DNA of 64,000 bases, taken from assembly GCF_004298475.1 (NCBI RefSeq), contig NZ_SCRP01000009.1, positions 83,856 through 147,855 on the forward strand. The letters are read 5' to 3'. A model generated the notes under the pieces. The model saw only the letters and a program-made list of their open reading frames with translations. It was not told where the DNA came from and searched no databases. Positions 1 to 64,000 of this stretch are shown here, in pieces. Source of the stretch: Paraburkholderia sp. GTDB lineage: Bacteria > Pseudomonadota > Gammaproteobacteria > Burkholderiales > Burkholderiaceae. Position 1 is the stretch's first letter, and each line of letters begins with the position of its first letter. A program made the translations under genes and the position numbers.

Positions 1-534
1 GGCGTCGGCCTGATCGTGTCGCAGTGGGCCAGGCTTCTGGGTCTGAACGTGATCGGCACGGTGTCGAGCGAAGCCAAGGCGAAAATCGCACGTGCCCACG
101 GCTGCGATCACGTCGTCATCTATCGGCACGAAGACGTCGCCAAACGCGTGCGCGAGCTGACGGCCGGCAAAGGCGTCGACGTCGTGTTCGACAGCGTAGG
201 CAGGAACACCTTCGAAGCCTCGCTGGACTCGCTCAAGCGCCGCGGCCTGATGGTTTGCGTGGGCACGGCATCGGGCCCGGTTTCACCCTTCAGTCCGCAG
301 CTGCTCGCCATGAAGGGATCGCTCTATTTGACGCGCCCGGCGCTCGCCGACTACATCGCCGATCCTGCCGAGAAGGCGGAACTCGCGGGCGAGCTGTTCG
401 GCCACGTCGCCGCGGGGCGCATCAAGATCGAGATCAACCAGCGTTACGACCTGAAGGACGCCGCGCAGGCCCATCGCGATCTCGAAGCCGGCAAGACCAC
501 TGGCTCTTCCGTGTTCGCGGTCGAGGGAGACTGA
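1..534 (+). CDS. Quinone oxidoreductase / zinc-independent MDR dehydrogenase, 5'-truncated by window edge
   Basis: The frame is open from base 1, so only the C-terminal 177 residues are visible. The piece begins inside the nucleotide-binding Rossmann fold: GVGLIVSQWARLLG completes the glycine-rich loop, and KGVDVVFDSVG is the typical second half of the NADPH site in quinone oxidoreductases of the medium-chain dehydrogenase/reductase superfamily. These soluble enzymes reduce quinones or enals with NADPH. The visible part shows no structural-zinc cysteine cluster. The stop codon is one base before the ATG of the next gene, so the two are almost certainly cotranscribed. The substrate cannot be told from sequence; context suggests a catabolic operon that starts upstream of the window. 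Confidence 0.85.
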   Translation, partial: GVGLIVSQWARLLGLNVIGTVSSEAKAKIARAHGCDHVVIYRHEDVAKRVRELTAGKGVDVVFDSVGRNTFEASLDSLKRRGLMVCVGTASGPVSPFSPQLLAMKGSLYLTRPALADYIADPAEKAELAGELFGHVAAGRIKIEINQRYDLKDAAQAHRDLEAGKTTGSSVFAVEGD

Positions 535-535
535 T

Positions 536-1384
536 ATGAGAATCGAACCCATCACCTGCTCGATCGGCGCGGAACTCGTCGGCGTCGATCTTGCCGACGC
601 CGTGCACGACGACGGCCTGTTCGCCGGAATCCGCGCCGCCTTGCTGAAGCACCGCGTCCTGTTTCTGCGCGACCAGGAATTCACGCGCGCCGAACATGTC
701 GCGTTTGCGCGGCGCTTCGGCGAGCTCGAGGATCATCCGGTCGCGGGCAGCGATCCCGAGCATCCGGGTCTCGTGCAAATCTACAAGTCGCCGGACCAGC
801 CGAACGACCGCTACGAGAACGCGTGGCACACCGACGCCACGTGGCGCGTCGCGCCGCCGTTCGGCTGCGTGCTGCGCTGTGTCGAATGCCCGCCCGTCGG
901 CGGCGACACGATGTGGGCGAACATGGTGCTCGCCTACGAGAACCTGCCCGCGCACGTCAAGGAGCAAATCGAGGGCTTGCGCGCCCGCCACAGTATCGAG
1001 GCGAGCTTTGGCGCCGCGATGCCGATCGAGAAGCGCCTCGCACTCAAGGCCCAGTTTCCCGACGCCGAGCATCCGGTGGTGCGTACGCATCCCGAGACCG
1101 GCGAGAAAGTGCTGTTCGTCAACGCGTTCACGACGCACTTCACGAACTACCACACGCCCGGGCGCGTGCGCTTCGGGCAGGACGCGAACCCGGGCGCGGG
1201 CCTCTTGCTGAGCTATCTCGTCAGCCAGGCGCACATCCCCGAATACCAGGTGCGCTGGCGCTGGAAGAAAAACAGCGTCGCGATCTGGGACAACCGCAGC
1301 ACCCAGCATTACGCGGTGATGGATTACCCGCCGTGCACGCGCAAGATGGAGCGCGCAGCGATCATCGGCGACGTGCCGTGCTGA
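536..1384 (+). CDS. TauD/TfdA-family Fe(II)/2-oxoglutarate dioxygenase
   Basis: A 282-residue cytosolic enzyme of the taurine/2,4-D dioxygenase family, which hydroxylates a substrate while decarboxylating 2-oxoglutarate. The iron-binding facial triad is visible as H98-T-D100 in ENAWHTDATW and the distal H258 in NRSTQHYA. A conserved arginine a few residues after H258 would bind 2-oxoglutarate. The length is normal for the family and it lacks the N-terminal DUF971-like domain of eukaryotic-type butyrobetaine hydroxylases. It starts one base after the preceding stop. It is followed after about 55 bases by a BKACE enzyme, so the pair may open a carnitine-like or aromatic-acid side chain, but that is inference. 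TfdA-like aryloxyacetate cleavage is an equal alternative. Confidence 0.88.
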   Translation: MRIEPITCSIGAELVGVDLADAVHDDGLFAGIRAALLKHRVLFLRDQEFTRAEHVAFARRFGELEDHPVAGSDPEHPGLVQIYKSPDQPNDRYENAWHTDATWRVAPPFGCVLRCVECPPVGGDTMWANMVLAYENLPAHVKEQIEGLRARHSIEASFGAAMPIEKRLALKAQFPDAEHPVVRTHPETGEKVLFVNAFTTHFTNYHTPGRVRFGQDANPGAGLLLSYLVSQAHIPEYQVRWRWKKNSVAIWDNRSTQHYAVMDYPPCTRKMERAAIIGDVPC

Positions 1385-1439
1385 TCGTGCGCCTCGCTCA
1401 CCCGCACGCTCATTAGATACCCGATCACTGGAGAACCTC

Positions 1440-2495
1440 ATGCAATTTCTCGACGATTCGCTGCACCCCGAACACCAGGACAAGGTCGTCATCACCGTCG
1501 CGCCTTACGGGCCGGAATGGATGCCCGCGGACTTCCCCGAAGACATTGCCGTCACGATGGACGAACAGGTGCAAAAGGCCGTCGACTGCTACAACGCCGG
1601 CGCGACCGTGCTGCACATACACGTGCGTGAACTGGACGGCAAGGGCAGCAAGCGCCTGTCGAAGTTCAACGAACTGCTCGCCGGTCTGCGCGAGGCCGTG
1701 CCGGACATGATCCTGCAGGTCGGCGGCTCGATCTCGTTCGCGCCGGAAGGCGAGGGCGCCGACGCGAAATGGCTGTCCGACGACACGCGCCACATGCTCG
1801 CCGAGCTCACGCCGAAGCCCGACCAGGTGACGATCGCGATCAACACGGTGCAGATGAACATCACCGAGTTGATGATTCCCGACGAGGTCGCCGGCACGTC
1901 GCTGCACGAACCGGCCTACTGGGAGGCGTACCGGGAAATGACCGTGCCGGCCGGTCCGGGTTGGGTCGAGGAGCATCTGAAGCGCCTGCAGGCCGCGGGC
2001 ATCCAGCCGCACTTCCAGCTCACCGGCATGCATTCGCTGGAGACGCTCGACCGGCTGATCCGCCGCGGCGTCTACCGCGGCCCGCTGAACGTCACGTGGG
2101 TCGGCATCGGCGGCGGCTTCGACGGCCCGAATCCGTACAACTTCATGGAGTTCATCCGCCGCTGCCCGGACGGCTCGTGCATCACGCTCGAATCGCTGAT
2201 GAAGAACGTGCTGCCGATCAACACGATGGCGATGGCGATGGGGCTGCATCCGCGCTGCGGGATCGAAGACACGCTCATCGACCAGAAGGGCAGGCGGATG
2301 ACGTCCGTCCAGCAAATCGAACAGTGTGTGCGGATCGCGCGCGAGCTGGGCCGCGAGGTCGCAAACGGCAAGGAGGCGCGCGAGATCTATAAGATCGGCG
2401 TCCAGTACAAGGATGCCGACGAGACCCTTGCGAAGCTCGGGATGACGCCCAATCGCAAGCCCGGGCAGCTCAACGTGCCGCTGCGCGCAGCCTGA
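1440..2495 (+). CDS. BKACE-family (DUF849) beta-keto acid cleavage enzyme
   Basis: A 351-residue member of the BKACE family, whose founder is 3-keto-5-aminohexanoate cleavage enzyme. Family enzymes condense a beta-keto acid with acetyl-CoA and release acetoacetate plus a new CoA thioester. The zinc-binding HxH of the TIM barrel is clear (H59-I-H61 in VLHIHVRELDG). QVGGS, HFQLTGMHSLET and NVTWVGIGGG mark later barrel strands. The protein is somewhat longer than the roughly 280-310 residues typical of characterised members, with extra sequence before LAELTPKPDQ. The substrate is unassigned. Its place between a dioxygenase and an MFS permease suggests uptake, oxidation and C-C cleavage of a small keto acid such as dehydrocarnitine. 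Confidence 0.86.
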   Translation: MQFLDDSLHPEHQDKVVITVAPYGPEWMPADFPEDIAVTMDEQVQKAVDCYNAGATVLHIHVRELDGKGSKRLSKFNELLAGLREAVPDMILQVGGSISFAPEGEGADAKWLSDDTRHMLAELTPKPDQVTIAINTVQMNITELMIPDEVAGTSLHEPAYWEAYREMTVPAGPGWVEEHLKRLQAAGIQPHFQLTGMHSLETLDRLIRRGVYRGPLNVTWVGIGGGFDGPNPYNFMEFIRRCPDGSCITLESLMKNVLPINTMAMAMGLHPRCGIEDTLIDQKGRRMTSVQQIEQCVRIARELGREVANGKEAREIYKIGVQYKDADETLAKLGMTPNRKPGQLNVPLRAA

Positions 2496-2657
2496 GGCCG
2501 GTTCGGCGGAACGCCCCGTCGTTCCGCCGCACCCCCGCAGCCCGATCATCACGTCGCGGCACCGGCTCTCGACGAGCGCGCCGACACAATCATCGAGCGG
2601 TCCCATGCAAGCTCGTGCGCGGATGAACCGACCCGCGACCTTTTGGAGGAGACAACC

Positions 2658-3983
2658 TTGTACCTGCGCTGTGTCAAACCCGAATCGGGCGACGTCGCCA
2701 CGCCGGCCGCCGCCTCGCGCACTTATGCGTGGATCGTCTTCGCGCTGACCTTCGGCCTGCTGCTGTCCGACTACATGTCGCGGCAGGTTCTGAACGCGGT
2801 GTTTCCACTGCTGAAAGCAGCATGGGGCCTGTCCGATACGCGGCTCGGCTCGCTCAGCAGCGTCGTCGCGCTGATGGTCGGCATCCTCACCTTCCCGCTC
2901 TCGGTATTCGCCGATCGCTGGGGGCGCGTCCGCAGCGTCGTCCTGATGGGCGCGCTCTGGAGCCTCGCGACGCTCGGGTGCGCGATCTCACGCAATTACG
3001 GCGATATGTTGCTTGCGCGCGCATTCGTCGGCGTCGGCGAAGCCGCTTACGGCAGCGTCGGCCTGGCGATCGTGTTGAGCATTTTCCCGCCGTCGCTGCG
3101 CGCCACGCTCACCGGCGCATTTATGGCAGGCGGCGCGTTCGGCTCCGTGTTCGGCATGTCGCTCGGCGGCATTGTCGCCGTGCATATCGGCTGGCGCTGG
3201 TCGTTCGGCGCGATGGCGGCGTTCGGCTTCATGCTCGTCGTCGCGTATCGGCTGACCGTGACCGAGAAGCGTGTCGGCGCATCGCGTTGGACCGGGGAGC
3301 ATCACGCGTCGGCGAAACCCGCCGCGAGCCCGAGCTTCAGCGTGCTGTTGAAGGGGTTGTTCTCGACGGTGTCCGTGATTTGCGCCTATGTCGGCAGCGC
3401 GCTGCAGCTCTTCATCATGGGCGCGGTGCTCGCCTGGATGCCCAGCTTCCTGAACCGCTATTACGGCCTCGCCCCGGACAAGGCCGGCGTCGGCGCCGCG
3501 GTCTTTCTGATGCTGGGCGGCGCCGGGATGATCGTGTGCGGCATCGTCACCGACCGGGTCAGCCGGGTCCTCCCGATTCGCAAGTGGGTCTCGGCAATCG
3601 TCTATTCGCTGAGTTCGTTCGTCCTGCTCATCGTCGGCTTCCATCTGAATGCCGGCCCCGCGCAGCTCCTCGTGATCGCCGCGGGCATCTTCCTCGTCGC
3701 GGGCACATCCGGCCCCGCCGGCGCGATGGTCGCCAGGCTGACGCCGGAAGCGATCCATGCCTCGGCCTTCGGCACGCTCACGCTGGTCAATAACCTGCTC
3801 GGTCTCGCGCCCGGCCCGCTCGTCACCGGCATGATTGCCGACCGCATCGGCCTGCTCGGCGCGTTGCAGGTGATTCCGTTCACCGCACTCGCCGCCACGC
3901 TCGCGTTCGTTGTCGGCAAGCGACACTACCAGGCGGATCTGCAGCGCCTCGCCACGCTGGAAAAGGCTGCGGTTTCGCATTGA
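2658..3983 (+). CDS. MFS transporter (12 TM)
   Basis: A 441-residue major facilitator superfamily permease with about 12 hydrophobic segments. The loop 2-3 signature appears as FADRWGRVRSVV near residues 85-96, and IVTDRVSR is the equivalent in the second half. The first helix (AWIVFALTFGLLLSDYMSRQVL) resembles anion/cation symporters for organic acids. The start is set by the Shine-Dalgarno GGAGGAG at 2645-2651, which fits a TTG at 2658. An in-frame TTG at 2643 would overlap that site and is not used here. A 160-base gap after the BKACE gene shows nothing else. It probably imports the substrate of the upstream enzymes. Confidence 0.87.
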   Translation: MYLRCVKPESGDVATPAAASRTYAWIVFALTFGLLLSDYMSRQVLNAVFPLLKAAWGLSDTRLGSLSSVVALMVGILTFPLSVFADRWGRVRSVVLMGALWSLATLGCAISRNYGDMLLARAFVGVGEAAYGSVGLAIVLSIFPPSLRATLTGAFMAGGAFGSVFGMSLGGIVAVHIGWRWSFGAMAAFGFMLVVAYRLTVTEKRVGASRWTGEHHASAKPAASPSFSVLLKGLFSTVSVICAYVGSALQLFIMGAVLAWMPSFLNRYYGLAPDKAGVGAAVFLMLGGAGMIVCGIVTDRVSRVLPIRKWVSAIVYSLSSFVLLIVGFHLNAGPAQLLVIAAGIFLVAGTSGPAGAMVARLTPEAIHASAFGTLTLVNNLLGLAPGPLVTGMIADRIGLLGALQVIPFTALAATLAFVVGKRHYQADLQRLATLEKAAVSH

Positions 3984-4008
3984 TGCTTTACCTGAATTGA
4001 ATGCAACC

Positions 4009-4569
4009 ATGAAATCCGTCTCGACTCCGACGCTCCTGATCGTTCCAGGCCTGCGCGACTACGTGGAAGATCACTGGCAAACCCGCCTCGAACGCAAGAT
4101 GCCGGGCGCGCGCTCCGTGCCGCCGCTCGAGCACGACAAGCTCGGTTGCGCGGCGCGCGTCGCGGCGCTCGATGCGGCGCTCGCGCAAATCGGCGGGCCC
4201 GTCTTGCTTGTCGCGCACAGCGCGGGCGTGATGATCACCGTGCACTGGGCCCAGCGGCATCCGCGCCGGATCCACGGCGCACTGCTCGCCGCACCAGCCG
4301 ATCTCGAAACGCCGATGCCCGAAGGCTATCCGACGCGGGACGTCCTGGAACAGCACGGCTGGCTGCCGATACCGCGCGAGCGCCTGCCGTTTCCGAGCAT
4401 CGTCGCGGGCAGCACCAACGATCCGCTGGGAGGGTTCGAACGGATCGAGGCGCTGGCGCAGGCATGGGGCAGCCGATTCGTGAATGTCGGCGCGGTCGGG
4501 CATCTGAATCCGAGCGCCGGCTACGGCGAGTGGCCGAAAGCCGAAGAGTTGATTGCGGAACTCCTGTAG
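4009..4569 (+). CDS. RBBP9/YdeN-type alpha/beta serine hydrolase
   Basis: A 186-residue minimal alpha/beta hydrolase of the RBBP9/YdeN family. The nucleophile elbow is VAHSAG with S71. The Asp lies in GSTNDPL, and the His sits in the family signature VGHLNPSAGYGEWP near the C terminus. The longer frame upstream is only the tail of the MFS gene read out of phase, so the ATG at 4009, 25 bases after the transporter stop, is chosen. Family members are small cytosolic esterases with poorly known substrates. It is probably the last gene of the catabolic operon. Confidence 0.82.
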   Translation: MKSVSTPTLLIVPGLRDYVEDHWQTRLERKMPGARSVPPLEHDKLGCAARVAALDAALAQIGGPVLLVAHSAGVMITVHWAQRHPRRIHGALLAAPADLETPMPEGYPTRDVLEQHGWLPIPRERLPFPSIVAGSTNDPLGGFERIEALAQAWGSRFVNVGAVGHLNPSAGYGEWPKAEELIAELL

Positions 4570-5090
4570 GGGTTGGCGGGCGAGGTTGGCGCGCATTGGG
4601 GCGGGCTCGACTACGTCAGCCCCATGACGTTCGAGAAAAACTGGTTCGCCGCTCAGCAGGGGCGAGCCGCATAAATCTCCCGGTGATGGGATTCGCGAAA
4701 CAGGGGCAAGGTCACCTTTTCCATTCGAAATGAAGCTTTCGGCTTTCATTTGGATTTTCTGGCGTGCGGCTAAAAGGATGGCGCCGACGCAGACGGGTAC
4801 GCACATCTTTTCAATCTGCTGACGCGATACTGCCGGCAGGGAACGGCGACATTCGAACCCGCAGTTCATGTCGCTTTTCATTTCTATATAAATCGTATTC
4901 TCGATAACGATCGGGCAAATAAGGTGCACAGCATTTAGCCCGGCTCGTCTGCTGTCCTGTTTGGTGACATTTTCGCCGCCTCGTTGCGGCGAAATGCAAC
5001 ACCTATCGCACTTGCCTTTGCATGCGTGACGTTTCTCCACGGCACCAAAAAATCGCTGGAACCCTTGTGCGGTAAGGATTCCTGTGTCGC
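4570..5090. other. Intergenic control region upstream of the PQQ dehydrogenase
   Basis: About 520 bases without a credible gene; the short frames here lack family features and ribosome sites. Base composition is lower in GC than the flanking genes. It holds the inverted repeat at 4971-4994 and leads into the sigma-54 promoter, both listed separately. Confidence 0.6.
4971..4994. promoter_or_regulatory. Inverted repeat, candidate enhancer site for a sigma-54 activator
   Basis: TTTCGCCGC, a 6-base spacer, then GCGGCGAAA: a perfect 9-bp inverted repeat. It lies about 120-145 bases upstream of the transcription start expected from the sigma-54 promoter at 5091-5106, a usual distance for an enhancer-binding protein site. 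A transcript hairpin is the alternative, but no gene ends here on the plus strand closer than 4569. Confidence 0.5.
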
Positions 5091-5106
5091 TGGCACAATG
5101 TTTGCA
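5091..5106 (+). promoter_or_regulatory. Sigma-54 (RpoN) promoter
   Basis: TGGCACAATGTTTGCA matches the RpoN consensus TGGCACG-N4-TTGCW at all but one fixed position. The -24 GG (5092-5093) and -12 GC (5104-5105) are separated by exactly 10 bases. Transcription would start near 5117, about 80 bases before the dehydrogenase start codon. Expression would then need an ATP-dependent enhancer-binding activator, which is not encoded in the window. Confidence 0.8.
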
Positions 5107-5198
5107 TTCTAGCGATCACTGGCAGGCCACAGCCCATTTCGGTATTCGGTGTACTTGCCGGTTTTCAACGGGTCGCGCTAATACTTATGGAGACAATA

Positions 5199-6926
5199 AT
5201 GAACGAACGTGTAGTTTCGGCGCTCAGAAAGACGTCGTGCGGAATCGGGCTTGCCGTATCCGCCATGCTCGGATGCAGCATGGCCTACGCGTCGCCCGAT
5301 TATCCGGCGGTCACTTTCGACCGGCTCGCCAATGCGCAGAACGACACGGGCTGGCTGACCTACTACCGCACCTATAACGGTCAATCGCATTCGCCCCTCT
5401 CGCAGATCAATCAGTCGAATGTGGCAAGCCTGAAGCAGGCATGGGCCTACAAGTTCCCCGACGAGCTGAAACAGGGCTTCGAAGCCACGCCGATCATCAA
5501 CGGCAACTACCTGTTCGTGACCACGCCGAAAGACAACGTCTACGCCTTTGACGCGAAGACCGGCGAGCAGCTCTGGAAGTTCGAGCCGAAGCTCGGGGCC
5601 GAGTCGTTCAAGACGGCGTGTTGCGACGTGGTCAACCGTGGCGTCGCGCTGTATGGCAAGAACGTCTATGTCGCGATGCTGAGCGGCGAGGTGGCCGCAC
5701 TCGACGCGCAGACGGGCAATCTGGTCTGGAAGAAGCAGATGTTCGATCCCGGCCTTGGTTACGCGTTCTCGCTCGCGCCGCTCGCGCTGAACGGCTCGAT
5801 CGTGGTCGGCACGTCGGGCGGCGAGTACGGCATTCGCGGCTATATCGCGGCGCTGGACCCCGAGAACGGTTCGATCCAGTGGAAGCGCTACACGATTCCG
5901 GGCAAGGGCGAGAAGGGCGGCGAAACGTGGCCCGACGGCATGCAGGAACACGGCGGCGGCGCGGCCTGGCTGACCGGCACCTACGACGCAGGATCGAACA
6001 CGCTTTACTGGGGCGTGGGCAACCCCGGTCCGTGGCTCGCGGCGCTGCGCCCGGGCGACAACCTGTACTCCGATTCGCTGCTCGCGCTCGATCCGAAGAA
6101 CGGCAAGCTCAAGTGGCACTACCAGTACACGCGTGGCGACACGTGGGACTACGACGGCGTCAATACGCCGATCCTCGCCAGGATTACGTACCACGGCAAG
6201 GACTACGACGCGATTGTGCACGCCGACCGTAATGGCTTCTTCCACGCAATCGACCGGAATACCGGAAAGCTGATTTACGCCAAGGCGTTCGTCAAGGCGG
6301 AATCGGTGACGGGCTACACGAAGGACGGTCAGCCGATTGCGGATGCCAGCAAGTTTCCGAAGGCCGGCACGACCATCGAAACCTGCCCGAGCTTCCTGGG
6401 AGGCAAGAACTGGTGGTCGGTATCGTATGACCCGGATCGCCATATCGCCGTGGTGCCGACCCTGCACGCGTGCATGAGCCTGTCCGGCAAACGGGTCAGC
6501 TACATGGAAGGGCTGCCGTATCTGGGCGAGGGCTTCGAGATCAAACCGGAACCGGGCAGCGAGGGTTACGGCGAACTGCAGGCCATCGACGTGAACACCG
6601 GGAAAAAGGTCTGGAGCCACTGGACCAAGATGCCCTGGAATGGCGGCGTAGCGACGACGTCGACCGGTCTGGCATTCAGCGGTTCGCTCGACGGGCACCT
6701 GTATGCGTTCGACACCGCAACCGGCAAGATTCTCTGGACCAGTCCGCAATTGGCGAGCGGCGTCATCGCGCAGCCTTCGGTGTTCGAAGTCGATGGGAAG
6801 GAATACGTAGCGGTACTGGCTGGCTATGGCGGCGCCAACCCGATCTGGGGCGGCCCGATGGCCGATACGGCGAAGGAAGTGCCGCGCGGCGGCACGCTCT
6901 ACGTGTTTGCATTGTCCCAGGACTGA
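5199..6926 (+). CDS. PQQ-dependent alcohol dehydrogenase, probably lanthanide-type
   Basis: A 575-residue periplasmic quinoprotein dehydrogenase of the methanol/ethanol family. A signal peptide of about 29 residues ends at MAYA. The eight-bladed propeller is marked by tryptophan-docking repeats such as DAKTGEQLWKF and DAQTGNLVWKK. The vicinal disulfide that packs on PQQ is C141-C142. The catalytic Asp is D317 in TWDYDGVNT, and a second Asp two residues on (D319) is the residue that coordinates a lanthanide in XoxF/PedH-type enzymes; calcium enzymes usually have Ala or Ser there. No cytochrome c domain is fused. GGAGA at 5189-5193 supports ATG 5199 over the ATG at 5187. No PQQ synthesis or cytochrome partner gene is nearby. 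Substrate unknown (alcohol or diol). Confidence 0.88.
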   Translation: MNERVVSALRKTSCGIGLAVSAMLGCSMAYASPDYPAVTFDRLANAQNDTGWLTYYRTYNGQSHSPLSQINQSNVASLKQAWAYKFPDELKQGFEATPIINGNYLFVTTPKDNVYAFDAKTGEQLWKFEPKLGAESFKTACCDVVNRGVALYGKNVYVAMLSGEVAALDAQTGNLVWKKQMFDPGLGYAFSLAPLALNGSIVVGTSGGEYGIRGYIAALDPENGSIQWKRYTIPGKGEKGGETWPDGMQEHGGGAAWLTGTYDAGSNTLYWGVGNPGPWLAALRPGDNLYSDSLLALDPKNGKLKWHYQYTRGDTWDYDGVNTPILARITYHGKDYDAIVHADRNGFFHAIDRNTGKLIYAKAFVKAESVTGYTKDGQPIADASKFPKAGTTIETCPSFLGGKNWWSVSYDPDRHIAVVPTLHACMSLSGKRVSYMEGLPYLGEGFEIKPEPGSEGYGELQAIDVNTGKKVWSHWTKMPWNGGVATTSTGLAFSGSLDGHLYAFDTATGKILWTSPQLASGVIAQPSVFEVDGKEYVAVLAGYGGANPIWGGPMADTAKEVPRGGTLYVFALSQD

Positions 6927-6935
6927 TTCTGGCCA

Positions 6936-6968
6936 GTGCTGCGCCCGGTCATGAGCAGGGCGCAGCAC
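6936..6968 (+). terminator. Hairpin after the PQQ dehydrogenase
   Basis: GTGCTGCGCCC and GGGCGCAGCAC form a perfect 11-bp stem around an 11-base loop, starting 10 bases after the stop codon. There is no T-tract, so it may stabilise the 3' end or act as a weak terminator. Confidence 0.55.
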
Positions 6969-7296
6969 ATTCACTCCGCGCCGGAACGTGGCGTGAATAC
7001 TCGATCGCTTTTTCGCCCCGTGGTGGGCAGCGCCGCTCATTGCCCGGCTCACCGGGAATGACCCGACGCGGCGCCGGACGAATTCAACTTTTTGACAAGT
7101 ACTACGCCGTGGTTTGCAGGGCTCGCTGAGCCTTCGTGATCCACGCCGCCGGTCTGCGTGCGGCCCGCGCTAAAAGGAATACGAATGAAATATTAATGAT
7201 CTGACGATTGTTGAAGTTCCTTAACGAACCAATCCCGTGGGGCGGTTCGCGGTTAAAAGAAGAGAAGCCTTTAAGGCTTGAACCAATCAGGAAATC
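6969..7296. other. Intergenic region before the porin
   Basis: About 330 bases with no supported gene. The AT-richer segment around 7170-7290 (AATACGAATGAAATATTAATGATC and following) probably carries the porin promoter, but no clear -35/-10 pair or sigma-54 site was identified. Confidence 0.5.
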
Positions 7297-7307
7297 AAGG
7301 AGACAAA

Positions 7308-8429
7308 ATGCATACTCGACGCTTTCGGAATATTGTGCTGGCCGTTGCATTGGCAACGATCGCAAGCGCGGCCGCAGCGCAATCTTCGGTAACACTCTAC
7401 GGCACGGTCGACGCCGGCGTACTCTATCAGAACCGTTCTGCGACCGGCCGTGGCCAGCAGACCCAGCTCGCGACAGGCGGCGTCAATCCGAGCGTCTGGG
7501 GCTTGAAGGGTACCGAGGATCTGGGCGGCGGCATGGCCGCCACCTTCGCCCTCGAGTCGTACTTCGCCAGCAATAACGGCAGCCTGATGACGAGCCCCGG
7601 CTACCAGACGCAAATCTTCCGGCGTCAGGCCAACGTCGGGCTGACCACGCCGTACGGCTCGCTTACGTTGGGCAAAATGTATACCCCGGCGATCCTCGCC
7701 GCCATCGTGACCGAGCCGCGCGAGTTCGCGGAGAACCTGTCGAACCTGTATACGTGGGCCTATAACGAGCTCGCGGCACCCGGCAATGCGTTGGGCGCGG
7801 GCACCAGTCCCAGTAACGACGTCGGCGTCTTCATGGGCAACGCATTGCAGTACTCGAACACGCTCGGCCCGGTCTGGCTTGGCGCCGCCTATTCGTTTGG
7901 CGGCGTGCCGGGCAGCATGCGCAAGGGCAACGAAATTTCACTGGGTGTGACCTATACCGGCCCGTTCATCGCGTCCGCGGCTTATCAGCAGGTTGCGGAT
8001 TCCTTGTCCGGCCAGAACGTGAGCCGCCTGTGGAGCGTGGGCCTGGCCAAATCGTTTGGTCCGGTGACGGGCAAGCTCAACTATTTCGACGTGATCGACC
8101 GTGGCATCGACGGTGGCGATATCTCGCACGTGACGTCGATCAGTCCGGGCGTCACCTATCAGTGGAGTGCCTCGAATAACGCCGGGCTGGCCGGCTACTA
8201 CAACAGGTATCGCGGTAGCCACAACAGCACGACGCGTTCGCTGGTGCTGAGCAACGATTTCTCGTTGTCGAAGCGCACCATGCTGTATGCACAGGTCGCG
8301 TACGTCGATGCCGGCGCGGTTGGCACGATCGATCCGCTTGAAAGCCTCAAGACATCGATCGTCGCCGGCGGTACAGAGCCGGGCGCGAAGACCGTGCTGG
8401 TCAACCTCGGCATCGTGCACCACTTCTAG
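7308..8429 (+). CDS. Outer-membrane porin, Burkholderia OmpC type
   Basis: A 373-residue general porin (Gram-negative porin family of Burkholderiales). A 24-residue signal peptide ends ASAAAA before QSSVTLYGTVDAGVLYQN, the canonical first beta strand. GKMYTPAILA follows the usual exposed arginine/lysine strand, and the chain ends VNLGIVHHF with the C-terminal Phe needed for outer-membrane assembly. AAGGAGA at 7297-7303 fixes ATG 7308; an upstream in-frame ATG at 7278 lacks a ribosome site. It forms trimeric 16-stranded channels in the outer membrane. It may serve solute entry for the neighbouring PQQ enzyme, but porins of this kind are numerous and scattered in these genomes. Confidence 0.93.
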   Translation: MHTRRFRNIVLAVALATIASAAAAQSSVTLYGTVDAGVLYQNRSATGRGQQTQLATGGVNPSVWGLKGTEDLGGGMAATFALESYFASNNGSLMTSPGYQTQIFRRQANVGLTTPYGSLTLGKMYTPAILAAIVTEPREFAENLSNLYTWAYNELAAPGNALGAGTSPSNDVGVFMGNALQYSNTLGPVWLGAAYSFGGVPGSMRKGNEISLGVTYTGPFIASAAYQQVADSLSGQNVSRLWSVGLAKSFGPVTGKLNYFDVIDRGIDGGDISHVTSISPGVTYQWSASNNAGLAGYYNRYRGSHNSTTRSLVLSNDFSLSKRTMLYAQVAYVDAGAVGTIDPLESLKTSIVAGGTEPGAKTVLVNLGIVHHF

Positions 8430-8440
8430 TCGAAGCGGCA

Positions 8441-8471
8441 GCACCTGCACCCGGGGGGCGGGTGCAGGTGC
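8441..8471 (+). terminator. Porin transcription terminator hairpin
   Basis: GCACCTGCACCC and GGGTGCAGGTGC form a perfect 12-bp stem with a 7-base G-rich loop, 12 bases after the porin stop. No T-run follows. Its position and strength make a terminator or 3' stabiliser likely. Confidence 0.65.
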
Positions 8472-8736
8472 AATGCCGACGTGTGCCGACGCAGCGCTCA
8501 GACTCGAATTGCTCGACGGCACAAAAGCAAATACCAAGGCCACATGGCAGCCCGCCGAAGGTGAGATGCCTGAGCCCCGATCGCTCGCAGCGGCGGCTGC
8601 AAGCGGTGTCGATCCCCTGATGCATCGACCTTGCGCTGCGTGCGCACGATCGAGAATTTTTCCGAAGCGTTGCGAAAAACCGACACCGTGCCGTGTCGCC
8701 TCGACATATTTTTGGCGCTTTCAAAAATACGCATCG
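8472..8736. other. Intergenic region before tryptophanase
   Basis: About 265 bases. I looked for a tnaC-like leader peptide with a central Trp followed by a Rho-use region and did not find a convincing one. No other gene is supported. Confidence 0.5.
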
Positions 8737-8746
8737 GGGAGACACC

Positions 8747-10120
8747 ATGCCGAAAACACTCATCGAACCCTTCCGCATCAAGAGCGTCGAGCCCATCCGC
8801 ATGACTGCGCGTGAAGAGCGCGTCCGCCTGCTCGAAGAAGCGAAGCTCAACGTCTTCAAGCTGCGCGCCGAGGACGTGCTGATCGACTGGCTGACCGACT
8901 CCGGCACCGGCGCGATGTCTTCTCGCCAGTGGGGCGCGATTATGGAGGGCGACGAGAGCTACGCCGGCGCCCGGAGCTTTTACCGGCTCGAAGCAACGAT
9001 CCGCAAGATCACCGGCATGCTGCACGTCGTGCCCACCCACCAGGGCCGTGCGGCTGAGAAGGTGCTGTTCACGGCGACCTGCAAGAGCGGCGACATCGTT
9101 CCCAACAACTGCCACTTCGATACGACGCGCGCGAACCTCGAATACCTCGGCGTCGAAGCCGTCGATCTGGTCATTCCCGAGGGCTTGCAGCCGAGCCTCG
9201 TTCATCCGTTCAAGGGCGACATCGATCTCGCGCGCGCCGAGGCGCTGCTCAAATCGGCGGGCGACCGCATTCCGTTCGGCATGCTGACCGTCACCAACAA
9301 TACGGGCGGCGGCCAGCCTGTGTCGATGGCCAACATTCGCGCTTACTCGAAGCTGCTCAAGCAATACGGCAAGCCGCTCGTTCTCGACATCTGCCGCTTT
9401 GCCGAAAACGCGATGTTCATCAAGATGCGCGAGCCGGGCTACGCCAATACGCCGGTTGCCGATATCGCCGCCGAGATGTTCTCGTATGCCGATGGCGCGA
9501 CGATGAGCGCCAAGAAGGACGGCATGGTCAACATCGGCGGTTTTATCGTGCTGCGCGACGATTGCTGGATCGATGCGATCCGCAACAACCTGATCATGAT
9601 GGAGGGTTTCCCGACCTACGGCGGGCTCGCCGGACGCGACCTCGAAGCGCTCGCCGTCGGCCTCGAAGAGGGGCTCGACGAGGACTACCTGCGCTACCGC
9701 CTGCGCACCGCCGAGTATCTCGGCGAAAAGCTCGACGCGGCGGGTGTCGGCTACGTGAAGCCGACCGGCGGCCATGCCGTGTATATCGACGCGCGCACGG
9801 TGCTGCCCGATATGCCGGTCGCGCACTATCCGGCGTGGGCGCTGTGCAATGCGCTGTATCTCGAAGGCGGGATTCGCGGTGTCGAGATTGGTTCGGTCAT
9901 GTTCGGCAAACGCCTCGACGACGGCAGCGAGACTTATCACAAGATGGAGCTGCTGCGGCTGGCGTTTCCGCGCCGCATGTACACGCAATCGCACTTCGAC
10001 TATGCGGCGGAAGTCATCGCCGAAGTCAAGGCGAGCGCGGCGAGCATCCGCGGCGTGACGATCGTCAAGCAACCTGAATTCTTGCGGCACTTCACCGCCG
10101 AGTTCGCCTGGGTCGCTTGA
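8747..10120 (+). CDS. tnaA: Tryptophanase (tryptophan indole-lyase)
   Basis: A 457-residue PLP enzyme of the beta-eliminating lyase family, which splits L-tryptophan to indole, pyruvate and ammonia. Family landmarks are FRIKSVEPIRM at the N terminus, LTDSGTGAMS, PTHQGR, and the PLP lysine in SAKKDGMVNIGG (the second Lys, K257). Tryptophanase rather than tyrosine phenol-lyase is favoured by VEIGSVMFGKR near residue 385, where phenol-lyases have MERG with a phenol-site Arg, and by MYTQSHFD and LRHFTA at the C terminus. GGGGAGA at 8737-8743 supports ATG 8747. No Trp permease or leader peptide is adjacent. Product indole could act as a signal. A phenol-lyase activity is the main alternative. Confidence 0.87.
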   Translation: MPKTLIEPFRIKSVEPIRMTAREERVRLLEEAKLNVFKLRAEDVLIDWLTDSGTGAMSSRQWGAIMEGDESYAGARSFYRLEATIRKITGMLHVVPTHQGRAAEKVLFTATCKSGDIVPNNCHFDTTRANLEYLGVEAVDLVIPEGLQPSLVHPFKGDIDLARAEALLKSAGDRIPFGMLTVTNNTGGGQPVSMANIRAYSKLLKQYGKPLVLDICRFAENAMFIKMREPGYANTPVADIAAEMFSYADGATMSAKKDGMVNIGGFIVLRDDCWIDAIRNNLIMMEGFPTYGGLAGRDLEALAVGLEEGLDEDYLRYRLRTAEYLGEKLDAAGVGYVKPTGGHAVYIDARTVLPDMPVAHYPAWALCNALYLEGGIRGVEIGSVMFGKRLDDGSETYHKMELLRLAFPRRMYTQSHFDYAAEVIAEVKASAASIRGVTIVKQPEFLRHFTAEFAWVA

Positions 10121-10144
10121 GCGTATCCGAAGGGCGGGCCGAGT

Positions 10145-10184
10145 GGACTAAAACGCTGAGCCGAAAGGACCAAAACGCTGTGCC
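10145..10184. repeat. Two tandem 22-bp-period imperfect direct repeats
   Basis: GGACTAAAACGCTGAGCC (10145-10162) and GGACCAAAACGCTGTGCC (10167-10184) match at 16 of 18 positions with a 22-base period. Such repeated short motifs resemble the multiple internal terminal repeats of IS21-type elements, so this may be a scar of a lost insertion. No transposase remnant was seen beside it. Confidence 0.5.
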
Positions 10185-10310
10185 GCGCATGCCCTTGCCA
10201 GCGTAGCCTCGGCTGCCCTGGCATGGGCCTGTCAAGAAATGGCATCATCGCGCCGTTATATACGACGTAACGATTTTTGGTTCCGTTTTCTTATCAGGCA
10301 TGAGGTGCAA

Positions 10311-10439
10311 ATGATTAAGCGTTGCGCGGCGATAGCGCTGCTGGTGGGCACTTTGTTTTCGTTGGCGGGCTGCAATACGATCGCTGGCTTCGGTCAGGAC
10401 ATCACAGGCTCGGCCCGGGCCGTTCAGCGCATTATTTAA
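10311..10439 (+). CDS. Entericidin-like small lipoprotein
   Basis: A 42-residue precursor: MIKRC, a hydrophobic stretch ending FSLAGC (lipobox LAGC, Cys19), then a short mature part NTIAGFGQDITGSARAVQRII. Entericidin A/B-type lipoproteins have this size and the conserved N-T-x-x-G-x-G-x-D motif. They are anchored in the cell envelope by the acylated Cys and have been linked to stress and biocontrol phenotypes. The start is the ATG after GAGGTG at 10302-10307; a longer upstream frame has no signal features. It stands alone. Confidence 0.82.
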   Translation: MIKRCAAIALLVGTLFSLAGCNTIAGFGQDITGSARAVQRII

Positions 10440-10961
10440 CTGGCTTGAACACGATGCGTTGCGGGGGTCTTTCACCCGCAACGCACGCGGTTCGCTTTAA
10501 CACCACACGACCCGATCGTAGGCTACGGTGCGCCGGTAGACATTCTTGCCGCGCCAGCTCGTGTACTCCATGTATGCGCAGTCCAGCACCACAATCCAGT
10601 TATTCACTCTCATTGCTGCCCCCATTACTTCTGTCCCGGTGGTCGCGCCCGGCTGTTATCCGGTCTCGAAACCAGTCTATGGCGAGAGAACTTGGCGCAA
10701 TGTTCCGAGCAGAGACGGATATCGCAGCCAGTTCGCTTCTTCGACTCGTTTTGCGCATGGGCGCCCGGTTGTGGCACGTCGCTGCGTAGCGTAGTGGAGA
10801 AATGCTCGTTTCCCTAAACAACTACGCAGCATCGCGCGTACCAGCATGCACCTTTCGTGCACTCATTTCGATATTTATTCACGCGTGTCTGTTTTTTGGC
10901 ACGCGGGCGAGATTGCAACGAGGGTGCAGGTTACGCAATCGCACAACCCCATCAGATCACG
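10440..10961. other. Gene-poor stretch with weak small frames
   Basis: No gene can be supported with confidence. On the minus strand a 42-codon frame (ATG 10625 to stop 10497-10499) encodes a Trp/Tyr-rich peptide containing VNNWIVVLDCAYMEYTSW. It is open a little further upstream and could be the tail of a decayed gene, since it has no good ribosome site. Composition is lower in GC than the flanking genes. Confidence 0.4.
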
Positions 10962-11480
10962 ATGCCACTGAAGGACAGTTCGCCACCGCACGCGATGAAC
11001 GAATTAGCGGATGCGGCACGGCGCAGGTCCGCATCCACGACCTGGAGCAGGCGCAAGCCGCGACCGAAGCTGAGAACGGTGCGCTAAAGAACGAACTCGC
11101 GCGCTTCCAGCAGGAAATCCGCGAGCGCGACCTGTCGCATCGAACGTGCTCACTTCGCGTCGACGCTAGTTCTACAATGAACGCAGGTCTCGCGGGCAGA
11201 ACTGGTTTGAAGTTGGCTAACGTTGCGTCTGGCTCGACCAGAATTGATATTCGTGACGGGGCGCGGAAAACGTGTGATTGAAGACCATTTCGACAAATCG
11301 TACGAGGTCGAACACGTTTTAAGAGCACGAGGCAGTCAAAGCCTCGTCGAGTTCGTGCAGCGCATCAAGCCACCCGAGGTCGAATGTATCTACGCGCGCG
11401 CGTTGGCGGCGCACATGCGTGCGAGGGCGCGGCAGGCGCCGCCCGGCCAGTCCGCGCGCGGGGCACGTTGCACCATTGAA
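10962..11480 (+). pseudogene. Frameshifted hypothetical ORF with coiled-coil segment
   Basis: An ATG at 10962 reads MPLKDSSPPHAMNELADAAR and then leaves frame. The next part continues in another frame as VRIHDLEQAQAATEAENG followed by ALKNELARFQQEIRERD, a heptad-rich coiled-coil-like segment in the 10802-11281 frame. Further on, a third frame (from 11223) reads ARPELIFVTGRGKRVIEDHF and KSYEVEHVLRARGSQSLVEF, which also looks protein-like. The simplest reading is one or two short genes broken by small indels. I do not recognise a family. Two separate tiny genes cannot be excluded. Confidence 0.4.
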
Positions 11481-11494
11481 TCGTGGAGGTTCGC

Positions 11495-13033
11495 GTGAGC
11501 AGTGAAACAGGAAGTGAAAACGGAAGTGAAAACGGTCCCGACCTGGCCCAGGGCGTGTCCCTCGAATCGTTCGGCACAACTGGCGTGTTGGCGGGCCATG
11601 TCGGTGACGACGCGGTCATGATCGCGCGGGTCGGCGATGAATTCCTCGCGGTCGATGCGGCCTGTACGCACTATCACGGGCCGCTCTCCGAAGGGTTGAT
11701 CGTCGGAGACACGGTGCGGTGCCCATGGCATCACGCATGCTTCAACCTGCGTACGGGCGAGGCGGTGCGCGCGCCGGCGCTGAGTCCTGTCGCGTGCTGG
11801 TCCACGGCCATTCGCGGCGACAAGGTCTTTGTGCTGCACAAGCTGGCGCCAGCCGCCAGTTCCGTATCCGTGCCCGCTGGCGCGCCGCAGAAGATCGTCA
11901 TCGTCGGCGCAGGGGCGGCGGGTTTCGCTGCTGCCGAGCGTCTACGGCGGCTCGGCTACGCAGGCAGCCTGACGATGCTGAGCGACGACGATGCAGCGCC
12001 CGTGGACCGTCCGAATCTCTCCAAAGACTACCTGGCCGGCAGCGCGCCCGAGGACTGGGTCTGGCTTCGCGACGATGCCTTCTACGCGGATCAACGCATC
12101 GATTTGCGGCTGAAGGCCAACGCCGTGCGCCTCGACGTCGCCGCGCAGGAAGTGGAACTCGCGGATGGCAGCAGGGTGCCCTACGATCGCCTGTTGCTGG
12201 CGACCGGTGCCGAAGCGATTCGCTTGCCGATCCCCGGCATGGATTTGCCGCACGTTTATACGCTTCGCTCGCTGGCCGACAGTCGCGCCATCATCGCTCG
12301 CGCGGCGAGTGCACGGCGCGTGGTCGTGATCGGAGCCAGCTTTATCGGACTGGAAGTGGCGGCGTCATTGCGCACGCGTGGACTCGAGGTCCACGTCGTG
12401 GCGCCCGAGCGGCGTCCGATGGAGCGCGTGCTGGGCCCGGAGATGGGTGATTTCGTGCGGCAGCTGCATGAGGAACACGGCGTTGTGTTTCATCTGGAGA
12501 ACACCGTCGACGCCATCGACGCGCAGCGGGTATCGCTCAAAGCGGGCGGCAGCGTGGAGGCCGACCTGGTCGTGGCCGGCGTCGGCGTGCGGCCGCGACT
12601 GACGCTGGCCGAGCAAGCCGGCCTCGCGATCAACCGTGGCGTGGTGGTCGATGCCTGCTTGCAGACGAGTGTGCCCGGCATCTTCGCTGCGGGCGATATC
12701 GCGCGCTGGCCCGATCCGCACAGCGGCGCGGACATTCGCGTCGAGCATTGGGTCGTCGCGCAACGTCAGGGGCAAACCGCAGCGATGAACCTGATCGGCG
12801 GACACGAGAAATTCGATTCCGTGCCGTTCTTCTGGAGCCAGCACTACGACGTTCCGATCAACTACGTCGGGCACGCGGAAAGCTGGGATGAACTCTCGGT
12901 CGAGGGCAGTATTGCGGCGCGCGACTGCGTGCTGCGCTACAAGCGAGCCGGACGTGTGATCGCGGTAGCGTCGATTTACCGCGACGTGGATAGTCTGCGG
13001 GCCGAAGTCGAGATGGAGCGCGGTTCGTCCTGA
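11495..13033 (+). CDS. Rieske [2Fe-2S]-FAD/NAD(P)H ferredoxin reductase-like oxidoreductase
   Basis: A 512-residue fusion of an N-terminal Rieske domain and a pyridine-nucleotide-disulfide oxidoreductase, as in AIFL-type and rhodocoxin-reductase-like proteins. The cluster ligands are C57-x-H59 (CTHYHG) and C76-x-x-H79 (CPWHHACF). FAD binding is shown by IVGAGAAGFAAAERL, NAD(P)H binding by VVVIGASFIGLEVAASL, and the second FAD motif by GIFAAGDIARW. GGAGG at 11485-11489 favours GTG 11495; a GTG at 11483 overlaps that site. The N terminus carries a tandem GSENGSENG from a 12-base repeat. It is cytosolic and passes electrons from NAD(P)H, partner unknown. No oxygenase lies next to it, so detoxification or redox signalling is as likely as catabolism. 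Confidence 0.87.
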   Translation: MSSETGSENGSENGPDLAQGVSLESFGTTGVLAGHVGDDAVMIARVGDEFLAVDAACTHYHGPLSEGLIVGDTVRCPWHHACFNLRTGEAVRAPALSPVACWSTAIRGDKVFVLHKLAPAASSVSVPAGAPQKIVIVGAGAAGFAAAERLRRLGYAGSLTMLSDDDAAPVDRPNLSKDYLAGSAPEDWVWLRDDAFYADQRIDLRLKANAVRLDVAAQEVELADGSRVPYDRLLLATGAEAIRLPIPGMDLPHVYTLRSLADSRAIIARAASARRVVVIGASFIGLEVAASLRTRGLEVHVVAPERRPMERVLGPEMGDFVRQLHEEHGVVFHLENTVDAIDAQRVSLKAGGSVEADLVVAGVGVRPRLTLAEQAGLAINRGVVVDACLQTSVPGIFAAGDIARWPDPHSGADIRVEHWVVAQRQGQTAAMNLIGGHEKFDSVPFFWSQHYDVPINYVGHAESWDELSVEGSIAARDCVLRYKRAGRVIAVASIYRDVDSLRAEVEMERGSS

Positions 13034-13099
13034 TTCGCGTTGCTTCGCCTTGACGCCGCAGCGATGCCGGCTGGTGCGCCATCTGTGGTGCGCTATGCG

Positions 13100-13357
13100 C
13101 TATTTGGTGTCGTGCTTGTGGAATGCGTCCTTGACGGCGTGATAGCCATGTTTCGATGCATCCGCAATGCCGTGGCCGACGGTTTTCGCGGCGTGGGCCG
13201 TCGCGTGGCCGGCGTCGCGCGCAGCATGGCCCACCTTCTGCCCCGCGCTGACCGTGGTGGTCTTGATATCGTGGCCGACTTCGTGGAGATCGGCGTGCGC
13301 GACCTGGCTCATCGATGCGAGGACCGCGGCCGTCAGCAGGATTTTCCGGATTTTCAT
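13100..13357 (-). CDS. Small exported His/Ala-rich helical protein
   Basis: An 85-residue precursor with a 22-residue signal peptide (MKIRKILLTAAVLASMSQVAHA). The mature part is built of imperfect 11-residue units (VGHAARDAGHA, TAHAAKTVGHG, IADASKHGYHA) that would form a long amphipathic helix studded with His and Lys. Its ATG overlaps the stop of the dehydratase gene by four bases (ATGA at 13357-13354), so it is translationally coupled to the pigment operon. I know no function. Metal binding or association with membranes or pigment in the periplasm is speculation from composition. Confidence 0.75.
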   Translation of the reverse strand: MKIRKILLTAAVLASMSQVAHADLHEVGHDIKTTTVSAGQKVGHAARDAGHATAHAAKTVGHGIADASKHGYHAVKDAFHKHDTK

Positions 13358-13857
13358 GCAGTGGTTCCTTTCGGGTTTGCATTCGCATCGAGCATCACGG
13401 CCGCACGGCCCGCCAGGATGAGGCGAGCGCCGCAGTGGATCGCGAAGCGATAAAGAATCGTATGCGTGTCACCGCTCACGCGCTCGGCCTCGATCGTCAA
13501 CGGCGCGTCGAGGTCATCCAGCCGCTCGACGCAGGCCTCGACGCTGCGCACGCTGGCGAGGTAGCCCACGCGCGGACGCTCGCGCGCCGCGCCTGGCATG
13601 GCGCCAAGCACTGCGCCGTGCACCGCCATGGCCTGAGCCGCGTATTCGATCCCGCAGACCGCCGCAAGCCGCCCGTTCGCGCGCAGCGGATTGGCTGCAT
13701 TCAGGTGGCTCGTGGCGGTGCAGCGAATGCGTTCGTCATCGAAGGTGACGACTTCGTCGAGCAGACACATCGAGCCCGCATGGGGGATGTGCGCGGCAAT
13801 CCAGTCGCGGCCGAGCGGCACGGGTAGCGTTGCGAGTGGCGTATCCGGCGATTTCAT
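13354..13857 (-). CDS. Hotdog-fold 3-hydroxyacyl-ACP dehydratase of the aryl-polyene cluster
   Basis: A 167-residue FabA/FabZ-like dehydratase. The His of the catalytic pair is in AHIPHAGSMCLLDEV and the acidic partner in CGIEYAAQAMAVHG, the variant EYAAQ motif common in aryl-polyene dehydratases. It removes water from the ACP-bound 3-hydroxy intermediate to give the trans double bond in each polyene cycle. It overlaps the upstream gene and the downstream small protein by four bases each, so it sits inside a tightly coupled operon. Cytosolic. Confidence 0.85.
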   Translation of the reverse strand: MKSPDTPLATLPVPLGRDWIAAHIPHAGSMCLLDEVVTFDDERIRCTATSHLNAANPLRANGRLAAVCGIEYAAQAMAVHGAVLGAMPGAARERPRVGYLASVRSVEACVERLDDLDAPLTIEAERVSGDTHTILYRFAIHCGARLILAGRAAVMLDANANPKGTTA

Positions 13858-14681
13858 GATGCGCGCGCGCTGTTTCCTGCCACGTCCGACGGCACGACAT
13901 CGACCTGCAAGCGCGTGTCGGGCAGGTAATCGAGCACCACGCTCGCCCGACGCTGCGTTGCCAGCGCTTCGAGCAGCGGCAATGCGCGCGCGGCAGGAAT
14001 ATCCCCGCGCAACTGCTCCAGTTCCTCGCTTGCGAGGACGGTGGATGGCGCATCGGTGAGCTGAACCTCGATGCGCGCCAGCGAACGTGCACTAGCTTGC
14101 GGCGCCAGCACCATGGCGACGCCGAACATCCCCGTAATCGGCCGCACGGCGCGCATCGGCTCCGGATAGTCGGTATCGAAGGCGACCAGCAGCGTGGGCG
14201 TCGCATCCACCGCGACCTGGCACAGGCTGTCGAGCAGGCCCGCGGCGAAGCTGCCGTCGTGCGCGCACAGCACAGTGGACGCAGCCATCGCGCCTGATGC
14301 GATGCCCCAGTAACCGGCCGGCGCGTTGTGCACCGAGTTGTGAAAGCGGGTCGGCGAGAAATGCCGGTCGTGGCTGGCGAGTGCTTCGCAGATGGCGTGG
14401 CAGTTGTAGCTGTCGCCGCCCGATGAGGTGAACACGCTCGCCAGCGTGGCGGGGTCGCGCGCGCTTGCGGCCGCGGCTTCCTGGCAGACCGCGAGGGCGA
14501 CGCGCACGGCCGCGCCGGTGCGGCGGCGCTCGGCGCCCGGCAGGCAGGCGGGCGGCGGCGGCGCCGTGGGAGCGCTCGCGTAGGCTGCGCGTTGCGCGAG
14601 TACCTGGGCCGCGTGCGGCCAGTCATTCAGTCCGGGCCCGAGCAGCCCGACGCTTTCGATGAATGCGCTCAGTCGGGTCAT
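13854..14681 (-). CDS. Ketosynthase-like chain-length-factor protein
   Basis: A 275-residue thiolase-fold protein related to the N-terminal half of beta-ketoacyl synthases (VFTSSGGDSYNCHAICEAL, HNSVHNAPAGYWGIASG). There is no Cys-Ser-Ser-Gly nucleophile and the C-terminal catalytic His motifs are absent, as in the 'beta-ketoacyl synthase chain length factor' family found in aryl-polyene clusters. It probably pairs with the full ketosynthase encoded seven bases upstream and helps to set polyene length. Its stop overlaps the dehydratase start (ATGA). It is short relative to the 400-residue ketosynthases but complete for this family. Confidence 0.82.
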   Translation of the reverse strand: MTRLSAFIESVGLLGPGLNDWPHAAQVLAQRAAYASAPTAPPPPACLPGAERRRTGAAVRVALAVCQEAAAASARDPATLASVFTSSGGDSYNCHAICEALASHDRHFSPTRFHNSVHNAPAGYWGIASGAMAASTVLCAHDGSFAAGLLDSLCQVAVDATPTLLVAFDTDYPEPMRAVRPITGMFGVAMVLAPQASARSLARIEVQLTDAPSTVLASEELEQLRGDIPAARALPLLEALATQRRASVVLDYLPDTRLQVDVVPSDVAGNSARAS

Positions 14682-14688
14682 GGCGAAC

Positions 14689-15897
14689 TCAGAGGTGAGC
14701 GTGCCCGGCGAGGCCGAGCACGAGGCTGCAATTCGTGCCGCCGAAGCCGAACGAGTTGCTGAGCACGACGCCCACGCGCGCAGCGCGGCTCGTCAACACG
14801 TAGTCGAGCGGCGCAAGCATCGGATCGACCTGGGTGGTGTTGATGCCGGCGGGCAGCCGCTGATCGCGCAAGGCGAGCGCCGAAAGCACCGCTTCGAGCG
14901 CACCCGCCGCGCCGAGCGTATGGCCGGTCGCGCCCTTGGTGGAGCTGCACGGCGTGCCGTCGAACAGCGCGGTGACGGCGCGGCTTTCGGCAGCGTCGTT
15001 GCTCGGCGTGGCCGTGCCGTGCAGGTTGATGTAGTCGATGGCGTTCGCGTCGAGGCCCGCCGACGCCAGCGCCTGTTCGATCGCCATGCGCGCGCCCAGC
15101 CCTTGCGGATGCGGCGACGACATGTGATGCGCGTCGCTCGACTCGCCAACGCCGAGCAGCAGGATGGCGTCGTCGGCGAGCGGCGCATCGCTCGTGCGTT
15201 CGAGCAGCGCGAATGCCGCCGCTTCGCCGATCGAAATGCCGTCGCGTGCGGTGTCGAATGGCCGGCACGGCTGCCGCGAGAGCAGTTCGAGCGAATTGAA
15301 TCCGTACAGCGTGGTCAGGCACAGGGAATCGACGCCGCCGACGACGGCTGCATCGATCAGACCGGCTTCGATCATCCGGCGCGCCGCCGCGAAGACCTTC
15401 GCGCCCGACGAACAAGCGGTCGAAATGGCCATCGCAGGGCCGCGCAGCCCGAAATACGCGCGCACGAAAGCGGCTGCCGAGTACGTGTTGTGCGTCCCGG
15501 CATAGTGAAAGCTGGCGGGCAGCGCGCCCGTTGCCGGGTCGCGCCGCTGGTAGGCGCGTTCCGTTTCCAGGATGCCTGACGTGCTCGTGCCGATGAACAC
15601 GCCGATGCGCCCGACGCCATGACGCGCGACGGCGCGCTCGACGCGGCCCGCGAAATCATCCTGGGTGAGACCGATCTGCGCGAGGCGGTTGTTGCGGCAC
15701 TCGAAGTCGGCGAGATCGGCGCGAACCGGTTGTGCATCGACGTCCGCAACCGCGCCGACCCAGGTGTCGAGATTGACGTCCTCGAAGTCGCAGCGCGCGA
15801 GGCCGCCGTGCCCGGCGCGCAGCGCGGCGAGGGTGGCGTCGAGGCCCCGTCCGAGGCAGCTCGTGGCTGTGAAGTGCGTGAGCAGGAGCGGTTTCAA
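14689..15897 (-). CDS. Beta-ketoacyl-ACP synthase (FabF/FabB-like) of the aryl-polyene cluster
   Basis: A 402-residue condensing enzyme with a full active site: C162 in AISTACSSGAKV, H293 in NLHGTATPSNDA, and K321/H326 in KGATGHTLGAAG. The glycine-rich C-terminal motif NSFGFGGTNCSL is present. It extends the aryl starter with malonyl-ACP units. I place the start at TTG 15897: the bases TTGA at 15897-15894 overlap the TGA of the upstream deacetylase, and MKPLLLTHFTATSCLGRG is the usual beginning of the family. A GTG at 15936 would add 13 residues inside the deacetylase gene and is less likely. Confidence 0.9.
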   Translation of the reverse strand: MKPLLLTHFTATSCLGRGLDATLAALRAGHGGLARCDFEDVNLDTWVGAVADVDAQPVRADLADFECRNNRLAQIGLTQDDFAGRVERAVARHGVGRIGVFIGTSTSGILETERAYQRRDPATGALPASFHYAGTHNTYSAAAFVRAYFGLRGPAMAISTACSSGAKVFAAARRMIEAGLIDAAVVGGVDSLCLTTLYGFNSLELLSRQPCRPFDTARDGISIGEAAAFALLERTSDAPLADDAILLLGVGESSDAHHMSSPHPQGLGARMAIEQALASAGLDANAIDYINLHGTATPSNDAAESRAVTALFDGTPCSSTKGATGHTLGAAGALEAVLSALALRDQRLPAGINTTQVDPMLAPLDYVLTSRAARVGVVLSNSFGFGGTNCSLVLGLAGHAHL

Positions 15898-16877
15898 CGT
15901 CGTCGATTCCCGTGGCTGGTGTGAGGCGTCGGGCACCCGGTCGTGCGGGTGCCGTCGCTTTGAATATTAGCAAGCCGGTCTGGCGCGACGCGTGTTCCGG
16001 CGGGGCTGGCCGGTTGCGCAGCGAGCGTGGCGGACGTGAGTGCGGCGCGCAGCGTCGTGCACTGCAAGCCCGCTGCAGCGGCGGCTTCGAGCACCGCGGG
16101 CAGCACGCCGAGCACCACCGGTTCGCCGCGCGCGTCGCGCGCTGCGTTGCCGTCGTGGAGGAGCAGGATGTCGCGCGGCGCGAGTCCGCGCAGCAGGCGT
16201 TCGGTCACGACGGCGGGCTCGCGTGTGCGGGTATCGAAGCCGCGCCGGGTCCAGCTCGCCAGCGTAAGACCGAGTTCGCACAGCACCGGCTCGAGGAACG
16301 GATTGCGCAGTCCCGCCGGAGCGCGAAAGAACAGCGGACGGACTCCGCTGATTTCGGCCAGCGTATTCTGCGCGGCCTGGATTTCGCGCCGCAGCGCGCC
16401 GGGGCCGAGCAGCGAGAAATGGTGACGGTGCTGCTGGCTGTGGTTTTCCACGGCGTGGCCGCGCGCGACGATCGCTTCGATCCACTGCGGGTAGCGGCGC
16501 GCCGCGTCGCCGATGCAGAAGAACGTCGCCTGTGCGCCATGGCGGTCGAGCAGATCCAGCACGCGGGGTGTCACGTCGGGATGCGGGCCGTCATCGATGG
16601 TGAGCGCGATCTGGCCGGCGGCGTGTTCGGGCAGCACGGTCCAGTTCGGTCCCAGCAACGCGCTGCGCGGCCACAGTCCCGCCGCAACCAGCACGAGATG
16701 CGATGCAATCACACTGCCCGCCGCCCACGGCCACGTTGCCGGGACGAATGCCACGGCTGCCGCTGCGCCGACGTGCAGCGCCGACGCGCCCGCGATCAGC
16801 GGCGTGGGCCGCCAGCGCCGCGCGATACCGGGCGTTGTTGCGGCGACGGCGGCTTCAGTCGGCGACGGGTTGTTCAT
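15894..16877 (-). CDS. Polysaccharide deacetylase (NodB/CE4) family protein in the pigment operon
   Basis: A 327-residue protein with two hydrophobic segments near residues 28-70, then a NodB homology domain. Motif 1 is LTIDDGPHPDV (catalytic and metal Asp), motif 2 is AVENHSQQHRHH (metal His pair), motif 3 is FFRAPAGLRNP, and LLLHDGNA is motif 5. CE4 enzymes remove N- or O-acetyl groups from sugars at the inner membrane or periplasm. It overlaps the MMPL exporter upstream (ATGA at 16877-16874) and the ketosynthase downstream (TTGA). It is likely to trim the sugar head group of the glycosylated aryl polyene lipid, though its substrate is not shown. Confidence 0.85.
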   Translation of the reverse strand: MNNPSPTEAAVAATTPGIARRWRPTPLIAGASALHVGAAAAVAFVPATWPWAAGSVIASHLVLVAAGLWPRSALLGPNWTVLPEHAAGQIALTIDDGPHPDVTPRVLDLLDRHGAQATFFCIGDAARRYPQWIEAIVARGHAVENHSQQHRHHFSLLGPGALRREIQAAQNTLAEISGVRPLFFRAPAGLRNPFLEPVLCELGLTLASWTRRGFDTRTREPAVVTERLLRGLAPRDILLLHDGNAARDARGEPVVLGVLPAVLEAAAAAGLQCTTLRAALTSATLAAQPASPAGTRVAPDRLANIQSDGTRTTGCPTPHTSHGNRRR

Positions 16878-19399
16878 GTTGCCTCTCCGTTGCGGCCTGC
16901 CTTTTGCACTGCGGTTTGTCTGGCGGTTTGCCCGGCCGTCGGCGCGAGAATCGCCGAGAACAGCAGCGCGAGGATCGCGCCGGGGCCGACGGTCAGCCCG
17001 AAGCTCGCGAGCATCGGCACGTGGGACAGCGACAGCAGCCCGAAGCCCGCCACCGTGGCGAGATTCGCGATCAGCAAAGAGACGAGCGTTTGCGGCGCGA
17101 TCGTCGGCGCGCCATCGGCTGCCTGGGCGGGCTTGTTGAAGAACAGTGCGTAGTTCGAACCGACGGCGACGATCAGCAACATGCCGATCAGGTGCAGCAG
17201 CGTCAACGGCGTGCCCGCGAGCGTGAGGCCGGCGCTCACGACCAGCGCGGCGGCGACGAGCGGCGCCAGCGTCCGGGCGACACGCTGCGGCGAACGCAGC
17301 GCGACCAGCAGCAGGGCCGCGATGGCCACGAAGCCCGCGAGAGCGAGACGCCGGTCTTCGCGCAGGTAGTTGACATACAGGCGGTCGGCTTCGGCTTTCA
17401 GGTCGACGAACAGCGCTCCAGGCACCCCGGCGCTCGCGACGGCGGCGCGAATCCGCGCGGCGTCGAGGCTCGGCTGTTGCGCGGCGTTCGCGACATCAGC
17501 AGCGTTCGCGCCCGTTGGCGCGGGCGTGCGCAGCGAAAGCATCGCGTTCCAGTGCCCGTCGCGCTCGCTCAAGAGGGCATCGACGGCGAGCGCCATCGAG
17601 GTGCCTTGCAGATCGGCGCGGCGCAACAGCGGTTGCTGGCGCGCGCGGCTCACGTCGGCGATGAATGGCGCGAACAGATCCGGTTTCACGTCGATCGTCT
17701 GGTTCGCGACAGCCGTGCGCATGCGTTCGGTCAGCACGTCGGCTTCCGGCAGGCTGGCCTGGCGCGCGCGCTGCGCTGCGTCGCTCGGCAGGAAGCGCGC
17801 GGGGCTTTCAAAGCCCGCGAGCACACCGGCATCGACCAGCGGCTGCAACTGCGCCGACACTTTCTCCGCGCCTTCGAGCACGGCCTGTTCGCTCGCACCG
17901 GGGATCACGACCAGAAAACGCACATCGGGCGCGCCGACGTCGGCGCGCAGACTCGTATCGAGCGCCAGGCTCTGCGCGGGCACCGGGCTCAGCGCGGCGA
18001 GTTCGTGGCTCCACAGGCTGCCGCGATGCATCGCGAGCACCGCGATGGCCGCCACGAGCAGCGCGCCGAACGGCCAGCGCAGCCGCGGCGCGAACCGCAA
18101 TGCGCGCGCGAGCACCGCGCCTGCGCGCGACGTGTCGCGCACGGCGCGGCGGTGGCTGCCGAGCGACGGCAGCACAAAACGCGTGACGACCGCCGCCGCC
18201 GTCAGCCCGGCGAGCGAATAAAGCCCGAGCTGGACAAGGCCGGGAAAGCCGGAGAACAGCATCGAGGCGAAGCCGCAAATCGAGGTCAGCACGCCGAGCC
18301 GGATGGTGGGCCAGTAGCGTTCGATCCATACGCGCGTCGAAGCCGCCCCGGCGACATTCGAGGACTGCACGAACAGATAGAACGAGTAATCGACCGCCTC
18401 GCCGATCAGCGTGGTGCCGAAGCCGAGCGTCAAGCCGTGCACGGTGCCGAACGCGAGGCTCACCGCCGCGAGCCCGGCCGCGATGCCGGACAGCACCGGC
18501 AGCAGCCCGAGCGCGAGCGTAAGCGGCGAGCGGTAGACGGTCAGCAGCAGCGCGACCACCAGCACGAGGCTCATCGACGACAGATGCTCGACGTCATGCC
18601 GGATCGCGTCGCGCGTCTGGACCGAGAACACGCCGGGGCCCGTCATCAGCAGCCGGTATTCAGACGCATCCGGCTGCGCTCGCGTCGCCGCCTCGAACGC
18701 ATGCTGCACGGCGGCTATCGCACGGGCCTGCGCATCGGTGTCCGAACCGGCGCTCGCCGTCTGCACGACGAGCACGGCGCGCTGCCCGTCGCGCGATGCC
18801 CACACGCCGTGGCTCGACGCGGGCAGCGCGCCGCTGTCGAGCTGGCTCACGAGCGCGGCGACTTCACCGGTGGGATCGTGCGGCAGCAACGCCTTCTCGA
18901 CGAGCCCCGCCGACGACGCGAGCAGCTCGAGGCTCTCGCCGAGCGCGTCGTGCAGTCCGGCGGCGGAAAAGCGTGCGGGCGTGACCGCCGGGCTCAGCAG
19001 GTAGCGGTGATCGAAGATGAACTGCTGATCGCGCGCGTTGCTCACGGGCTCGCCGTTGTTGACCGACACGAACTGCGGATCGTGGCGCAGCGCGGCTGCC
19101 AGCTGGCGTGACAGCGTTGCGCGCGCGGCGCTGGCGGCGCTGTCATTCGGTGCGCCGCCAACGATCGCCACGAGGATCAGCCGCGAGGGCAAGCCGTCGC
19201 GCAACTGATCGACCAGCACCTGCTGGCGGGCATCCGGCGAGCGCGGCAGGAATGCGGACAAGTCCGCCGTGAAGCGCGCGTGAGCGATGGCGATGCCGCA
19301 CGCGGCGAGGCACAGCAGCCACAGCAGCACGGCGCGCCGCTCCAGCAACGCTCGCAGGCGTCGATGCGCGGTGAGACGTGGCGGGCTCTGCAGCATCAT
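16874..19399 (-). CDS. MMPL/RND-family exporter of the aryl-polyene cluster
   Basis: An 841-residue inner-membrane protein with the RND/MMPL layout: one TM near residue 25, a large periplasmic loop, then a block of five or six TM helices (LSSMSLVLVVALLLTVYRSP onward). A second periplasmic domain and a second TM block follow (LALAGFVAIAALLLVALRSP). GTTLIGEAVDYSFYLF contains the conserved charged residues of TM4. Proteins of this type sit in aryl-polyene and xanthomonadin clusters and are thought to move the polyene lipid across the inner membrane with the LolA-like partner encoded upstream. Start at the first of two ATGs; 33 bases separate it from the LolA-like gene. Confidence 0.88.
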   Translation of the reverse strand: MMLQSPPRLTAHRRLRALLERRAVLLWLLCLAACGIAIAHARFTADLSAFLPRSPDARQQVLVDQLRDGLPSRLILVAIVGGAPNDSAASAARATLSRQLAAALRHDPQFVSVNNGEPVSNARDQQFIFDHRYLLSPAVTPARFSAAGLHDALGESLELLASSAGLVEKALLPHDPTGEVAALVSQLDSGALPASSHGVWASRDGQRAVLVVQTASAGSDTDAQARAIAAVQHAFEAATRAQPDASEYRLLMTGPGVFSVQTRDAIRHDVEHLSSMSLVLVVALLLTVYRSPLTLALGLLPVLSGIAAGLAAVSLAFGTVHGLTLGFGTTLIGEAVDYSFYLFVQSSNVAGAASTRVWIERYWPTIRLGVLTSICGFASMLFSGFPGLVQLGLYSLAGLTAAAVVTRFVLPSLGSHRRAVRDTSRAGAVLARALRFAPRLRWPFGALLVAAIAVLAMHRGSLWSHELAALSPVPAQSLALDTSLRADVGAPDVRFLVVIPGASEQAVLEGAEKVSAQLQPLVDAGVLAGFESPARFLPSDAAQRARQASLPEADVLTERMRTAVANQTIDVKPDLFAPFIADVSRARQQPLLRRADLQGTSMALAVDALLSERDGHWNAMLSLRTPAPTGANAADVANAAQQPSLDAARIRAAVASAGVPGALFVDLKAEADRLYVNYLREDRRLALAGFVAIAALLLVALRSPQRVARTLAPLVAAALVVSAGLTLAGTPLTLLHLIGMLLIVAVGSNYALFFNKPAQAADGAPTIAPQTLVSLLIANLATVAGFGLLSLSHVPMLASFGLTVGPGAILALLFSAILAPTAGQTARQTAVQKAGRNGEAT

Positions 19400-19432
19400 G
19401 ATTGGCGAACCTGAGCGGGGACCGGGCCGGTC

Positions 19433-20104
19433 TTAACGGGCACGGGCCGATGCGTCTCGCAGACGCATCACCGAATGGTCGCCGTCGGCCTGCCGGATCG
19501 TCACCGACTGCAACTGGTCGCGCGTGCCGTCGAGCGTGATCGTGCTGACGACCTTCAGCATGCGTGCGTCGAGCGGCGTGAGCGTCAGCGTCCAGCCATC
19601 GCCCTGGCCCGCAATCGCAACCTTGTACAGCTGTTCGAGCGTGTAGCGATTGCCGTCGAGCGTCGCGCGGATGCTCTCGATGAACGCGGCCACCTCCGGA
19701 TATTGATCGAGCGCCAGCGTGTAGCGATGGCCGCCGCGCGCGACGGTCACGCGGTTGCCCTCGACCACAAGATCTTCGGGCGTCGGGCTGAGGGTGCGCT
19801 TTTCCAGATGATCCGGCGCGGCGAACATCAGCTCGCCCGACGATTCCACCGGACGCGATGCAATCGACAGGTACTTGGTCTCGGTGAACGTCGCGTGTCC
19901 CGAGCGGTTTTGCGCGAGCGTGGCCATCAGCCGGTCGAGCGTCCAGGCGTTAGGGGCGTTAGATGCGTCCGGGGCGTTGGCCGGGGCCGCCGCGACGGCC
20001 CCGCACGGGAGGGCGAGCGAGACGGCGGCGGCAACGGCCGACAGCGCAACCGCAGCGGTGGCAAAGCGCGCGCGCACGGGGAGAGGGCGTTGCATCGGCG
20101 TCAT
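19433..20104 (-). CDS. LolA-like outer-membrane lipoprotein carrier protein
   Basis: A 223-residue periplasmic protein with a signal peptide ending about AVAAA, followed by a LolA-type fold: LDRLMATLAQNRSGHATFTE, SGELMFAAPDHLEK and VEGNRVTVARGGHRY. This COG2834 subgroup is found in aryl-polyene clusters and is proposed to carry the polyene lipid between membranes. The housekeeping LolA would be elsewhere. The start overlaps the upstream acyltransferase stop by four bases (20101-20104). Confidence 0.85.
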   Translation of the reverse strand: MTPMQRPLPVRARFATAAVALSAVAAAVSLALPCGAVAAAPANAPDASNAPNAWTLDRLMATLAQNRSGHATFTETKYLSIASRPVESSGELMFAAPDHLEKRTLSPTPEDLVVEGNRVTVARGGHRYTLALDQYPEVAAFIESIRATLDGNRYTLEQLYKVAIAGQGDGWTLTLTPLDARMLKVVSTITLDGTRDQLQSVTIRQADGDHSVMRLRDASARAR

Positions 20105-21096
20105 GTGTCGGAGGTCACGCGTGGCATGACGGTTCGCGTGCGCGGGGCTTCGCGCGTGATTTCGCGGGTGACTTCATCATGGCGGCGTGCGTCGGCCTCC
20201 TGCCAGAAATCGAAGAAGTTGAACCAGTTATAGGGCGCGGCGACGCAGCACTGCTCGACCAGCGCGACATAGCGCGCAAGGGCCGCCTGCACCTCGGCCG
20301 CGCGACGCTCGCGCGGCACGTCCGTGAAATCGGCGAGCGGCTCGAAGTGGATGTCGTAGCGATTGTCGTCGCGGTACAGCGCGGTCATGAAGATCACCGG
20401 GCGCCTGAGCATGGCCGCCATGTGCAGCGGCCCGACCGGGAAGGCGGCCGGGGCGCCGAGAAAAGGCATCGTCTGCGTCGACGAGCCGCCGTCGCGCAGC
20501 AGCGAGCGGTCCGCGAGTATGCCGACCATCGTGTTGGAGTCGAGCGCCTCGCTCACCTTCAGCATCGCGTCGACGCGCCCGAGGCCGATCACCTCCGGCC
20601 TCGCCTCGGGATTCACTGTCGCGAGGATCGCGTTGATGTTGCGCGCGTTGTCTTCGTACATCGTGACGGCGACGCGCAGGTCCGGCTGCGTGCGGCCGAC
20701 CGCGCGGATCGCTTCGAAGCTGCCGAGATGCGCGCCGACCAGGAACGCGCCGCGTCCGCCAACGAGTGCGTCAACGACGTGCGTTTCGCCGCGCACGCGG
20801 ATGTCGAACAGGTCGAAACGGTCGTTCAGCAGATAGACGCGGTCGTGAATCGTCGATGCGAACGTGAACACGTGCCGGTACACATCGCGCCATGTTGCCG
20901 GGCGGCCGAGCGCGCGGCGCAGATAACAGCGCGACGCCTTGCGCGACGGCGGCGAGAACAGGAAGAAATACGCGGCGATTGCGTGCAGCACGAGGCGGCC
21001 GGCACGCCGCCCGAAGCGCAGCGAGAGCCACGTCATCACGCGCAGCAGCGTGAGATTGCTGCGCTCCTTGTGTTGGGCCCATCCGTTGAGCTTCAT
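20101..21096 (-). CDS. LpxL/HtrB-like lysophospholipid acyltransferase
   Basis: A 331-residue membrane-associated acyltransferase. The N-terminal hydrophobic helix RLVLHAIAAYFFLFSP is followed by the HxxxxD-like variant GAHLGSFEAIRA; the usual His is present (H in GAHLGSFE) with Glu in the fifth position as in LpxL/LpxM. GILADRSLLRDGG is the second block. In aryl-polyene clusters this enzyme is thought to attach the polyene or a fatty acid to the lipid anchor. ATG 21096 overlaps the ligase stop (ATGA). An upstream extension of the frame reads an Arg-rich stretch inside the ligase and is rejected. Confidence 0.86.
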   Translation of the reverse strand: MKLNGWAQHKERSNLTLLRVMTWLSLRFGRRAGRLVLHAIAAYFFLFSPPSRKASRCYLRRALGRPATWRDVYRHVFTFASTIHDRVYLLNDRFDLFDIRVRGETHVVDALVGGRGAFLVGAHLGSFEAIRAVGRTQPDLRVAVTMYEDNARNINAILATVNPEARPEVIGLGRVDAMLKVSEALDSNTMVGILADRSLLRDGGSSTQTMPFLGAPAAFPVGPLHMAAMLRRPVIFMTALYRDDNRYDIHFEPLADFTDVPRERRAAEVQAALARYVALVEQCCVAAPYNWFNFFDFWQEADARRHDEVTREITREAPRTRTVMPRVTSDT

Positions 21097-23036
21097 GCGC
21101 GTGCCGCTCCGTGGGCCTGGGTTGCGTCCGGCACGTTCGGCGCGTCCGGCGCGTTCGGCGCGGACAGCACGCCGCTTGCGACCTCGCGCTGACCGGCGCT
21201 CACCGTGAAGCGGATCGCGCCGCTCGCGGTGCTTTCGAACCCGACATCGAGCGTTTCGTCCGGCGCCGCCGGGCTCAGGAACTTTGCCGAGTTGATGCGG
21301 CACCGGTCGAACGAGCGGTTCAATGCCGCGCCGATCGCCATGAGCGCGTGATCGAGCAACACCACGCCGGGGACGATCGGTTGTCCGGGGAAGTGGCCGG
21401 GCAAGGCCGGATGGCCGGCGGGAATCGTGAACGTGAGCGGCGCGGTGTGCGCGGTGTTACAGGCCGCGTGTCGCTGCGGCGGCGCTGTTTCGGGTTGTGC
21501 CTCGTTCGGGCGCTGTGCGACGAGCATTGCAAGCACGTTACGCGGCAGCTTGCCGGTCGCGTTGCGCGGCAGCGCGTCGACGAACCGCAGCGGGCGCGGC
21601 ATGAACGCCGCATCGATGCGCTCGCGCAGCGCGTGCAGCAGATCGGCGGCGCTCAGTTGCGGGGCGACGACCAGCGCGGCCAGGCGCGCGACCGGTCCGC
21701 CGCACGCGGGGATGTCAGCGCAGTTGCCCGCGTGATCGCCCGACTTCGCCGCAGCGTCGGCAGCCGCGCCGGCTTGCGACGGCGCTTCGTCCGGCATGTA
21801 GAACACGCCGTCCTCGACGCCGGGGATCGCGTTCAGTTGATAGTTCAGGTACGCGAGCGAGGTCCGCTTGCCCGCGATATTCACGAGGTCGGTCTTGCGA
21901 CCGTGCAACAGGAAATGGCTGTCGTCCAGCAATTCGATGGCATCGCCCATCGGCACCGGTTCTTCGATGTGGCCGCCCGACGCCCAGGCGCACGGGCCGC
22001 CGTCGTTGCACGCTTCATTGCCAACTTCGTCGCTCGCGCTGTCGTCCTGCCCGTCACCGTGTGCCTGCGGACTCGTGTCGAGGCGCACGCCCGCCAGCAG
22101 GTGCCATGGATCGCCCTGCGCGGTCCGGCGCGTGGCGATCTGGCCGGTTTCCGTGCTGCCGTAGATCTCGATCAGCGGTGCGGCGAGCCGCGCCTCGGCC
22201 TCGCGGGCGAGCGTCGGCGGGAGCGGCGCCGTGGCCGAGAGCACCAGCGACGCGCCCGGCAGCGCCCGGTCGGCGGCGAGCAGCGCGCGCAGATGAACGG
22301 GCGTCGTCACCAGCACGCGCGGCGCGGGCACCGCTTCGAGTTCGGCGCGCACGTCGGCCGGGTAGAACGGCTGGCGATTGCTGAACGCGAGGCCGCCGAT
22401 CAGCGCGAGCAGCACCGTCGATTCGAAGCCGTACATGTGCTGCGCGGGCACCGTGCCGATCAGCGTGTGCTTTCCGGCATCCGGACCGGTCGCCAGGCCG
22501 AGCCGTTCGGCTGCGGCCCGCACGCAGCGCACGAGCAATCCCCACGTCTTGCGATGGGGCACCGGCGTACCGGTCGAGCCCGACGTGAAGACGTAGGCGA
22601 CGACCTGCGCCGCGTCGATCTGCGGCACGGCGATGTCGTCGTGCGCATCGGACGCGCCAGGCTCCGGAAACCGGAAGCGCGGCAAGTCGATCGTGCAGTC
22701 GGCGGCATCGTGCAGGCAGAACGTATCCGGGGCGAACGTCGCCAGCTGGCGCACCATTTCCGGCGTTTGCGTCGACGGCAGCAGGCTGATCCTGCCGGCT
22801 ACGAGCGCCGCGCACAGGCCGACCGCGAACCGGTAGCGGTCGACGCAGACATTGAACACGTGGCCGCCGGGCGGGAGCGCGGCGGCGAGGCGGGCGACAT
22901 CCGCGAGGAACGTGCGCACGGATACCGGCGCGCCATCGCGCCAGGCGATTGTCCGGCCAGGCGCCGGGTGAAATAGCAGCGGATAACTCGACATGACGTC
23001 AGCAGAAACGGTTGCGGGAGGGCGCGGCGACATCAT
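21093..23036 (-). CDS. AMP-dependent acyl/aryl ligase fused to a C-terminal hotdog domain
   Basis: A 647-residue two-domain protein. Residues about 20-490 are an ANL-superfamily ligase: FTSGSTGTPVPHRKTWG (P-loop, 150-166), IEIYGSTETGQIA (A5), and GKLPRN with the catalytic Lys. Residues about 520-640 are a hotdog domain with HFPGQPIVPGVVLLDHALM, as in FabZ/FabA-like dehydratases. It would activate the aryl acid starter and may also dehydrate intermediates. ATG 23036 overlaps the upstream stop (ATGA at 23036-23033). A second possible start (MSSYPLLF, near 22994) would remove 14 residues. A low-complexity insert (about 395-425) separates the ligase core from the C-terminal subdomain. Confidence 0.87.
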   Translation of the reverse strand: MMSPRPPATVSADVMSSYPLLFHPAPGRTIAWRDGAPVSVRTFLADVARLAAALPPGGHVFNVCVDRYRFAVGLCAALVAGRISLLPSTQTPEMVRQLATFAPDTFCLHDAADCTIDLPRFRFPEPGASDAHDDIAVPQIDAAQVVAYVFTSGSTGTPVPHRKTWGLLVRCVRAAAERLGLATGPDAGKHTLIGTVPAQHMYGFESTVLLALIGGLAFSNRQPFYPADVRAELEAVPAPRVLVTTPVHLRALLAADRALPGASLVLSATAPLPPTLAREAEARLAAPLIEIYGSTETGQIATRRTAQGDPWHLLAGVRLDTSPQAHGDGQDDSASDEVGNEACNDGGPCAWASGGHIEEPVPMGDAIELLDDSHFLLHGRKTDLVNIAGKRTSLAYLNYQLNAIPGVEDGVFYMPDEAPSQAGAAADAAAKSGDHAGNCADIPACGGPVARLAALVVAPQLSAADLLHALRERIDAAFMPRPLRFVDALPRNATGKLPRNVLAMLVAQRPNEAQPETAPPQRHAACNTAHTAPLTFTIPAGHPALPGHFPGQPIVPGVVLLDHALMAIGAALNRSFDRCRINSAKFLSPAAPDETLDVGFESTASGAIRFTVSAGQREVASGVLSAPNAPDAPNVPDATQAHGAARA

Positions 23037-23689
23037 GGCGCCCGGCCCGCGCGTAGCGCCATCGTCCGCCGATATGCCCTGACAGCATCCAGCATGCCCG
23101 CGCGGCGTGTGTCCGGCAGCGCGAAGCGGCGCCAGACATGCTCGGCCACGAACATGACGCCGACGAGCGGCAACGCGAAGTAATTGGCGAACGTCGACCA
23201 TTCGACGATTGGCGCCGTCGCAAACAGCACCGTCGAAATCGCGGCGATCACGACGAAAAAGAGCGTCCACGCCACGGTGATCTGTCGCGTATAGCGCTTG
23301 ACGGGCGGCGTGAGCGAGCCGTCCATCATCGCGGCAAACTGCGTGCACAGCGGCTCGCGGCCGGGCAGCAGCGTGCTGCCGAACACCAGCGCGAGCGCCA
23401 GGTTGAAACCGGCGTGCTCCAGATAAAGGCCCCACGCGAAGTGCTGCGCGAGCGGCTCGCGCGCGAACCACAGCGCGGCGCAGGCCAGTGCCCACAGCGG
23501 CAGCAGCCAGCCTCGCCGCTTCGAGCGCGCCGCAGCCGAGAACGCGATCACGAACAGCGGCGCAAGCACGAGCGCGAGCCCGAAGCCGTGTTCGCCCGGC
23601 GTGGCGGCCGCATGGTGCGCGCCGGCCTCGTAGACCAGCAATCCGGCGAACGCGGCCCCGCCGCGCGCGATGGGCTTCAGCGCGCGCAC
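23033..23689 (-). CDS. COG4648-type membrane protein of the aryl-polyene cluster
   Basis: A 218-residue integral membrane protein with about five or six TM helices (GLALVLAPLFVIAFS, FNLALALVFGSTLL, ITVAWTLFFVVIAAISTVLF, YFALPLVGVMFVAEHVWRRF). GREPLCTQFA is a conserved cytoplasmic loop motif of the family. Members occur next to the AMP-ligase in aryl-polyene clusters; their role is not established. The start is a GTG at 23689; it is the first gene of the minus-strand arm and overlaps the ligase by four bases. Confidence 0.8.
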   Translation of the reverse strand: MRALKPIARGGAAFAGLLVYEAGAHHAAATPGEHGFGLALVLAPLFVIAFSAAARSKRRGWLLPLWALACAALWFAREPLAQHFAWGLYLEHAGFNLALALVFGSTLLPGREPLCTQFAAMMDGSLTPPVKRYTRQITVAWTLFFVVIAAISTVLFATAPIVEWSTFANYFALPLVGVMFVAEHVWRRFALPDTRRAGMLDAVRAYRRTMALRAGRAP

Positions 23690-24281
23690 CGGGTTGCCTC
23701 GGCGCGCGTCGGCGCCGGCCGCACGGCGTCCTTCCGGCCGCAGTGCGACGGGCTGCGGCAGAGGGAAGGGCTTGCCAGTAGAAAAACGGATAAATTGTGC
23801 TGCATGTCTGGAAACGTCAGGGCAGGACGTCGAAACCGGTTCGAATCGGTTGGTATGGGTTAGACCGATCCGCGAGACGTCGGGTCAAACCATCGAACCA
23901 TACGAAAGGCTTTCGGCGGGGGTTGGCCGGTGCGTATCAGCGGCCACATTTTAGAGTGCCGCGAGGGGGGGAGACTACCGGGCGGGCACGGATTTTGTAA
24001 CGTTTTGTATGGGATATCGCCCGAAAGACAGCGGGGCCGCCTGCCGGAGGAGCCCGTATTGGCTGCCATTGGATGAGGCGTTCCGTACATCTGCGCCAGA
24101 ACATCCGGCGCGGGAAAGAATCGAACTGTCTGTAACCATTCGCGCTATACGGGCCATATCCCTTCGGCTAGAATGCACGCAAATTTAGCGTTCCCAAAAT
24201 ATACTATTCAAGTGGGGGCTGAATGCCGGGTTAGCTGCGCAGCCCACGCGCCCTCGCACAAAATTCCCGTCTGCAAGCATC
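23690..24281. promoter_or_regulatory. Divergent control region of the aryl-polyene cluster
   Basis: About 590 bases between the two arms of the cluster, with no supported gene. It is clearly AT-richer toward the ACP side. The imperfect palindrome AACCG-GTTCGAAT-CGGTT lies at about 23836-23853, and related ACCATCGAACCATACG sequences follow near 23889. These may be regulator sites; no -35/-10 pair stood out. It probably holds both divergent promoters. Confidence 0.5.
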
Positions 24282-24542
24282 ATGAATGAACTGGAAAAGG
24301 AACTCGCTACGTTAATGATCAGCGAGCTGAACCTGGAGGACATCCAGCCGGAAACCGTATCGGCCGACACGCCGCTGTACGGCGACGGTTTCGGACTCGA
24401 CTCCATCGACATTCTGGAAATTGCGCTGCTGATTTCGAAGAAATATGGCTTCGAATTGCGTTCAGATAATCCGGATAACGAAAAGATTTTTGCGACGCTC
24501 GGCGCATTGAGCGCGTATATCGCCGCGCATCGCACGCGCTGA
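24282..24542 (+). CDS. Acyl carrier protein of the aryl-polyene cluster
   Basis: An 86-residue ACP with the phosphopantetheine attachment Ser41 in GLDSIDILEIAL. The four-helix fold is clear (MNELEKELATLMISELNLED, then LSAYIAAHRTR at the end). It carries the growing polyketide-like chain between ketosynthase, reductase and dehydratase. Only one ACP is seen here, whereas many aryl-polyene clusters have two. It is the first gene of the plus-strand arm, 53 bases ahead of the reductase. Confidence 0.9.
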   Translation: MNELEKELATLMISELNLEDIQPETVSADTPLYGDGFGLDSIDILEIALLISKKYGFELRSDNPDNEKIFATLGALSAYIAAHRTR

Positions 24543-24595
24543 GCACACTGCACGTCGTTCACACGGGGAGCACCTCAAATGGGAGTGATGAGTCG

Positions 24596-25312
24596 ATGCG
24601 CGCGCTCGTGACGGGTGGCAGCGGCGCGCTGGGGCAGGCCATCGGCGAGGCGCTCGCCCAGGCCGGCCATGAGGTCTGGCTCCACGCGAACCGCAATCTC
24701 GCCCAGGCCGAAGCGTGCGCGCAGCGCATCGCCGCGTCGGGCGGCATCGCCCATGCGATTGCATTCGACGTGACCGACGCCGATGCGGCGCAAGCCGCGC
24801 TCGCGCAACTGGCCGACGAGGCGCCGGTGCAGATCCTCGTCAATAACGCGGGCATTCACGACGACGCCCCGATGGCCGGGATGACGCAACAGCAGTGGCG
24901 TCGCGTGATCGATGTCTCGCTCAACGGTTTTTTCAACGTCACGCAGCCGCTGTTGCTGCCGATGATCCGCACGCGCTGGGGGCGCATCGTCAATATTGCG
25001 TCGGTGGCGGGCGTGATGGGCAATCGCGGCCAGACGAACTACGCAGCCGCGAAAGCCGGCCTGATCGGCGCGACGAAGTCGCTTGCGCTCGAACTGGCGT
25101 CGCGCGGCATCACGGTGAATGCCGTTGCGCCCGGCATCGTCGCTTCGCCGATGGCCGCGCAGGCCTTTCCGTCCGAGCGCATCAAGCAACTGGTTCCGGC
25201 GCAGCGCGCGGGCCAGCCAGAAGAAGTCGCGGCGATGGTCGCCTATCTGGTGTCCGATGCTGCCGCCTATGTCACGGGCCAGGTTCTGCAGATCAACGGC
25301 GGTCTCGCATGA
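24596..25312 (+). CDS. 3-oxoacyl-ACP reductase (FabG-like SDR) of the aryl-polyene cluster
   Basis: A 238-residue short-chain dehydrogenase. The NADPH loop is VTGGSGALGQAIG, NNAG is present, and the catalytic Ser-Tyr-Lys are in IASVAGVMGNRGQTNYAAAK. The C terminus INGGLA is FabG-like. It reduces the 3-keto intermediate of each cycle. The ATG follows GGGAGTGATG. Its stop overlaps the start of the next gene (ATGA at 25309-25312). Confidence 0.9.
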   Translation: MRALVTGGSGALGQAIGEALAQAGHEVWLHANRNLAQAEACAQRIAASGGIAHAIAFDVTDADAAQAALAQLADEAPVQILVNNAGIHDDAPMAGMTQQQWRRVIDVSLNGFFNVTQPLLLPMIRTRWGRIVNIASVAGVMGNRGQTNYAAAKAGLIGATKSLALELASRGITVNAVAPGIVASPMAAQAFPSERIKQLVPAQRAGQPEEVAAMVAYLVSDAAAYVTGQVLQINGGLA

Positions 25313-26103
25313 CTCGTCGCGCGGGTGATTCCATGGCGGGCGCCGATGTTTCATCCACTCACCTTGTTCTCATTCCCAGTTACAACCCTGGAATGAAAGT
25401 GGACGAAACGGTGCGCATGGCGCGCGACCAGTGGAACCCGGTCTGGGTGATCGTGGACGGCAGCACCGACGGCAGCGCCGGGCGTCTTGCGGCGATGGCC
25501 GAACGCGATCCGGGGCTGCGCGTCGTCGTGCTGCCGCGCAATCGGGGCAAGGGCGCTGCCGTGCTGGCGGGAATCGACGCCGCCGCCGCGCTCGGCTTCA
25601 CACACGCGCTCGTGATGGACTCCGACGGTCAGCATCCCGCCAATTTGATTCCCGCGTTCATGGCGGCATCGAAGGCCGACCCCGATGCGATGGTGCTCGG
25701 CAGGCCGCAGTTCGATGAGAGCGCGCCGCGCGTGCGCGTGCAGGGGCGGCGTCTTTCGAACCTGTGGGCGAACGTCGAGACGTTATGGGCGGGCATCGGC
25801 GATTCGCTGTATGGCTTTCGCGTCTACCCGATCGCGCCGCTGGCGACGATCATGCATCAACACAGATGGATGCGCCGTTTCGATTTCGACCCGGAAGTTG
25901 CCGTGCGACTGTGCTGGCGCGGCGTCCGCCCGATCAACATCGACGCCCCGGTGCGCTATTACGCGGCACACGAAGGCGGCGTGTCGCATTTCAATTACGT
26001 CCGCGACAACGTGCTGTTGACGTGGATGCATCTGCGGCTCGTTGCCGGGTTTCTGTTGCGGCTGCCGTTGCTTATCGTGCGCCGGTTCATACGCGGCGTG
26101 TAA
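25309..26103 (+). CDS. Family 2 glycosyltransferase of the aryl-polyene cluster
   Basis: A 264-residue GT2 enzyme. The N-terminal nucleotide-sugar fold is shown by LVLIPSYNPG, VIVDGSTDGS and the metal-binding MDSDGQHP. A C-terminal hydrophobic segment near residues 240-257 (LVAGFLLRLPLLIV) suggests membrane attachment. GT2 proteins of this DPM-like type occur in aryl-polyene and flexirubin clusters and may glycosylate the lipid head group, which fits the deacetylase on the other arm. The ATG overlaps the reductase stop, so the pair is coupled. Confidence 0.86.
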   Translation: MTRRAGDSMAGADVSSTHLVLIPSYNPGMKVDETVRMARDQWNPVWVIVDGSTDGSAGRLAAMAERDPGLRVVVLPRNRGKGAAVLAGIDAAAALGFTHALVMDSDGQHPANLIPAFMAASKADPDAMVLGRPQFDESAPRVRVQGRRLSNLWANVETLWAGIGDSLYGFRVYPIAPLATIMHQHRWMRRFDFDPEVAVRLCWRGVRPINIDAPVRYYAAHEGGVSHFNYVRDNVLLTWMHLRLVAGFLLRLPLLIVRRFIRGV

Positions 26104-26155
26104 TTTGCGCTGCGCGCGATGACCTGTCCACATGCCGCGTCGCAATTGAGCCCCT

Positions 26156-26536
26156 GTGGCCGAACCAGAAAGCTATCTTCTTCGGACATTCCTCGTTTTG
26201 CTGCTGTGCGCGATGCTGCCCATGAGCGGGCTGGCAGCCACCGGGCTGGCGGGACAATCTCCGATGCAGGAGTCGATGCCGATGCACGATCACGGCGCCA
26301 GCCCGGCCGCCATGGCCGGTTGCGACATGATGATGAAGTCGTCGAAGGCGGGCAAGGCGAAGCACGCCGTTTGCAGCGCCATGGCCCAGTGCCAGTTCGC
26401 CAGCATCTTCTACCCGCCTGTGCGGCCAACCGTCATGCATCCCATGCCTGCCGGCAATCAGGCCGTCTTCCACTACGTAGCGTCGCTTTCCGTCCGTGAG
26501 CCGGGCGGCTTCTGGCGTCCTCCTCGATCCATCTGA
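26156..26536 (+). CDS. Small exported Met/His/Cys-rich protein of a copper/silver efflux locus
   Basis: A 126-residue protein from a GTG start with a hydrophobic N-terminal region ([20 protein letters not shown]). The next part is rich in possible metal ligands ([31 protein letters not shown]). The tail [12 protein letters not shown] resembles that of CzcI/CopL-like small proteins encoded just before RND metal efflux genes. It fits the copper locus that follows, where the efflux pump has been lost. The exact family is uncertain, and no ribosome site is obvious at the GTG. Confidence 0.55.
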
Positions 26537-26597
26537 TCCCAACCTGACTGGTTCGCCGCGCTCGCGGCGAGGTCGTCCTGTATCCAGGACGTGGATC

Positions 26598-26810
26598 GGC
26601 CATGGCGCGGGTTCGGAAGTCATGCAGCGCATCGCCGCGCCGATGGTGGGCGGTATGGTCACGGCACCGCTTCTCTCGATGTTCGTCATTCCCGCCGCGT
26701 GGCTCCTGTTGCAGCGCCGTCGCGTAAGACAAAGACACGATGCACAGTCACTTGATGCCGTTCCTTCCGGCACAGAAGTGCCCATTACCGAACCCGGAGA
26801 GATTCAATGA
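26598..26810 (+). pseudogene. C-terminal remnant of a CusA/CzcA heavy-metal RND pump
   Basis: The segment reads [17 protein letters not shown], then [20 protein letters not shown], then a charged tail. This is the last transmembrane helix pair and C terminus of CusA-type copper/silver RND pumps, which are normally about 1,040 residues. Nothing of the preceding 950 or so residues remains: the sequence joins directly to the small exported protein's 3' end near 26592. The native stop (26808-26810) still overlaps the cusF start by four bases. A single large internal deletion explains this best. Confidence 0.8.
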
Positions 26811-27168
26811 AGAACATGCTTGTTGCTGTCGCAACGCTTGCAGCTGCGTTTGCAGCCACTGCGGCGGCCCCTGCTTCGCGGCTGATGCCATGGCAGGCAT
26901 GAACATGTCGGCGAAGTCTTCCGCGACGCACCCGGCGATGAACAACGCGCTGGCTAACGCCGAAGTCAGGAAGGTGAATGTCGCGAACGGAATGATCACC
27001 TTGAAACACGGCGCGCTGGAAAACATCGGCATGCCGCCGATGATCATGGCCTATAAGGCGAAGGACGCCGACATGGTCAAACGGGTTCATGAAGGCGATA
27101 AGGTCAAGGTGCGCATCGAAAACATCGACGGCACGCCGACCATCGTGAAACTGGAAAAGCAGTCTTGA
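26807..27168 (+). pseudogene. cusF: CusF-like periplasmic copper-binding protein, frameshifted in the signal peptide
   Basis: The ATG at 26807 encodes a signal peptide ([18 protein letters not shown]) but runs to a stop at once in that frame. The mature protein continues in the next frame as FAADAMAGMNMSAKS, then ALENIGMPPMIMAYKAKD and KVKVRIENIDGTP. Restoring one T in the TT at 26876-26877 would rejoin them as PAFAADAMAG, a normal cleavage site. The CusF domain (about residues 45-115) keeps the His and Met ligands for Cu(I)/Ag(I). With the deletion of cusA next door this is probably real decay, but a sequencing error is possible. A short cytosolic product from an internal ATG cannot be excluded. 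Confidence 0.78.
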
Positions 27169-27226
27169 CGAGTTGTTGATACGGTGGCCGCAGGGCAGTC
27201 GCAGTGGATCGTTATGGCAACGTGCG

Positions 27227-27469
27227 CTATCGGTTCTCGCTCGCCTGACCGGGCGTCCCGGACCCTTGTCGCGGCCAGTCGACGAATGCGAGCACCCAGA
27301 GCCCCAGCAGGTTCAGCATCGGAACGAGCGCGAGAATTGCCCAGAGCGGGGAAAGACCGATTCGCGTGAGGATCCGCCCAATGGGGTAAAGCAGCACCAC
27401 AGCCATGATCACAAAGACGAGCCAATGTGCGGCTCCGTATCCGGCCATACCGTTCCACTGATACATCAC
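27227..27469 (-). CDS. Small two-TM membrane protein
   Basis: An 80-residue protein with two hydrophobic helices (HWLVFVIMAVVLLYPIGRIL and SPLWAILALVPMLNLLGLWV) and a polar tail. GGAGG (complement of 27476-27480) lies 9 bases before ATG 27466, with a GTG at 27469 as alternative. Similar small proteins are common beside copper resistance genes in Burkholderiales, but no function is known. It is transcribed away from the ATPase that follows on the other strand. Confidence 0.7.
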   Translation of the reverse strand: MMYQWNGMAGYGAAHWLVFVIMAVVLLYPIGRILTRIGLSPLWAILALVPMLNLLGLWVLAFVDWPRQGSGTPGQASENR

Positions 27470-27937
27470 GATGCACCTCCTCGTTGTGATTGCGATCTTT
27501 GCTGATAACGGAACACAGTATGGGGCAGCCCCAATCGCTTCGGATGTCGAACAGGGTATGTTTACTATCTACGATGCTAGCACTGCTGGATTCTTCCGCG
27601 GCATCTGCGGCGACCCGTCGCAGAGGACCGCGGCGTGACCGCAGGATCGATGCGCAACCTTGGCCTGGGCATCCGCACCGCATACCGTTCCCGTGACAAC
27701 GCCCGATCAATGCCAACAGATCATGCTCTATACGTGCAGGTCTATGATGTAAGCCGCGTTTTCCAGAACGACAGCCCCATTGTCGACATTCCCGCTGGGG
27801 GAAGATCAAGCGCAATCTGCGGTTGGCTTCTTTATGCCCGGCGTCAGCGGCCGATGAGAATGACAACCCGGTCGCTTGAGTTCGCGCGAAAATTCGAATT
27901 GTGCAGCAAATTGGAAAGTGGTACCTGCGCAGATGGC
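27470..27937. promoter_or_regulatory. Divergent intergenic region upstream of the copper ATPase
   Basis: About 470 bases between the small membrane protein and the ATPase. No MerR/CueR-type spaced palindrome (ACCTTGCC...GGCAAGGT) was found. The frames crossing this region do not resemble proteins. I see no assignable promoter. Confidence 0.45.
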
Positions 27938-27951
27938 AAAGGAGTATCACG

Positions 27952-30243
27952 ATGAGCGGTCAACGTAGCGAAGACAGGTCATCTCAACAACGGATTCCCG
28001 GGCACTCATCCTCCGTCACGCATCTTGTGCACGACATGGATGAGCACCATGCGGGCGCCGGGCACGAGCACCACGGACATGCCCATCACGATGAAGATCA
28101 CTCCGCGCCCGCCGAGCCTTGGCCACCTGTACCGGAAGGCACCATCTACACGTGTCCGATGCACCCGGAGATACGCCAGGACCATCCTGGCCAGTGTCCC
28201 AGGTGCGGCATGACTCTGGAGCCGGTTCTACCCGGCATCGATGAAGGCGAGAATCCGGAGCTGGCCGATTTTCGGCGGCGCTTCTGGTGGACGCTGCCGC
28301 TCACTGCGGTTGTCTTCGTACTGGCGATGTTCGGCCATGGCCTCGAACTGATGTCCACGTCGGCCGGGAACTGGATTGAGTTCGTCCTTGCCACGCCCGT
28401 TACGTTATGGGCCGGCTTTCCGTTCTTCAAGCGATGCGTTCGCTCGTTTCTCAACCGCAGTCCGAACATGTGGACGCTCATCGGGCTCGGAACAGGCGCA
28501 GCCTATTTCTACAGCGTCGTCGCCACCGTCTTTCCGGGGATATTTCCCGCGACGTACAGCGCTCACGGGCGAGTCGGTGTCTATTTTGAAGCCGCAGCAG
28601 TCATCATTTCCCTCACGTTGCTTGGGCAACTACTCGAATTGAAGGCCCGTTCGCAAACGTCCGCCGCCATCAAGGCGCTTCTTGGTCTCGCGCCCAAAAC
28701 TGCGCGGCGCATCAACGCGGACGGCTCAGAGGAAGATGTTCCGTTGTCCCACGTGCACGTGGGCGAACTTCTTCGAGTGCGGCCGGGCGAGAAAGTCCCC
28801 GTGGACGGCGTCGTGACCGAGGGCGCGAGTTCACTCGACGAATCGATGATTACCGGCGAGCCCATTCCCGTGACGAAGCGCGTTGGCGACCATGTGGTGG
28901 GCGCGACGATGAATGCGACCGGCAGCCTTGTGATCCGGTCCGAAAAGGTCGGTTCCCAGACCGTGCTCTCGCAAATCATACAAATGGTCGTGCAGGCACA
29001 GCGCTCGCGAGCGCCCATGCAGCGGATGGCGGACAAGGTTGCGGGCGTGTTCGTCGTGGCGGTCGTCGGCGTCGCGCTGCTGACGTTCATCGTGTGGGGC
29101 CTGCTCGGGCCCGCGCCCAGTTGGGTATTCGGTTTCATCAACGCAGTGGCGGTGCTGATTATCGCGTGCCCTTGTGCGCTCGGACTCGCTACGCCGATGT
29201 CCATCATGGTTGCCACTGGCAGAGGCGCGTCAAACGGGGTGCTCTTTCGCGATGCAGCCGCCATTGAAAATCTGCGCAAAGTCGATGTTCTGATTGTCGA
29301 CAAGACAGGAACACTGACCGAAGGACGTCCGGCCTTCGAGCGGGCAGTGGGGACGAATGGCTACGCCGCTGACGACGTCCTTCGACTTGCGGCGAGTATC
29401 GATCAGGGAAGCGAGCATCCGCTTGCTGCGGCGATTGTCGCGGCAGCGCGCGCAAAGAACCTGGCGCTGGAGCGCGCCGAGGACTTCGAATCCGCGACAG
29501 GCATCGGCGTGCGAGCGCGTGTTGACGGCCGGAAGGTGGCGTTGGGCAACACGGCCCTGATGCAGACTGATTCCGTTTCTGTCGATCTGCTGGCCACGGA
29601 AGCGGACAGCATGCGGTCACAGGGCGCGAGCGTCATGTACCTCGCAGTTGATGGCCGCCTGGCCGGTTTGTTGTCCGTGGCCGACCCGATCAAGGCGACG
29701 ACGCCCGAAGCCCTCGCGACGTTGAAGGAAAACGGCATTCGTGTCGTGATGGCAACCGGCGACGGTGTGGCGACAGCAAAGGCTGTTGCCGGGAAGCTCG
29801 GCGTCGACGAATTCCATGGCGAGGTCAAACCCGCCGACAAACTCGATCTGGTGACGAAGCTTCAGCAAGGCGGGCACGTTGTGGCGATGGCGGGAGACGG
29901 CATCAACGACGCGCCGGCGCTTGCAAAGGCCGATGTCGGCGTTGCCATGGGAACCGGCACGGACGTGGCAATGAGCAGCGCGCAGGTGACTCTCGTGAAG
30001 GGCGATCTGCGCGGCATCGCGCGTGCGCGGGCGTTGTCGGCGGCAACCGTTGCGAACATGAAGCAGAACCTAGGCTTCGCGTTTGTGTACAACTCGCTCG
30101 GCATTCCACTGGCTGCCGGGGTGCTTTACCCGTTCACGGGATTGCTGCTCTCGCCGATGATTGCAGCGCTGGCCATGAGCCTGAGTTCCGCTTCAGTCGT
30201 CTCAAATGCGCTCAGGCTGCGTAACGCGCGAATCCAAGTTTGA
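27952..30243 (+). CDS. copA: Copper/heavy-metal translocating P1B-type ATPase
   Basis: A 763-residue inner-membrane ATPase that exports Cu(I)/Ag(I). The N terminus has a His-rich stretch (residues 27-50, for example HEHHGHAHH) and then a heavy-metal-binding YHS-like module with YTCPMHPEI and QCPRCGM (66-87), in place of CxxC ferredoxin-like domains. The transport motif C406-P-C408 lies in TM6. The actuator loop is [10 protein letters not shown], the phosphorylation site D450-KTGT, and the hinge [27 protein letters not shown] at 27938-27944 sets ATG 27952. It is intact and would be the main metal exporter now that the neighbouring Cus pump is lost. Confidence 0.92.
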
Positions 30244-30330
30244 TGTTGCGTGGGACTGCATGCGTGATGTCACTCGATGCTTTTTCCGCTGATGTCGTTC
30301 GTCGTTTTTCCGCTTTTTAAGGCACGGTGG

Positions 30331-31269
30331 CTACACGCAAACCTTGCGCTTACGCTTCGGTTTTTCGTCTGGCATTTTCGGGTCGCTCAGCAATTCGATT
30401 ATCTTGCTTCGCAGCCATATGCTCGCCTGATCCTGCTCCTTGCTGCGATGCCAGTACAAATGCCATTCCAGCCTCGCCAGCGAAAACGGCAATTCGAAAA
30501 TGCGCGCGTCATGGCGTTGCAGAAGCTGCATCGGAGCGGTGAGCGCAAGGTCGGTGCGCAAGGCGACGAGCGGTGCAACCATGTAATGTTGCACGCGCAT
30601 GCGTATCTGCCGCTGTTTGCCGAGCCTTTTCATCTCTGCGTCGACGAAGCCGCTTCCCTGGCGGCGGCTCGACACCTGAATATGGCCGAGCGCGAGGTAG
30701 TCGTCCATGCTCAGCGTGTCGCCCGTGAACGGGTGATCGTGACGCAGCATGCACGCGTAGCGGTCGCTGCCGAGCGGCGCCTGGCGCAGATGCGGGTCGT
30801 CCAGAAAGGGCACGTCGATTGCAAAGTCTATCTTGCCCGTTTCCAGCGCCGCGGCCACTTCGCTGCGCGGCGTGAAGTAGCACTCGATGTTCATGCCGGG
30901 CGCCTGTTGCTGAAGCAGCTCAGCGAGGGCCGGCAAGAGAATCGCCTCCGTCAAATCGGGCATGCTCAGCCGGAAAGTGCGTTGCGATATGGCGGGAACG
31001 AATACGTCGCCCGCCGTTGCGCTCGCTTCGAGCAGCTGCAGTGCCTCACGCACGCGCCCGACAATGTTTTCGGCGAGCGGCGTGGGCACCATTCCGGACG
31101 GCGAGCTGACGAAGAGCGGATCGTTCAACGCCTTGCGCATGCGCGCGAGCGCATTGCTCACAGCGGGTTGCGTAATGAAAAGCGCTTCAGCGGCACGCGT
31201 CAGATTGCGCTTTTCATAAATCGACGCGAATACGACGAACAGATTCAGATCCAGCTTCAGTGGACGCAT
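30331..31269 (-). CDS. LysR-family transcriptional regulator
   Basis: A 312-residue LTTR. The winged helix-turn-helix is at residues 9-65 (LFVVFASIYEKRNLTRAAEA, TQPAVSNALARMRKALNDPLF), of the NodD-like subgroup. The effector-binding domain covers about 95-295. The tail is unusually basic (KPKRKRKVCV). It lies 77 bases downstream of an acyl-CoA dehydrogenase on the same strand, so it may regulate that gene or be cotranscribed with it. Convergent to the copper ATPase. Confidence 0.9.
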   Translation of the reverse strand: MRPLKLDLNLFVVFASIYEKRNLTRAAEALFITQPAVSNALARMRKALNDPLFVSSPSGMVPTPLAENIVGRVREALQLLEASATAGDVFVPAISQRTFRLSMPDLTEAILLPALAELLQQQAPGMNIECYFTPRSEVAAALETGKIDFAIDVPFLDDPHLRQAPLGSDRYACMLRHDHPFTGDTLSMDDYLALGHIQVSSRRQGSGFVDAEMKRLGKQRQIRMRVQHYMVAPLVALRTDLALTAPMQLLQRHDARIFELPFSLARLEWHLYWHRSKEQDQASIWLRSKIIELLSDPKMPDEKPKRKRKVCV

Positions 31270-31346
31270 TCAGACTCTCCGTTTGCAGACATCATAAACG
31301 AGCCAGCTGCGCCGCAGTTTCGTTGTAGTTTCGTTTCAATTGCGCT

Positions 31347-32597
31347 TTAATTGCGCGGCGCAATGTTCAGGTAGGCCGCCGACGATCCGAGCCGTTCCTT
31401 GCCGGCGCCGACTTCCATGCGCGCGATAGCCTGGAGATGCACCTCGTCCGGGCCATCCGCATAACGCAATGCGCGAGCCCAGGTCCAGTGATCGGCAAGC
31501 GGCGTGTCGGGACTCAGCCCCATCGCGCCGAATACCTGCATCGCGCGGTCGCACACGGTCGAATAGACCTGCGGGACCAGCGCCTTGATCATGGAGATCT
31601 CTTTGCGCGCCGCTTTCGCGCCCACTGTATCGAGGAGCCAGGCCGTTTTCAGCACGAGGAGCCGCGCCTGATCGATTTCAATCCGCGATTTCGCAATCCA
31701 CTCGCTCACGCTACCGTGCTGATGCAGATATTTGCCGAAGGTCTTGCGCTCCTGCGCGCGCTCGGTCATCAGTTCGAGCGCCAGTTCCGACGCACCGATC
31801 GAGCGCATGCAATGGTGAATGCGTCCGGGTCCGAGCCGGGCCTGCGCAAGCGCGAAGCCGCTGCCTTCCTCGCCGAGCAGATTCGAAGCTGGTACACGGA
31901 CATTCCTGAACGTCACCTCGCAATGTCCTTCCGGCGAGACGTGATTCATGACGGGGATGTTCCGGACGATCGTCACGCCCGCTGTTCCCGCGGGCACCAG
32001 AATCATGCTTTGCTGCCGATGGCTTTCGGCGTCCGGGTCGGTCTTGCCCATGACGATGAACAGCTTGCAGTCGGGATGCGCGGCATTCGTGATGAACCAC
32101 TTGCGGCCGTTGATTACATAGTCGTCGCCGTTGCGGCGAATGGACGTCGTGATGTTCGTGGCGTCGGAGGAGGGCACGTCGGGCTCCGTCATGGTGAACG
32201 CGGAACGGATCTTGCCCTCGAGCAGCGGTGCGAGCCACGCCTCGCGTTGTGCAGGCGTCGCGAACATGTGCAGCAGTTCCATGTTGCCGGTGTCGGGCGC
32301 GTTGCAGTTAAAGACCTCCGAAGCCCACGACACACGACCCATGACCTCGGCGAGCGGCGCGTATTCGAGGTTCGTGAGACGCGTGCCCGGCTCGTCGTCC
32401 TTCAAATGCGGCAGGAACAGATTCCACAACCCCTCGGCTTTGGCGATGGCCTTCAGGTCCTCCATGAACGACACGGGATAGTGGCCCGCATGCACTTCGT
32501 CCAGCCACTGGCGCTGGCGCGGCACGATGTATTGGTTCATGAAGCTGTGCAGGCGGCGCAGCAGATCTTCGACCTTGGTGCTGTAAGCGAAATTCAT
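31347..32597 (-). CDS. Acyl-CoA dehydrogenase family protein
   Basis: A 416-residue flavoenzyme. AFTMTEPDVPSSDATNI is the FAD/substrate signature 1, and VINGRKWFITNAAHPDC the following strand. QVFGAMGLSPDTPLADHW is the C-terminal block, and RYADGPDEVHLQAIARME carries the usual catalytic-region acid. The subgroup is the ACAD10/11-like branch often found with an aminoglycoside-phosphotransferase-like kinase, an SDR and a histidine phosphatase. Here those partners survive only as the chimeric remnant just upstream. The usual substrate in this branch would be a medium or long acyl-CoA, possibly 4-hydroxylated; loss of the partners makes its present role unclear. Confidence 0.88.
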   Translation of the reverse strand: MNFAYSTKVEDLLRRLHSFMNQYIVPRQRQWLDEVHAGHYPVSFMEDLKAIAKAEGLWNLFLPHLKDDEPGTRLTNLEYAPLAEVMGRVSWASEVFNCNAPDTGNMELLHMFATPAQREAWLAPLLEGKIRSAFTMTEPDVPSSDATNITTSIRRNGDDYVINGRKWFITNAAHPDCKLFIVMGKTDPDAESHRQQSMILVPAGTAGVTIVRNIPVMNHVSPEGHCEVTFRNVRVPASNLLGEEGSGFALAQARLGPGRIHHCMRSIGASELALELMTERAQERKTFGKYLHQHGSVSEWIAKSRIEIDQARLLVLKTAWLLDTVGAKAARKEISMIKALVPQVYSTVCDRAMQVFGAMGLSPDTPLADHWTWARALRYADGPDEVHLQAIARMEVGAGKERLGSSAAYLNIAPRN

Positions 32598-32652
32598 GAT
32601 GGGTTCCTTACGTGTGCTTGAGTACGGTTGTGTACGCTTATGTGACGGTGCG

Positions 32653-32964
32653 TCAGATCGTCAATCCGCCGTCGACGACAATGCATTCGCCGTTCGTATA
32701 GCTCGCCGCGTCCGAGACGAGATAGAGCACGGTGCCCGCCATTTCGTGCGGTTCGCCGTGGCGGCGCAATGGAATCTCGTTGATCCAGCGGTCGTAGATT
32801 TCCCGGTTCTCGAACAGCGCACTGGCAAACCTGGTTTTTGTGAGGCCGGGCAGCAGCGCATTCACGCGAATGCCGAACGGGCCGCACTCCTTGGCGAATG
32901 CGCGCGTCATGTTGACGACCGCGGCTTTCGTGATCGAGTAGATGCCCTGCATGTCGCCCGGCTG
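32653..32964 (-). pseudogene. C-terminal half of an SDR (short-chain dehydrogenase)
   Basis: The segment begins about [17 protein letters not shown] and continues [20 protein letters not shown], ending IVVDGGLTI. It retains the catalytic Tyr and Lys (YSITK) and the C-terminal substrate region of a classical SDR. It lacks the Rossmann loop (TGxxxGIG), NNAG and the catalytic Ser, so it cannot bind NAD(P)H normally. It is fused in frame to phosphotransferase remains. About 150 N-terminal residues are missing. Confidence 0.82.
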
Positions 32965-33135
32965 CAGCGCGTTAGGGCGCACGCCTTGACGCCCTGTGCA
33001 ATCGCGGCCAGGCGGAAAAAGCTGAATGACAGATAAAAATTCCAGTGCTCGACCAAGAAAACCCGGGATGTGCTGCTGCAGGTAATCAGCCAGCCGATCG
33101 ACGTCGAGAGAGATTGCGGTGGATTCGCGGGTCAT
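32965..33135 (-). pseudogene. Remnant of an aminoglycoside-phosphotransferase-like kinase
   Basis: ATG 33135 reads [20 protein letters not shown] then QHIPGF, the typical N terminus of the APH-like kinase encoded with ACAD10/11-type dehydrogenases. Directly after this, in another reading frame at about 32985-33050, the DNA encodes [20 protein letters not shown], the characteristic C terminus of the same family. About 300 residues, including the HxD catalytic loop, are gone. Both ends of one gene therefore survive side by side. Confidence 0.82.
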
Positions 33136-33161
33136 AGATCCTGGTGCGTATCGGCCGGCGC

Positions 33162-33345
33162 TTAACCGTAGGTCTGAAACGCGTGGCGCAGCGGGTCGTC
33201 GAGATGCGGGATCAAACTGCAGGCCGTTGCGTGCGAAATGTTCGCCGAGCCAGCTGCATTGCTGTTCGCCTTTAGCCGAAAGGTTGTCGTAATTCTCGGC
33301 GCCAAGCGATGCTTGGCCGTGTCGCACCAGGTAGAGTTTCGCCAT
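33162..33345 (-). pseudogene. Remnant of a histidine phosphatase (phosphoglycerate mutase-like)
   Basis: The N terminus [20 protein letters not shown] has the catalytic RHG motif and continues to about residue 45 (GLQFD). The following DNA is in another frame and reads [15 protein letters not shown] with a stop at 33164-33162, a plausible native C terminus. The middle of the enzyme, with the second catalytic His, is lost. In its own frame the N terminus runs on into the next two gene remnants as a 230-codon chimeric ORF (33345-32653). Confidence 0.8.
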
Positions 33346-33515
33346 CGCACGCTTTACCGGAAACTTTGCCGGAAAGGAAGAGAGGAAGCGTCAGATTAGC
33401 GGTGGCGACGGCATTGATGAAGTTTATTTTGTTTATGCGGCTTCATTCACCATGGTGATGATGTTTCTTGAATCCCGAATTGCTTGTGCAGGAGAATCTC
33501 CGGAGGTAGGCCCGC

Positions 33516-34229
33516 CTATGTGCAATCTCCTTGCACGCCGTTAGTCGCGGAAATGCGTGACAGCACGCTTGCCACCACGCGGTCGCAGTGCGCTCCGCCG
33601 AACTCGAAAAGATCGCGCTCGACCAGTTCGAACTCTTGCGCGAGGGCCTCGCGGAGCAAGGCCCTCGCCCGGAAGTACCGGCTGCGCACCGTGGCCCCCG
33701 GAATGTCGAGACATTGTGCGACTTCTTCGACGGTCATCTCCTCCACCGAGCGCAGCACGAAAACAATCCGAAACGCCTCCGGCATCGCATCGAGCTTGCG
33801 CTCGATCAGTGCCCGCATTTGTGCCCGTGCGACGGCTCTATCGGGTGCGTCGGATTCGAATGAAGGCATGGCTTCGATCTCTTCGTTTTCAAGGGTGTCC
33901 ATGCTCACAATCGGCACAACGTTTTGCCGCCGCGCGTGACGTCGCATGCGTGCGAGACACGCATTGATCACCAGCCGGCTCAGCCACGTGGACAGCGCAG
34001 CGTCGCCGCGAAATCCGGCGATCGAGCGCCAGGCGTTCAGGTACGCGTCTTGCAGCGCATCCTCGGCTTCGACGTCGTCGCGCAGCATGGCCCGCGCCAG
34101 GCGGTACAGCCGCTGGTTGTAACGACGCATCAGCCGTACAAATGCCGTGTGGTCGCCAGCAGCCACACGGCGTGCGATCGACAGATCATCGTCGCGCGGT
34201 GCGTCCAGCCAGGCGGCAGGTTCCGTCAT
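33516..34229 (-). CDS. ECF-type RNA polymerase sigma factor
   Basis: A 237-residue sigma-70 family factor. Region 2 is RLYRLARAMLRDDVEAEDAL followed by QDAYLNAWRSIAGFRG; region 4 is AMPEAFRIVFVLRSVEEMTV followed by EEVAQCLDIPGATVRSR. A linker rich in acidic residues joins them. The C-terminal tail (about 40 residues after region 4) contains one Cys. It is the last gene of a three-gene operon with the cupredoxin and DUF4142 proteins. No anti-sigma factor is next to it, so its control is unclear; the exported partner proteins may be part of the stress it answers. Confidence 0.92.
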   Translation of the reverse strand: MTEPAAWLDAPRDDDLSIARRVAAGDHTAFVRLMRRYNQRLYRLARAMLRDDVEAEDALQDAYLNAWRSIAGFRGDAALSTWLSRLVINACLARMRRHARRQNVVPIVSMDTLENEEIEAMPSFESDAPDRAVARAQMRALIERKLDAMPEAFRIVFVLRSVEEMTVEEVAQCLDIPGATVRSRYFRARALLREALAQEFELVERDLFEFGGAHCDRVVASVLSRISATNGVQGDCT

Positions 34230-34239
34230 TGCGGCTCTC

Positions 34240-34605
34240 TCATTGCACGATCAATACGCCGTGCATCGTCGGATGAAGACTGCATCCATACGGGTAACGG
34301 CCTTTCTTGCTCGCGTCATAAGACCACGATCCGTTCGCTGCAATGTTTCCCGAATCGAAAGTCTTCGTATCGGCCGTGGCGGTGTGGAAAAAGAGGTCCT
34401 TGTTTCGCCATGTAACGCGGTCGCCGCGGTGCACGGTCAGTGTGGGCGGGTTGAACTGCATATTTTCGATCGTCACCACCTTCGTTTCGGCGCGCGCCTG
34501 GGCGCTCGGCACGAAACCGACGAGCGCCGTCGCAATGAGCGCGCATGGCGGCAGCAGCGCGAACCACCGGCCGCCCGTATCGGGGTTGTCACAATTGCCT
34601 GGCAT
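34240..34605 (-). CDS. Plastocyanin/azurin-like cupredoxin
   Basis: A 121-residue exported protein with a hydrophobic signal region (ALLPPCALIATALVGFVPSA). The cupredoxin domain has the type 1 copper ligands: His in KDLFFHTATAD, and Cys, His and Met in YGCSLHPTMHG. ENMQFNPPTLTVHRGDRVTW is the usual first strand pair. It would carry electrons or bind copper in the periplasm. It begins three bases after the stop of the DUF4142 gene and ends 10 bases before the sigma factor. Confidence 0.88.
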   Translation of the reverse strand: MPGNCDNPDTGGRWFALLPPCALIATALVGFVPSAQARAETKVVTIENMQFNPPTLTVHRGDRVTWRNKDLFFHTATADTKTFDSGNIAANGSWSYDASKKGRYPYGCSLHPTMHGVLIVQ

Positions 34606-34608
34606 CGC

Positions 34609-35142
34609 TCAGCCACCGCTCTTGCCGAGTTCCGCCTGCAGATGTTTCGCGTGTTCGAGATGATCCACGAACGCCGGTCGCACCTTCACAAGCAGCGACT
34701 TCAATTCTGCGTTATGGGCACCCGGTATCAAGGTTTTGTCCATCGCATCGATCACGCTTTGATGGTAGGCCACCTCATGATCGACATAGGCCCGATCGAA
34801 GGACGCACCGCTGAGCGTCTTGAGGTTGGCGAGGTTCGCATCGCCGCCTTGCTGCAGGCTCTGGCTAGTCGGGTTGCTCTCCGGCTTGACGTTGAGCCTG
34901 GTGACGAGATCGGTTGCGGCCTTATTGACGCCGGTATGGTCCGTCACCATGCGCTCGGCAAACGCCTTCACATCCTTCGACATGGACTTCGATTCGGCAA
35001 GCTTTCCGGCATCGATATCGACCTGGTTTGCAGTCACGACGATGGCCGCAATTTGCGGGTCGGTTGGCCCCGCGCTTTGTGCCCAGCCTGTCGTTGTGGT
35101 GAGGGCGATTGCAGCCAGAAATCCTGCCTGGGTGATGTTCAT
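34609..35142 (-). CDS. DUF4142 exported protein
   Basis: A 177-residue periplasmic protein with a signal peptide ending TGWAQ. The helical DUF4142 domain is recognised by VDIDAGKLAESKSMSKDVKA and FAERMVTDHTGVNKA, and by FDRAYVDHEVAYHQSVIDAM, which has ferritin-like His/Glu spacing. The function is unknown. The ATG at 35142 follows GGAGAA; the frame further upstream is non-coding. It leads the operon with the cupredoxin and the sigma factor. Confidence 0.88.
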   Translation of the reverse strand: MNITQAGFLAAIALTTTTGWAQSAGPTDPQIAAIVVTANQVDIDAGKLAESKSMSKDVKAFAERMVTDHTGVNKAATDLVTRLNVKPESNPTSQSLQQGGDANLANLKTLSGASFDRAYVDHEVAYHQSVIDAMDKTLIPGAHNAELKSLLVKVRPAFVDHLEHAKHLQAELGKSGG

Positions 35143-35329
35143 AAGAATTCTCCATATGGTTCTCGAGACACCTGCGAGCACTTCAGGCCCGCAAGCCTCA
35201 TACACCAATAGATGTCACGTCGAGCCGCGACGTTCCCACGCCTTATCGCCCTTCTCCGATCTGCACATTTCCAGCAATTGTTGCGCCATCTACGGTTGGC
35301 TGCACTGCACAATACGGCGATTTGCATTC

Positions 35330-35379
35330 GTGAAATTGTCATGATAGTTTTTCATGAAATTCAGACAATAATTTTTCAC
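35330..35379. promoter_or_regulatory. Nested inverted repeats upstream of the puuB-like gene
   Basis: GTGAAATTGTC (35330-35340) is mirrored by GACAATAATTTTTCAC (35364-35379), and between them lies the perfect palindrome TTTCATGAAA (35350-35359). The cluster ends 10 bases before the start codon, in the short divergent gap with the DUF4142 operon. It is a good candidate operator for the Cro/cupin regulator encoded downstream. Confidence 0.5.
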
Positions 35380-35389
35380 GGACATCGCG

Positions 35390-36679
35390 ATGTTTGTCGA
35401 ATCGACTCAGCATGTGGAGAGCTACTACGCGCGTGCATATCCGGGCACATTGCCCGTGCGCACCGCGTTGGAAGGCGATTGCAGCGTCGACGTCCTGATC
35501 GTGGGCGGCGGGTTCAGCGGACTGCATTCGGCGTTGCGGCTCGCCCGCGCAGGCAAGCGTGTCGCGCTGCTCGAAGCGAGCCGTGTGGCCTGGGCCGCGT
35601 CGGGACGTAACGGCGGGCAAGCGTTGCTCGGCTGGTCGTGCGACATGGGTCCACTCGAACGCTCGCTGGGTGTCGAACGCACGCGTGAACTGTGGGACAG
35701 CATGTGCTGGGCCGCTGCCGAATTGCGTGAATTGCCGGCCCGGCACGGCTTCGATGTCGATTACCGGCCCGGTAGCCTGTGGGCGGCCGTGAAGCCAAAC
35801 CGCATCGGCATGCTGGAGGAAGCGCGCGAAGAAGCCGTGCAGAAGTGGGGTTACGACAAGCTGCGTTTCATTCCAGAAGCAGAAATGCCCGAATGGATCG
35901 GCAGTCGCCGCTATCGCGCTGCGCTTTACGACCCTGAGGGCGGCCATCTGAATCCGCTGAAACTGGCGCTCGGTCTTGCCAGCGCCATCGAGCAGGCGGG
36001 CGGGCACATTTTCGAACAAAGCCGCGTGCTCACGTGGCACGAGACCGATTCCGGTTTTGTCGCTAATACGAATCGCGGCACCGTGCGTGCGGGCACGCTC
36101 GTGCTCGCGTGCAACGCCTATATCGACAAGCTCGACCCGAAAATGGCAAGCCGTGTGTTGCCGGTCGGCACTTATCAGGTTGCGACGCGGCCACTCGATC
36201 CGCAGCTTGCGAAATCGCTGCTGCCGCGCGACAGCTGTGTCATCGACAACCAGTTCGTGCCTGATTATTTCCGCCTGAGCCCCGATCATCGCCTGCTGTT
36301 TGGTGGCGCATGCACCTATCTCGGCGGCATTCCGAACGACATTGCCGCGGCAATCAGGCCGAATCTCGAACGTGCGTTTCCGCAGTTGCGCGGCGTCGAA
36401 TTCGACTATGCGTGGGGCGGCCACATCGACATCAGCATTCGCCGCACGCCCGATGTCGGGTGTGAAGGGCAGCGGTACTGGCTGCAGGGATTTTCCGGTC
36501 ACGGCGTGCTGCCGACACTCGCGGCGGCGCGCGCCGTGACGGATGCGATTCTCGGCGATAACCGCCTGATAGCGCTCTACCAGAGCATTCATAATCCGCG
36601 CTTTCCGGGCGGCGAACGGTTTGCCGCGCCGCTGGAGGCGCTCGGCAAGCTGTGGTATCGCCTGCGCGACGTTGTGTGA
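35390..36679 (+). CDS. puuB: FAD-dependent oxidase, gamma-glutamylputrescine oxidase (PuuB) type
   Basis: A 429-residue DAO-family flavoprotein. VDVLIVGGGFSGLHSALRLA is the FAD dinucleotide loop near residue 33, and SGRNGGQALLGWS the conserved flavin contact of PuuB/OrdL proteins. RYWLQGFSGHGVLPTLAAA closes the FAD site. It would oxidise a gamma-glutamylated polyamine to the aldehyde, releasing hydrogen peroxide. It heads the run oxidase, regulator, glutamylamine synthetase. PuuC and PuuD functions are not in the window. The exact amine is not determined. Confidence 0.85.
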   Translation: MFVESTQHVESYYARAYPGTLPVRTALEGDCSVDVLIVGGGFSGLHSALRLARAGKRVALLEASRVAWAASGRNGGQALLGWSCDMGPLERSLGVERTRELWDSMCWAAAELRELPARHGFDVDYRPGSLWAAVKPNRIGMLEEAREEAVQKWGYDKLRFIPEAEMPEWIGSRRYRAALYDPEGGHLNPLKLALGLASAIEQAGGHIFEQSRVLTWHETDSGFVANTNRGTVRAGTLVLACNAYIDKLDPKMASRVLPVGTYQVATRPLDPQLAKSLLPRDSCVIDNQFVPDYFRLSPDHRLLFGGACTYLGGIPNDIAAAIRPNLERAFPQLRGVEFDYAWGGHIDISIRRTPDVGCEGQRYWLQGFSGHGVLPTLAAARAVTDAILGDNRLIALYQSIHNPRFPGGERFAAPLEALGKLWYRLRDVV

Positions 36680-36693
36680 CAGAGCAAGCAAGC

Positions 36694-37251
36694 ATGGACA
36701 AGCAGGAAGAGATAGAGGGCCTCGCGATCCTGATTCGCGATCTGCGCAAGCACAAGAAGGTGACGCTGAGCGAACTGGCGAGAAGCATCGGCCGCTCGGT
36801 GGGATTTCTCTCGCAGGTCGAGCGCGGTCTGTCGCGACCTACGGTGGCGGATCTGACCGCGATCGGCGAGGCGCTGCAGACGCCCACCACGTACTTCTAC
36901 AGCGTGAGCAAGCCGCGCGCGCTGCCCTGGGTCACGCGTCCGGGCGAGCGGCGCATCCTGTACTACGCGGGTGGCATTACCGACGTGCTGGTGTCGCCCA
37001 GCATGTCGTCGCGGTTTTCGATGTTGGAGAGTCTGCTGGAACCGGGCGCGACGAGCGGCGACCGTCCGGTGGACGACAGCGACGAGCAGGGCGGTTTCGT
37101 GCTCGAAGGCGAACTGACGGTCTGGATCGACGGTGAAGACGATCCCGTAACGCTCAAGCCGAACGACAGTTTCCAGTTGCCCGCGCGCTGCCGGTTCAGC
37201 TATGCGAATCTGGGTGACAAGCCTGCGCGGGTGCTGTGGGTGTTCACCTGA
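36694..37251 (+). CDS. puuR: XRE-cupin transcriptional regulator (PuuR-like)
   Basis: A 185-residue regulator. The N-terminal helix-turn-helix (KVTLSELARSIGRSVGFLSQ, VERGLSRPTVADLTAI) is joined to a C-terminal cupin (residues about 100-183, including EGELTVWIDGEDDPVTLKPN and YANLGDKPARVLWVF). This layout is that of PuuR, which represses polyamine catabolic genes and is released by putrescine. It starts 14 bases after the oxidase stop. The palindromes upstream of the oxidase are its likely target. Confidence 0.87.
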   Translation: MDKQEEIEGLAILIRDLRKHKKVTLSELARSIGRSVGFLSQVERGLSRPTVADLTAIGEALQTPTTYFYSVSKPRALPWVTRPGERRILYYAGGITDVLVSPSMSSRFSMLESLLEPGATSGDRPVDDSDEQGGFVLEGELTVWIDGEDDPVTLKPNDSFQLPARCRFSYANLGDKPARVLWVFT

Positions 37252-37363
37252 TACGGTGTGCGCCGCTCAGGCGACGCGCGTCGGGAAGACGCGATAAAAC
37301 GATAAGCAATGCATATAACAAAGAAGAAAAACCGTTATCCCTTGAGGAACAGAGGACACAACC

Positions 37364-38710
37364 GTGACATCTCTCGCAACCGGTCTTGTCGATGAAGTGC
37401 GCGCGTTTCGCCTGGCGCACCCCGATATACGCTATGTCGATCTAATCTGCCTCGATATTCCCGGACATTTCTATGGCAAGCGTTATCCCATCGAAATGCT
37501 CGAAAAGGTTGCGGCCGGTTCTCTGCTGAAGCTGCCGCAGAACGCCGTGCTGCTCGGTACGCAGGGCGGCGTGTATCCGATTGGCGAATACTGCCTTCAC
37601 GACGGCGATCCCGATGCAACGCGCCGTCTCGTGCCCGGCACGCTCAAGCGCGTGCGTTGGGAAAAGCAGCCGCTCGCGCAAATGCTGATCACATCCGATG
37701 GCACCGATACGCCCATCGGTTTCGAGCCACGCGAGGTCCTCGCGCGCGTGCTCAAGCGTTTTGCCCGGCGCGGCCTGCGTCCGGTCGTGGCATTCGAACT
37801 GGAGTTTTATCTGTTCGATCGCAGGCTGAAGGACGGCATACCGCAACACGCGCACGATCCGCTGTGCGACGACGAGGACGATCAGGCGAACATGCATATC
37901 GAGCGTGTATCGCGTTTCTCGGATGTACTGCACGAGATGGTGGATGCTGCGCGTGAACAGGGTGTGGATGCAACGGTCATCACGGCGGAACTCGGCCCGG
38001 GCCAATTCGAAATCAACTTCGGCCATTGTCACGATGCGCTTCGCGCCGCCGACTGGTCGGCGCTTTTCTGCCGAAGCACACGCGGTGTGGCGACGAAGCA
38101 CGGCTATCGTGCGAGCTTCATGTCGAAGCCGTGGCTCGATGCGCCGGGCAGCGGCATGCACGTACACGTGAGTCTTTACGACGAGTCAGGCCGCAATGTG
38201 TTCGCACCGAACGATAAGCGTGAACTGCGTCACGCAGTGGCCGGATGCCTGGCGCTGCTGCCGCACTGCATGCCGATCTTCGCACCCAATCACAACGCGT
38301 TCCGGCGCTACGGCGCCATGGTGAATGCCGCGAGCCGGGCAAGCTGGGGTTTCGAGGATCGCGATGCCTGCATCCGCATTCCGGAATCGGATGATGCGAA
38401 TCTGCGTATCGAGCACCGCCTTGCGGGTGCGGATGCGAATCCCTACCTCGTGCTGGCGGCCATTCTCACGGGCATCGAACACGGGCTCGATGCGGGCCGC
38501 GAACCGATTGCGCCACTCAATGTCGACCGGTCGAGCGGGGTGGATTTTCCCGGCGACATGCTGTCCGCCGTCGCGGCGATGCGCCATGATCCGGCGGTGT
38601 GCGAGGGGCTAGGTGACGATTTCGTGATGGTCTACTGCGAAAACAAGCGCCAGGATTACCTCGACTTTATGAATGCGATCAACAGCCGGGAATATCGCTG
38701 GTTCCTGTAA
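37364..38710 (+). CDS. puuA: Glutamine synthetase-family glutamylpolyamine synthetase (PuuA type)
   Basis: A 448-residue GlnA-like ligase. VVAFELEFYLFDR and ELGPGQFEINFGH carry metal-binding Glu residues, GSGMHVHVSLYD is the ATP-site His block, and IFAPNHNAFRRYG plus RIEHRLAGADANPYL the substrate and glutamate site. The N-terminal beta-grasp domain is shortened, as in PuuA-like enzymes, and the adenylylation Tyr of true GlnA is not seen. It joins glutamate to a polyamine or monoamine using ATP, the first step of the glutamyl-putrescine route. GTG start after AGAGGA at 37351-37356. A 112-base gap separates it from the regulator. Confidence 0.86.
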   Translation: MTSLATGLVDEVRAFRLAHPDIRYVDLICLDIPGHFYGKRYPIEMLEKVAAGSLLKLPQNAVLLGTQGGVYPIGEYCLHDGDPDATRRLVPGTLKRVRWEKQPLAQMLITSDGTDTPIGFEPREVLARVLKRFARRGLRPVVAFELEFYLFDRRLKDGIPQHAHDPLCDDEDDQANMHIERVSRFSDVLHEMVDAAREQGVDATVITAELGPGQFEINFGHCHDALRAADWSALFCRSTRGVATKHGYRASFMSKPWLDAPGSGMHVHVSLYDESGRNVFAPNDKRELRHAVAGCLALLPHCMPIFAPNHNAFRRYGAMVNAASRASWGFEDRDACIRIPESDDANLRIEHRLAGADANPYLVLAAILTGIEHGLDAGREPIAPLNVDRSSGVDFPGDMLSAVAAMRHDPAVCEGLGDDFVMVYCENKRQDYLDFMNAINSREYRWFL

Positions 38711-38976
38711 CGGCGTCCGCAGTGCCCGAGCGTGAACGAAGGTGCATGAATGGGCATAAACGGGCATAAATCGTTCCTGGCCATGTAGTTAGCACGTTTG
38801 ATCCGGCAACGGCATACTGCGGTGAAGTTGCGTCGCGCAACTGGCACCTTCCGGAAACGTAAGGTAAAACTCAAGCCGGACGGGCGAAATACGTGTATCG
38901 ACATACAACGTAATTTGCCTGTTTCGCCCGTGTGCTGTAGGGTATGCAGGTTTTCTCAACTCAATACAGGTAGCAG
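38711..38976. other. Intergenic region upstream of hupB
   Basis: About 265 bases with no gene. GGGCATAAAC and GGGCATAAAT occur as close direct repeats at 38750-38770. The HU promoter must lie in the last 100 bases, but no unambiguous -35/-10 pair was picked out. Confidence 0.45.
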
Positions 38977-39255
38977 ATGAACAAACAGGAACTGATTGAC
39001 GCAGTCGCCGCAAGCACGGGCGAGACCAAGGCAGCCACCGGCGCAGCCATCGACGCGATCCTCGACGTCGTCACGCGCGCGGTCACGTCGGGCGATTCCG
39101 TGCAACTCGTCGGCTTCGGCTCGTTCTCGACCGGCCAGCGTGCTGCTCGTGTGGGCCGCAACCCGGCGACGGGCGCGGAAATCCAGATCGCTGCGGCCAA
39201 GACGGTGAAGTTCACGGCTGGCAAGGCATTCAAGGACGCTGTTAACGCGGCGTGA
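38977..39255 (+). CDS. hupB: HU family nucleoid protein
   Basis: A 92-residue histone-like protein. [20 protein letters not shown] is the dimerisation helix pair, [13 protein letters not shown] the turn before the arm, and [12 protein letters not shown] the DNA-intercalating arm with the conserved Pro. It bends and compacts DNA as a dimer. It stands alone with its own promoter region and terminator. Confidence 0.95.
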
Positions 39256-39301
39256 TGCATGCCGTCAAGACAGATGACGTGCGCGATGCGCAGGACGATG
39301 G

Positions 39302-39319
39302 CCGCGCCTTCTGGCGCGG
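39302..39319 (+). terminator. Hairpin after hupB
   Basis: CCGCGCC, loop TTCT, GGCGCGG: a perfect 7-bp GC stem about 46 bases after the hupB stop. Only a short pyrimidine-mixed tail follows, so termination may be partial. Confidence 0.6.
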
Positions 39320-39519
39320 TTCACGATCTCCTTCGGCGCTGCCGCTGTCTTGAGAGGTGAGTGCCGGTGCGCCTGCCGTGTCATTGCGGCGGGGTTCCGG
39401 CCGGGCGAGCAACGGGTGGCTACGGTCATACGTTGCTCGTTTTTTTTGTTGATTTAATACGCAGTATTGATTTATCCACTCACGATTCGAATCTGAACGA
39501 TTTAATCCAGATTTTTCTA

Positions 39520-40128
39520 TCAGCTCAAATCGAGCCGCATATTCCAGCGCCGAATGGCGCGATCTTCATGGTCGAAGCCGAGCACGCTGACCGACGCGGT
39601 GTCGAGATACAGATGCGCGCCGAGTGCCGCTTCACCGCTCATCCAGAACCCGGCCAGCGCACGCAGGCAGTGAGCGTGCGAAAACACGGCCACGCGTCCC
39701 GTCATCGTCAAGAGCCGTTCGACCACCGATTGCACGCGCAACTGAATCTGTTCGAGATTTTCGCCGTCGGGAATGGGCGAATGCCATACGCTCCAGTCCG
39801 GCGTGGTCGCGTGGATTTCTGCGGTGGTTCGCCCTTCATAGATGCCGTAGTCCCATTCATGCAGATCGTGCATTTCAATCATGCGGTCGCCAAGTCCGGC
39901 GAGACGGCAGGTGTCGGTAGCGCGAATCATCGGACTGGACAGCACCGCGTCGAACGGTTGCGCGGCGAGTACAGGCGCGAGCGCGCGTGCCTGCTCACGG
40001 CCGCGATCGGTCAATGCGATGTCGGTGCGGCCGGTGTGCTGGCCCGAGAGACTCCACGCGGTTTCGCCGTGGCGGATCAGCCAGACTTCACGCAGCGCAT
40101 AGGTTTTCTTCGCGGTCTGGTTTGACAT
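39520..40128 (-). CDS. Histidine phosphatase family protein
   Basis: A 202-residue phosphoglycerate-mutase-like phosphatase. The catalytic His is in WLIRHGETAWSLSGQHTGRT, the proton donor in DLHEWDYGIYEG and the second His in VAVFSHAHCLRALAG. It resembles SixA/GpmB-like and phosphatase CobC-like enzymes acting on small phosphate esters. The start is the Met of MSNQTAKK; the longer upstream frame is rich in Arg and lacks conservation. Unlike the broken homologue near 33.2 kb, this copy is complete. Confidence 0.88.
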   Translation of the reverse strand: MSNQTAKKTYALREVWLIRHGETAWSLSGQHTGRTDIALTDRGREQARALAPVLAAQPFDAVLSSPMIRATDTCRLAGLGDRMIEMHDLHEWDYGIYEGRTTAEIHATTPDWSVWHSPIPDGENLEQIQLRVQSVVERLLTMTGRVAVFSHAHCLRALAGFWMSGEAALGAHLYLDTASVSVLGFDHEDRAIRRWNMRLDLS

Positions 40129-40356
40129 GAACGATTCCAAAAGCGTGCGGGAGGCGGGAGGCAGTTCGGCGCGACGGCGTCGAACCGTTTGATCATGAGC
40201 GGAATGGTAACCGAGGTCTCGATGACGTTGCGCACCGTAAGTCAGCACAATGGACGTCTTGCGGGGAACTTCACTTGAAGTGAATGCGAGCCGTGTTCGT
40301 GAACGCTTCGGAAAACGTGATCGATATTCACACGCACGAATGGCGTTAAAGATGCT

Positions 40357-41148
40357 TCAGGCATGGCTCGCCACGAGCAGCACCGACCAGGTCAACAATG
40401 CGACGCCGAGCGGTGCACTGAGCCGCGGCCCCCAGGGCGTGTTTTTCTCGATGGCCATCACAGCGGCGAGCAGCAGCATCCAGCCGAGGCTGCCCGCGCC
40501 GACAAGGAACATCAGCAGCATCAGCGCCCAGCAACACCCGACGCAAAATAGTCCATGACGCGCACCGAGCGCAAATGCCTGACGCTTGCGCGCCTGGCCA
40601 CGCCAGTGACTGATCACGAAACCGAGCGGCGTACGGCATTTTTCGAGGCAGTGGTACTTGAGCTTGCTGAACTGAAACGCGCCCGCGCAGGCGAGCGTGA
40701 CTGCGCCGATCAGCCAACTGTATGCGTTCATTGCAGGCACGCGCGCAACGCCGCTCAACAACAGTGCGTGCAGGCCGTGCGCGAGCAATCCGAACGCACT
40801 CCATGCCGCAATGTAGCCGAGGCACAGCAGCGACAACAGGCGCAACCGGTCGGGCTGTCCCGCCACCACACGTTCAAATGTGTTGAACAGAGGCAGCGTG
40901 GTGGGGAGCATCATGGCCATGATCATGAGTGTCCATGACAGCGCGTAGAGCGCGGCCTGCACGACTGGCGAGCCGCCGGGAACGGCCTGGCACAAAAATG
41001 CCGCCGGTCCCGTGGCTGCCCAGTCGCCGTGGTCCATGTAACGCCCATAGGGGCTGCGTGCCCAGAGCCACAAAGTGATCCACGCAAGCGCGATCACGCC
41101 GCCCAGCACGGGCAGGAAAATGCGTCGATGTCGCGAGGCGGCGTGCAT
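40357..41148 (-). CDS. DUF2182 membrane protein
   Basis: A 263-residue integral membrane protein with about six TM helices (FLPVLGGVIALAWITLWLWA, ALSWTLMIMAMMLPTTLPLF, LLFCVGCCWALMLLMFLVG-like region). The DUF2182 signature is MAMMLPT and HCLEKCRTPLGF followed by GLFCVGCCWALM, with Cys and His residues placed to bind metal. The function is unknown. DUF2182 and DUF1326 genes are regularly neighbours, as here with a 54-base gap, which suggests a shared role. Confidence 0.85.
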   Translation of the reverse strand: MHAASRHRRIFLPVLGGVIALAWITLWLWARSPYGRYMDHGDWAATGPAAFLCQAVPGGSPVVQAALYALSWTLMIMAMMLPTTLPLFNTFERVVAGQPDRLRLLSLLCLGYIAAWSAFGLLAHGLHALLLSGVARVPAMNAYSWLIGAVTLACAGAFQFSKLKYHCLEKCRTPLGFVISHWRGQARKRQAFALGARHGLFCVGCCWALMLLMFLVGAGSLGWMLLLAAVMAIEKNTPWGPRLSAPLGVALLTWSVLLVASHA

Positions 41149-41202
41149 GTCCGGCTCGTGCTTCGCACACGGCGGCGTGGAGACCGATGTCCCGAGACGC
41201 GC

Positions 41203-41805
41203 TCAGGCTTCGAACATGAAGGTGCTTTGCAGGGCGTTATGGTTCTTGAGGTCGACGTCGATACCCATCGCCTCGTTCTTCGAGCGATAGACCGGCGCTC
41301 TTCCGACAAATACCGGCGCGCCGGGCACCGTCGAAAACACGGTTTCCGACAAGGTCGTATTCGCGCCGGTTGGTCCGGTATAAGGCTCGAGATCGGCGTA
41401 ATAGTCGGTGCCGATTCTGAGGTTGCCCTTTGCGCCGACGACGTCGAAACCAATTGGCGCGCGTTCGACCGACACGACCGTGCCGATCAGTTTCGCGACT
41501 TCCGCAATCGGACCGCCAGCCTGGCCGGTGAAGACCTTCATGAGCGCCGCCTCCTGTTCCTTCGAGGCCTGGTCGCTGATATAGATCGCGGCCGTCCAGT
41601 TGCCCTCCATGATGTTGCCGGGAATGTGGCACACGGCAGCAAACGTATTGCCCGCGACATCGATCCCGTCGACGGCGCCTTGATCGACGTGCCACGCGAC
41701 AATGGAGTCGCATGTTCCGGAATCGGCGTCTTCTCCGATCCAGCAAGGACACAGCACCCGGCAGGTGCAAACCTCAAGCAGACGACCTTCAAGGTGATAG
41801 CTCAT
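41203..41805 (-). CDS. DUF1326 protein
   Basis: A 200-residue soluble protein with the DUF1326 N terminus SYHLEGRLLEVCTCRVLCPC, a dense CxC...CPC cysteine cluster, and C33-type Cys in SGTCDSIVAWHVDQG. The pattern suggests metal or disulfide chemistry; the function is not known. The site AGAGGAGG precedes two adjacent ATGs at 41808 and 41805; spacing favours 41805. It is the upstream gene of the DUF1326-DUF2182 pair. Confidence 0.85.
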   Translation of the reverse strand: MSYHLEGRLLEVCTCRVLCPCWIGEDADSGTCDSIVAWHVDQGAVDGIDVAGNTFAAVCHIPGNIMEGNWTAAIYISDQASKEQEAALMKVFTGQAGGPIAEVAKLIGTVVSVERAPIGFDVVGAKGNLRIGTDYYADLEPYTGPTGANTTLSETVFSTVPGAPVFVGRAPVYRSKNEAMGIDVDLKNHNALQSTFMFEA

Positions 41806-42263
41806 CATGGCCTCCTCTGCTGCGAATGGCGCGCTTCAGGACCGTAATCTGTCCAGCGCGCCATTTTTAGAATTGTAGAAAATCGAACCCTGTACTCAAA
41901 GTCATTGCACGCGGAAAAGGCCCTGAAATGGGCCATTGGCGGGAAAACTTCAGTCGTCAATGTGCAGTCGATTCGACGTTTGCCTACGTCGGAAAGTACG
42001 ATGTTTATTCCTGGGGAGTCTTCATCAAATCAAATCGCCTGGCTCGACAGCGGCGTAGCGGCATTCATCGTTTATCGCAGGAATATCGGCATCGTTATGT
42101 CTGACTCGAACGTTCCGGATGCACGTGATGAACGCGCCGGGTCGCACGAGGGACGTGCGCCACGAGAGACGAATTCGCGGATCTCGCGGGTCCATTGCGC
42201 AGATGATTTTTTCGCGCGCCCACGCAAGGGCAGCCTCATGCCTGTCGATGATATTCCGGGTTT
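41806..42263. other. Intergenic region before hipBA
   Basis: About 450 bases with lower GC and no supported gene. Short frames at 41905-42273 and 42119-42373 lack protein character and ribosome sites. It holds the divergent promoters of the DUF1326 and hipBA genes. Confidence 0.5.
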
Positions 42264-42335
42264 ATTCCTGTGAGCGATATTGGCGAATTATCGGTAACAG
42301 ACATATAATCGATTTATGTGTCACAGGAATATTCC
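42264..42335 (+). promoter_or_regulatory. hipBA promoter with palindromic operator candidates
   Basis: A sigma-70-like promoter is formed by TTGGCG (42280-42285) and TATAAT (42304-42309), 18 bases apart. ATTCCTGTGA (42264-42273) and TCACAGGAAT (42321-42330) form a perfect 10-bp inverted repeat around it. GGAATATTCC (42326-42335) is a separate perfect palindrome that covers the ribosome site just before the hipB ATG. Antitoxin autorepression at these sites is likely. Confidence 0.7.
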
Positions 42336-42593
42336 ATGAAGATCATCGTCCAAACGCCTGCGGGGCTGGGTGAAATTCTGCAGTCGGCGCGCAAGGCCGG
42401 CGGGATGACCCAGGCCCAGGCCGCAGCGCGCATCGGTATCGGTCAGCCGCGGCTTTCCGCGCTGGAGACGGCCGGCACGGCCAGCATCTCGCTCGACCAG
42501 ATGCTGGCGTTGCTCGCGCTCTACGGCCTCGAACTTTGCGTGCAGTCGCGCGGCATGGCCAGTTCCGGCCGCGCCGAACAGCCCGAGTGGTAG
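42336..42593 (+). CDS. hipB: HipB-like antitoxin (XRE family)
   Basis: An 85-residue DNA-binding antitoxin with a Cro/C1 helix-turn-helix: LGEILQSARKAGGMTQAQAA, RIGIGQPRLSALETAGTASI. It binds HipA and its own operator as a dimer. ATG 42336 is supported by AGGAA six bases upstream; a GTG at 42318 would lie inside the inverted repeat. The stop is three bases before the hipA start, the usual antitoxin-first order. Confidence 0.88.
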   Translation: MKIIVQTPAGLGEILQSARKAGGMTQAQAAARIGIGQPRLSALETAGTASISLDQMLALLALYGLELCVQSRGMASSGRAEQPEW

Positions 42594-42596
42594 CCG

Positions 42597-43919
42597 ATGG
42601 GACGCAAATCGCATTCGCGCGCACTGTCGATCTGGGCCAACGGAGAACGGGTCGGCGCATGGGTCGTGACGCCCTCGGGCGATATGGAGCTGCGCTATGA
42701 CGCCGCCTGGAAGCAGTCCGCAGCCGGGCGGCCATTGTCGCTTTCGCTGCCGTTCGGCGTGGGCGAGCGCCCGCTGCGCGGCGAACGCGTTCACAACTAC
42801 TTCGACAATCTGTTGCCCGATAGCCCGCAGATCCGCCGCCGTATCGCGACCCGCTTCAGCACGCAGACTGTGGACGCGTTCGACTTGCTCAAGGCGATTG
42901 GGCGCGACTGCGTGGGCGCCGTGCAGTTGCTGGACGAGGACGAAGTGCCGGAGAACGTCGGCGCGGTCGAGGGCACGCCGATGAGCGACGCCGCTGTCGA
43001 GCGCCTGCTGCTCGAAACGTCCGGCGCCGTGTCGGGTGCGGGCGACGAAAGCGATGAGTTGCGCATCTCGCTCGCGGGCGCGCAGGAAAAAACCGCGTTG
43101 CTTCATCACGGAGGCCAGTGGTGCCTGCCGCGCGGTGCGACGCCCACCACGCATATCCTCAAGTTGCCGCTCGGCCTGATCGGGCGCCGCAAGGTGGACT
43201 TCCAGACATCGGTCGAAAACGAATGGCTTTGTCTCGCGGTGCTGAAGGCGTATGGGTTGCCGGTTTCGTCGGCGCAGATTCTGCGCTTTCGCGAGCAGAA
43301 GGTGCTCTGCGTCGAGCGCTTCGATCGCGCGTGGTCGCGCAGCGGCGCACTGCTGCGTCTGCCGCAGGAAGATTTTTGTCAGGCGCTCGGCGTGCCGCCG
43401 CATCTCAAGTACGAGTCGCACGGTGGGCCCGGCATGCGCGAGATCGCCGGTATCCTGCGGCAATCGCAGCGCCCGCAAGAAGATATCGAAACGTTTCTCG
43501 GCGCGCAGATCGTGTTCTGGATGCTCGCAGCGCCGGACGGCCACGCGAAGAATTTCAGCATCCGCCTGCTGCCGGGCGGACGTTTCCAGCTTGCGCCGCT
43601 CTATGACGTGATGTCGATCTGGCCCGTCGAGGGCGATGGCGGCAGCCAATGGTCATGGCACAAGACGACGCTCGCCATGGCCGTGTGGGGACGAACGCGC
43701 CACTATCGGATGCGCGACGTGAAGCGTGCGCATTTCGACACGACCGCGCAGTTGTGTCACTACGGCGCGGACGCCGGGCTGCTCGTCGATCGCTTTATTG
43801 AACGTACGCCGGAAGTGATCGGGCAGGTTGCATCGGCGCTGCCCGAAGGATTTCCGGAGCGCGTCGCTGAGCGTCTGTTCGATGGGTTGCGGCTTTCGGC
43901 GCAACGGCTGGATGCCTGA
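42597..43919 (+). CDS. hipA: HipA-like serine/threonine kinase toxin
   Basis: A 440-residue kinase toxin of normal HipA length. HNYFDNLLPDS is the N-terminal HipA signature. RISLAGAQEKTALL has S158 at the place of the inhibitory autophosphorylated Ser of E. coli HipA (S150) and the P-loop Lys. The catalytic Asp is D314 in APDGHAKNFS, and the metal-binding Asp D337 in LYDVMS. HipA proteins phosphorylate glutamyl-tRNA synthetase and cause growth arrest and persistence; whether this one has the same target is not shown. No residues appear lost. Confidence 0.88.
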   Translation: MGRKSHSRALSIWANGERVGAWVVTPSGDMELRYDAAWKQSAAGRPLSLSLPFGVGERPLRGERVHNYFDNLLPDSPQIRRRIATRFSTQTVDAFDLLKAIGRDCVGAVQLLDEDEVPENVGAVEGTPMSDAAVERLLLETSGAVSGAGDESDELRISLAGAQEKTALLHHGGQWCLPRGATPTTHILKLPLGLIGRRKVDFQTSVENEWLCLAVLKAYGLPVSSAQILRFREQKVLCVERFDRAWSRSGALLRLPQEDFCQALGVPPHLKYESHGGPGMREIAGILRQSQRPQEDIETFLGAQIVFWMLAAPDGHAKNFSIRLLPGGRFQLAPLYDVMSIWPVEGDGGSQWSWHKTTLAMAVWGRTRHYRMRDVKRAHFDTTAQLCHYGADAGLLVDRFIERTPEVIGQVASALPEGFPERVAERLFDGLRLSAQRLDA

Positions 43920-43948
43920 GGCGGCATGACGCACGAAGTCAAGCGGCA

Positions 43949-43989
43949 CGAAGTAAAGCGGCGCGTGGAACACGCGCCGCTTTACTTCG
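43949..43989. terminator. Bidirectional terminator between hipA and ilvE
   Basis: A perfect 19-bp stem, CGAAGTAAAGCGGCGCGTG paired with its complement at 43971-43989, closes on a GAA loop (43968-43970). It sits 30 bases after hipA and 59 before the ilvE 3' end, between convergent genes. The left arm is preceded by a related direct copy, CACGAAGTCAAGCGG (43933-43947). Confidence 0.85.
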
Positions 43990-44047
43990 AGGCCGGCCCG
44001 CGATGCGCGGCTAAAAACCGCCCGGACCGGCATGACTGGCGTGTGCT

Positions 44048-45157
44048 TTACGCCTTTTTCGACGTTTCCAGTTTCCAGACCCAGTTCGACGGATCGGCGA
44101 CCTTGCCGCGCTGGATGCCGGTCAACAGCGTGCGGATACGGCGCGTAACTTCGCCTTCGCCGCCATCGCCAATCGTGAATTCGCCGTTGGCATGCCGCAC
44201 CTGGCCGATGGCCGTGACGACTGCTGCGGTGCCGCACGCAAAAGTTTCCTTCACGCGGCCGCTGGCGGCGTCTTCGCGCCACGAGTCGAATGCATACGGC
44301 GTTTCATTGACCGTGATGCCTTCCTTGCGTGCGAGTGCGATGATCGACGCGCGGGTGATGCCCGGCAAGATCGTGCCGGAAAGCGGCGGCGTGACGAGCG
44401 AGCCGTCGTCCATCACGAAGAACACGTTCATGCCGCCGAGTTCCTCGATCCAGCGGTGCTGGGCTGCGTCGAGGAAGACCACCTGGTCGCAGCCCTTCGC
44501 CGAAGCTTCGGTCTGGGCGATCAGGCTGGCGGCGTAATTGCCGCCGCACTTGGCTGCACCCGTGCCGCCGGGCGCGGCGCGCGTGTATTGATCGGACACC
44601 CACACGGTGACAGCCGACTTGCCCGACTTGAAGTACGGGCCGACCGGGCACGCGATCACGCAGAACACATACTCCGCCGAGGAGCGCACGCCGAGGAAGC
44701 TCTCGGTCGCGAACATGAACGGGCGAATGTAAAGGCTGCCGTCGCCGCCGGGCACCCAGGCCTGGTCGATGTCGACGAGCGCCTCGATGGCTTGCATGAA
44801 CAGCTCTTCGGGCAGATCGGCCATCGACATGCGGGCTGCCGACGCGCGGAAACGCTTTGCGTTTTCTTGCGGACGGAACAGCGCGATCGAGCCGTCTTCG
44901 TAGCGATAGGCCTTCATGCCTTCGAAGATTTCCTGCGCGTAATGGAGCACGGCGCAGGCCGGATCGATCTGGAACGGACGGCGCGCTTCGACCTTGGCGT
45001 CATGCCAGCCGCGCGAATCGCTCCAGCGGATCGTGACCATGTGGTCGGTGAAGACACGACCGAAGACGGGGCTCTCCAGACGGGCGGCGATCTGGTCCGC
45101 GGGCGTGGGATTGGGGTGTTGTTCGGTGACAAACTGCATGCGACTGCTCGTGCTCAT
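44048..45157 (-). CDS. ilvE: Branched-chain amino acid aminotransferase
   Basis: A 369-residue PLP fold-type IV aminotransferase of the longer, eukaryotic-like class. The PLP Lys is K203 in GGTGAAKCGGNYAAS. ALHYAQEIFEGMKAYR-type sequence (VLHYAQEIFEGMKAYRYEDG) and TPPLSGTILPGITR are further signatures. It makes Val, Leu and Ile from their 2-oxo acids with glutamate. The Met of MSTSSRMQF is used; the upstream extension (rich in Lys/Arg/Gln) is probably untranslated. It is monocistronic. Confidence 0.93.
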   Translation of the reverse strand: MSTSSRMQFVTEQHPNPTPADQIAARLESPVFGRVFTDHMVTIRWSDSRGWHDAKVEARRPFQIDPACAVLHYAQEIFEGMKAYRYEDGSIALFRPQENAKRFRASAARMSMADLPEELFMQAIEALVDIDQAWVPGGDGSLYIRPFMFATESFLGVRSSAEYVFCVIACPVGPYFKSGKSAVTVWVSDQYTRAAPGGTGAAKCGGNYAASLIAQTEASAKGCDQVVFLDAAQHRWIEELGGMNVFFVMDDGSLVTPPLSGTILPGITRASIIALARKEGITVNETPYAFDSWREDAASGRVKETFACGTAAVVTAIGQVRHANGEFTIGDGGEGEVTRRIRTLLTGIQRGKVADPSNWVWKLETSKKA

Positions 45158-45681
45158 GTTTCGCTGTCTCACGGTTGTTGATGGCGGTTGTCGCGCTATT
45201 TTCAGCTTTTTTTGGCGTTTGGTGCAGACTTTCCGGCAAGGCACGCGAGCGAATCATGCGCGAAGGGCAGGAAATGCGGGTGCGCCGGGGCGTAAATGAG
45301 AATCGTGCCTGCGCGGCCTGGCTTGCCGGATGACGCTTGCCGCCTGTCCAGATCATGTTTTTCGCATGCCTTGCGTTGTCCCTGCCGCGCCGCGTTATTG
45401 GGGTGATGTGAGGCGATATGGGCAGTTGGCCGATGATCCCGACATTGCATTTCGCCGCGATTGCGCCAAAGTTGAAAACCGCTTCGTTCAGGGTCGCATC
45501 CCGCAGGCGCGCAAACGGGCCGCGCACGAACCCGGATTACCGCCGCAGCCGCTATGTGCACCAGGGAATCCACGGAGATGTGCGCACGCTACGCGTATCG
45601 CGCGCGCACATGTGAGGACGGCTCCCGTTCAAACCGGGCGAACAAAAAAACGACCTTCGCCGCCTGCTCGTTCGGCATATC
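45158..45681. other. Intergenic region between ilvE and the MarR gene
   Basis: About 520 bases without a supported gene. The frames crossing it have no family features. It should contain the ilvE promoter on the left and leads into the MarR operator/promoter on the right. Confidence 0.5.
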
Positions 45682-45710
45682 GTTGAAATTTTCAACTAAT
45701 CCTCTATACT
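45682..45710 (+). promoter_or_regulatory. MarR operator overlapping a sigma-70 promoter
   Basis: GTTGAAA-T-TTTCAAC (45682-45696) is a perfect 15-base palindrome. It contains the -35 box TTGAAA (45683-45688); the -10 box TATACT (45705-45710) follows after 16 bases. The start codon of the MarR gene is about 40 bases on. Binding of a MarR dimer here would block RNA polymerase, so autorepression is likely. Confidence 0.75.
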
Positions 45711-45750
45711 CGCCGCCAACCAGCCGAGGCTCAGTCACGGAGGCGTGCAT

Positions 45751-46194
45751 TTGGATCCGGTATTCCTCACTTTCAGACTCGACCTCGCGAGCGCGTTGCT
45801 GACCGAGCAGGCCAATAACGTTTATCGCGAGCGATGGGATCTGGACGTGCGCGCCTTGCGCGTGCTGCGTCTCGTCTGCGCGGAGCCGGGCGTCACGCCG
45901 AAAGTCGTGTCGCGACGCGCGCTCGTCGAAAAAACCCTGCTTTCGAAGATCCTTGCGGATCTCGAAGCGCGCGGCCTGATCATTCGCGAGACGCATGCGC
46001 AGGATGGCCGTAGCGTCGCGCTGCGGGCATCGCGCGAGGGCGCGAAGGTCGCAAAGGAATCGGAGCGATTGGGCCGGGCGCTGGAAGCGGAACTCGCGGC
46101 AGCGCTCAGCGACCGGGAGCGCAATACGCTCGACCGTCTGCTGGCGAAACTCGCGACCAGTCTGATGGCACCCGCCGACAACGAGGCCCTGTGA
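45751..46194 (+). CDS. MarR-family transcriptional regulator
   Basis: A 147-residue winged-helix regulator. Helices 3-4 and the wing are PKVVSRRALVEKTLLSKILA and LEARGLIIRETHAQDGRSVA. GGAGG at 45739-45743 leaves only one base before a GTG at 45745 but seven before TTG 45751, so TTG 45751 is taken as the start. It is coupled by GTGA overlap to the membrane protein that follows and probably controls both through the palindrome upstream. The ligand is unknown. Confidence 0.85.
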   Translation: MDPVFLTFRLDLASALLTEQANNVYRERWDLDVRALRVLRLVCAEPGVTPKVVSRRALVEKTLLSKILADLEARGLIIRETHAQDGRSVALRASREGAKVAKESERLGRALEAELAAALSDRERNTLDRLLAKLATSLMAPADNEAL

Positions 46195-46832
46195 ACGTTC
46201 ATACCGCCTATACCGTGCTCGACCTCGTCGGCACTTTCGCATTCGCAATCAGCGGCGCCGTTGCTGCCCGTCAAAAGCGGCTCGACCTGTTCGGCATCGC
46301 GACCGTCACGTTCATGGTCGCCTGCGGCGGCGGCATCGTCCGCGACATCTGCATCGGCGCCGTGCCGCCTGCCGGGTTGTCGAACTGGCGCTATCTCGCC
46401 GTGTCGCTGGCCGCGTCCGCGGTCACCATCGTCGCTTATGGTCCGGTGCGCCGCCTGCGTCACTCCGTGCTCTTCTTCGATGCGATCGGCCTCGGGCTCT
46501 TTGCCGTCACCGGCGCCGAAAAAGCGCTTTCGTATAGCCACAGCGCCGAACTCGCGATTCTGATGGGGATGGTGAGCGCAGTCGGCGGTGGCGTATTGCG
46601 CGACATGATGCTCTCGCGCGTGCCCGCCATTCTGGAGCGCGAGATTTACGCTTCGGCGGCGCTGCTCGGCGCGACGCTCGAAGTGGGGCTGACCGAGGCC
46701 GGATGGTCGTCGAACTGGACCGCCTGGATAGCAGTCATTGCCTGCGTGCTGCTGCGCCTCGCGTCACTCTATTTCGGCTGGCGTTTGCCGGTGTTTCATG
46801 CGCGCGAGGACGGCAGGCGCGGCGAGCGGTGA
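46191..46832 (+). CDS. TRIC/UPF0126-family cation channel
   Basis: A 213-residue membrane protein with seven TM helices and two repeats of the TRIC family: FAFAISGAVAARQKRLDLFG with GGGIVRDICIG, and FAVTGAEKAL with GGGVLRDMML. The paired glycine-rich RD motifs bind lipid/ions at the pore. Bacterial members are trimeric cation channels. The GTG start overlaps the MarR stop by four bases (GTGA at 46191-46194), so regulator and channel are one unit. Confidence 0.88.
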   Translation: MNVHTAYTVLDLVGTFAFAISGAVAARQKRLDLFGIATVTFMVACGGGIVRDICIGAVPPAGLSNWRYLAVSLAASAVTIVAYGPVRRLRHSVLFFDAIGLGLFAVTGAEKALSYSHSAELAILMGMVSAVGGGVLRDMMLSRVPAILEREIYASAALLGATLEVGLTEAGWSSNWTAWIAVIACVLLRLASLYFGWRLPVFHAREDGRRGER

Positions 46833-46914
46833 CTGGCTCGTGCGCTTCATATAGCGTCGCGACCCGTCGCATCGCAGGTCGCGCAAGAAAGATGCGTGCG
46901 AAACCGTTTCGCTG

Positions 46915-48963
46915 CTACTCGTCAGGAACCTGGCGCGCCTTGTGTTGTGCCGCCAGTTTTTCCTGCTGGTTTGACGGCACCACATCGTAGTGGCTCAACT
47001 GGATGCTGTAGTTGCCGTGCCCGCCCGCCAGCGCATTCAGGCGCGACTGGTAGTCGTCGAGTTCGGCAAGCGGAACCTTGCCCGCAATCACCATCGCATT
47101 GCCGCCCAGCGCGCGCGTGCCATTGACTTGTCCGCGACGCGACGACAGGTCGCCGATGATGTCGCCCATCGCCGCTTCCGGCGTCATCACCTCGATGTCG
47201 ACAATCGGTTCGAGCACGATCGGCTGCGCCTTGAGCACGGCATCGATAAACGCTTTGCGGCCCGCCGTGACGAACGCTACTTCCTTCGAATCGACCGGAT
47301 GGCTCTTGCCGTCGAATACGGTTACGCGCACGTCCTGCATCGGAAAGCCTGCCAGCGGTCCGTTCTCGATGATCTGCAAAATGCCTTTTTCCACGGCGGG
47401 AATGAACTGCGAAGGAATCGCGCCGCCCTTGACGGCATCGACGAACTCGAACCCCGCGCCGCGCGGCAGCGGCTCCACGCGCAACATGACTTCGCCGAAC
47501 TGTCCGGCGCCGCCCGTCTGCTTCTTGTGCCTGCAATGTCCCTCCGCTTTGCCGCCAATGGTCTCGCGCCACGCGATGGTCGGCGGCCTTGTCGTGACTT
47601 CCAGCTTGTATTGCTCGGTCAGCCGCTCGAGCATGTAGCGCAGATGCAGTTCGCCGAGTCCGCGCACGACTGTTTCGTTGGTGCCTGCCGGGTGTTCGAT
47701 CAACAGGCAGGGATCTTCGGCGGCGAGCTTTTGCAGGATTTCCCACAGGCGCTGTTCGTTGCCGCGGCGCGCCGCCTCGATCGCCAGACCGTAGATCGGC
47801 GTGGGGAACTTGAGCGGCGTGAGGTGGATGTTGCCGTCTTCGGGCGCGTCGTGCAGCACGGCGTCAAAGCCGATGTCCTCGGCCTTCGATACCGCGCAGA
47901 GGTTGCCGGGGCCCGCGCGCTGGATCTCCGCATGCTCCTTTCCCTGCAACGTCAGCAGATGCGTGACCTTGAACGGCTGGCGGCCATCGCCGATATAGAG
48001 CTGGCTGTCCCGGACGACCGTGCCCTGATGGATGCGAAACACGGCCATTCTGCCGATATACGGATCCATCACGATCTTGAACACGTGCGCGAGCACGTGT
48101 TTATCGGCCACCGGTTCCGCATGCACGGGTTCTATTTTGCCGCCCGCCTCGCGATAGAAAAGCGGCGGATTCCCCTCAGTGACATTCGGCAGAAGGTTGA
48201 CGAAAACGTCGAGCAATTGCGCAATGCCCGCGCCTGTCGCGGCGGAAGTGAAGCAGACCGGCACGAGGTGGCCCTCACGTAATGCGCGCTCGAAAGGCTC
48301 GTGCAGTTGCTCCGGGCGAATCGCTTCGCCTTGTTCCAGGTACAGCTCCATGAGCGCGGGGTCCAGTTCGATCACCTGATCGACGAGCGCGTTGTGCGCG
48401 GACTCCACGGAAAGAAAATCGGCGTCGCCTGCCGGGTTGAAGAAGCAGTCCACCACGTCTTGTCCGCCGTGCGCGGGCAGATTGATGGGCAGGCAGTTCT
48501 TGCCGAACATCTCCTGGATTTGCGCGAGCAGCCCGGGCAGGTCGACCTTTTCGCCGTCGATGCCGTTGACGACGATCATCCGGCATAGCTTGCGATCCTG
48601 CGCATACGACATCATCCGGCGCGTGGTCATTTCAATGCCGGTGCGCGCATTGATCACGATGGCGGCGGTTTCGACGGCGGGCAGCGCGCCGATCGATAAC
48701 CCCGCGAAGTCGGGATAGCCCGGCGTGTCGACGAGATAAATGCACGTGTCGCGGTAATGCAGATGAGCGATGGAGGAACTGAGCGAATGGTGATACTTGC
48801 GTTCGAGGGGATCGAAATCGCACAGGGACGTGCCGCGATCCACACTGCCTGCTGCCCGTAACGTGCCGCCCTGGTACAGCAGCGCTTCCGCGAGCGATGT
48901 CTTGCCGCAGCCAGCGTGGCCGACGAGAGCGATGGTTCGGATGGCTTCGGGAGTGAAATCCAT
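46915..48963 (-). CDS. EF-G paralogue with a variant G4 motif
   Basis: A 682-residue translational GTPase with the EF-G domain order. G1 is GHAGCGKTSLAE, G3 is DTPGYPDFAG. G4 reads N133-G-I-D136 where canonical EF-G has NKxD, so the Lys that packs on guanine is replaced by Gly. Domain IV (QTGGAGQFGEVMLRVEPLPR) and domain V (PIVDIEVMTPEAAMGDIIGD) are complete. It is about 20 residues shorter than housekeeping EF-G and belongs to the EF-G-like group (FusA2-like), roles unclear. ATG 48963 follows GGTGG; a GTG at 48972 overlaps that site. No rps or tuf genes are adjacent. Confidence 0.87.
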   Translation of the reverse strand: MDFTPEAIRTIALVGHAGCGKTSLAEALLYQGGTLRAAGSVDRGTSLCDFDPLERKYHHSLSSSIAHLHYRDTCIYLVDTPGYPDFAGLSIGALPAVETAAIVINARTGIEMTTRRMMSYAQDRKLCRMIVVNGIDGEKVDLPGLLAQIQEMFGKNCLPINLPAHGGQDVVDCFFNPAGDADFLSVESAHNALVDQVIELDPALMELYLEQGEAIRPEQLHEPFERALREGHLVPVCFTSAATGAGIAQLLDVFVNLLPNVTEGNPPLFYREAGGKIEPVHAEPVADKHVLAHVFKIVMDPYIGRMAVFRIHQGTVVRDSQLYIGDGRQPFKVTHLLTLQGKEHAEIQRAGPGNLCAVSKAEDIGFDAVLHDAPEDGNIHLTPLKFPTPIYGLAIEAARRGNEQRLWEILQKLAAEDPCLLIEHPAGTNETVVRGLGELHLRYMLERLTEQYKLEVTTRPPTIAWRETIGGKAEGHCRHKKQTGGAGQFGEVMLRVEPLPRGAGFEFVDAVKGGAIPSQFIPAVEKGILQIIENGPLAGFPMQDVRVTVFDGKSHPVDSKEVAFVTAGRKAFIDAVLKAQPIVLEPIVDIEVMTPEAAMGDIIGDLSSRRGQVNGTRALGGNAMVIAGKVPLAELDDYQSRLNALAGGHGNYSIQLSHYDVVPSNQQEKLAAQHKARQVPDE

Positions 48964-49080
48964 AATCGCCACCGTTGAGTGGATGTTCGGGAATTATTGG
49001 CGAAAATCGGCCGAGCCGCCAGATTCTGTCGAACACTATAACGCGCGCGGCCTGCTTTGTATCTTGCCGTTTGTTGACGA

Positions 49081-49167
49081 ATCTACGTGCGAGTTGGCGC
49101 ACGAATTTGTGTCTGCGTCTGTGTTTGCGCTTGCGTGCGAATTTGCGTACGAATTTGCGTTTGAAAT
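49081..49167. repeat. Degenerate short repeats (GCG-x-ACGAATTTGC type)
   Basis: Between the EF-G paralogue and the persulfide dioxygenase the units GCACGAATTTGTG, GTGCGAATTTGCG and GTACGAATTTGCG recur, together with GTCTGCGTCTGTGTTTGCG. The arrangement looks like slippage of a 12-base unit. The minus-strand reading of these repeats is Lys/Arg/Phe-rich and is not taken as a gene. Confidence 0.55.
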
Positions 49168-49188
49168 GCTCCCGCACCGCACAAAAAC

Positions 49189-50262
49189 TCAGGGGCTGGC
49201 GTTTTCGACGATGCGGCCTTCAGCGCGCCAGCGCAGCATTCCGCCCGCCAGATTGGCGACAGCCGGAAAACCGGCCTTGCGCAAGATCGTCGTTGCCTGT
49301 GCAGAGCGGCCTCCCGCGCGGCAGACGGTTACGACCGGGCGATCAAGCTGAATTTCTCCAGCACGTTGCGCAAGATCGCCCAGTGGAATCAGCGTCGCAT
49401 GGGGAATGCGCCCCAGCGGACCTTCGTATTCGTCGGGCTCGCGGACATCGATGATCTGCACGGCCGTTAGCTGCTCTTCGAGCGACTGCGGACTGATTTC
49501 CCATATGCCTGCGAAGGTGTAGGTCAGCACGGCCCAATCGGGTTCCGCGATCTGGGTCGGGTCGCACGCCGCAGCGCCGCATTTCAGGTTCGCAGGCACG
49601 GCGACGGCAATCTGCTGTGGATGCGGCAGATTCAGATTGCACATAAAACCTGCGAAATCGTCCTCGCACAGATCGCCGCCAAGGCGCGGATTAAAGCGCT
49701 GCTCTTCGCCGACGCTCGTCACCGTCAATCCGCGGTAGTCGTGGCCAGGGAACAGCAGGGTGGACGCAGGCAGCGTGAACAGCTGTTTATGGATTGATCT
49801 GAACATCACGCGGGAATCGCCTTGCTGAAAGTCGGTCCGGCCGGTTCCCCTGATGAGCAGGCAATCGCCTGTGAAGGCCATGCTTTCGCTATCGAGCACG
49901 AGACTGATGCAGCCGCGCGTATGGCCCGGCGTCGCGCGCACGGCGAGGTGGCGTGCGCCGAAATGGCAGCGATCGCCATGGTCGAGGTAGCGGTCGGCGC
50001 CTTGCGCGCCGCTCGCGGCGGAAATGGCGATCTGGCTGCCCGTAAGCCGCTTGAGCAACCACGCGCCCGTGACGTGATCGGCGTGAACGTGCGTATCGAT
50101 CGTGTAGAGCAGGTGCACGCCAAGTTCCTCGATCAGGGCGGCGTCGCGTCGCGCCTGCTCGAACACCGGGTCGATCAGCACCGCCTCGGCCGATTCGCTG
50201 TCGCCAAGCAGATAGGTATACGTGGACGACTGCGGGTCGATCAACTGTCGAAAAATCAGCAT
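49189..50262 (-). CDS. Persulfide dioxygenase-rhodanese fusion
   Basis: A 357-residue fusion. Residues 1-240 are an ETHE1-like metallo-beta-lactamase-fold dioxygenase with DTHVHADHVTG (H58, H60, D62), PGHTRGCISL and TGDCLLIRGTGRTDFQ. Residues about 255-355 are a rhodanese with active Cys C314 in VTVCRAGGRSAQ. The dioxygenase oxidises glutathione persulfide to sulfite; the rhodanese moves sulfane sulfur between GSH and thiosulfate. The same layout is known as PRF in Burkholderia phytofirmans. The start is ATG 50262 after GAGGAAGTGG. Monocistronic. Confidence 0.9.
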   Translation of the reverse strand: MLIFRQLIDPQSSTYTYLLGDSESAEAVLIDPVFEQARRDAALIEELGVHLLYTIDTHVHADHVTGAWLLKRLTGSQIAISAASGAQGADRYLDHGDRCHFGARHLAVRATPGHTRGCISLVLDSESMAFTGDCLLIRGTGRTDFQQGDSRVMFRSIHKQLFTLPASTLLFPGHDYRGLTVTSVGEEQRFNPRLGGDLCEDDFAGFMCNLNLPHPQQIAVAVPANLKCGAAACDPTQIAEPDWAVLTYTFAGIWEISPQSLEEQLTAVQIIDVREPDEYEGPLGRIPHATLIPLGDLAQRAGEIQLDRPVVTVCRAGGRSAQATTILRKAGFPAVANLAGGMLRWRAEGRIVENASP

Positions 50263-50303
50263 GATCCCACTTCCTCGCTGCGGCACGCGGGCCGGTTATG
50301 AAC

Positions 50304-50327
50304 ACGCGCGGCCAGAAGGCCGCGCGT
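50304..50327 (-). terminator. Hairpin between the 50.6-kb gene and the persulfide dioxygenase
   Basis: ACGCGCGGCC, loop AGAA, GGCCGCGCGT: a perfect 10-bp stem. It lies downstream of the minus-strand gene at 50556-51194 and upstream of the persulfide dioxygenase start, so it should separate the two transcripts. There is no T-run on either side. Confidence 0.55.
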
Positions 50328-50555
50328 TCGATGCCAGGTGAGGCGAACCAGATTCGGGAAATGCGGTGAAAGCCGTGCGACCGTCCCGTTGATGTCTGTC
50401 AAAGCCGGGCCGAACGCACGGCGGCCGCACGGGGAGCGTACTCCCTAACGGCGAAATTGTCGCCCAGGGTCTGCAGTATTCGCGAGGTGAACGTTACCCG
50501 ATACGGATGGGAGGCAATAGGAGGTGATTGGAGGCGGACGCCGGGGCTGCCTTCG

Positions 50556-51194
50556 CTAGTGCCGGTACAGATCGTCCATTTTATTGGCCGAAGCAGCGCG
50601 CCTGACGAAGCTATATCGGATTAACGTGGCTCGTAAGGAATGCTTGCGAATATGTCTTGTGTATCGTGTTGGCCGTACGTAGCCGTTCGCGCCCGGCCGT
50701 GTACTGCGCGGGTTGCTCGCGAGAACCGGTGCTTTCGGCGCGGATGGTGCCGCGCTTGTGCCATTCATCGCCTGTTGCAGGAGCGCGAGCGTTTCCGGGG
50801 TTTCCCCGCGCAATGCCATGACGCGGGTCGTGGCGTCGAATACGCAATCCCATTGTCCGGCCGACGCACATTGATGTGCTTGTGCAAGCATGTGATCTGT
50901 CGACCTGGCGGCTGTGGTGGGTGAAGTGATGGTTGTAGCGGCCAGCCCGGTTGAACTGTCCGCAGCACTCGCGGCAAAAGCCTGCACGGCACTACTCGTG
51001 TTGCTGCTCAAATGGTTTCCGACGTCGAATTCCGCGTCGGCTGCCAGGACGAGCAAATAGAACGTCACAGTCAGCGCCACGCTCAAACCGGAGCCCCACG
51101 TCAGCGACGCAGGTGTCTTGACCTGCACGGATTGCCCCTTACTGTGTCGGGCGATATCCGTGGGACGATGTCGAAATCGATGGAGAATCGTCAT
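50556..51194 (-). CDS. Hypothetical membrane-anchored protein next to the pga locus
   Basis: A 212-residue protein with one TM segment at residues about 33-53 (WGSGLSVALTVTFYLLVLAA). A Ser/Thr/Ala-rich linker follows, then a short helical pair with two Cys (LAQAHQCASAGQWDCVFDAT), which resembles one TPR-like hairpin. The C terminus is Arg-rich. I do not recognise a family. It lies on the strand opposite to pgaABCD together with the next exported protein, and the two may be accessory to the exopolysaccharide system or unrelated. Confidence 0.6.
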   Translation of the reverse strand: MTILHRFRHRPTDIARHSKGQSVQVKTPASLTWGSGLSVALTVTFYLLVLAADAEFDVGNHLSSNTSSAVQAFAASAADSSTGLAATTITSPTTAARSTDHMLAQAHQCASAGQWDCVFDATTRVMALRGETPETLALLQQAMNGTSAAPSAPKAPVLASNPRSTRPGANGYVRPTRYTRHIRKHSLRATLIRYSFVRRAASANKMDDLYRH

Positions 51195-51300
51195 CGCGCG
51201 AACTTCCCTGTATCCGTGGGCGTCACGCCGTGAAAAAAAGCAGCCTGTGGAGCGTCGGCGTGACGCCGTGAACCACGCAATCGCCGTACCTGGCTGGCGC

Positions 51301-51813
51301 TTACCACTTGATTTGCGCGTTCATATTGCCGGTCTGAACGATTTCGAATTTCATTTCGCCGCGGTACGTGCCTTCAACCCGGTAGTCGGCTTCCGGGACC
51401 GAGAAGAGACAGTACGGTCCAGCCGCGACGAAATCCATCAGCACGCGGCCATGCCGTCGCACCTTGACGGAGACTTCGTTGAGCGGCGCGCCGGTCGACG
51501 CCGAGACGAACGATACGCCGAGGTTGAACGGGTGTTGAGGGTCCGGTGAAGTGACGTGCGTATCGAGCCCGCGGCTGCCGCACACGTAATAAAGCATCTC
51601 CTGGGGCGACGCCGGATTTGCGGGTGGCCGCGACGGCGCCTGCGGCGCGGCGGTCTGCAAGTTTTGCGCTGCGGCGGGCATAGCGGGTGTTGTGATTGGC
51701 GTCGGCGTGGTCGATGGTCTTGCGATTTGTGCATGGGCAGGTAGTGCGCAAGTCCCGGCGATCAGCAGCATGCCTGTGACCATACACAGACCTCGTTCGC
51801 TCAAGGTCCCCAT
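51301..51813 (-). CDS. Hypothetical exported Pro-rich protein
   Basis: A 170-residue precursor with a signal peptide ending CALPAHA. A Pro/Ala/Thr-rich linker (residues about 30-68) precedes a compact domain with two Cys (MLYYVCGSRG, AAGPYCLFSV) and beta-strand-like repeats (FNLGVSFVSASTGAPLNEVS), reminiscent of a transthyretin-like or carboxypeptidase regulatory fold. GGGAGAAG before ATG 51813 supports the start. No family assignment; it lies head-to-head with the pga operon and could share its promoter region. Confidence 0.65.
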   Translation of the reverse strand: MGTLSERGLCMVTGMLLIAGTCALPAHAQIARPSTTPTPITTPAMPAAAQNLQTAAPQAPSRPPANPASPQEMLYYVCGSRGLDTHVTSPDPQHPFNLGVSFVSASTGAPLNEVSVKVRRHGRVLMDFVAAGPYCLFSVPEADYRVEGTYRGEMKFEIVQTGNMNAQIKW

Positions 51814-52484
51814 GATCTTCTCCCTCGCTGGTTTGCAACAAGCATAGGAATCGCGATGATGAAATGCAACCTTCAACAAACAGCCGACGAATGGACACCT
51901 CGGGGACGGGTTCGATGTAACAAAGTGATACGCAGGTTAAATTCCGATATCACCGCATGGATAAATTTATTGCGTGTCTAGAATGATGTATCGGCAAGTA
52001 AGCAGGAGTGCTCGGTTCATCCGATGGTGCGGGTGACGCCGCCGCTCGATATTGACGACGAGCGGTACATGTCGTCGCCTGCTGTCGCAGGCGGACACGC
52101 AGCCCGTGCGCGATATCTGATCTGCCTCGACTCGAAATCGTGAGCGTTCATCTCGTGTTCCTCTCGTAAACGAGCGCCGATTTCATATGATTTGCACATC
52201 GCTCGCGTGATGGGCCGCGCTTGTAAAGCACTGAGCGCGCCTTGAATTTTTGTCCGCTGGCATGGCAACGCCTTCGCGTTCGAGGGCGCGTCCCTTTTGT
52301 CGGGAACGCCAGGAAACAGAAAACCGTTTTATTGGATTCGCAAGCATTTCACGTAGTGGTTCATTTATTTGGTTGCTTACTGTTGTTGAAAAAACAGGAG
52401 GATTCGTCTGCCATTTCCGGCATGGCGCTTGCGCCGGACGCGTTCACACCCGAATCAACGTTAGGCGGGCAGGGGCATACGAAA
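51814..52484. promoter_or_regulatory. Divergent region upstream of pgaA
   Basis: About 670 bases. The AT-rich stretch around 51900-51990 is promoter-like but no clear boxes were assigned. A possible 44-codon minus-strand gene lies inside (listed separately). The plus frame leading into pgaA is open from 52242 but has no signal peptide or ribosome site before 52485 and is taken as untranslated leader. Confidence 0.5.
52017..52151 (-). CDS. Possible 44-residue protein
   Basis: ATG 52151 follows AGAGGAA at a good distance and reads MNAHDFESRQIRYRARAACP, ending in a Ser/Gly/Thr-rich tail. No family is recognised. Support is the ribosome site only; it may be non-coding. Confidence 0.3.
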   Translation of the reverse strand: MNAHDFESRQIRYRARAACPPATAGDDMYRSSSISSGGVTRTIG

Positions 52485-54818
52485 ATGAACAAGAGAAAGC
52501 GTTTGTATATATCGCCTCGCAGACGTCCACTCGGCGCATGCGCGCCTGCGGCCGTGCTGCTTTTGTCCGCCTATGCGGCGCTCGAAAGCAACGACACCGT
52601 CGCGCGGGAAGAGGATGTTGCGAAGCCTGTCATTTTCGTTGTTGCCGTGGTCGACCAGCCTGCGGATGAAACGCCGGTTTCTCGCCCCGTTATGACGAGT
52701 GACATCGGCGCGACGATCTATGCGGTGGATACGGCGACGGCAACGCCGCCCCCGGTACCCACGACATCCGGGAAGCCCGCGCCACTTGAATTGGCCCAGA
52801 ACACGCAACCCATGGCGGAACCCACGGCCGGAACCACGCCAGCGAATCCGCCGCCGGATAGCAGCTCCACGCCAGGCAGGCCGCCTATGGCCGCGCCTGG
52901 ACAGACCGCGCCGGCGCAGACTGCCGAGCAGCCCAATGACACGCTTCGACGCGAAGTGTTCGGACTCGCGACGAGTGGCGGCGCAATTCGCGCGCTTGAC
53001 GAGGCGAAGGCGCGGCCCGATGTGTTTACGCCTGTCGATATCGCACAGATCGAGGAGCTCAGCATACGGCAGGAGGTGCGCGGCGGTCGCGACAAGGTGC
53101 GTGCGATGTCGAGCCACGATCGCTTCGACGCACTCGATTCCGCGATCCATTCGGCACACGACTTTGATGCGCGGTTGCCGAAAACGCCGGAGTATGCGCA
53201 AGTGCGAGCTTCGCTTGCGGGTGACCTGACGGTTGCCTACGCCGCGCGAGGCAGGATGAAGGACGCGGTTGCAGCGTTCGAATCGATTCCGCCGCAGTCC
53301 GGTATTTCAGTCGAAGCGCTCGCGGCCGTGGGCGAAGCGTATAGCTACCTCCAGGAACCCGGCAAGTCGGAACAGGTTTATCGCCGCGCCATCGAGCAGG
53401 AGACATCGTCGACCACCGATGAAGCGACACGCGGATTCCAGTACGGCACGCACACGCGCCCCATCGATCTGCGCGAGGGCCTCTTCTACGCGCTCACCGA
53501 CCAGGACAAGTACACGCAGGCGAGGCAGGTGCTCGAAGACATACGCGCCGCGCTGCCGCCAGCCGATCAGGTGCACCCGTGGGATCTCGCGAACGATGAC
53601 TACATGCGCTATTACCGGCTGTACGCGCAGTACCAGATCTACATCGGACAGACGAGCGCCGGCATGGCGGGACTCGATCGGCTGAAGGCGCAGGTGCCGT
53701 TCAGCGCGGAAGTGCGCAACGCTCAGGCCGACGCAACGCTTGGCGCGTCCAGTACGCGCCGCGCGCGCGACATGTACAGCGCAACCTTGACCGATCACCC
53801 GGAAAACCTCGAGGCGCTCGCAGGTCTCGGGCGCACATCGCTCATGCTCGACGACTATGCGAATGCGCGTCTCATCAACGATGCATTCAACGATACGTTC
53901 CCCGAGAACGGTTCCGTGCGTAGCTTCAAGCGCGACTATGCGGCCTACCGTGCGCCGGTGCTATCGGTCGAATTCAACGGCGAGCATGGCAACTCCACGG
54001 TGGCGGACAACTCGTACAGTATCGATACGACGCTGTATTCGCCGCCGATCTACGACAACTGGCGTGTATTCGCACACAACTTTTTCGGCCATGCGAATAC
54101 GGATATCGGCAACGTGAGCCGCACGCGGACCGGCGTCGGCGGCGATTTCCGCAAGGGACCGCTTACCGTGACGGCCGAGGCTACCCGCTCGATTGGTCCG
54201 GATGCGCGCACCGGCGGCAACGGCAGTGTCGCGTATACCTTCAACGACTACGTGTCGGCGAACGTCTCGGTCGACAGCGACGTCAATACGCTGCCGTGGA
54301 AGGCCTATGTCCAGCACATCTGGGGGAAGAATGCCCAGATTGCCCTCAATTTCACCGACACGGATCGTCGCTCGGCGGAGCTGGCTTATTCAGCCACGCG
54401 CTTCAGCGATTCGAACTTCAACCAGGAAATTTCGGGTAGCGCCACACAGCGCGTATTTACCGCGGCAAACCAGTTGGTGAATCTCTCGCTGAACCTGAAC
54501 ACCAGCAGCAACACACGCGCCAATACGGCGTATTTCGCGCCTGCGCGCGACTACACGGCGGAACTCGTCGCCATGCATCAATGGGCAATCTGGCGCGCAG
54601 GCGAAAAGTCGTTGGTGCAGCGCATCTATCTGAGTGCGGGCGCGTACAACGAACGCGGTTTCGGCACGAGTGCCGAGGGCGGCGTGCGTCTCGAACACGC
54701 GTGGACGTTCAGTCACGACATCAGGTTCACGTATGGCATCGGCGGGCTTAGCCACGCGTACGACGGTACACGCGAAACGTCGGGCATTGCCTACGCCACG
54801 CTCACGGTTCCATTCTGA
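52485..54818 (+). CDS. pgaA: PgaA, outer-membrane export porin for poly-beta-1,6-GlcNAc
   Basis: A 777-residue protein with an N-terminal signal region (PLGACAPAAVLLLSAYAA). A Pro/Thr/Ala-rich linker (about residues 70-145) and a periplasmic TPR superhelix follow (for example AAFESIPPQSGISVEALAAV, ADATLGASSTRRARDMYSAT), then a C-terminal beta barrel starting near APVLSVEFNGEHG and ending TSGIAYATLTVPF. PgaA guides partly deacetylated PNAG through the outer membrane and helps biofilm adhesion. The Pro-rich linker is long compared with E. coli PgaA. ATG 52485 follows AGGGG; the operon continues with pgaB after 27 bases. Confidence 0.88.
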   Translation: MNKRKRLYISPRRRPLGACAPAAVLLLSAYAALESNDTVAREEDVAKPVIFVVAVVDQPADETPVSRPVMTSDIGATIYAVDTATATPPPVPTTSGKPAPLELAQNTQPMAEPTAGTTPANPPPDSSSTPGRPPMAAPGQTAPAQTAEQPNDTLRREVFGLATSGGAIRALDEAKARPDVFTPVDIAQIEELSIRQEVRGGRDKVRAMSSHDRFDALDSAIHSAHDFDARLPKTPEYAQVRASLAGDLTVAYAARGRMKDAVAAFESIPPQSGISVEALAAVGEAYSYLQEPGKSEQVYRRAIEQETSSTTDEATRGFQYGTHTRPIDLREGLFYALTDQDKYTQARQVLEDIRAALPPADQVHPWDLANDDYMRYYRLYAQYQIYIGQTSAGMAGLDRLKAQVPFSAEVRNAQADATLGASSTRRARDMYSATLTDHPENLEALAGLGRTSLMLDDYANARLINDAFNDTFPENGSVRSFKRDYAAYRAPVLSVEFNGEHGNSTVADNSYSIDTTLYSPPIYDNWRVFAHNFFGHANTDIGNVSRTRTGVGGDFRKGPLTVTAEATRSIGPDARTGGNGSVAYTFNDYVSANVSVDSDVNTLPWKAYVQHIWGKNAQIALNFTDTDRRSAELAYSATRFSDSNFNQEISGSATQRVFTAANQLVNLSLNLNTSSNTRANTAYFAPARDYTAELVAMHQWAIWRAGEKSLVQRIYLSAGAYNERGFGTSAEGGVRLEHAWTFSHDIRFTYGIGGLSHAYDGTRETSGIAYATLTVPF

Positions 54819-54845
54819 CGACGGCGGCTCGCAAGGAGGCCGGCA

Positions 54846-56933
54846 ATGCATTCTCGTAGACGTTTTATCTGTGGCTGTCTCGGCGCGATGGCGGGTTGCA
54901 CGATGTTTTCATCGCTCGTGCCAGCGAAGCTGATCGACATTCTGCCGCCGGCCGATCCTGCCGACGGCAAGACATTTCGTGTGATCTGCTTTCACGATGT
55001 CCGCGACCATCTGCGAGCCGAATTCAATACGAACAACGTAATCGACCCGTATGCGATCGATACGGGTACGCTGACATCGATTTTTTCCTGGCTTGAAACC
55101 AATGGCTATCACGCGATCACCTTCGCTGCCATCGCGGCTTCACGCAACGGCGGAAAACCACTGCCGCCGCGCTCGGTGTTGATCACCTTCGACGACGGCT
55201 TCATGAGTCATTACACCAAGGTGCTGCCGCTGCTCAAGCGCTTCAACTATCCGGCCGTGATGGGCATCGTGACGTCATGGATCGATACGCCGGCGGACAC
55301 CGGCATTCGCCTCTCGGACACGCTGGTGGTGCCGCGCAATACATTCATGTCGTGGAACGAAGTGCGCGAAGTGGCACGCTCCGGCCTCGTCGAACTGGCG
55401 TCGCACACGCACGACATGCACCATGGCGCGGTCGCCAATCCGCAGGGCAACGAGCTGCCGGCAGCGACCTCGCACCTGTATCTGAAGGATGAGTCGCGCT
55501 ACGAAACGGATGCGGAATTCGAATCGCGCGTGCGTGGCGACCTCGGCACGAGCATCCAGCAACTCAAGGCGCAGACGGGCTTGGGCGTTCGCGCGATGGT
55601 GTGGCCATACGGCGCGGAAAATCTTCCGGTGCGCCGCATCTCGTCGAAGCTCGGCATGCCGGTGCAGTTCACGCTCGAATCCGGGCCGAATACGAGCGAC
55701 GTGCCGCTCGACCGGTTGCGCCGCATCCTCATCATGTACGACATCGACGTTGGCGGCTTCGAGCGTTCGATGCGCGAGCCTGCGGAGAACCGCGGCGAAG
55801 TCAATCCGGTGGAGCGCGTCGTGGTGGTTTCGCTGGACGATGTCTACGATCCGTCGCCGGACGTGCAGGAAAAGAAGCTCGGCCAACTGATCGAACGTAT
55901 CTACCGCCTGAAACCGAGCTCGGTGTACCTGCAGGCATTTTCGGATCCCAACAGATCGGGTTTTGCGCAGGCACTGTACTTTCCGAACCGGCATTTGCCG
56001 GTTCGCTCGGATCTTTTCTGCCGTGCTGCATGGCAACTGAATACGCGTGCGGATGTTGCGGTGTATGCGTGGATGCCGACACTCGCGTTTGCCGTGCCCG
56101 CTCAACTCGAAGGCCGCCTCGAATTCGTGAGGCCTGCTGCGGGCAGCAAGCTCCCGCCCGGTGCATCGGCGGTGCGGCGGCTCAGTCCGTTCGATCCGGG
56201 TGTACGCGCGTATGTGCGCGACCTTTATGAAGACCTCGGCAAATATTCGGCGATCACGGGCCTGCTGTTTGGCGAAGACGCGATGCTGACCGATTTCGAG
56301 GACGACAGCCATCAGGGCCACCAGATGCTGGCGAGCTGGAACCTGCCGCGCGACATCGGCCAGATTCGCGCGACTCCCGATTTGATGAAACGGTGGGGGG
56401 ATCTGAAAACGCGGCATCTGCTCGATTTCACGAAGGAACTCGAGCAGATCGTGCTCAACAGCCAGAACAGTGCGGACGTGCTGAGCGTGCGCACGATTTT
56501 TCCGGATGTGCTGACCGATCCGGACGCTGGACAACGTTACGCGCAGAACTACCCGGCATTCGTGAATGCGTACAACTTCGTCGGCCTGCTTGCCATGCCG
56601 TCGCGGCAGGGCATTTCATCGGTGGACAGCTGGCTCGATTCTCTGTCGCGGACGGTGCGCACGGTGCCGGATGGACCGCGGCGAACCGTCTTCCTGCTCG
56701 AAGCCACCGATTCCCGAACGGGCGACAGTGTGCCGCCGAAACACCTGACCGATCAGATGCGCCATCTGCGGCAGTCCGGCATGGTGAGTTACGGGTACTA
56801 CCCCGACAACTTCGCGCACGATTTGCCGACCGTGGCCGCGCTGGCCGACGTCATGTCGATGCGCGCACGGCTCGATCCTACCTCGATCAGTGCGCTGCTC
56901 AAGGGCAACAGCGAAAGGATGCGACCGCAATGA
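54846..56933 (+). CDS. pgaB: PgaB, poly-beta-1,6-GlcNAc N-deacetylase
   Basis: A 695-residue two-domain enzyme. The N-terminal CE4 domain has CFHDV, ITFDDGF (D116-D117) and SHTHDMHH (H187, H189). The C-terminal GH153-like domain (about residues 320-680) contains VVVSLDDVYDPSPDVQEKKL and LLFGEDAML. The N terminus MHSRRRFICGCLGAMAGC combines a twin-Arg-like SRRRF with a lipobox ending at C18, so it may be a Tat-exported lipoprotein. PgaB removes a few N-acetyl groups, which is needed for export through PgaA. The stop overlaps the pgaC start (ATGA). Confidence 0.9.
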   Translation: MHSRRRFICGCLGAMAGCTMFSSLVPAKLIDILPPADPADGKTFRVICFHDVRDHLRAEFNTNNVIDPYAIDTGTLTSIFSWLETNGYHAITFAAIAASRNGGKPLPPRSVLITFDDGFMSHYTKVLPLLKRFNYPAVMGIVTSWIDTPADTGIRLSDTLVVPRNTFMSWNEVREVARSGLVELASHTHDMHHGAVANPQGNELPAATSHLYLKDESRYETDAEFESRVRGDLGTSIQQLKAQTGLGVRAMVWPYGAENLPVRRISSKLGMPVQFTLESGPNTSDVPLDRLRRILIMYDIDVGGFERSMREPAENRGEVNPVERVVVVSLDDVYDPSPDVQEKKLGQLIERIYRLKPSSVYLQAFSDPNRSGFAQALYFPNRHLPVRSDLFCRAAWQLNTRADVAVYAWMPTLAFAVPAQLEGRLEFVRPAAGSKLPPGASAVRRLSPFDPGVRAYVRDLYEDLGKYSAITGLLFGEDAMLTDFEDDSHQGHQMLASWNLPRDIGQIRATPDLMKRWGDLKTRHLLDFTKELEQIVLNSQNSADVLSVRTIFPDVLTDPDAGQRYAQNYPAFVNAYNFVGLLAMPSRQGISSVDSWLDSLSRTVRTVPDGPRRTVFLLEATDSRTGDSVPPKHLTDQMRHLRQSGMVSYGYYPDNFAHDLPTVAALADVMSMRARLDPTSISALLKGNSERMRPQ

Positions 56934-58198
56934 TGCACATCGTCATCGACAAGCTGCAGGACTTTATCTTTTTCTATCCGTTCTTCATGTCGTACTTGTG
57001 GATGATCGGTGGAATTGTCCATTTCTTCGCGCTGGAACACGGACGGACCCGCTCGTCGCTCGCCATCGTGAAGGCCGGGACGCCGAAGGTCGCGATCATC
57101 GTGCCCTGCTACAACGAAGAAATGAATGCGCGCCGTGTGCTGGGTCATCTGGCGAGGCTCGAATATCCGAACTACGAGATCATCGCCGTCAACGACGGCA
57201 GCCGCGATCACACCGGCGAGATCCTGAATCAGCTGGTGGTCGAAATACCGGGTCTTACCGTGATCCACCACGCGAAGAACGAAGGCAAGGCGATCGGGCT
57301 CACGACGGCAGCCGCCGTGACCAATGCGCCGTACCTCATGTGCATCGATGGCGATTCGCTGCTTGGCGAGGACGCGATCGAATGGATGCTCGAGCACCTG
57401 ATTTCCGATCCGAACGTGGGTGCGGTGACGGGCAATCCGCGTATTCGCACACGCACGTCGCTGCTTGGGCGGATGCAGGTTGGCGAATTCTCGTCGATCG
57501 TCGGGCTGATCAAGCGCACGCAGCAGGTATATGGGCGCATCTTCACCGTCTCCGGCGTGATCACGATGTTCCGCAAGAGCGCGCTCGCGGATGTCGGCTT
57601 CTGGAGCGCCGACATGCTTACCGAAGATATCGACATCAGCTGGAAGCTCCAGTGCAACGACTGGCGCGTTGCATACGAGCCGCATGCGCTGAGCTGGATC
57701 CTGATGCCCGAGACGCTCAAAGGTCTGTATCGCCAGCGCCTGCGCTGGGCCAAGGGCGGCATTCAGGTGTTGTTCAAGTACGCGCGGCCGCTGCTGTTTA
57801 CGCCCCGGATCATGATGTGGCCGCTCTTCGTCGAGTACGCGCTCGGCATTGCCTGGGCGTATTCGATGGCGTTCATCTTGCTGCTTGCGCTCGTCGATGC
57901 GTTTTATACCGTGCCGCCCGACTGGAACGTTTCGTTGCTGCCGCACTGGCATGGAATGCTGCTGGTGGCGACCTGTGTGCTGCAGATCGTTATTGGCTGC
58001 CTGATCGACCGCCGCTACGACGAAAAACTGCTGCTTTATCTTCTCGACACCGTCTGGTATCCGCTCGCGTTCTGGTTGATCAACATGGTCACGACTGTCG
58101 TTGCACTGCCGTCCATCGTATTCGGGCGGCGGGGCAAGCGGGCCGTCTGGACCAGCCCTGATAGAGGTATCCAGCATGAACAACAAGCCCGTCATTGA
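56930..58198 (+). CDS. pgaC: PgaC, poly-beta-1,6-GlcNAc synthase
   Basis: A 422-residue processive GT2 synthase in the inner membrane. N-terminal TM helices (FFYPFFMSYLWMIGGIVHFF) are followed by the catalytic domain with VPCYNEE, VNDGS, CIDGDSL, the TEDIDISWKL base region and the processive QRLRW motif. C-terminal TM helices follow (FVEYALGIAWAYSMAFILLL and on). It polymerises UDP-GlcNAc with PgaD. ATG 56930 overlaps the pgaB stop by four bases. Confidence 0.93.
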   Translation: MMHIVIDKLQDFIFFYPFFMSYLWMIGGIVHFFALEHGRTRSSLAIVKAGTPKVAIIVPCYNEEMNARRVLGHLARLEYPNYEIIAVNDGSRDHTGEILNQLVVEIPGLTVIHHAKNEGKAIGLTTAAAVTNAPYLMCIDGDSLLGEDAIEWMLEHLISDPNVGAVTGNPRIRTRTSLLGRMQVGEFSSIVGLIKRTQQVYGRIFTVSGVITMFRKSALADVGFWSADMLTEDIDISWKLQCNDWRVAYEPHALSWILMPETLKGLYRQRLRWAKGGIQVLFKYARPLLFTPRIMMWPLFVEYALGIAWAYSMAFILLLALVDAFYTVPPDWNVSLLPHWHGMLLVATCVLQIVIGCLIDRRYDEKLLLYLLDTVWYPLAFWLINMVTTVVALPSIVFGRRGKRAVWTSPDRGIQHEQQARH

Positions 58199-58820
58199 TC
58201 TCTCCTTGCGCCATCCGCAACTGATCATCAAGGACAAAGGCATCGCGCACGGCCTGCTGCTCGTCCTGTGGTTCCGGTTGCTCCGTCCTGCCTGCGTCGG
58301 TTCGATGTGGGCGGGGATCACCATCTACGCTTACCGCTATCTGCTGCCGTTCGCACAGGGCGATCTCTCCATTCCGGAACTGCTTTCCTATATCGCCGCC
58401 ATCAGTGCAATAGCGTCGGCGCTCACGACATGGCTGATTCTCGCGCGCGTGGCTCACCCGTTCGCATCGAAATCGCGCACCCAGCGGCTGCTTCGGCGCA
58501 AGGCCGGTCTAACGGTCGAGCCTGGACCGATTGTCGGGCCGACGCGGCGCGACTGGCGTACGGTGCCTCGGGTGTTTATCGCTTCACATGACGCGAATGG
58601 CTTGATTGCCGCGCTGCGTGCGCAGTCCGACGCGCAGTCCGACGCGCAGCCCGCCGGAATGGACACCAGAACGGGCACCGAAAGGACTGCCGAGTCGCGC
58701 AAGACCGCGCGGCTCGGATACGGCCAGACGCCGCCGACGCAGTATTCGCTGCAACAATTGATGGACAGACCGTCACACCATGCGCCGGTGAGCGGCTTGC
58801 GTGGACGCAGACGGCACTGA
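58176..58820 (+). CDS. pgaD: PgaD-like synthase partner
   Basis: A 214-residue membrane protein with two TM helices (VGSMWAGITIYAYRYLLPF and LLSYIAAISAIASALTTWLI) and a long cytoplasmic tail. The N-terminal half fits PgaD, the small subunit that stabilises PgaC and responds to c-di-GMP. The tail is longer than usual and carries a SDAQSDAQ tandem from a repeated 12-base unit at 58622-58645. ATG 58176 lies 23 bases inside pgaC after GAGG, so the genes overlap. Confidence 0.83.
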   Translation: MNNKPVIDLSLRHPQLIIKDKGIAHGLLLVLWFRLLRPACVGSMWAGITIYAYRYLLPFAQGDLSIPELLSYIAAISAIASALTTWLILARVAHPFASKSRTQRLLRRKAGLTVEPGPIVGPTRRDWRTVPRVFIASHDANGLIAALRAQSDAQSDAQPAGMDTRTGTERTAESRKTARLGYGQTPPTQYSLQQLMDRPSHHAPVSGLRGRRRH

Positions 58821-60162
58821 TGTCGTTCATGTGCTGCCAATGGACCGTGCATCCGAAACTTCGCAACGCAACCGCCGACGCAGACCGCCAGCGCTCGTCG
58901 CGCTGTCTGTGCTGGTGGTTGTGCTATTGGCCGCGACAGGCATGTTCTCGCCGCGCGGCCGCGGCGCGCAAATCGAGGTCGTCAGTGAACGACACGCGCA
59001 GGCGGGGTCGATCGTCGCACTGCCTGCGCCCGGCGTCGGCGACGAGCGGCGCTTCATGCATGGCATCGGCTGGGCACATCGCGCGGGAGATAAAGACTGG
59101 GTCTTCTTCAGCAGTTCCGGGCTGCCGCCGCGCGGCGCAAATTCGAACGGCAACTGGCCGCATGACGTCTACGTGGGCGAATGGTCGCCGCAGCGCACGC
59201 GTCTTGCGAATGTGCGTATTTTTATCTCCCGTCCCGAAGCGCAGGAGCCGGTGTCCGTTGCGCAGAACGCGTCGGGCAACATCTTCGTCAGCTTCGAAGA
59301 CGGCTGGAATGCGCCGCGCACGGTGAGCCAGCGGTATGGCGTCTATGGCGCCAACCTCGCGCCCATCAAGCCCTATCCGAACGATGTCGAATCCGGCGGC
59401 CACTCGGGCCACGTGGCCGCCGTGGGCGAGCAGTTTGTCGTGTTCTATTCGCAAGACTGGGTGGATGGCGGCGGCGTCGACAATCTCGGTACGGGTGGCG
59501 GGGTGTACGTGAAGGTCTACAACGGCCGTGGTGTCCTTCTAAGGCATGTCGACGTAGCCGCGCATGTGCGCGAGTGGTGGCCCATGATCGCAGGCTCGCC
59601 GACGCGCGCGCTGCTCGTGTGGCAGAGGTACATACCAGGCGAAATCGTTGCGCAGCTCGAATATGCGGTGCTCGATCCCGCGACAGGCAAACTGGTGCGG
59701 CCGGAGGGCGGATCCGGTGGAGCGCGCGTGCAGTACTACACCTATGCCGCCGCGTGGGTGCCCGCAGTGGAACGCTTCGTGATCGAAGCCACGCTCGACA
59801 ATGGACGCTCATCGGTACTGCTGATCGATGAGGAGGGGCATGTGACGGCTAAACTCGATTGCCTGCCGGCATCGGTTCGTGAAGCGAGCATCGCGGTGAA
59901 CGGCAACACAGCTTACGTGCCCACGCGCGATGGACGGCTAATGGCGCTCGCTCTCACAGGGAAGACGATCGAATTGCACGGCCTGCTACGTGCGCCATTC
60001 GCGTGGGGCAACACGGGTGCAATCGGCATTCCGCACGGCGCCGGATCGGTTCATTTCGTATCGCTATCGCCAACAGGCCTGCGCGAGGCGGACTTCAACG
60101 AGCGCAATGCAATGGCGCCATCGGCATCGGATCAATGTGGCATAAAAAACGCACCAGAATAG
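58801..60162 (+). CDS. Exported beta-propeller-like protein at the end of the pga operon
   Basis: A 453-residue protein with one N-terminal TM anchor (ALVALSVLVVVLLAATGMF) and a large outer domain with repeated short strands (GWAHRAGDKDWVFFSSSG, SGNIFVSFEDGWN, GEQFVVFYSQDWVDGGG, RALLVWQRYIPG, GNTAYVPTRDGRLMALAL) as in beta propellers. GTG 58801 overlaps pgaD by 20 bases; ATG 58840 is an alternative start. It is cotranscribed with pga genes but is not part of the E. coli pgaABCD set. A role in binding or modifying the polymer is inferred only from position. Confidence 0.75.
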   Translation: MDADGTDVVHVLPMDRASETSQRNRRRRPPALVALSVLVVVLLAATGMFSPRGRGAQIEVVSERHAQAGSIVALPAPGVGDERRFMHGIGWAHRAGDKDWVFFSSSGLPPRGANSNGNWPHDVYVGEWSPQRTRLANVRIFISRPEAQEPVSVAQNASGNIFVSFEDGWNAPRTVSQRYGVYGANLAPIKPYPNDVESGGHSGHVAAVGEQFVVFYSQDWVDGGGVDNLGTGGGVYVKVYNGRGVLLRHVDVAAHVREWWPMIAGSPTRALLVWQRYIPGEIVAQLEYAVLDPATGKLVRPEGGSGGARVQYYTYAAAWVPAVERFVIEATLDNGRSSVLLIDEEGHVTAKLDCLPASVREASIAVNGNTAYVPTRDGRLMALALTGKTIELHGLLRAPFAWGNTGAIGIPHGAGSVHFVSLSPTGLREADFNERNAMAPSASDQCGIKNAPE

Positions 60163-60339
60163 GACAAACAATCGACGGATAAAAAGTTGCAGCGGTTCTG
60201 TGCACCATCTGGAGGCACCGGGAGATGACCGTGATGGACGCGCATTGAATCGCATTTTTCGCGGCCATGGCTTGTTTGCGCTACATCATGAAAGCGCACA
60301 AAGCGCCGTATGGGCATTCAAAAGTTTCAACCGAATGCG

Positions 60340-60412
60340 TAATAATCCCGCTCCGCGTTAATGCCCTCCCCGAGAGGGTTGGATTTAGCCCGCACCTGTG
60401 CGGGTTTTTTTT
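60340..60412 (+). ncRNA. Putative small RNA ending in an intrinsic terminator
   Basis: A compact segment begins after a TAATAAT -10-like element (60341-60347). It has a short hairpin CCCTC...GAGGG (60364-60377) and ends with the terminator at 60389-60412. It lies far (about 225 bases) from the preceding stop and 170 bases before the next gene, so it looks like an independent short transcript or a 3' end. No family is recognised and the -35 element is not clear. Confidence 0.35.
60389..60412 (+). terminator. Intrinsic terminator
   Basis: CCCGCA, loop CCTG, TGCGGG and then eight consecutive T (60405-60412): a textbook Rho-independent terminator on the plus strand. It ends either the pga operon transcript or a small RNA. 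Confidence 0.85.
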
Positions 60413-60584
60413 GTTCCGGCGAAAATCGCGCTGTGCGTGCTCCATTGCGAGTCCGCGACCGGCACTCGGGAAATTGCCGTACAAACCAGGCGACGGGTTG
60501 CGGTTACAGGTATGCTGCGAGGCAGGCTTGCGCGCGCTGGCCGCGGGTTTGTGAGTCACCTTGTTCGCGAGGCAACGACCGGAT

Positions 60585-62057
60585 ATGGCGAAGTCGAGAA
60601 TGAAAGCATTCGTTATCCGATGGACCCGGCGTGTGGGATTCATCGTGCTGCTGGCGCTCGTAACCATTGCCGGTGTGCGGATGTACGACGCGCAGCGCAA
60701 GCCGCCTTTGGGTCCGTGGCACACCTATGTCCCGGAAGAAATGCATGCGCACGCGCTCGATCAGGCTACGTGGGACGATTACATCGCCCGCGAGAACCGC
60801 CTTTTCGACTCGGTCAGGAGGCATGTCACCGATCAATTGACGTCGGACGAACGCGTGGCCGCCAATCGCTATTTCGACGGCAGCCCGGTCTACCCGGGGC
60901 ATTTCCGGACCGACTGGAATCGCTCATACACGCTCGTCCCGGAGGGCACGCCGCGCGGCGTGGCCGTAATGCTGCATGGCTTGACCGATTCGCCGTACAG
61001 CTTGCGCCACATCGCGCAGCGCTATCAGCGTGACGGGTTTGTCGTCATAGCTATCCGTCTGCCGGGGCACGGCACCGTTCCGTCCAGTCTCGCCGATGTG
61101 ACAGCCGACGACTGGGAGGCCGCCACGCGGCTCGCCGTGCGCGAAGCGCGCCGCCGCGTGCCCGCGCCCGCACCGCTGCATATCGTGGGGTTTTCCAACG
61201 GCGGTGCGCTCGCGCTTGAATATTCGCTCGAAGCCGTGCAAGACTCGCGTCTTCCGCAGGCGGATCACCTCATTCTGCTTTCGCCGATGATCGGCATTAC
61301 GCGATTCGCGCGTTTTGCCGGTTTTGCTGCATTGCCATCGGTATTGCCGTCTTTTGAAAAGGCGGCGTGGCTCGATGTCGTTCCCGAATTCAACCCGTTC
61401 AAGTACAACTCGTTTCCGGTGAACGGCGCGCGCCAGTCGTGGCGGGTGACACAGCTCGTGCAGCAGGAAGTGGGGCAGGCCGCACGGCGCAGGCAACTCG
61501 CATCGCTGCCTCCCGTGCTGACCTTTCAGTCGGTGCTCGATTTCACGGTGAGCACGAGCGCAATTATCAGCTCGTTGTATGCACAATTACCGGACAACGG
61601 CAGCGAGCTTGTTCTCTTCGACATCAATCGCACGACGCAATTGAGCCCGCTCGTGCGTGCATCGATGCGCGATGCACTGCGCCGCCTCACGCCCGCGCCG
61701 CCGTTGCACTACCGCTTTACGGTTCTCGCCAACGCTTCGTCCACGTCGCCGCTGGTCGTCGAGAAAACGACGCCGGCTGAGTCGACAGCTGCGGAAGTCA
61801 AGTCAACCGGTCTCGATTATCCGGCCGATGTCTATTCGCTCTCGCATGTGGCGCTTCCGTTTCCGGAAAGCGATGCGCTTTACGGCCGCACGCCCAATCC
61901 TGGCGACGATTTCGGCGTGCATCTCGGCGCACAATCGATTCGCGGCGAGACGGGCGGGCTCATCGTAGGCGCGGGTCTCTTGACGCGCCTGTCGTGGAAC
62001 CCGTTTTATCCGTATGTGGTGACGCGCATCGATCAATTGGCTGGCGCGGCGCCTTGA
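60585..62057 (+). CDS. Membrane-anchored alpha/beta hydrolase
   Basis: A 490-residue protein with an N-terminal TM anchor (VGFIVLLALVTIAGV). The core is VAVMLHGLTDSPYSLRHIAQ, RLPGHGTVPSSLADVTADDW, and the nucleophile elbow VGFSNGGALALEY. The catalytic His is probably in YSLSHVALPFPESD. The lipase/esterase-like catalytic domain faces the periplasm. An internal stretch (SPLVVEKTTPAESTAAEV) is a flexible insert. ATG 60585 or ATG 60600 can serve as start; neither has a strong ribosome site. Substrate unknown. Confidence 0.82.
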   Translation: MAKSRMKAFVIRWTRRVGFIVLLALVTIAGVRMYDAQRKPPLGPWHTYVPEEMHAHALDQATWDDYIARENRLFDSVRRHVTDQLTSDERVAANRYFDGSPVYPGHFRTDWNRSYTLVPEGTPRGVAVMLHGLTDSPYSLRHIAQRYQRDGFVVIAIRLPGHGTVPSSLADVTADDWEAATRLAVREARRRVPAPAPLHIVGFSNGGALALEYSLEAVQDSRLPQADHLILLSPMIGITRFARFAGFAALPSVLPSFEKAAWLDVVPEFNPFKYNSFPVNGARQSWRVTQLVQQEVGQAARRRQLASLPPVLTFQSVLDFTVSTSAIISSLYAQLPDNGSELVLFDINRTTQLSPLVRASMRDALRRLTPAPPLHYRFTVLANASSTSPLVVEKTTPAESTAAEVKSTGLDYPADVYSLSHVALPFPESDALYGRTPNPGDDFGVHLGAQSIRGETGGLIVGAGLLTRLSWNPFYPYVVTRIDQLAGAAP

Positions 62058-62157
62058 TCGTTGCGAAGCACGATTAATCGGCGCACGCGGTTGAATGACG
62101 CTTCAGGCGTCGATTACCCGAGCGGCTGACACGAACTGCGCGTCGCCGGACTCCGGT

Positions 62158-62442
62158 TCAGTGCCAGCGATGCGGCGAGCCTCGCCAGCCCGGGTACGGA
62201 GCGTGCCGTGGGCCAACGAAACGGGGATGCGGGTGCCACCTCGGATCGAAGCGGCTATACATGACCGGAGGGGGCCAGTAGTGCACAGGACGCGCGACGA
62301 TCACCGGCGGAGGCGGCGCGTAAAAGACGCCAGGAAATCCAATGCCCAGATGTACGTTGACGCGGGCCTGAGCAGCCTGCATGGCGGCCAGCATCACGAG
62401 AGCAGGGATGAAACCTGACCTGAGCAGGCGGTGCTTCATCAT
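62158..62442 (-). CDS. Small exported Pro/His/Trp-rich protein
   Basis: A 94-residue precursor with a signal peptide ending MQAAQA. The mature part RVNVHLGIGFPGVFYAPPPP continues with dense Pro, His, Trp and Arg (HYWPPPVMYSRFDPRWHPHP). Similar PPPP/YW-rich short envelope proteins are common in Burkholderiales; the function is unknown. AGGGGAG before the double ATG supports the start. It is divergent from the truncated phospholipase gene. Confidence 0.75.
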   Translation of the reverse strand: MMKHRLLRSGFIPALVMLAAMQAAQARVNVHLGIGFPGVFYAPPPPVIVARPVHYWPPPVMYSRFDPRWHPHPRFVGPRHAPYPGWRGSPHRWH

Positions 62443-62488
62443 TGTGACTCCCCTCCATTGAGCGACGCCGTGTTCGCGATTGCGCTGA

Positions 62489-63055
62489 TTGCGCCGATTG
62501 CGCTGCGCATTTGCGGGGGGTTATTTCGCGTGGGACTCCGCTGGCCGGAATGCATCGTCCGCGATTTTCTATTACTTGCCGGACACAGGGTGGAAAAGCC
62601 GGTGGTTCAGCAGGATGGGCGTGATGGCCGGCTACGAGCATGAGTCGAACGGCATGGGCGGTGCGGGATCGCGCGGTATCGACTTTGTATTCGTGACGCC
62701 GATCTGGGATTTCGGTGATGTGAACTCGTACCATCTGACCGTGGCACCGAAAGCCTACTGGTACGAGCACATCGCGAATGAGAATGCGAATATCAGGGAC
62801 TATCGCGGCTATGTCAACTTGCTGGTGAAATATGGCAGCCCGGACGGCTGGCAGCTTGCGGCAACCTTCAGAAAGGGCATCAAATCGCACTACGGCAGCG
62901 TCGATACCCAATTGACTTACCCGTTGTCCAAAATATTCAGCAGCGCATCGGGCGCGTATCTGTGGATCGGTTACTTCAACGGGTATGGCGAAGATATTCT
63001 CGATTACAACCAGCACCGCTGGGTTGCGCGCATGGGTGTCGCCGTGTCACGCTAG
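62489..63055 (+). pseudogene. N-terminally truncated outer-membrane phospholipase A (PldA)
   Basis: Recognisable homology starts abruptly at about 62564 with FYYLPDTGWKSRWFSRMGVM. The OMPLA catalytic motif follows (GYEHESNG, H51 and S53 of this frame), and the last strands with GYFNGYGEDILDYN. The signal peptide and the first roughly 100 residues of a PldA barrel are missing; the preceding 75 bases read an unrelated low-complexity peptide from a TTG. Without the signal peptide and first strands it cannot reach or insert in the outer membrane. A 5' deletion is the simplest cause. Confidence 0.8.
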
Positions 63056-63400
63056 GCGCTTGCAGTGCAGGGCGCCGGATCACGCCGGATAACACTGGAT
63101 AACAAGCGCGCTCCATGGCATGGTTGTGATCCCCACCATCGCCGCTGTTGTGTTGCTGCGTGCGGCGTGAATACATACCGGCTACCCGGTGCGCGTGGTA
63201 TGCCCGAGGTGTTCGTGACCCATGCAACTTCTGACTGAAGAATACGCTTGCGGACGGTATTTTCAACCGCGTGCGAGCCTCGACGCGCGAGTGCTACCAG
63301 TGGAATACGAGCGAGTAACTGTTTCTGCAACGCATAGGCGGGAGCGGACTTTAAAAGCGTAAATTAAGCCACGCTGCAAAGCGGCGTCGGCTTGAACGAA
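63056..63400. other. Intergenic region
   Basis: About 345 bases between the phospholipase remnant and the VOC gene, both of which end here. No gene, repeat or strong terminator was found. Confidence 0.5.
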
Positions 63401-63823
63401 TTATCTGGCTTCTTTCTCATGTAGCCACGGCGCATAACTTAAGCCGACCAGTACGCCTTCGGGGCTCATGAACCTTGCGGATGTTTGTCCCCACGGCTCG
63501 GTTCTTACCTCATGAATAAAAACCTGGCCCTTTGATTTCATTTCCTGAACCGCTGACTCCACTGCGGCAACATCCTCGAGTTCAAACTCAATAGTTGCTG
63601 TTGGCACCGGTATATGAGCAGGCCACTCATTCTGTCCAAAGCAGGACTGCGCAGCCATTTTCAGAGGCCATATGCCGAAGTGATTGGATCCAGCAAACTT
63701 GTCCATGTAGAGATAGCTGTCCTGTCTCTCGAATGGCAAGCCTAGCGCGTCCTGATACAACGATGCACTTGCATCGGGCTGCTTCGTTATTACCGCAAAT
63801 CCAGCGATGCATTTGATTTTCAT
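63401..63823 (-). CDS. VOC (glyoxalase/bleomycin resistance) family protein
   Basis: A 140-residue single-module vicinal-oxygen-chelate protein with two beta-alpha-beta-beta-beta units: KCIAGFAVITKQPDASASLY QDALGLPFER-like first half and ATIEFELEDVAAVESAVQEM with EPWGQTSARFMSPEGVLVGL in the second. Some metal ligands of glyoxalase I appear absent, so the activity is unknown. The Met of MKIKCIAG is chosen after GGGAG; the longer frame is unlikely. GC content is lower than in neighbouring genes, hinting at separate origin. Confidence 0.8.
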   Translation of the reverse strand: MKIKCIAGFAVITKQPDASASLYQDALGLPFERQDSYLYMDKFAGSNHFGIWPLKMAAQSCFGQNEWPAHIPVPTATIEFELEDVAAVESAVQEMKSKGQVFIHEVRTEPWGQTSARFMSPEGVLVGLSYAPWLHEKEAR

Positions 63824-64000
63824 CGAAGCTCCCGTGCTCCTGTGACGAGGCCAAACTTCAAACTCAAGCTTTGCAATCATGGCAAGCATTACAGCTTGCG
63901 CACCGAGGACGCTGACGTTTACTGATGGTATATCCGATTTCAGAAATTGAAACGCCCGATGGACACGCGAACTGCCGGGATCAAGGTTAGCGGCCAGGGC

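Follow-up and report, generated by a model that had tools for sequence, protein, structure and literature searches.

Three deletions in a phosphatase-kinase-SDR operon of Paraburkholderia sp. very probably left a composite pseudogene with an open frame

A 693-bp ORF in the window, which is the whole stretch of 64,000 nucleotides of Paraburkholderia DNA analysed here (its positions are prefixed with w), is in all likelihood a composite pseudogene. It would have arisen by three separate illegitimate deletions in an ancestral operon for a histidine phosphatase (HP), an APH-type kinase, an SDR and an acyl-CoA dehydrogenase (ACAD), and the last of these deletions was probably recent. The alignment with the closest relative found, the arrangement of the operon in other genomes, chance levels for the open frame, domain searches and substitution counts are described below.

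Architecture of the chimeric ORF

The reference for block mapping was locus L061 of Paraburkholderia sp. isolate Bin.013_Forest (G010), a metagenome-assembled genome and the closest relative found, whose contig C22 is NZ_JAMXLH010000022.1. The G010 operon encodes a 224-aa HP, a 342-aa APH-type kinase, a 254-aa SDR and ACAD; we picked the start of the kinase, whose frame continues open upstream of it. When the window was aligned to it, the 693-bp ORF was resolved into four collinear blocks of this operon (Table 1). The aligned blocks of the two sequences, window and G010, share 87–96% identity. The original prediction that a three-gene operon had collapsed into one chimeric ORF was thus borne out by four blocks and three losses relative to G010.

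Only HP residues 1-45, APH residues 1-28 and SDR residues 149-254 are read in their own frames. The HP tail with the spacer and the later APH piece, about 51 codons together, are read out of frame; the HP tail accounts for 49 bp outside the overlap at junction 1, or 58 bp with it. The first remnant carries the RHG motif. Between the SDR stop, where the chimera ends, and the start of ACAD there are 55 bp.

Table 1. Positions in the window of the chimeric ORF, its remnants and junctions, and the gene downstream of it
Feature	Position	Strand	Evidence	Differences from L061
Chimeric 230-codon ORF (693 bp) from operon remnants	32653..33345	-	ORF list and block mapping to G010 locus L061	
Remnant 1: HP codons 1-45, own frame	33211..33345	-	tblastn, 93% over residues 1-45	9 in 135 bp (w33345-33211)
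Remnant 2: HP tail, spacer, APH-kinase codons 1-28	33053..33210	-	L061 mapping, tblastn	22 in 167 bp, overlap included (w33219-33053)
Remnant 3: APH-kinase residues about 288-314 of 342, out of frame	32974..33052	-	L061 mapping, tblastn	4 in 79 bp (w33052-32974)
Remnant 4: SDR residues 149-254 and stop, own frame, without Rossmann half	32653..32973	-	tblastn, 97% over 149-254	16 in 321 bp (w32973-32653)
Junction 1: 491 bp gone inside HP; flanks share a 9-bp imperfect overlap	33211..33219	-	G010 alignment	
Junction 2: 779 bp gone inside APH kinase; no flank overlap	33052..33053	-	G010 alignment	
Junction 3: 569 bp gone; no flank overlap	32973..32974	-	G010 alignment	
Intact ACAD (416 aa), at the end of the ancestral operon	31347..32597	-	97.6% identical to G010 protein	

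Ancestral gene order and lineage of the losses

The best 80 loci of 561 confirmed ACAD relatives were compared. At 67 of the 80, HP, APH, SDR and ACAD were close to full length, uninterrupted by stops and arranged in this order; the other 13 were without one or more genes at the thresholds used, and the contigs of two loci (L087 and L128) begin too near. Judged from these sequences, the intact HP-APH-SDR-ACAD order is evidently the ancestral one, and the claim that the gene ends had been kept in ancestral order upstream of ACAD agrees with the intact order in those 67 loci. The APH kinase of G010 scored far under the cut-offs of three drug-resistance models (31.3 against 205, 20.7 against 390 and 17.3 against 650 bits).

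Conservation of the chimera under purifying selection in several species had been named in advance as evidence against such a collapse, and none of its three 60-base junctions was found in 133 loci of other genomes. The best matches among these loci were 36, 38 and 42 of 60 bases, and the window's own loci gave 60 of 60. Among the matches listed, the query was matched in 44 of 59 genomes, its own included, and no match outside the window's genome (G000) spanned the whole query; a few matches in other genomes overran one junction by 15-30 bases (for example 1-159 in G023 and 358-1997 in G005). Because the junctions are absent from the 133 loci and the order is intact in relatives, the losses are placed in the lineage of the window.

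Deletions and junctions

The three junctions had been predicted near 33211, 33058 and 32975, and the mapping to L061 placed them within 6 bases of these positions. By the deletions of 491, 779 and 569 bp, HP, the APH kinase and the SDR would have lost their working parts, with ACAD left in place. Each loss is 2 modulo 3 in length, and their sum, 1839, is 3 × 613. The kinase is without residues 29-287, and deletion 3 begins at about APH residue 315, takes in the APH stop codon and the spacer, and ends with SDR residue 148; APH thereby also loses its last 28 or so residues and its stop. The view that each gene had lost its middle is therefore right for HP and partly right for APH, but not for the SDR, from which the N-terminal half was removed. 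What had been read as the kinase C terminus ends about 28 residues before that terminus, and the deletions did not each spare gene ends, since deletion 3 crosses the APH/SDR boundary.

Short direct repeats had been suggested for the junctions. At most junction 1 has one, the imperfect 9-bp overlap; junctions 2 and 3 have none, and an origin of all three deletions in short direct repeats was rejected. At the repeat-search settings used, the lone direct repeat in w32600-33450 was a 15-bp pair of 80% identity away from the junctions. Flank overlaps of 2-30 bp were seen at 8 of 20 junctions on C20 (the contig of the window) and C22, junction 1 being one of the eight. Given how little homology, if any, the flanks share, we infer that slippage or an end-joining-like illegitimate recombination with little homology produced the deletions.

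Chance levels of the spared ends and the open frame

Three non-overlapping deletions of the observed sizes were positioned randomly across the three genes. In these trials 0, 1, 2 and 3 of the deletions fell inside single genes in 1, 57, 37 and 5% of cases, respectively, so that two or three intragenic deletions were obtained by chance in 42%. When the breakpoints were jittered by up to 15 bp, 21% of cases still had a frame that begins at the HP start and ends at the SDR stop. At these chance levels neither the spared ends nor the open frame needs a special explanation. The pattern had been called unusual, and this description did not hold; that the frames stay open by accident was supported, accident being the most likely cause. 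The G+C content of the contig is 63%, and the open frame is probably a side effect of the scarcity of stop codons in GC-rich DNA together with a chance re-entry into the SDR frame. More striking than the frame or the spared ends is the occurrence of three losses within 2.5 kb, in surroundings that are themselves rich in losses.

One reading gives the open frame a purpose apart from its product: it would have been kept because a transcript covered by ribosomes spares ACAD downstream from Rho-dependent polarity. In its favour, the combined length of the losses is divisible by three, and ribosomes would go on translating as far as the SDR stop, close before ACAD, but a frame of this kind is also kept by chance at the frequency given above, and the constraint on ACAD itself may be weaker in the window lineage (see below). 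We regard this as the least likely of the explanations considered.

Domain content

The chimera retains little of the three domains: most of the phosphatase, the kinase and the SDR is gone. Pfam His_Phos_1 scored 16.1 bits on it, under the cut-off of 21.7, over positions 1-51 of 194. No match to the APH domain, catalytic loop included, was obtained in the Pfam profile search at E up to 1. The 236-position model PF13561 was matched at 138-236 only, the Rossmann nucleotide-binding half of the SDR being missing; the translation contains YSITK, which fits the YxxxK motif of SDRs. The NCBIfam SDR equivalog NF005446 scored 188.6 against a cut-off of 373, and no NCBIfam model reached its own cut-off among the 25 shown of 182, while two broad Pfam SDR models passed theirs within chimera residues 126-229. 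The expectation that automatic annotation would report a complete phosphatase or SDR is not supported by these scores, in which only the broad Pfam SDR models pass, and over part of the product.

Substitutions and selection

The changes counted in HP, APH, SDR and ACAD were assigned to lineages with three outgroups. The SDR piece acquired 8 changes in the window lineage and 4 in the G010 lineage. Six of the 8 were synonymous and 2 nonsynonymous, and the probability of 6 or more synonymous changes is 0.004 if a quarter of changes are synonymous. From its sequence the SDR piece thus looks constrained, and deletion 3 is probably recent; continued selection on the fused product may be another reading of the same constraint. 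The N-terminal piece of HP was not accelerated, with 1 change in the window lineage, 2 in that of G010 and 5 unassigned. The HP-tail and APH remnants together showed 14 changes against 3, and ACAD showed 16 against 10. The excess in the HP-tail and APH remnants was not significant (P = 0.19 against ACAD and 0.40 against SDR) and may reflect a longer relaxation. Nonsynonymous changes made up 8 of the 16 ACAD changes of the window lineage and 1 of the 10 of the G010 lineage; the surviving gene may be relaxing too or be under weaker constraint.

These counts bear on whether the ORF is a new functional fusion protein that is translated and selected, for example as a C-terminal SDR fragment with a new role. 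Such a protein would fit the lack of interruptions in the frame between HP start and SDR stop, the 97% protein identity of the SDR piece to G010 and the 6 of 8 synonymous changes in it, and the unaccelerated HP piece speaks slightly for selection on the chimera. Against it stand the filler of about 51 out-of-frame codons, the loss of the SDR's Rossmann half and of most of the kinase and phosphatase, the readiness with which jittered breakpoints leave the frame open, and the absence of the junctions from the 133 loci of other genomes. We consider a new functional protein highly improbable. Expression and selection of the fused frame in either form, as a small new protein built around the C-terminal half of the SDR or as a translated leader that keeps ACAD transcribed, are together very unlikely; if true, three deletions in a decaying operon would have given rise to a new gene. 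On the preferred reading, a composite pseudogene, the chimera would be without function.

Losses around the operon and in control regions

Over 53 kb, the window's side compared with C22 of G010 showed 18 net losses of 50 bp or more, including the three in the operon, and 1 gain. One loss was found in the 53 kb of the control pair C18/C47, and 2 losses and 2 gains in the 39 kb of C10/C3. A paralogous match on C20 and a second-copy match (23291) on C10 were left out of the loss counts, and the operon's block of 79 bp was entered manually wherever it was missing. The minimum match length was more than 800 bases for C10/C3 and more than 5000 for C18/C47, and C18/C47 matches of at least 80 bases show no such omission. 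The counts cover the three pairs named; the patchy pairs own_C20/g_C18, own_C38/g_C18 and own_C10/g_C68 lie outside them, and the G000 stretches L054, L055, L056 and L059 lie outside all alignments.

Of 16 losses shorter than 6 kb on C20, 4 were internal to genes, 6 were intergenic and 6 removed a gene end or whole genes, as classified with a rough home-made gene caller (96 genes in 140 kb) by which the intergenic class is perhaps overcounted. The 491-bp deletion was set by hand as internal to HP, the caller having missed HP, whose end is overlain by the APH frame of G010, and having scored the deletion as the loss of one gene end. Sparing of gene ends was rejected as a rule, since 6 of the 16 losses take a gene end or whole genes and deletion 3 crosses a gene boundary. 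Uniform erosion of the genome was not supported either, with 1 loss in the 53 kb of C18; the uneven losses, 18 in 53 kb on C20 and 1 in 53 kb on C18, perhaps reflect different replicons. The direction of change was polarised in the operon only, where G009 is collinear, and some of the losses outside it, most of all the 24.5- and 40.5-kb ones, may be gains of G010.

Several places in these alignments were noted individually. At w28103-28108, a loss of 162 bp relative to G010, a multiple of three, leaves the frame of gene 27901-30243 open; by eye this gene encodes a P-type ATPase, and the loss lies in its histidine-rich N-terminal part. At w26594-26595 and w27197-27846, 5.9 kb of G010 is missing, comprising a whole 430-codon gene and the greater part of a 1116-codon gene. 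Near this loss there are 650 bp present in the window only, with an 80-codon frame whose product by eye resembles a membrane protein. At w48963-49131 and w50242-50263, the 24.5 kb and 40.5 kb of G010 C22 mentioned above are absent from the window, where either direction of change is possible. Elsewhere, an SDR at G000:C38:10400-10976 appeared as two separate matches and its counterpart at G010:C18:11476-12048 as one; it is perhaps another decaying gene.

Paralogues and the state of the assembly

A full-length paralogous phosphatase-kinase-ACAD set is present at G000:C18:9818-13005 (L058), with most of the Pfam model lengths matched. Its APH kinase is 52% identical to the lost APH, and its His_Phos_1 protein is too divergent to be detected with the lost HP at E 0.001; no other match to the operon HP was found in G000. 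Apart from the remnants in place, the APH and SDR matches in G000 were only paralogues, at best 52% and 38% identical, and the SDR matches numbered 32 with the remnant included. The losses were probably tolerated through the redundancy that the set on C18 and the many SDRs would provide.

The same searches bear on an artefact of assembly or binning, in which the organism would have an intact operon and the contig would be wrongly joined. The reference G010 is metagenome-assembled, the G000 assembly is in 38 contigs, and the analysis drew on assembled sequence. Against this, the HP-tail and APH remnants bear 14 changes of their own, the assembly holds no intact copy of the lost genes elsewhere, clean losses occur at many other places on the same contig, and completeness and contamination are estimated at 99.98% and 0.23%. 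An artefact is very unlikely, and the composite pseudogene is retained as the best explanation.

Discussion

The locus offers a snapshot of operon decay in a small GC-rich genome, with three genes reduced to remnants, the last one whole and a paralogous set elsewhere. As about one fifth of the jittered frames stayed open, an uninterrupted reading frame says little about the presence of a gene where DNA is GC-rich. The genome is 4.25 Mb in size, and 34 genomes of the same genus range from 4.1 to 11.1 Mb.

Composite pseudogenes are found in reducing bacterial genomes, for example as fused gene remnants in Rickettsia. There, as here, deletions fuse the remnants of neighbouring genes into a short ORF, with the ancestral order seen in relatives; the present case differs in that GC-rich DNA eases the open frame and the genome is still 4.25 Mb. 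The mechanism of deletion is ordinary, and the composite pseudogene is a new example of a well-known kind.

In PMC11342911, LvaA/LvaC and ACAD10/ACAD11 are described as kinase-dehydrogenase modules for 4-hydroxyacyl-CoA, with Burkholderia orthologues also used. The operon resembles these modules in that an APH-type kinase adjoins an acyl-CoA dehydrogenase, a likeness of domain pairing only; here, however, the kinase is destroyed and ACAD alone is left.

PMC9601139 reports genomes of about 4.1 Mb each for the amoeba symbionts P. bonniea and P. hayleyella and of 7.8-10.1 Mb for five others, and describes the two reduced genomes as stable and without an excess of pseudogenes. The genome studied here is likewise from Paraburkholderia and of similar size, 4.25 Mb against about 4.1 Mb. 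In contrast to the stability described there, the region around the operon has many losses relative to its nearest relative, and G000 may be at an earlier stage of reduction than P. bonniea and P. hayleyella.
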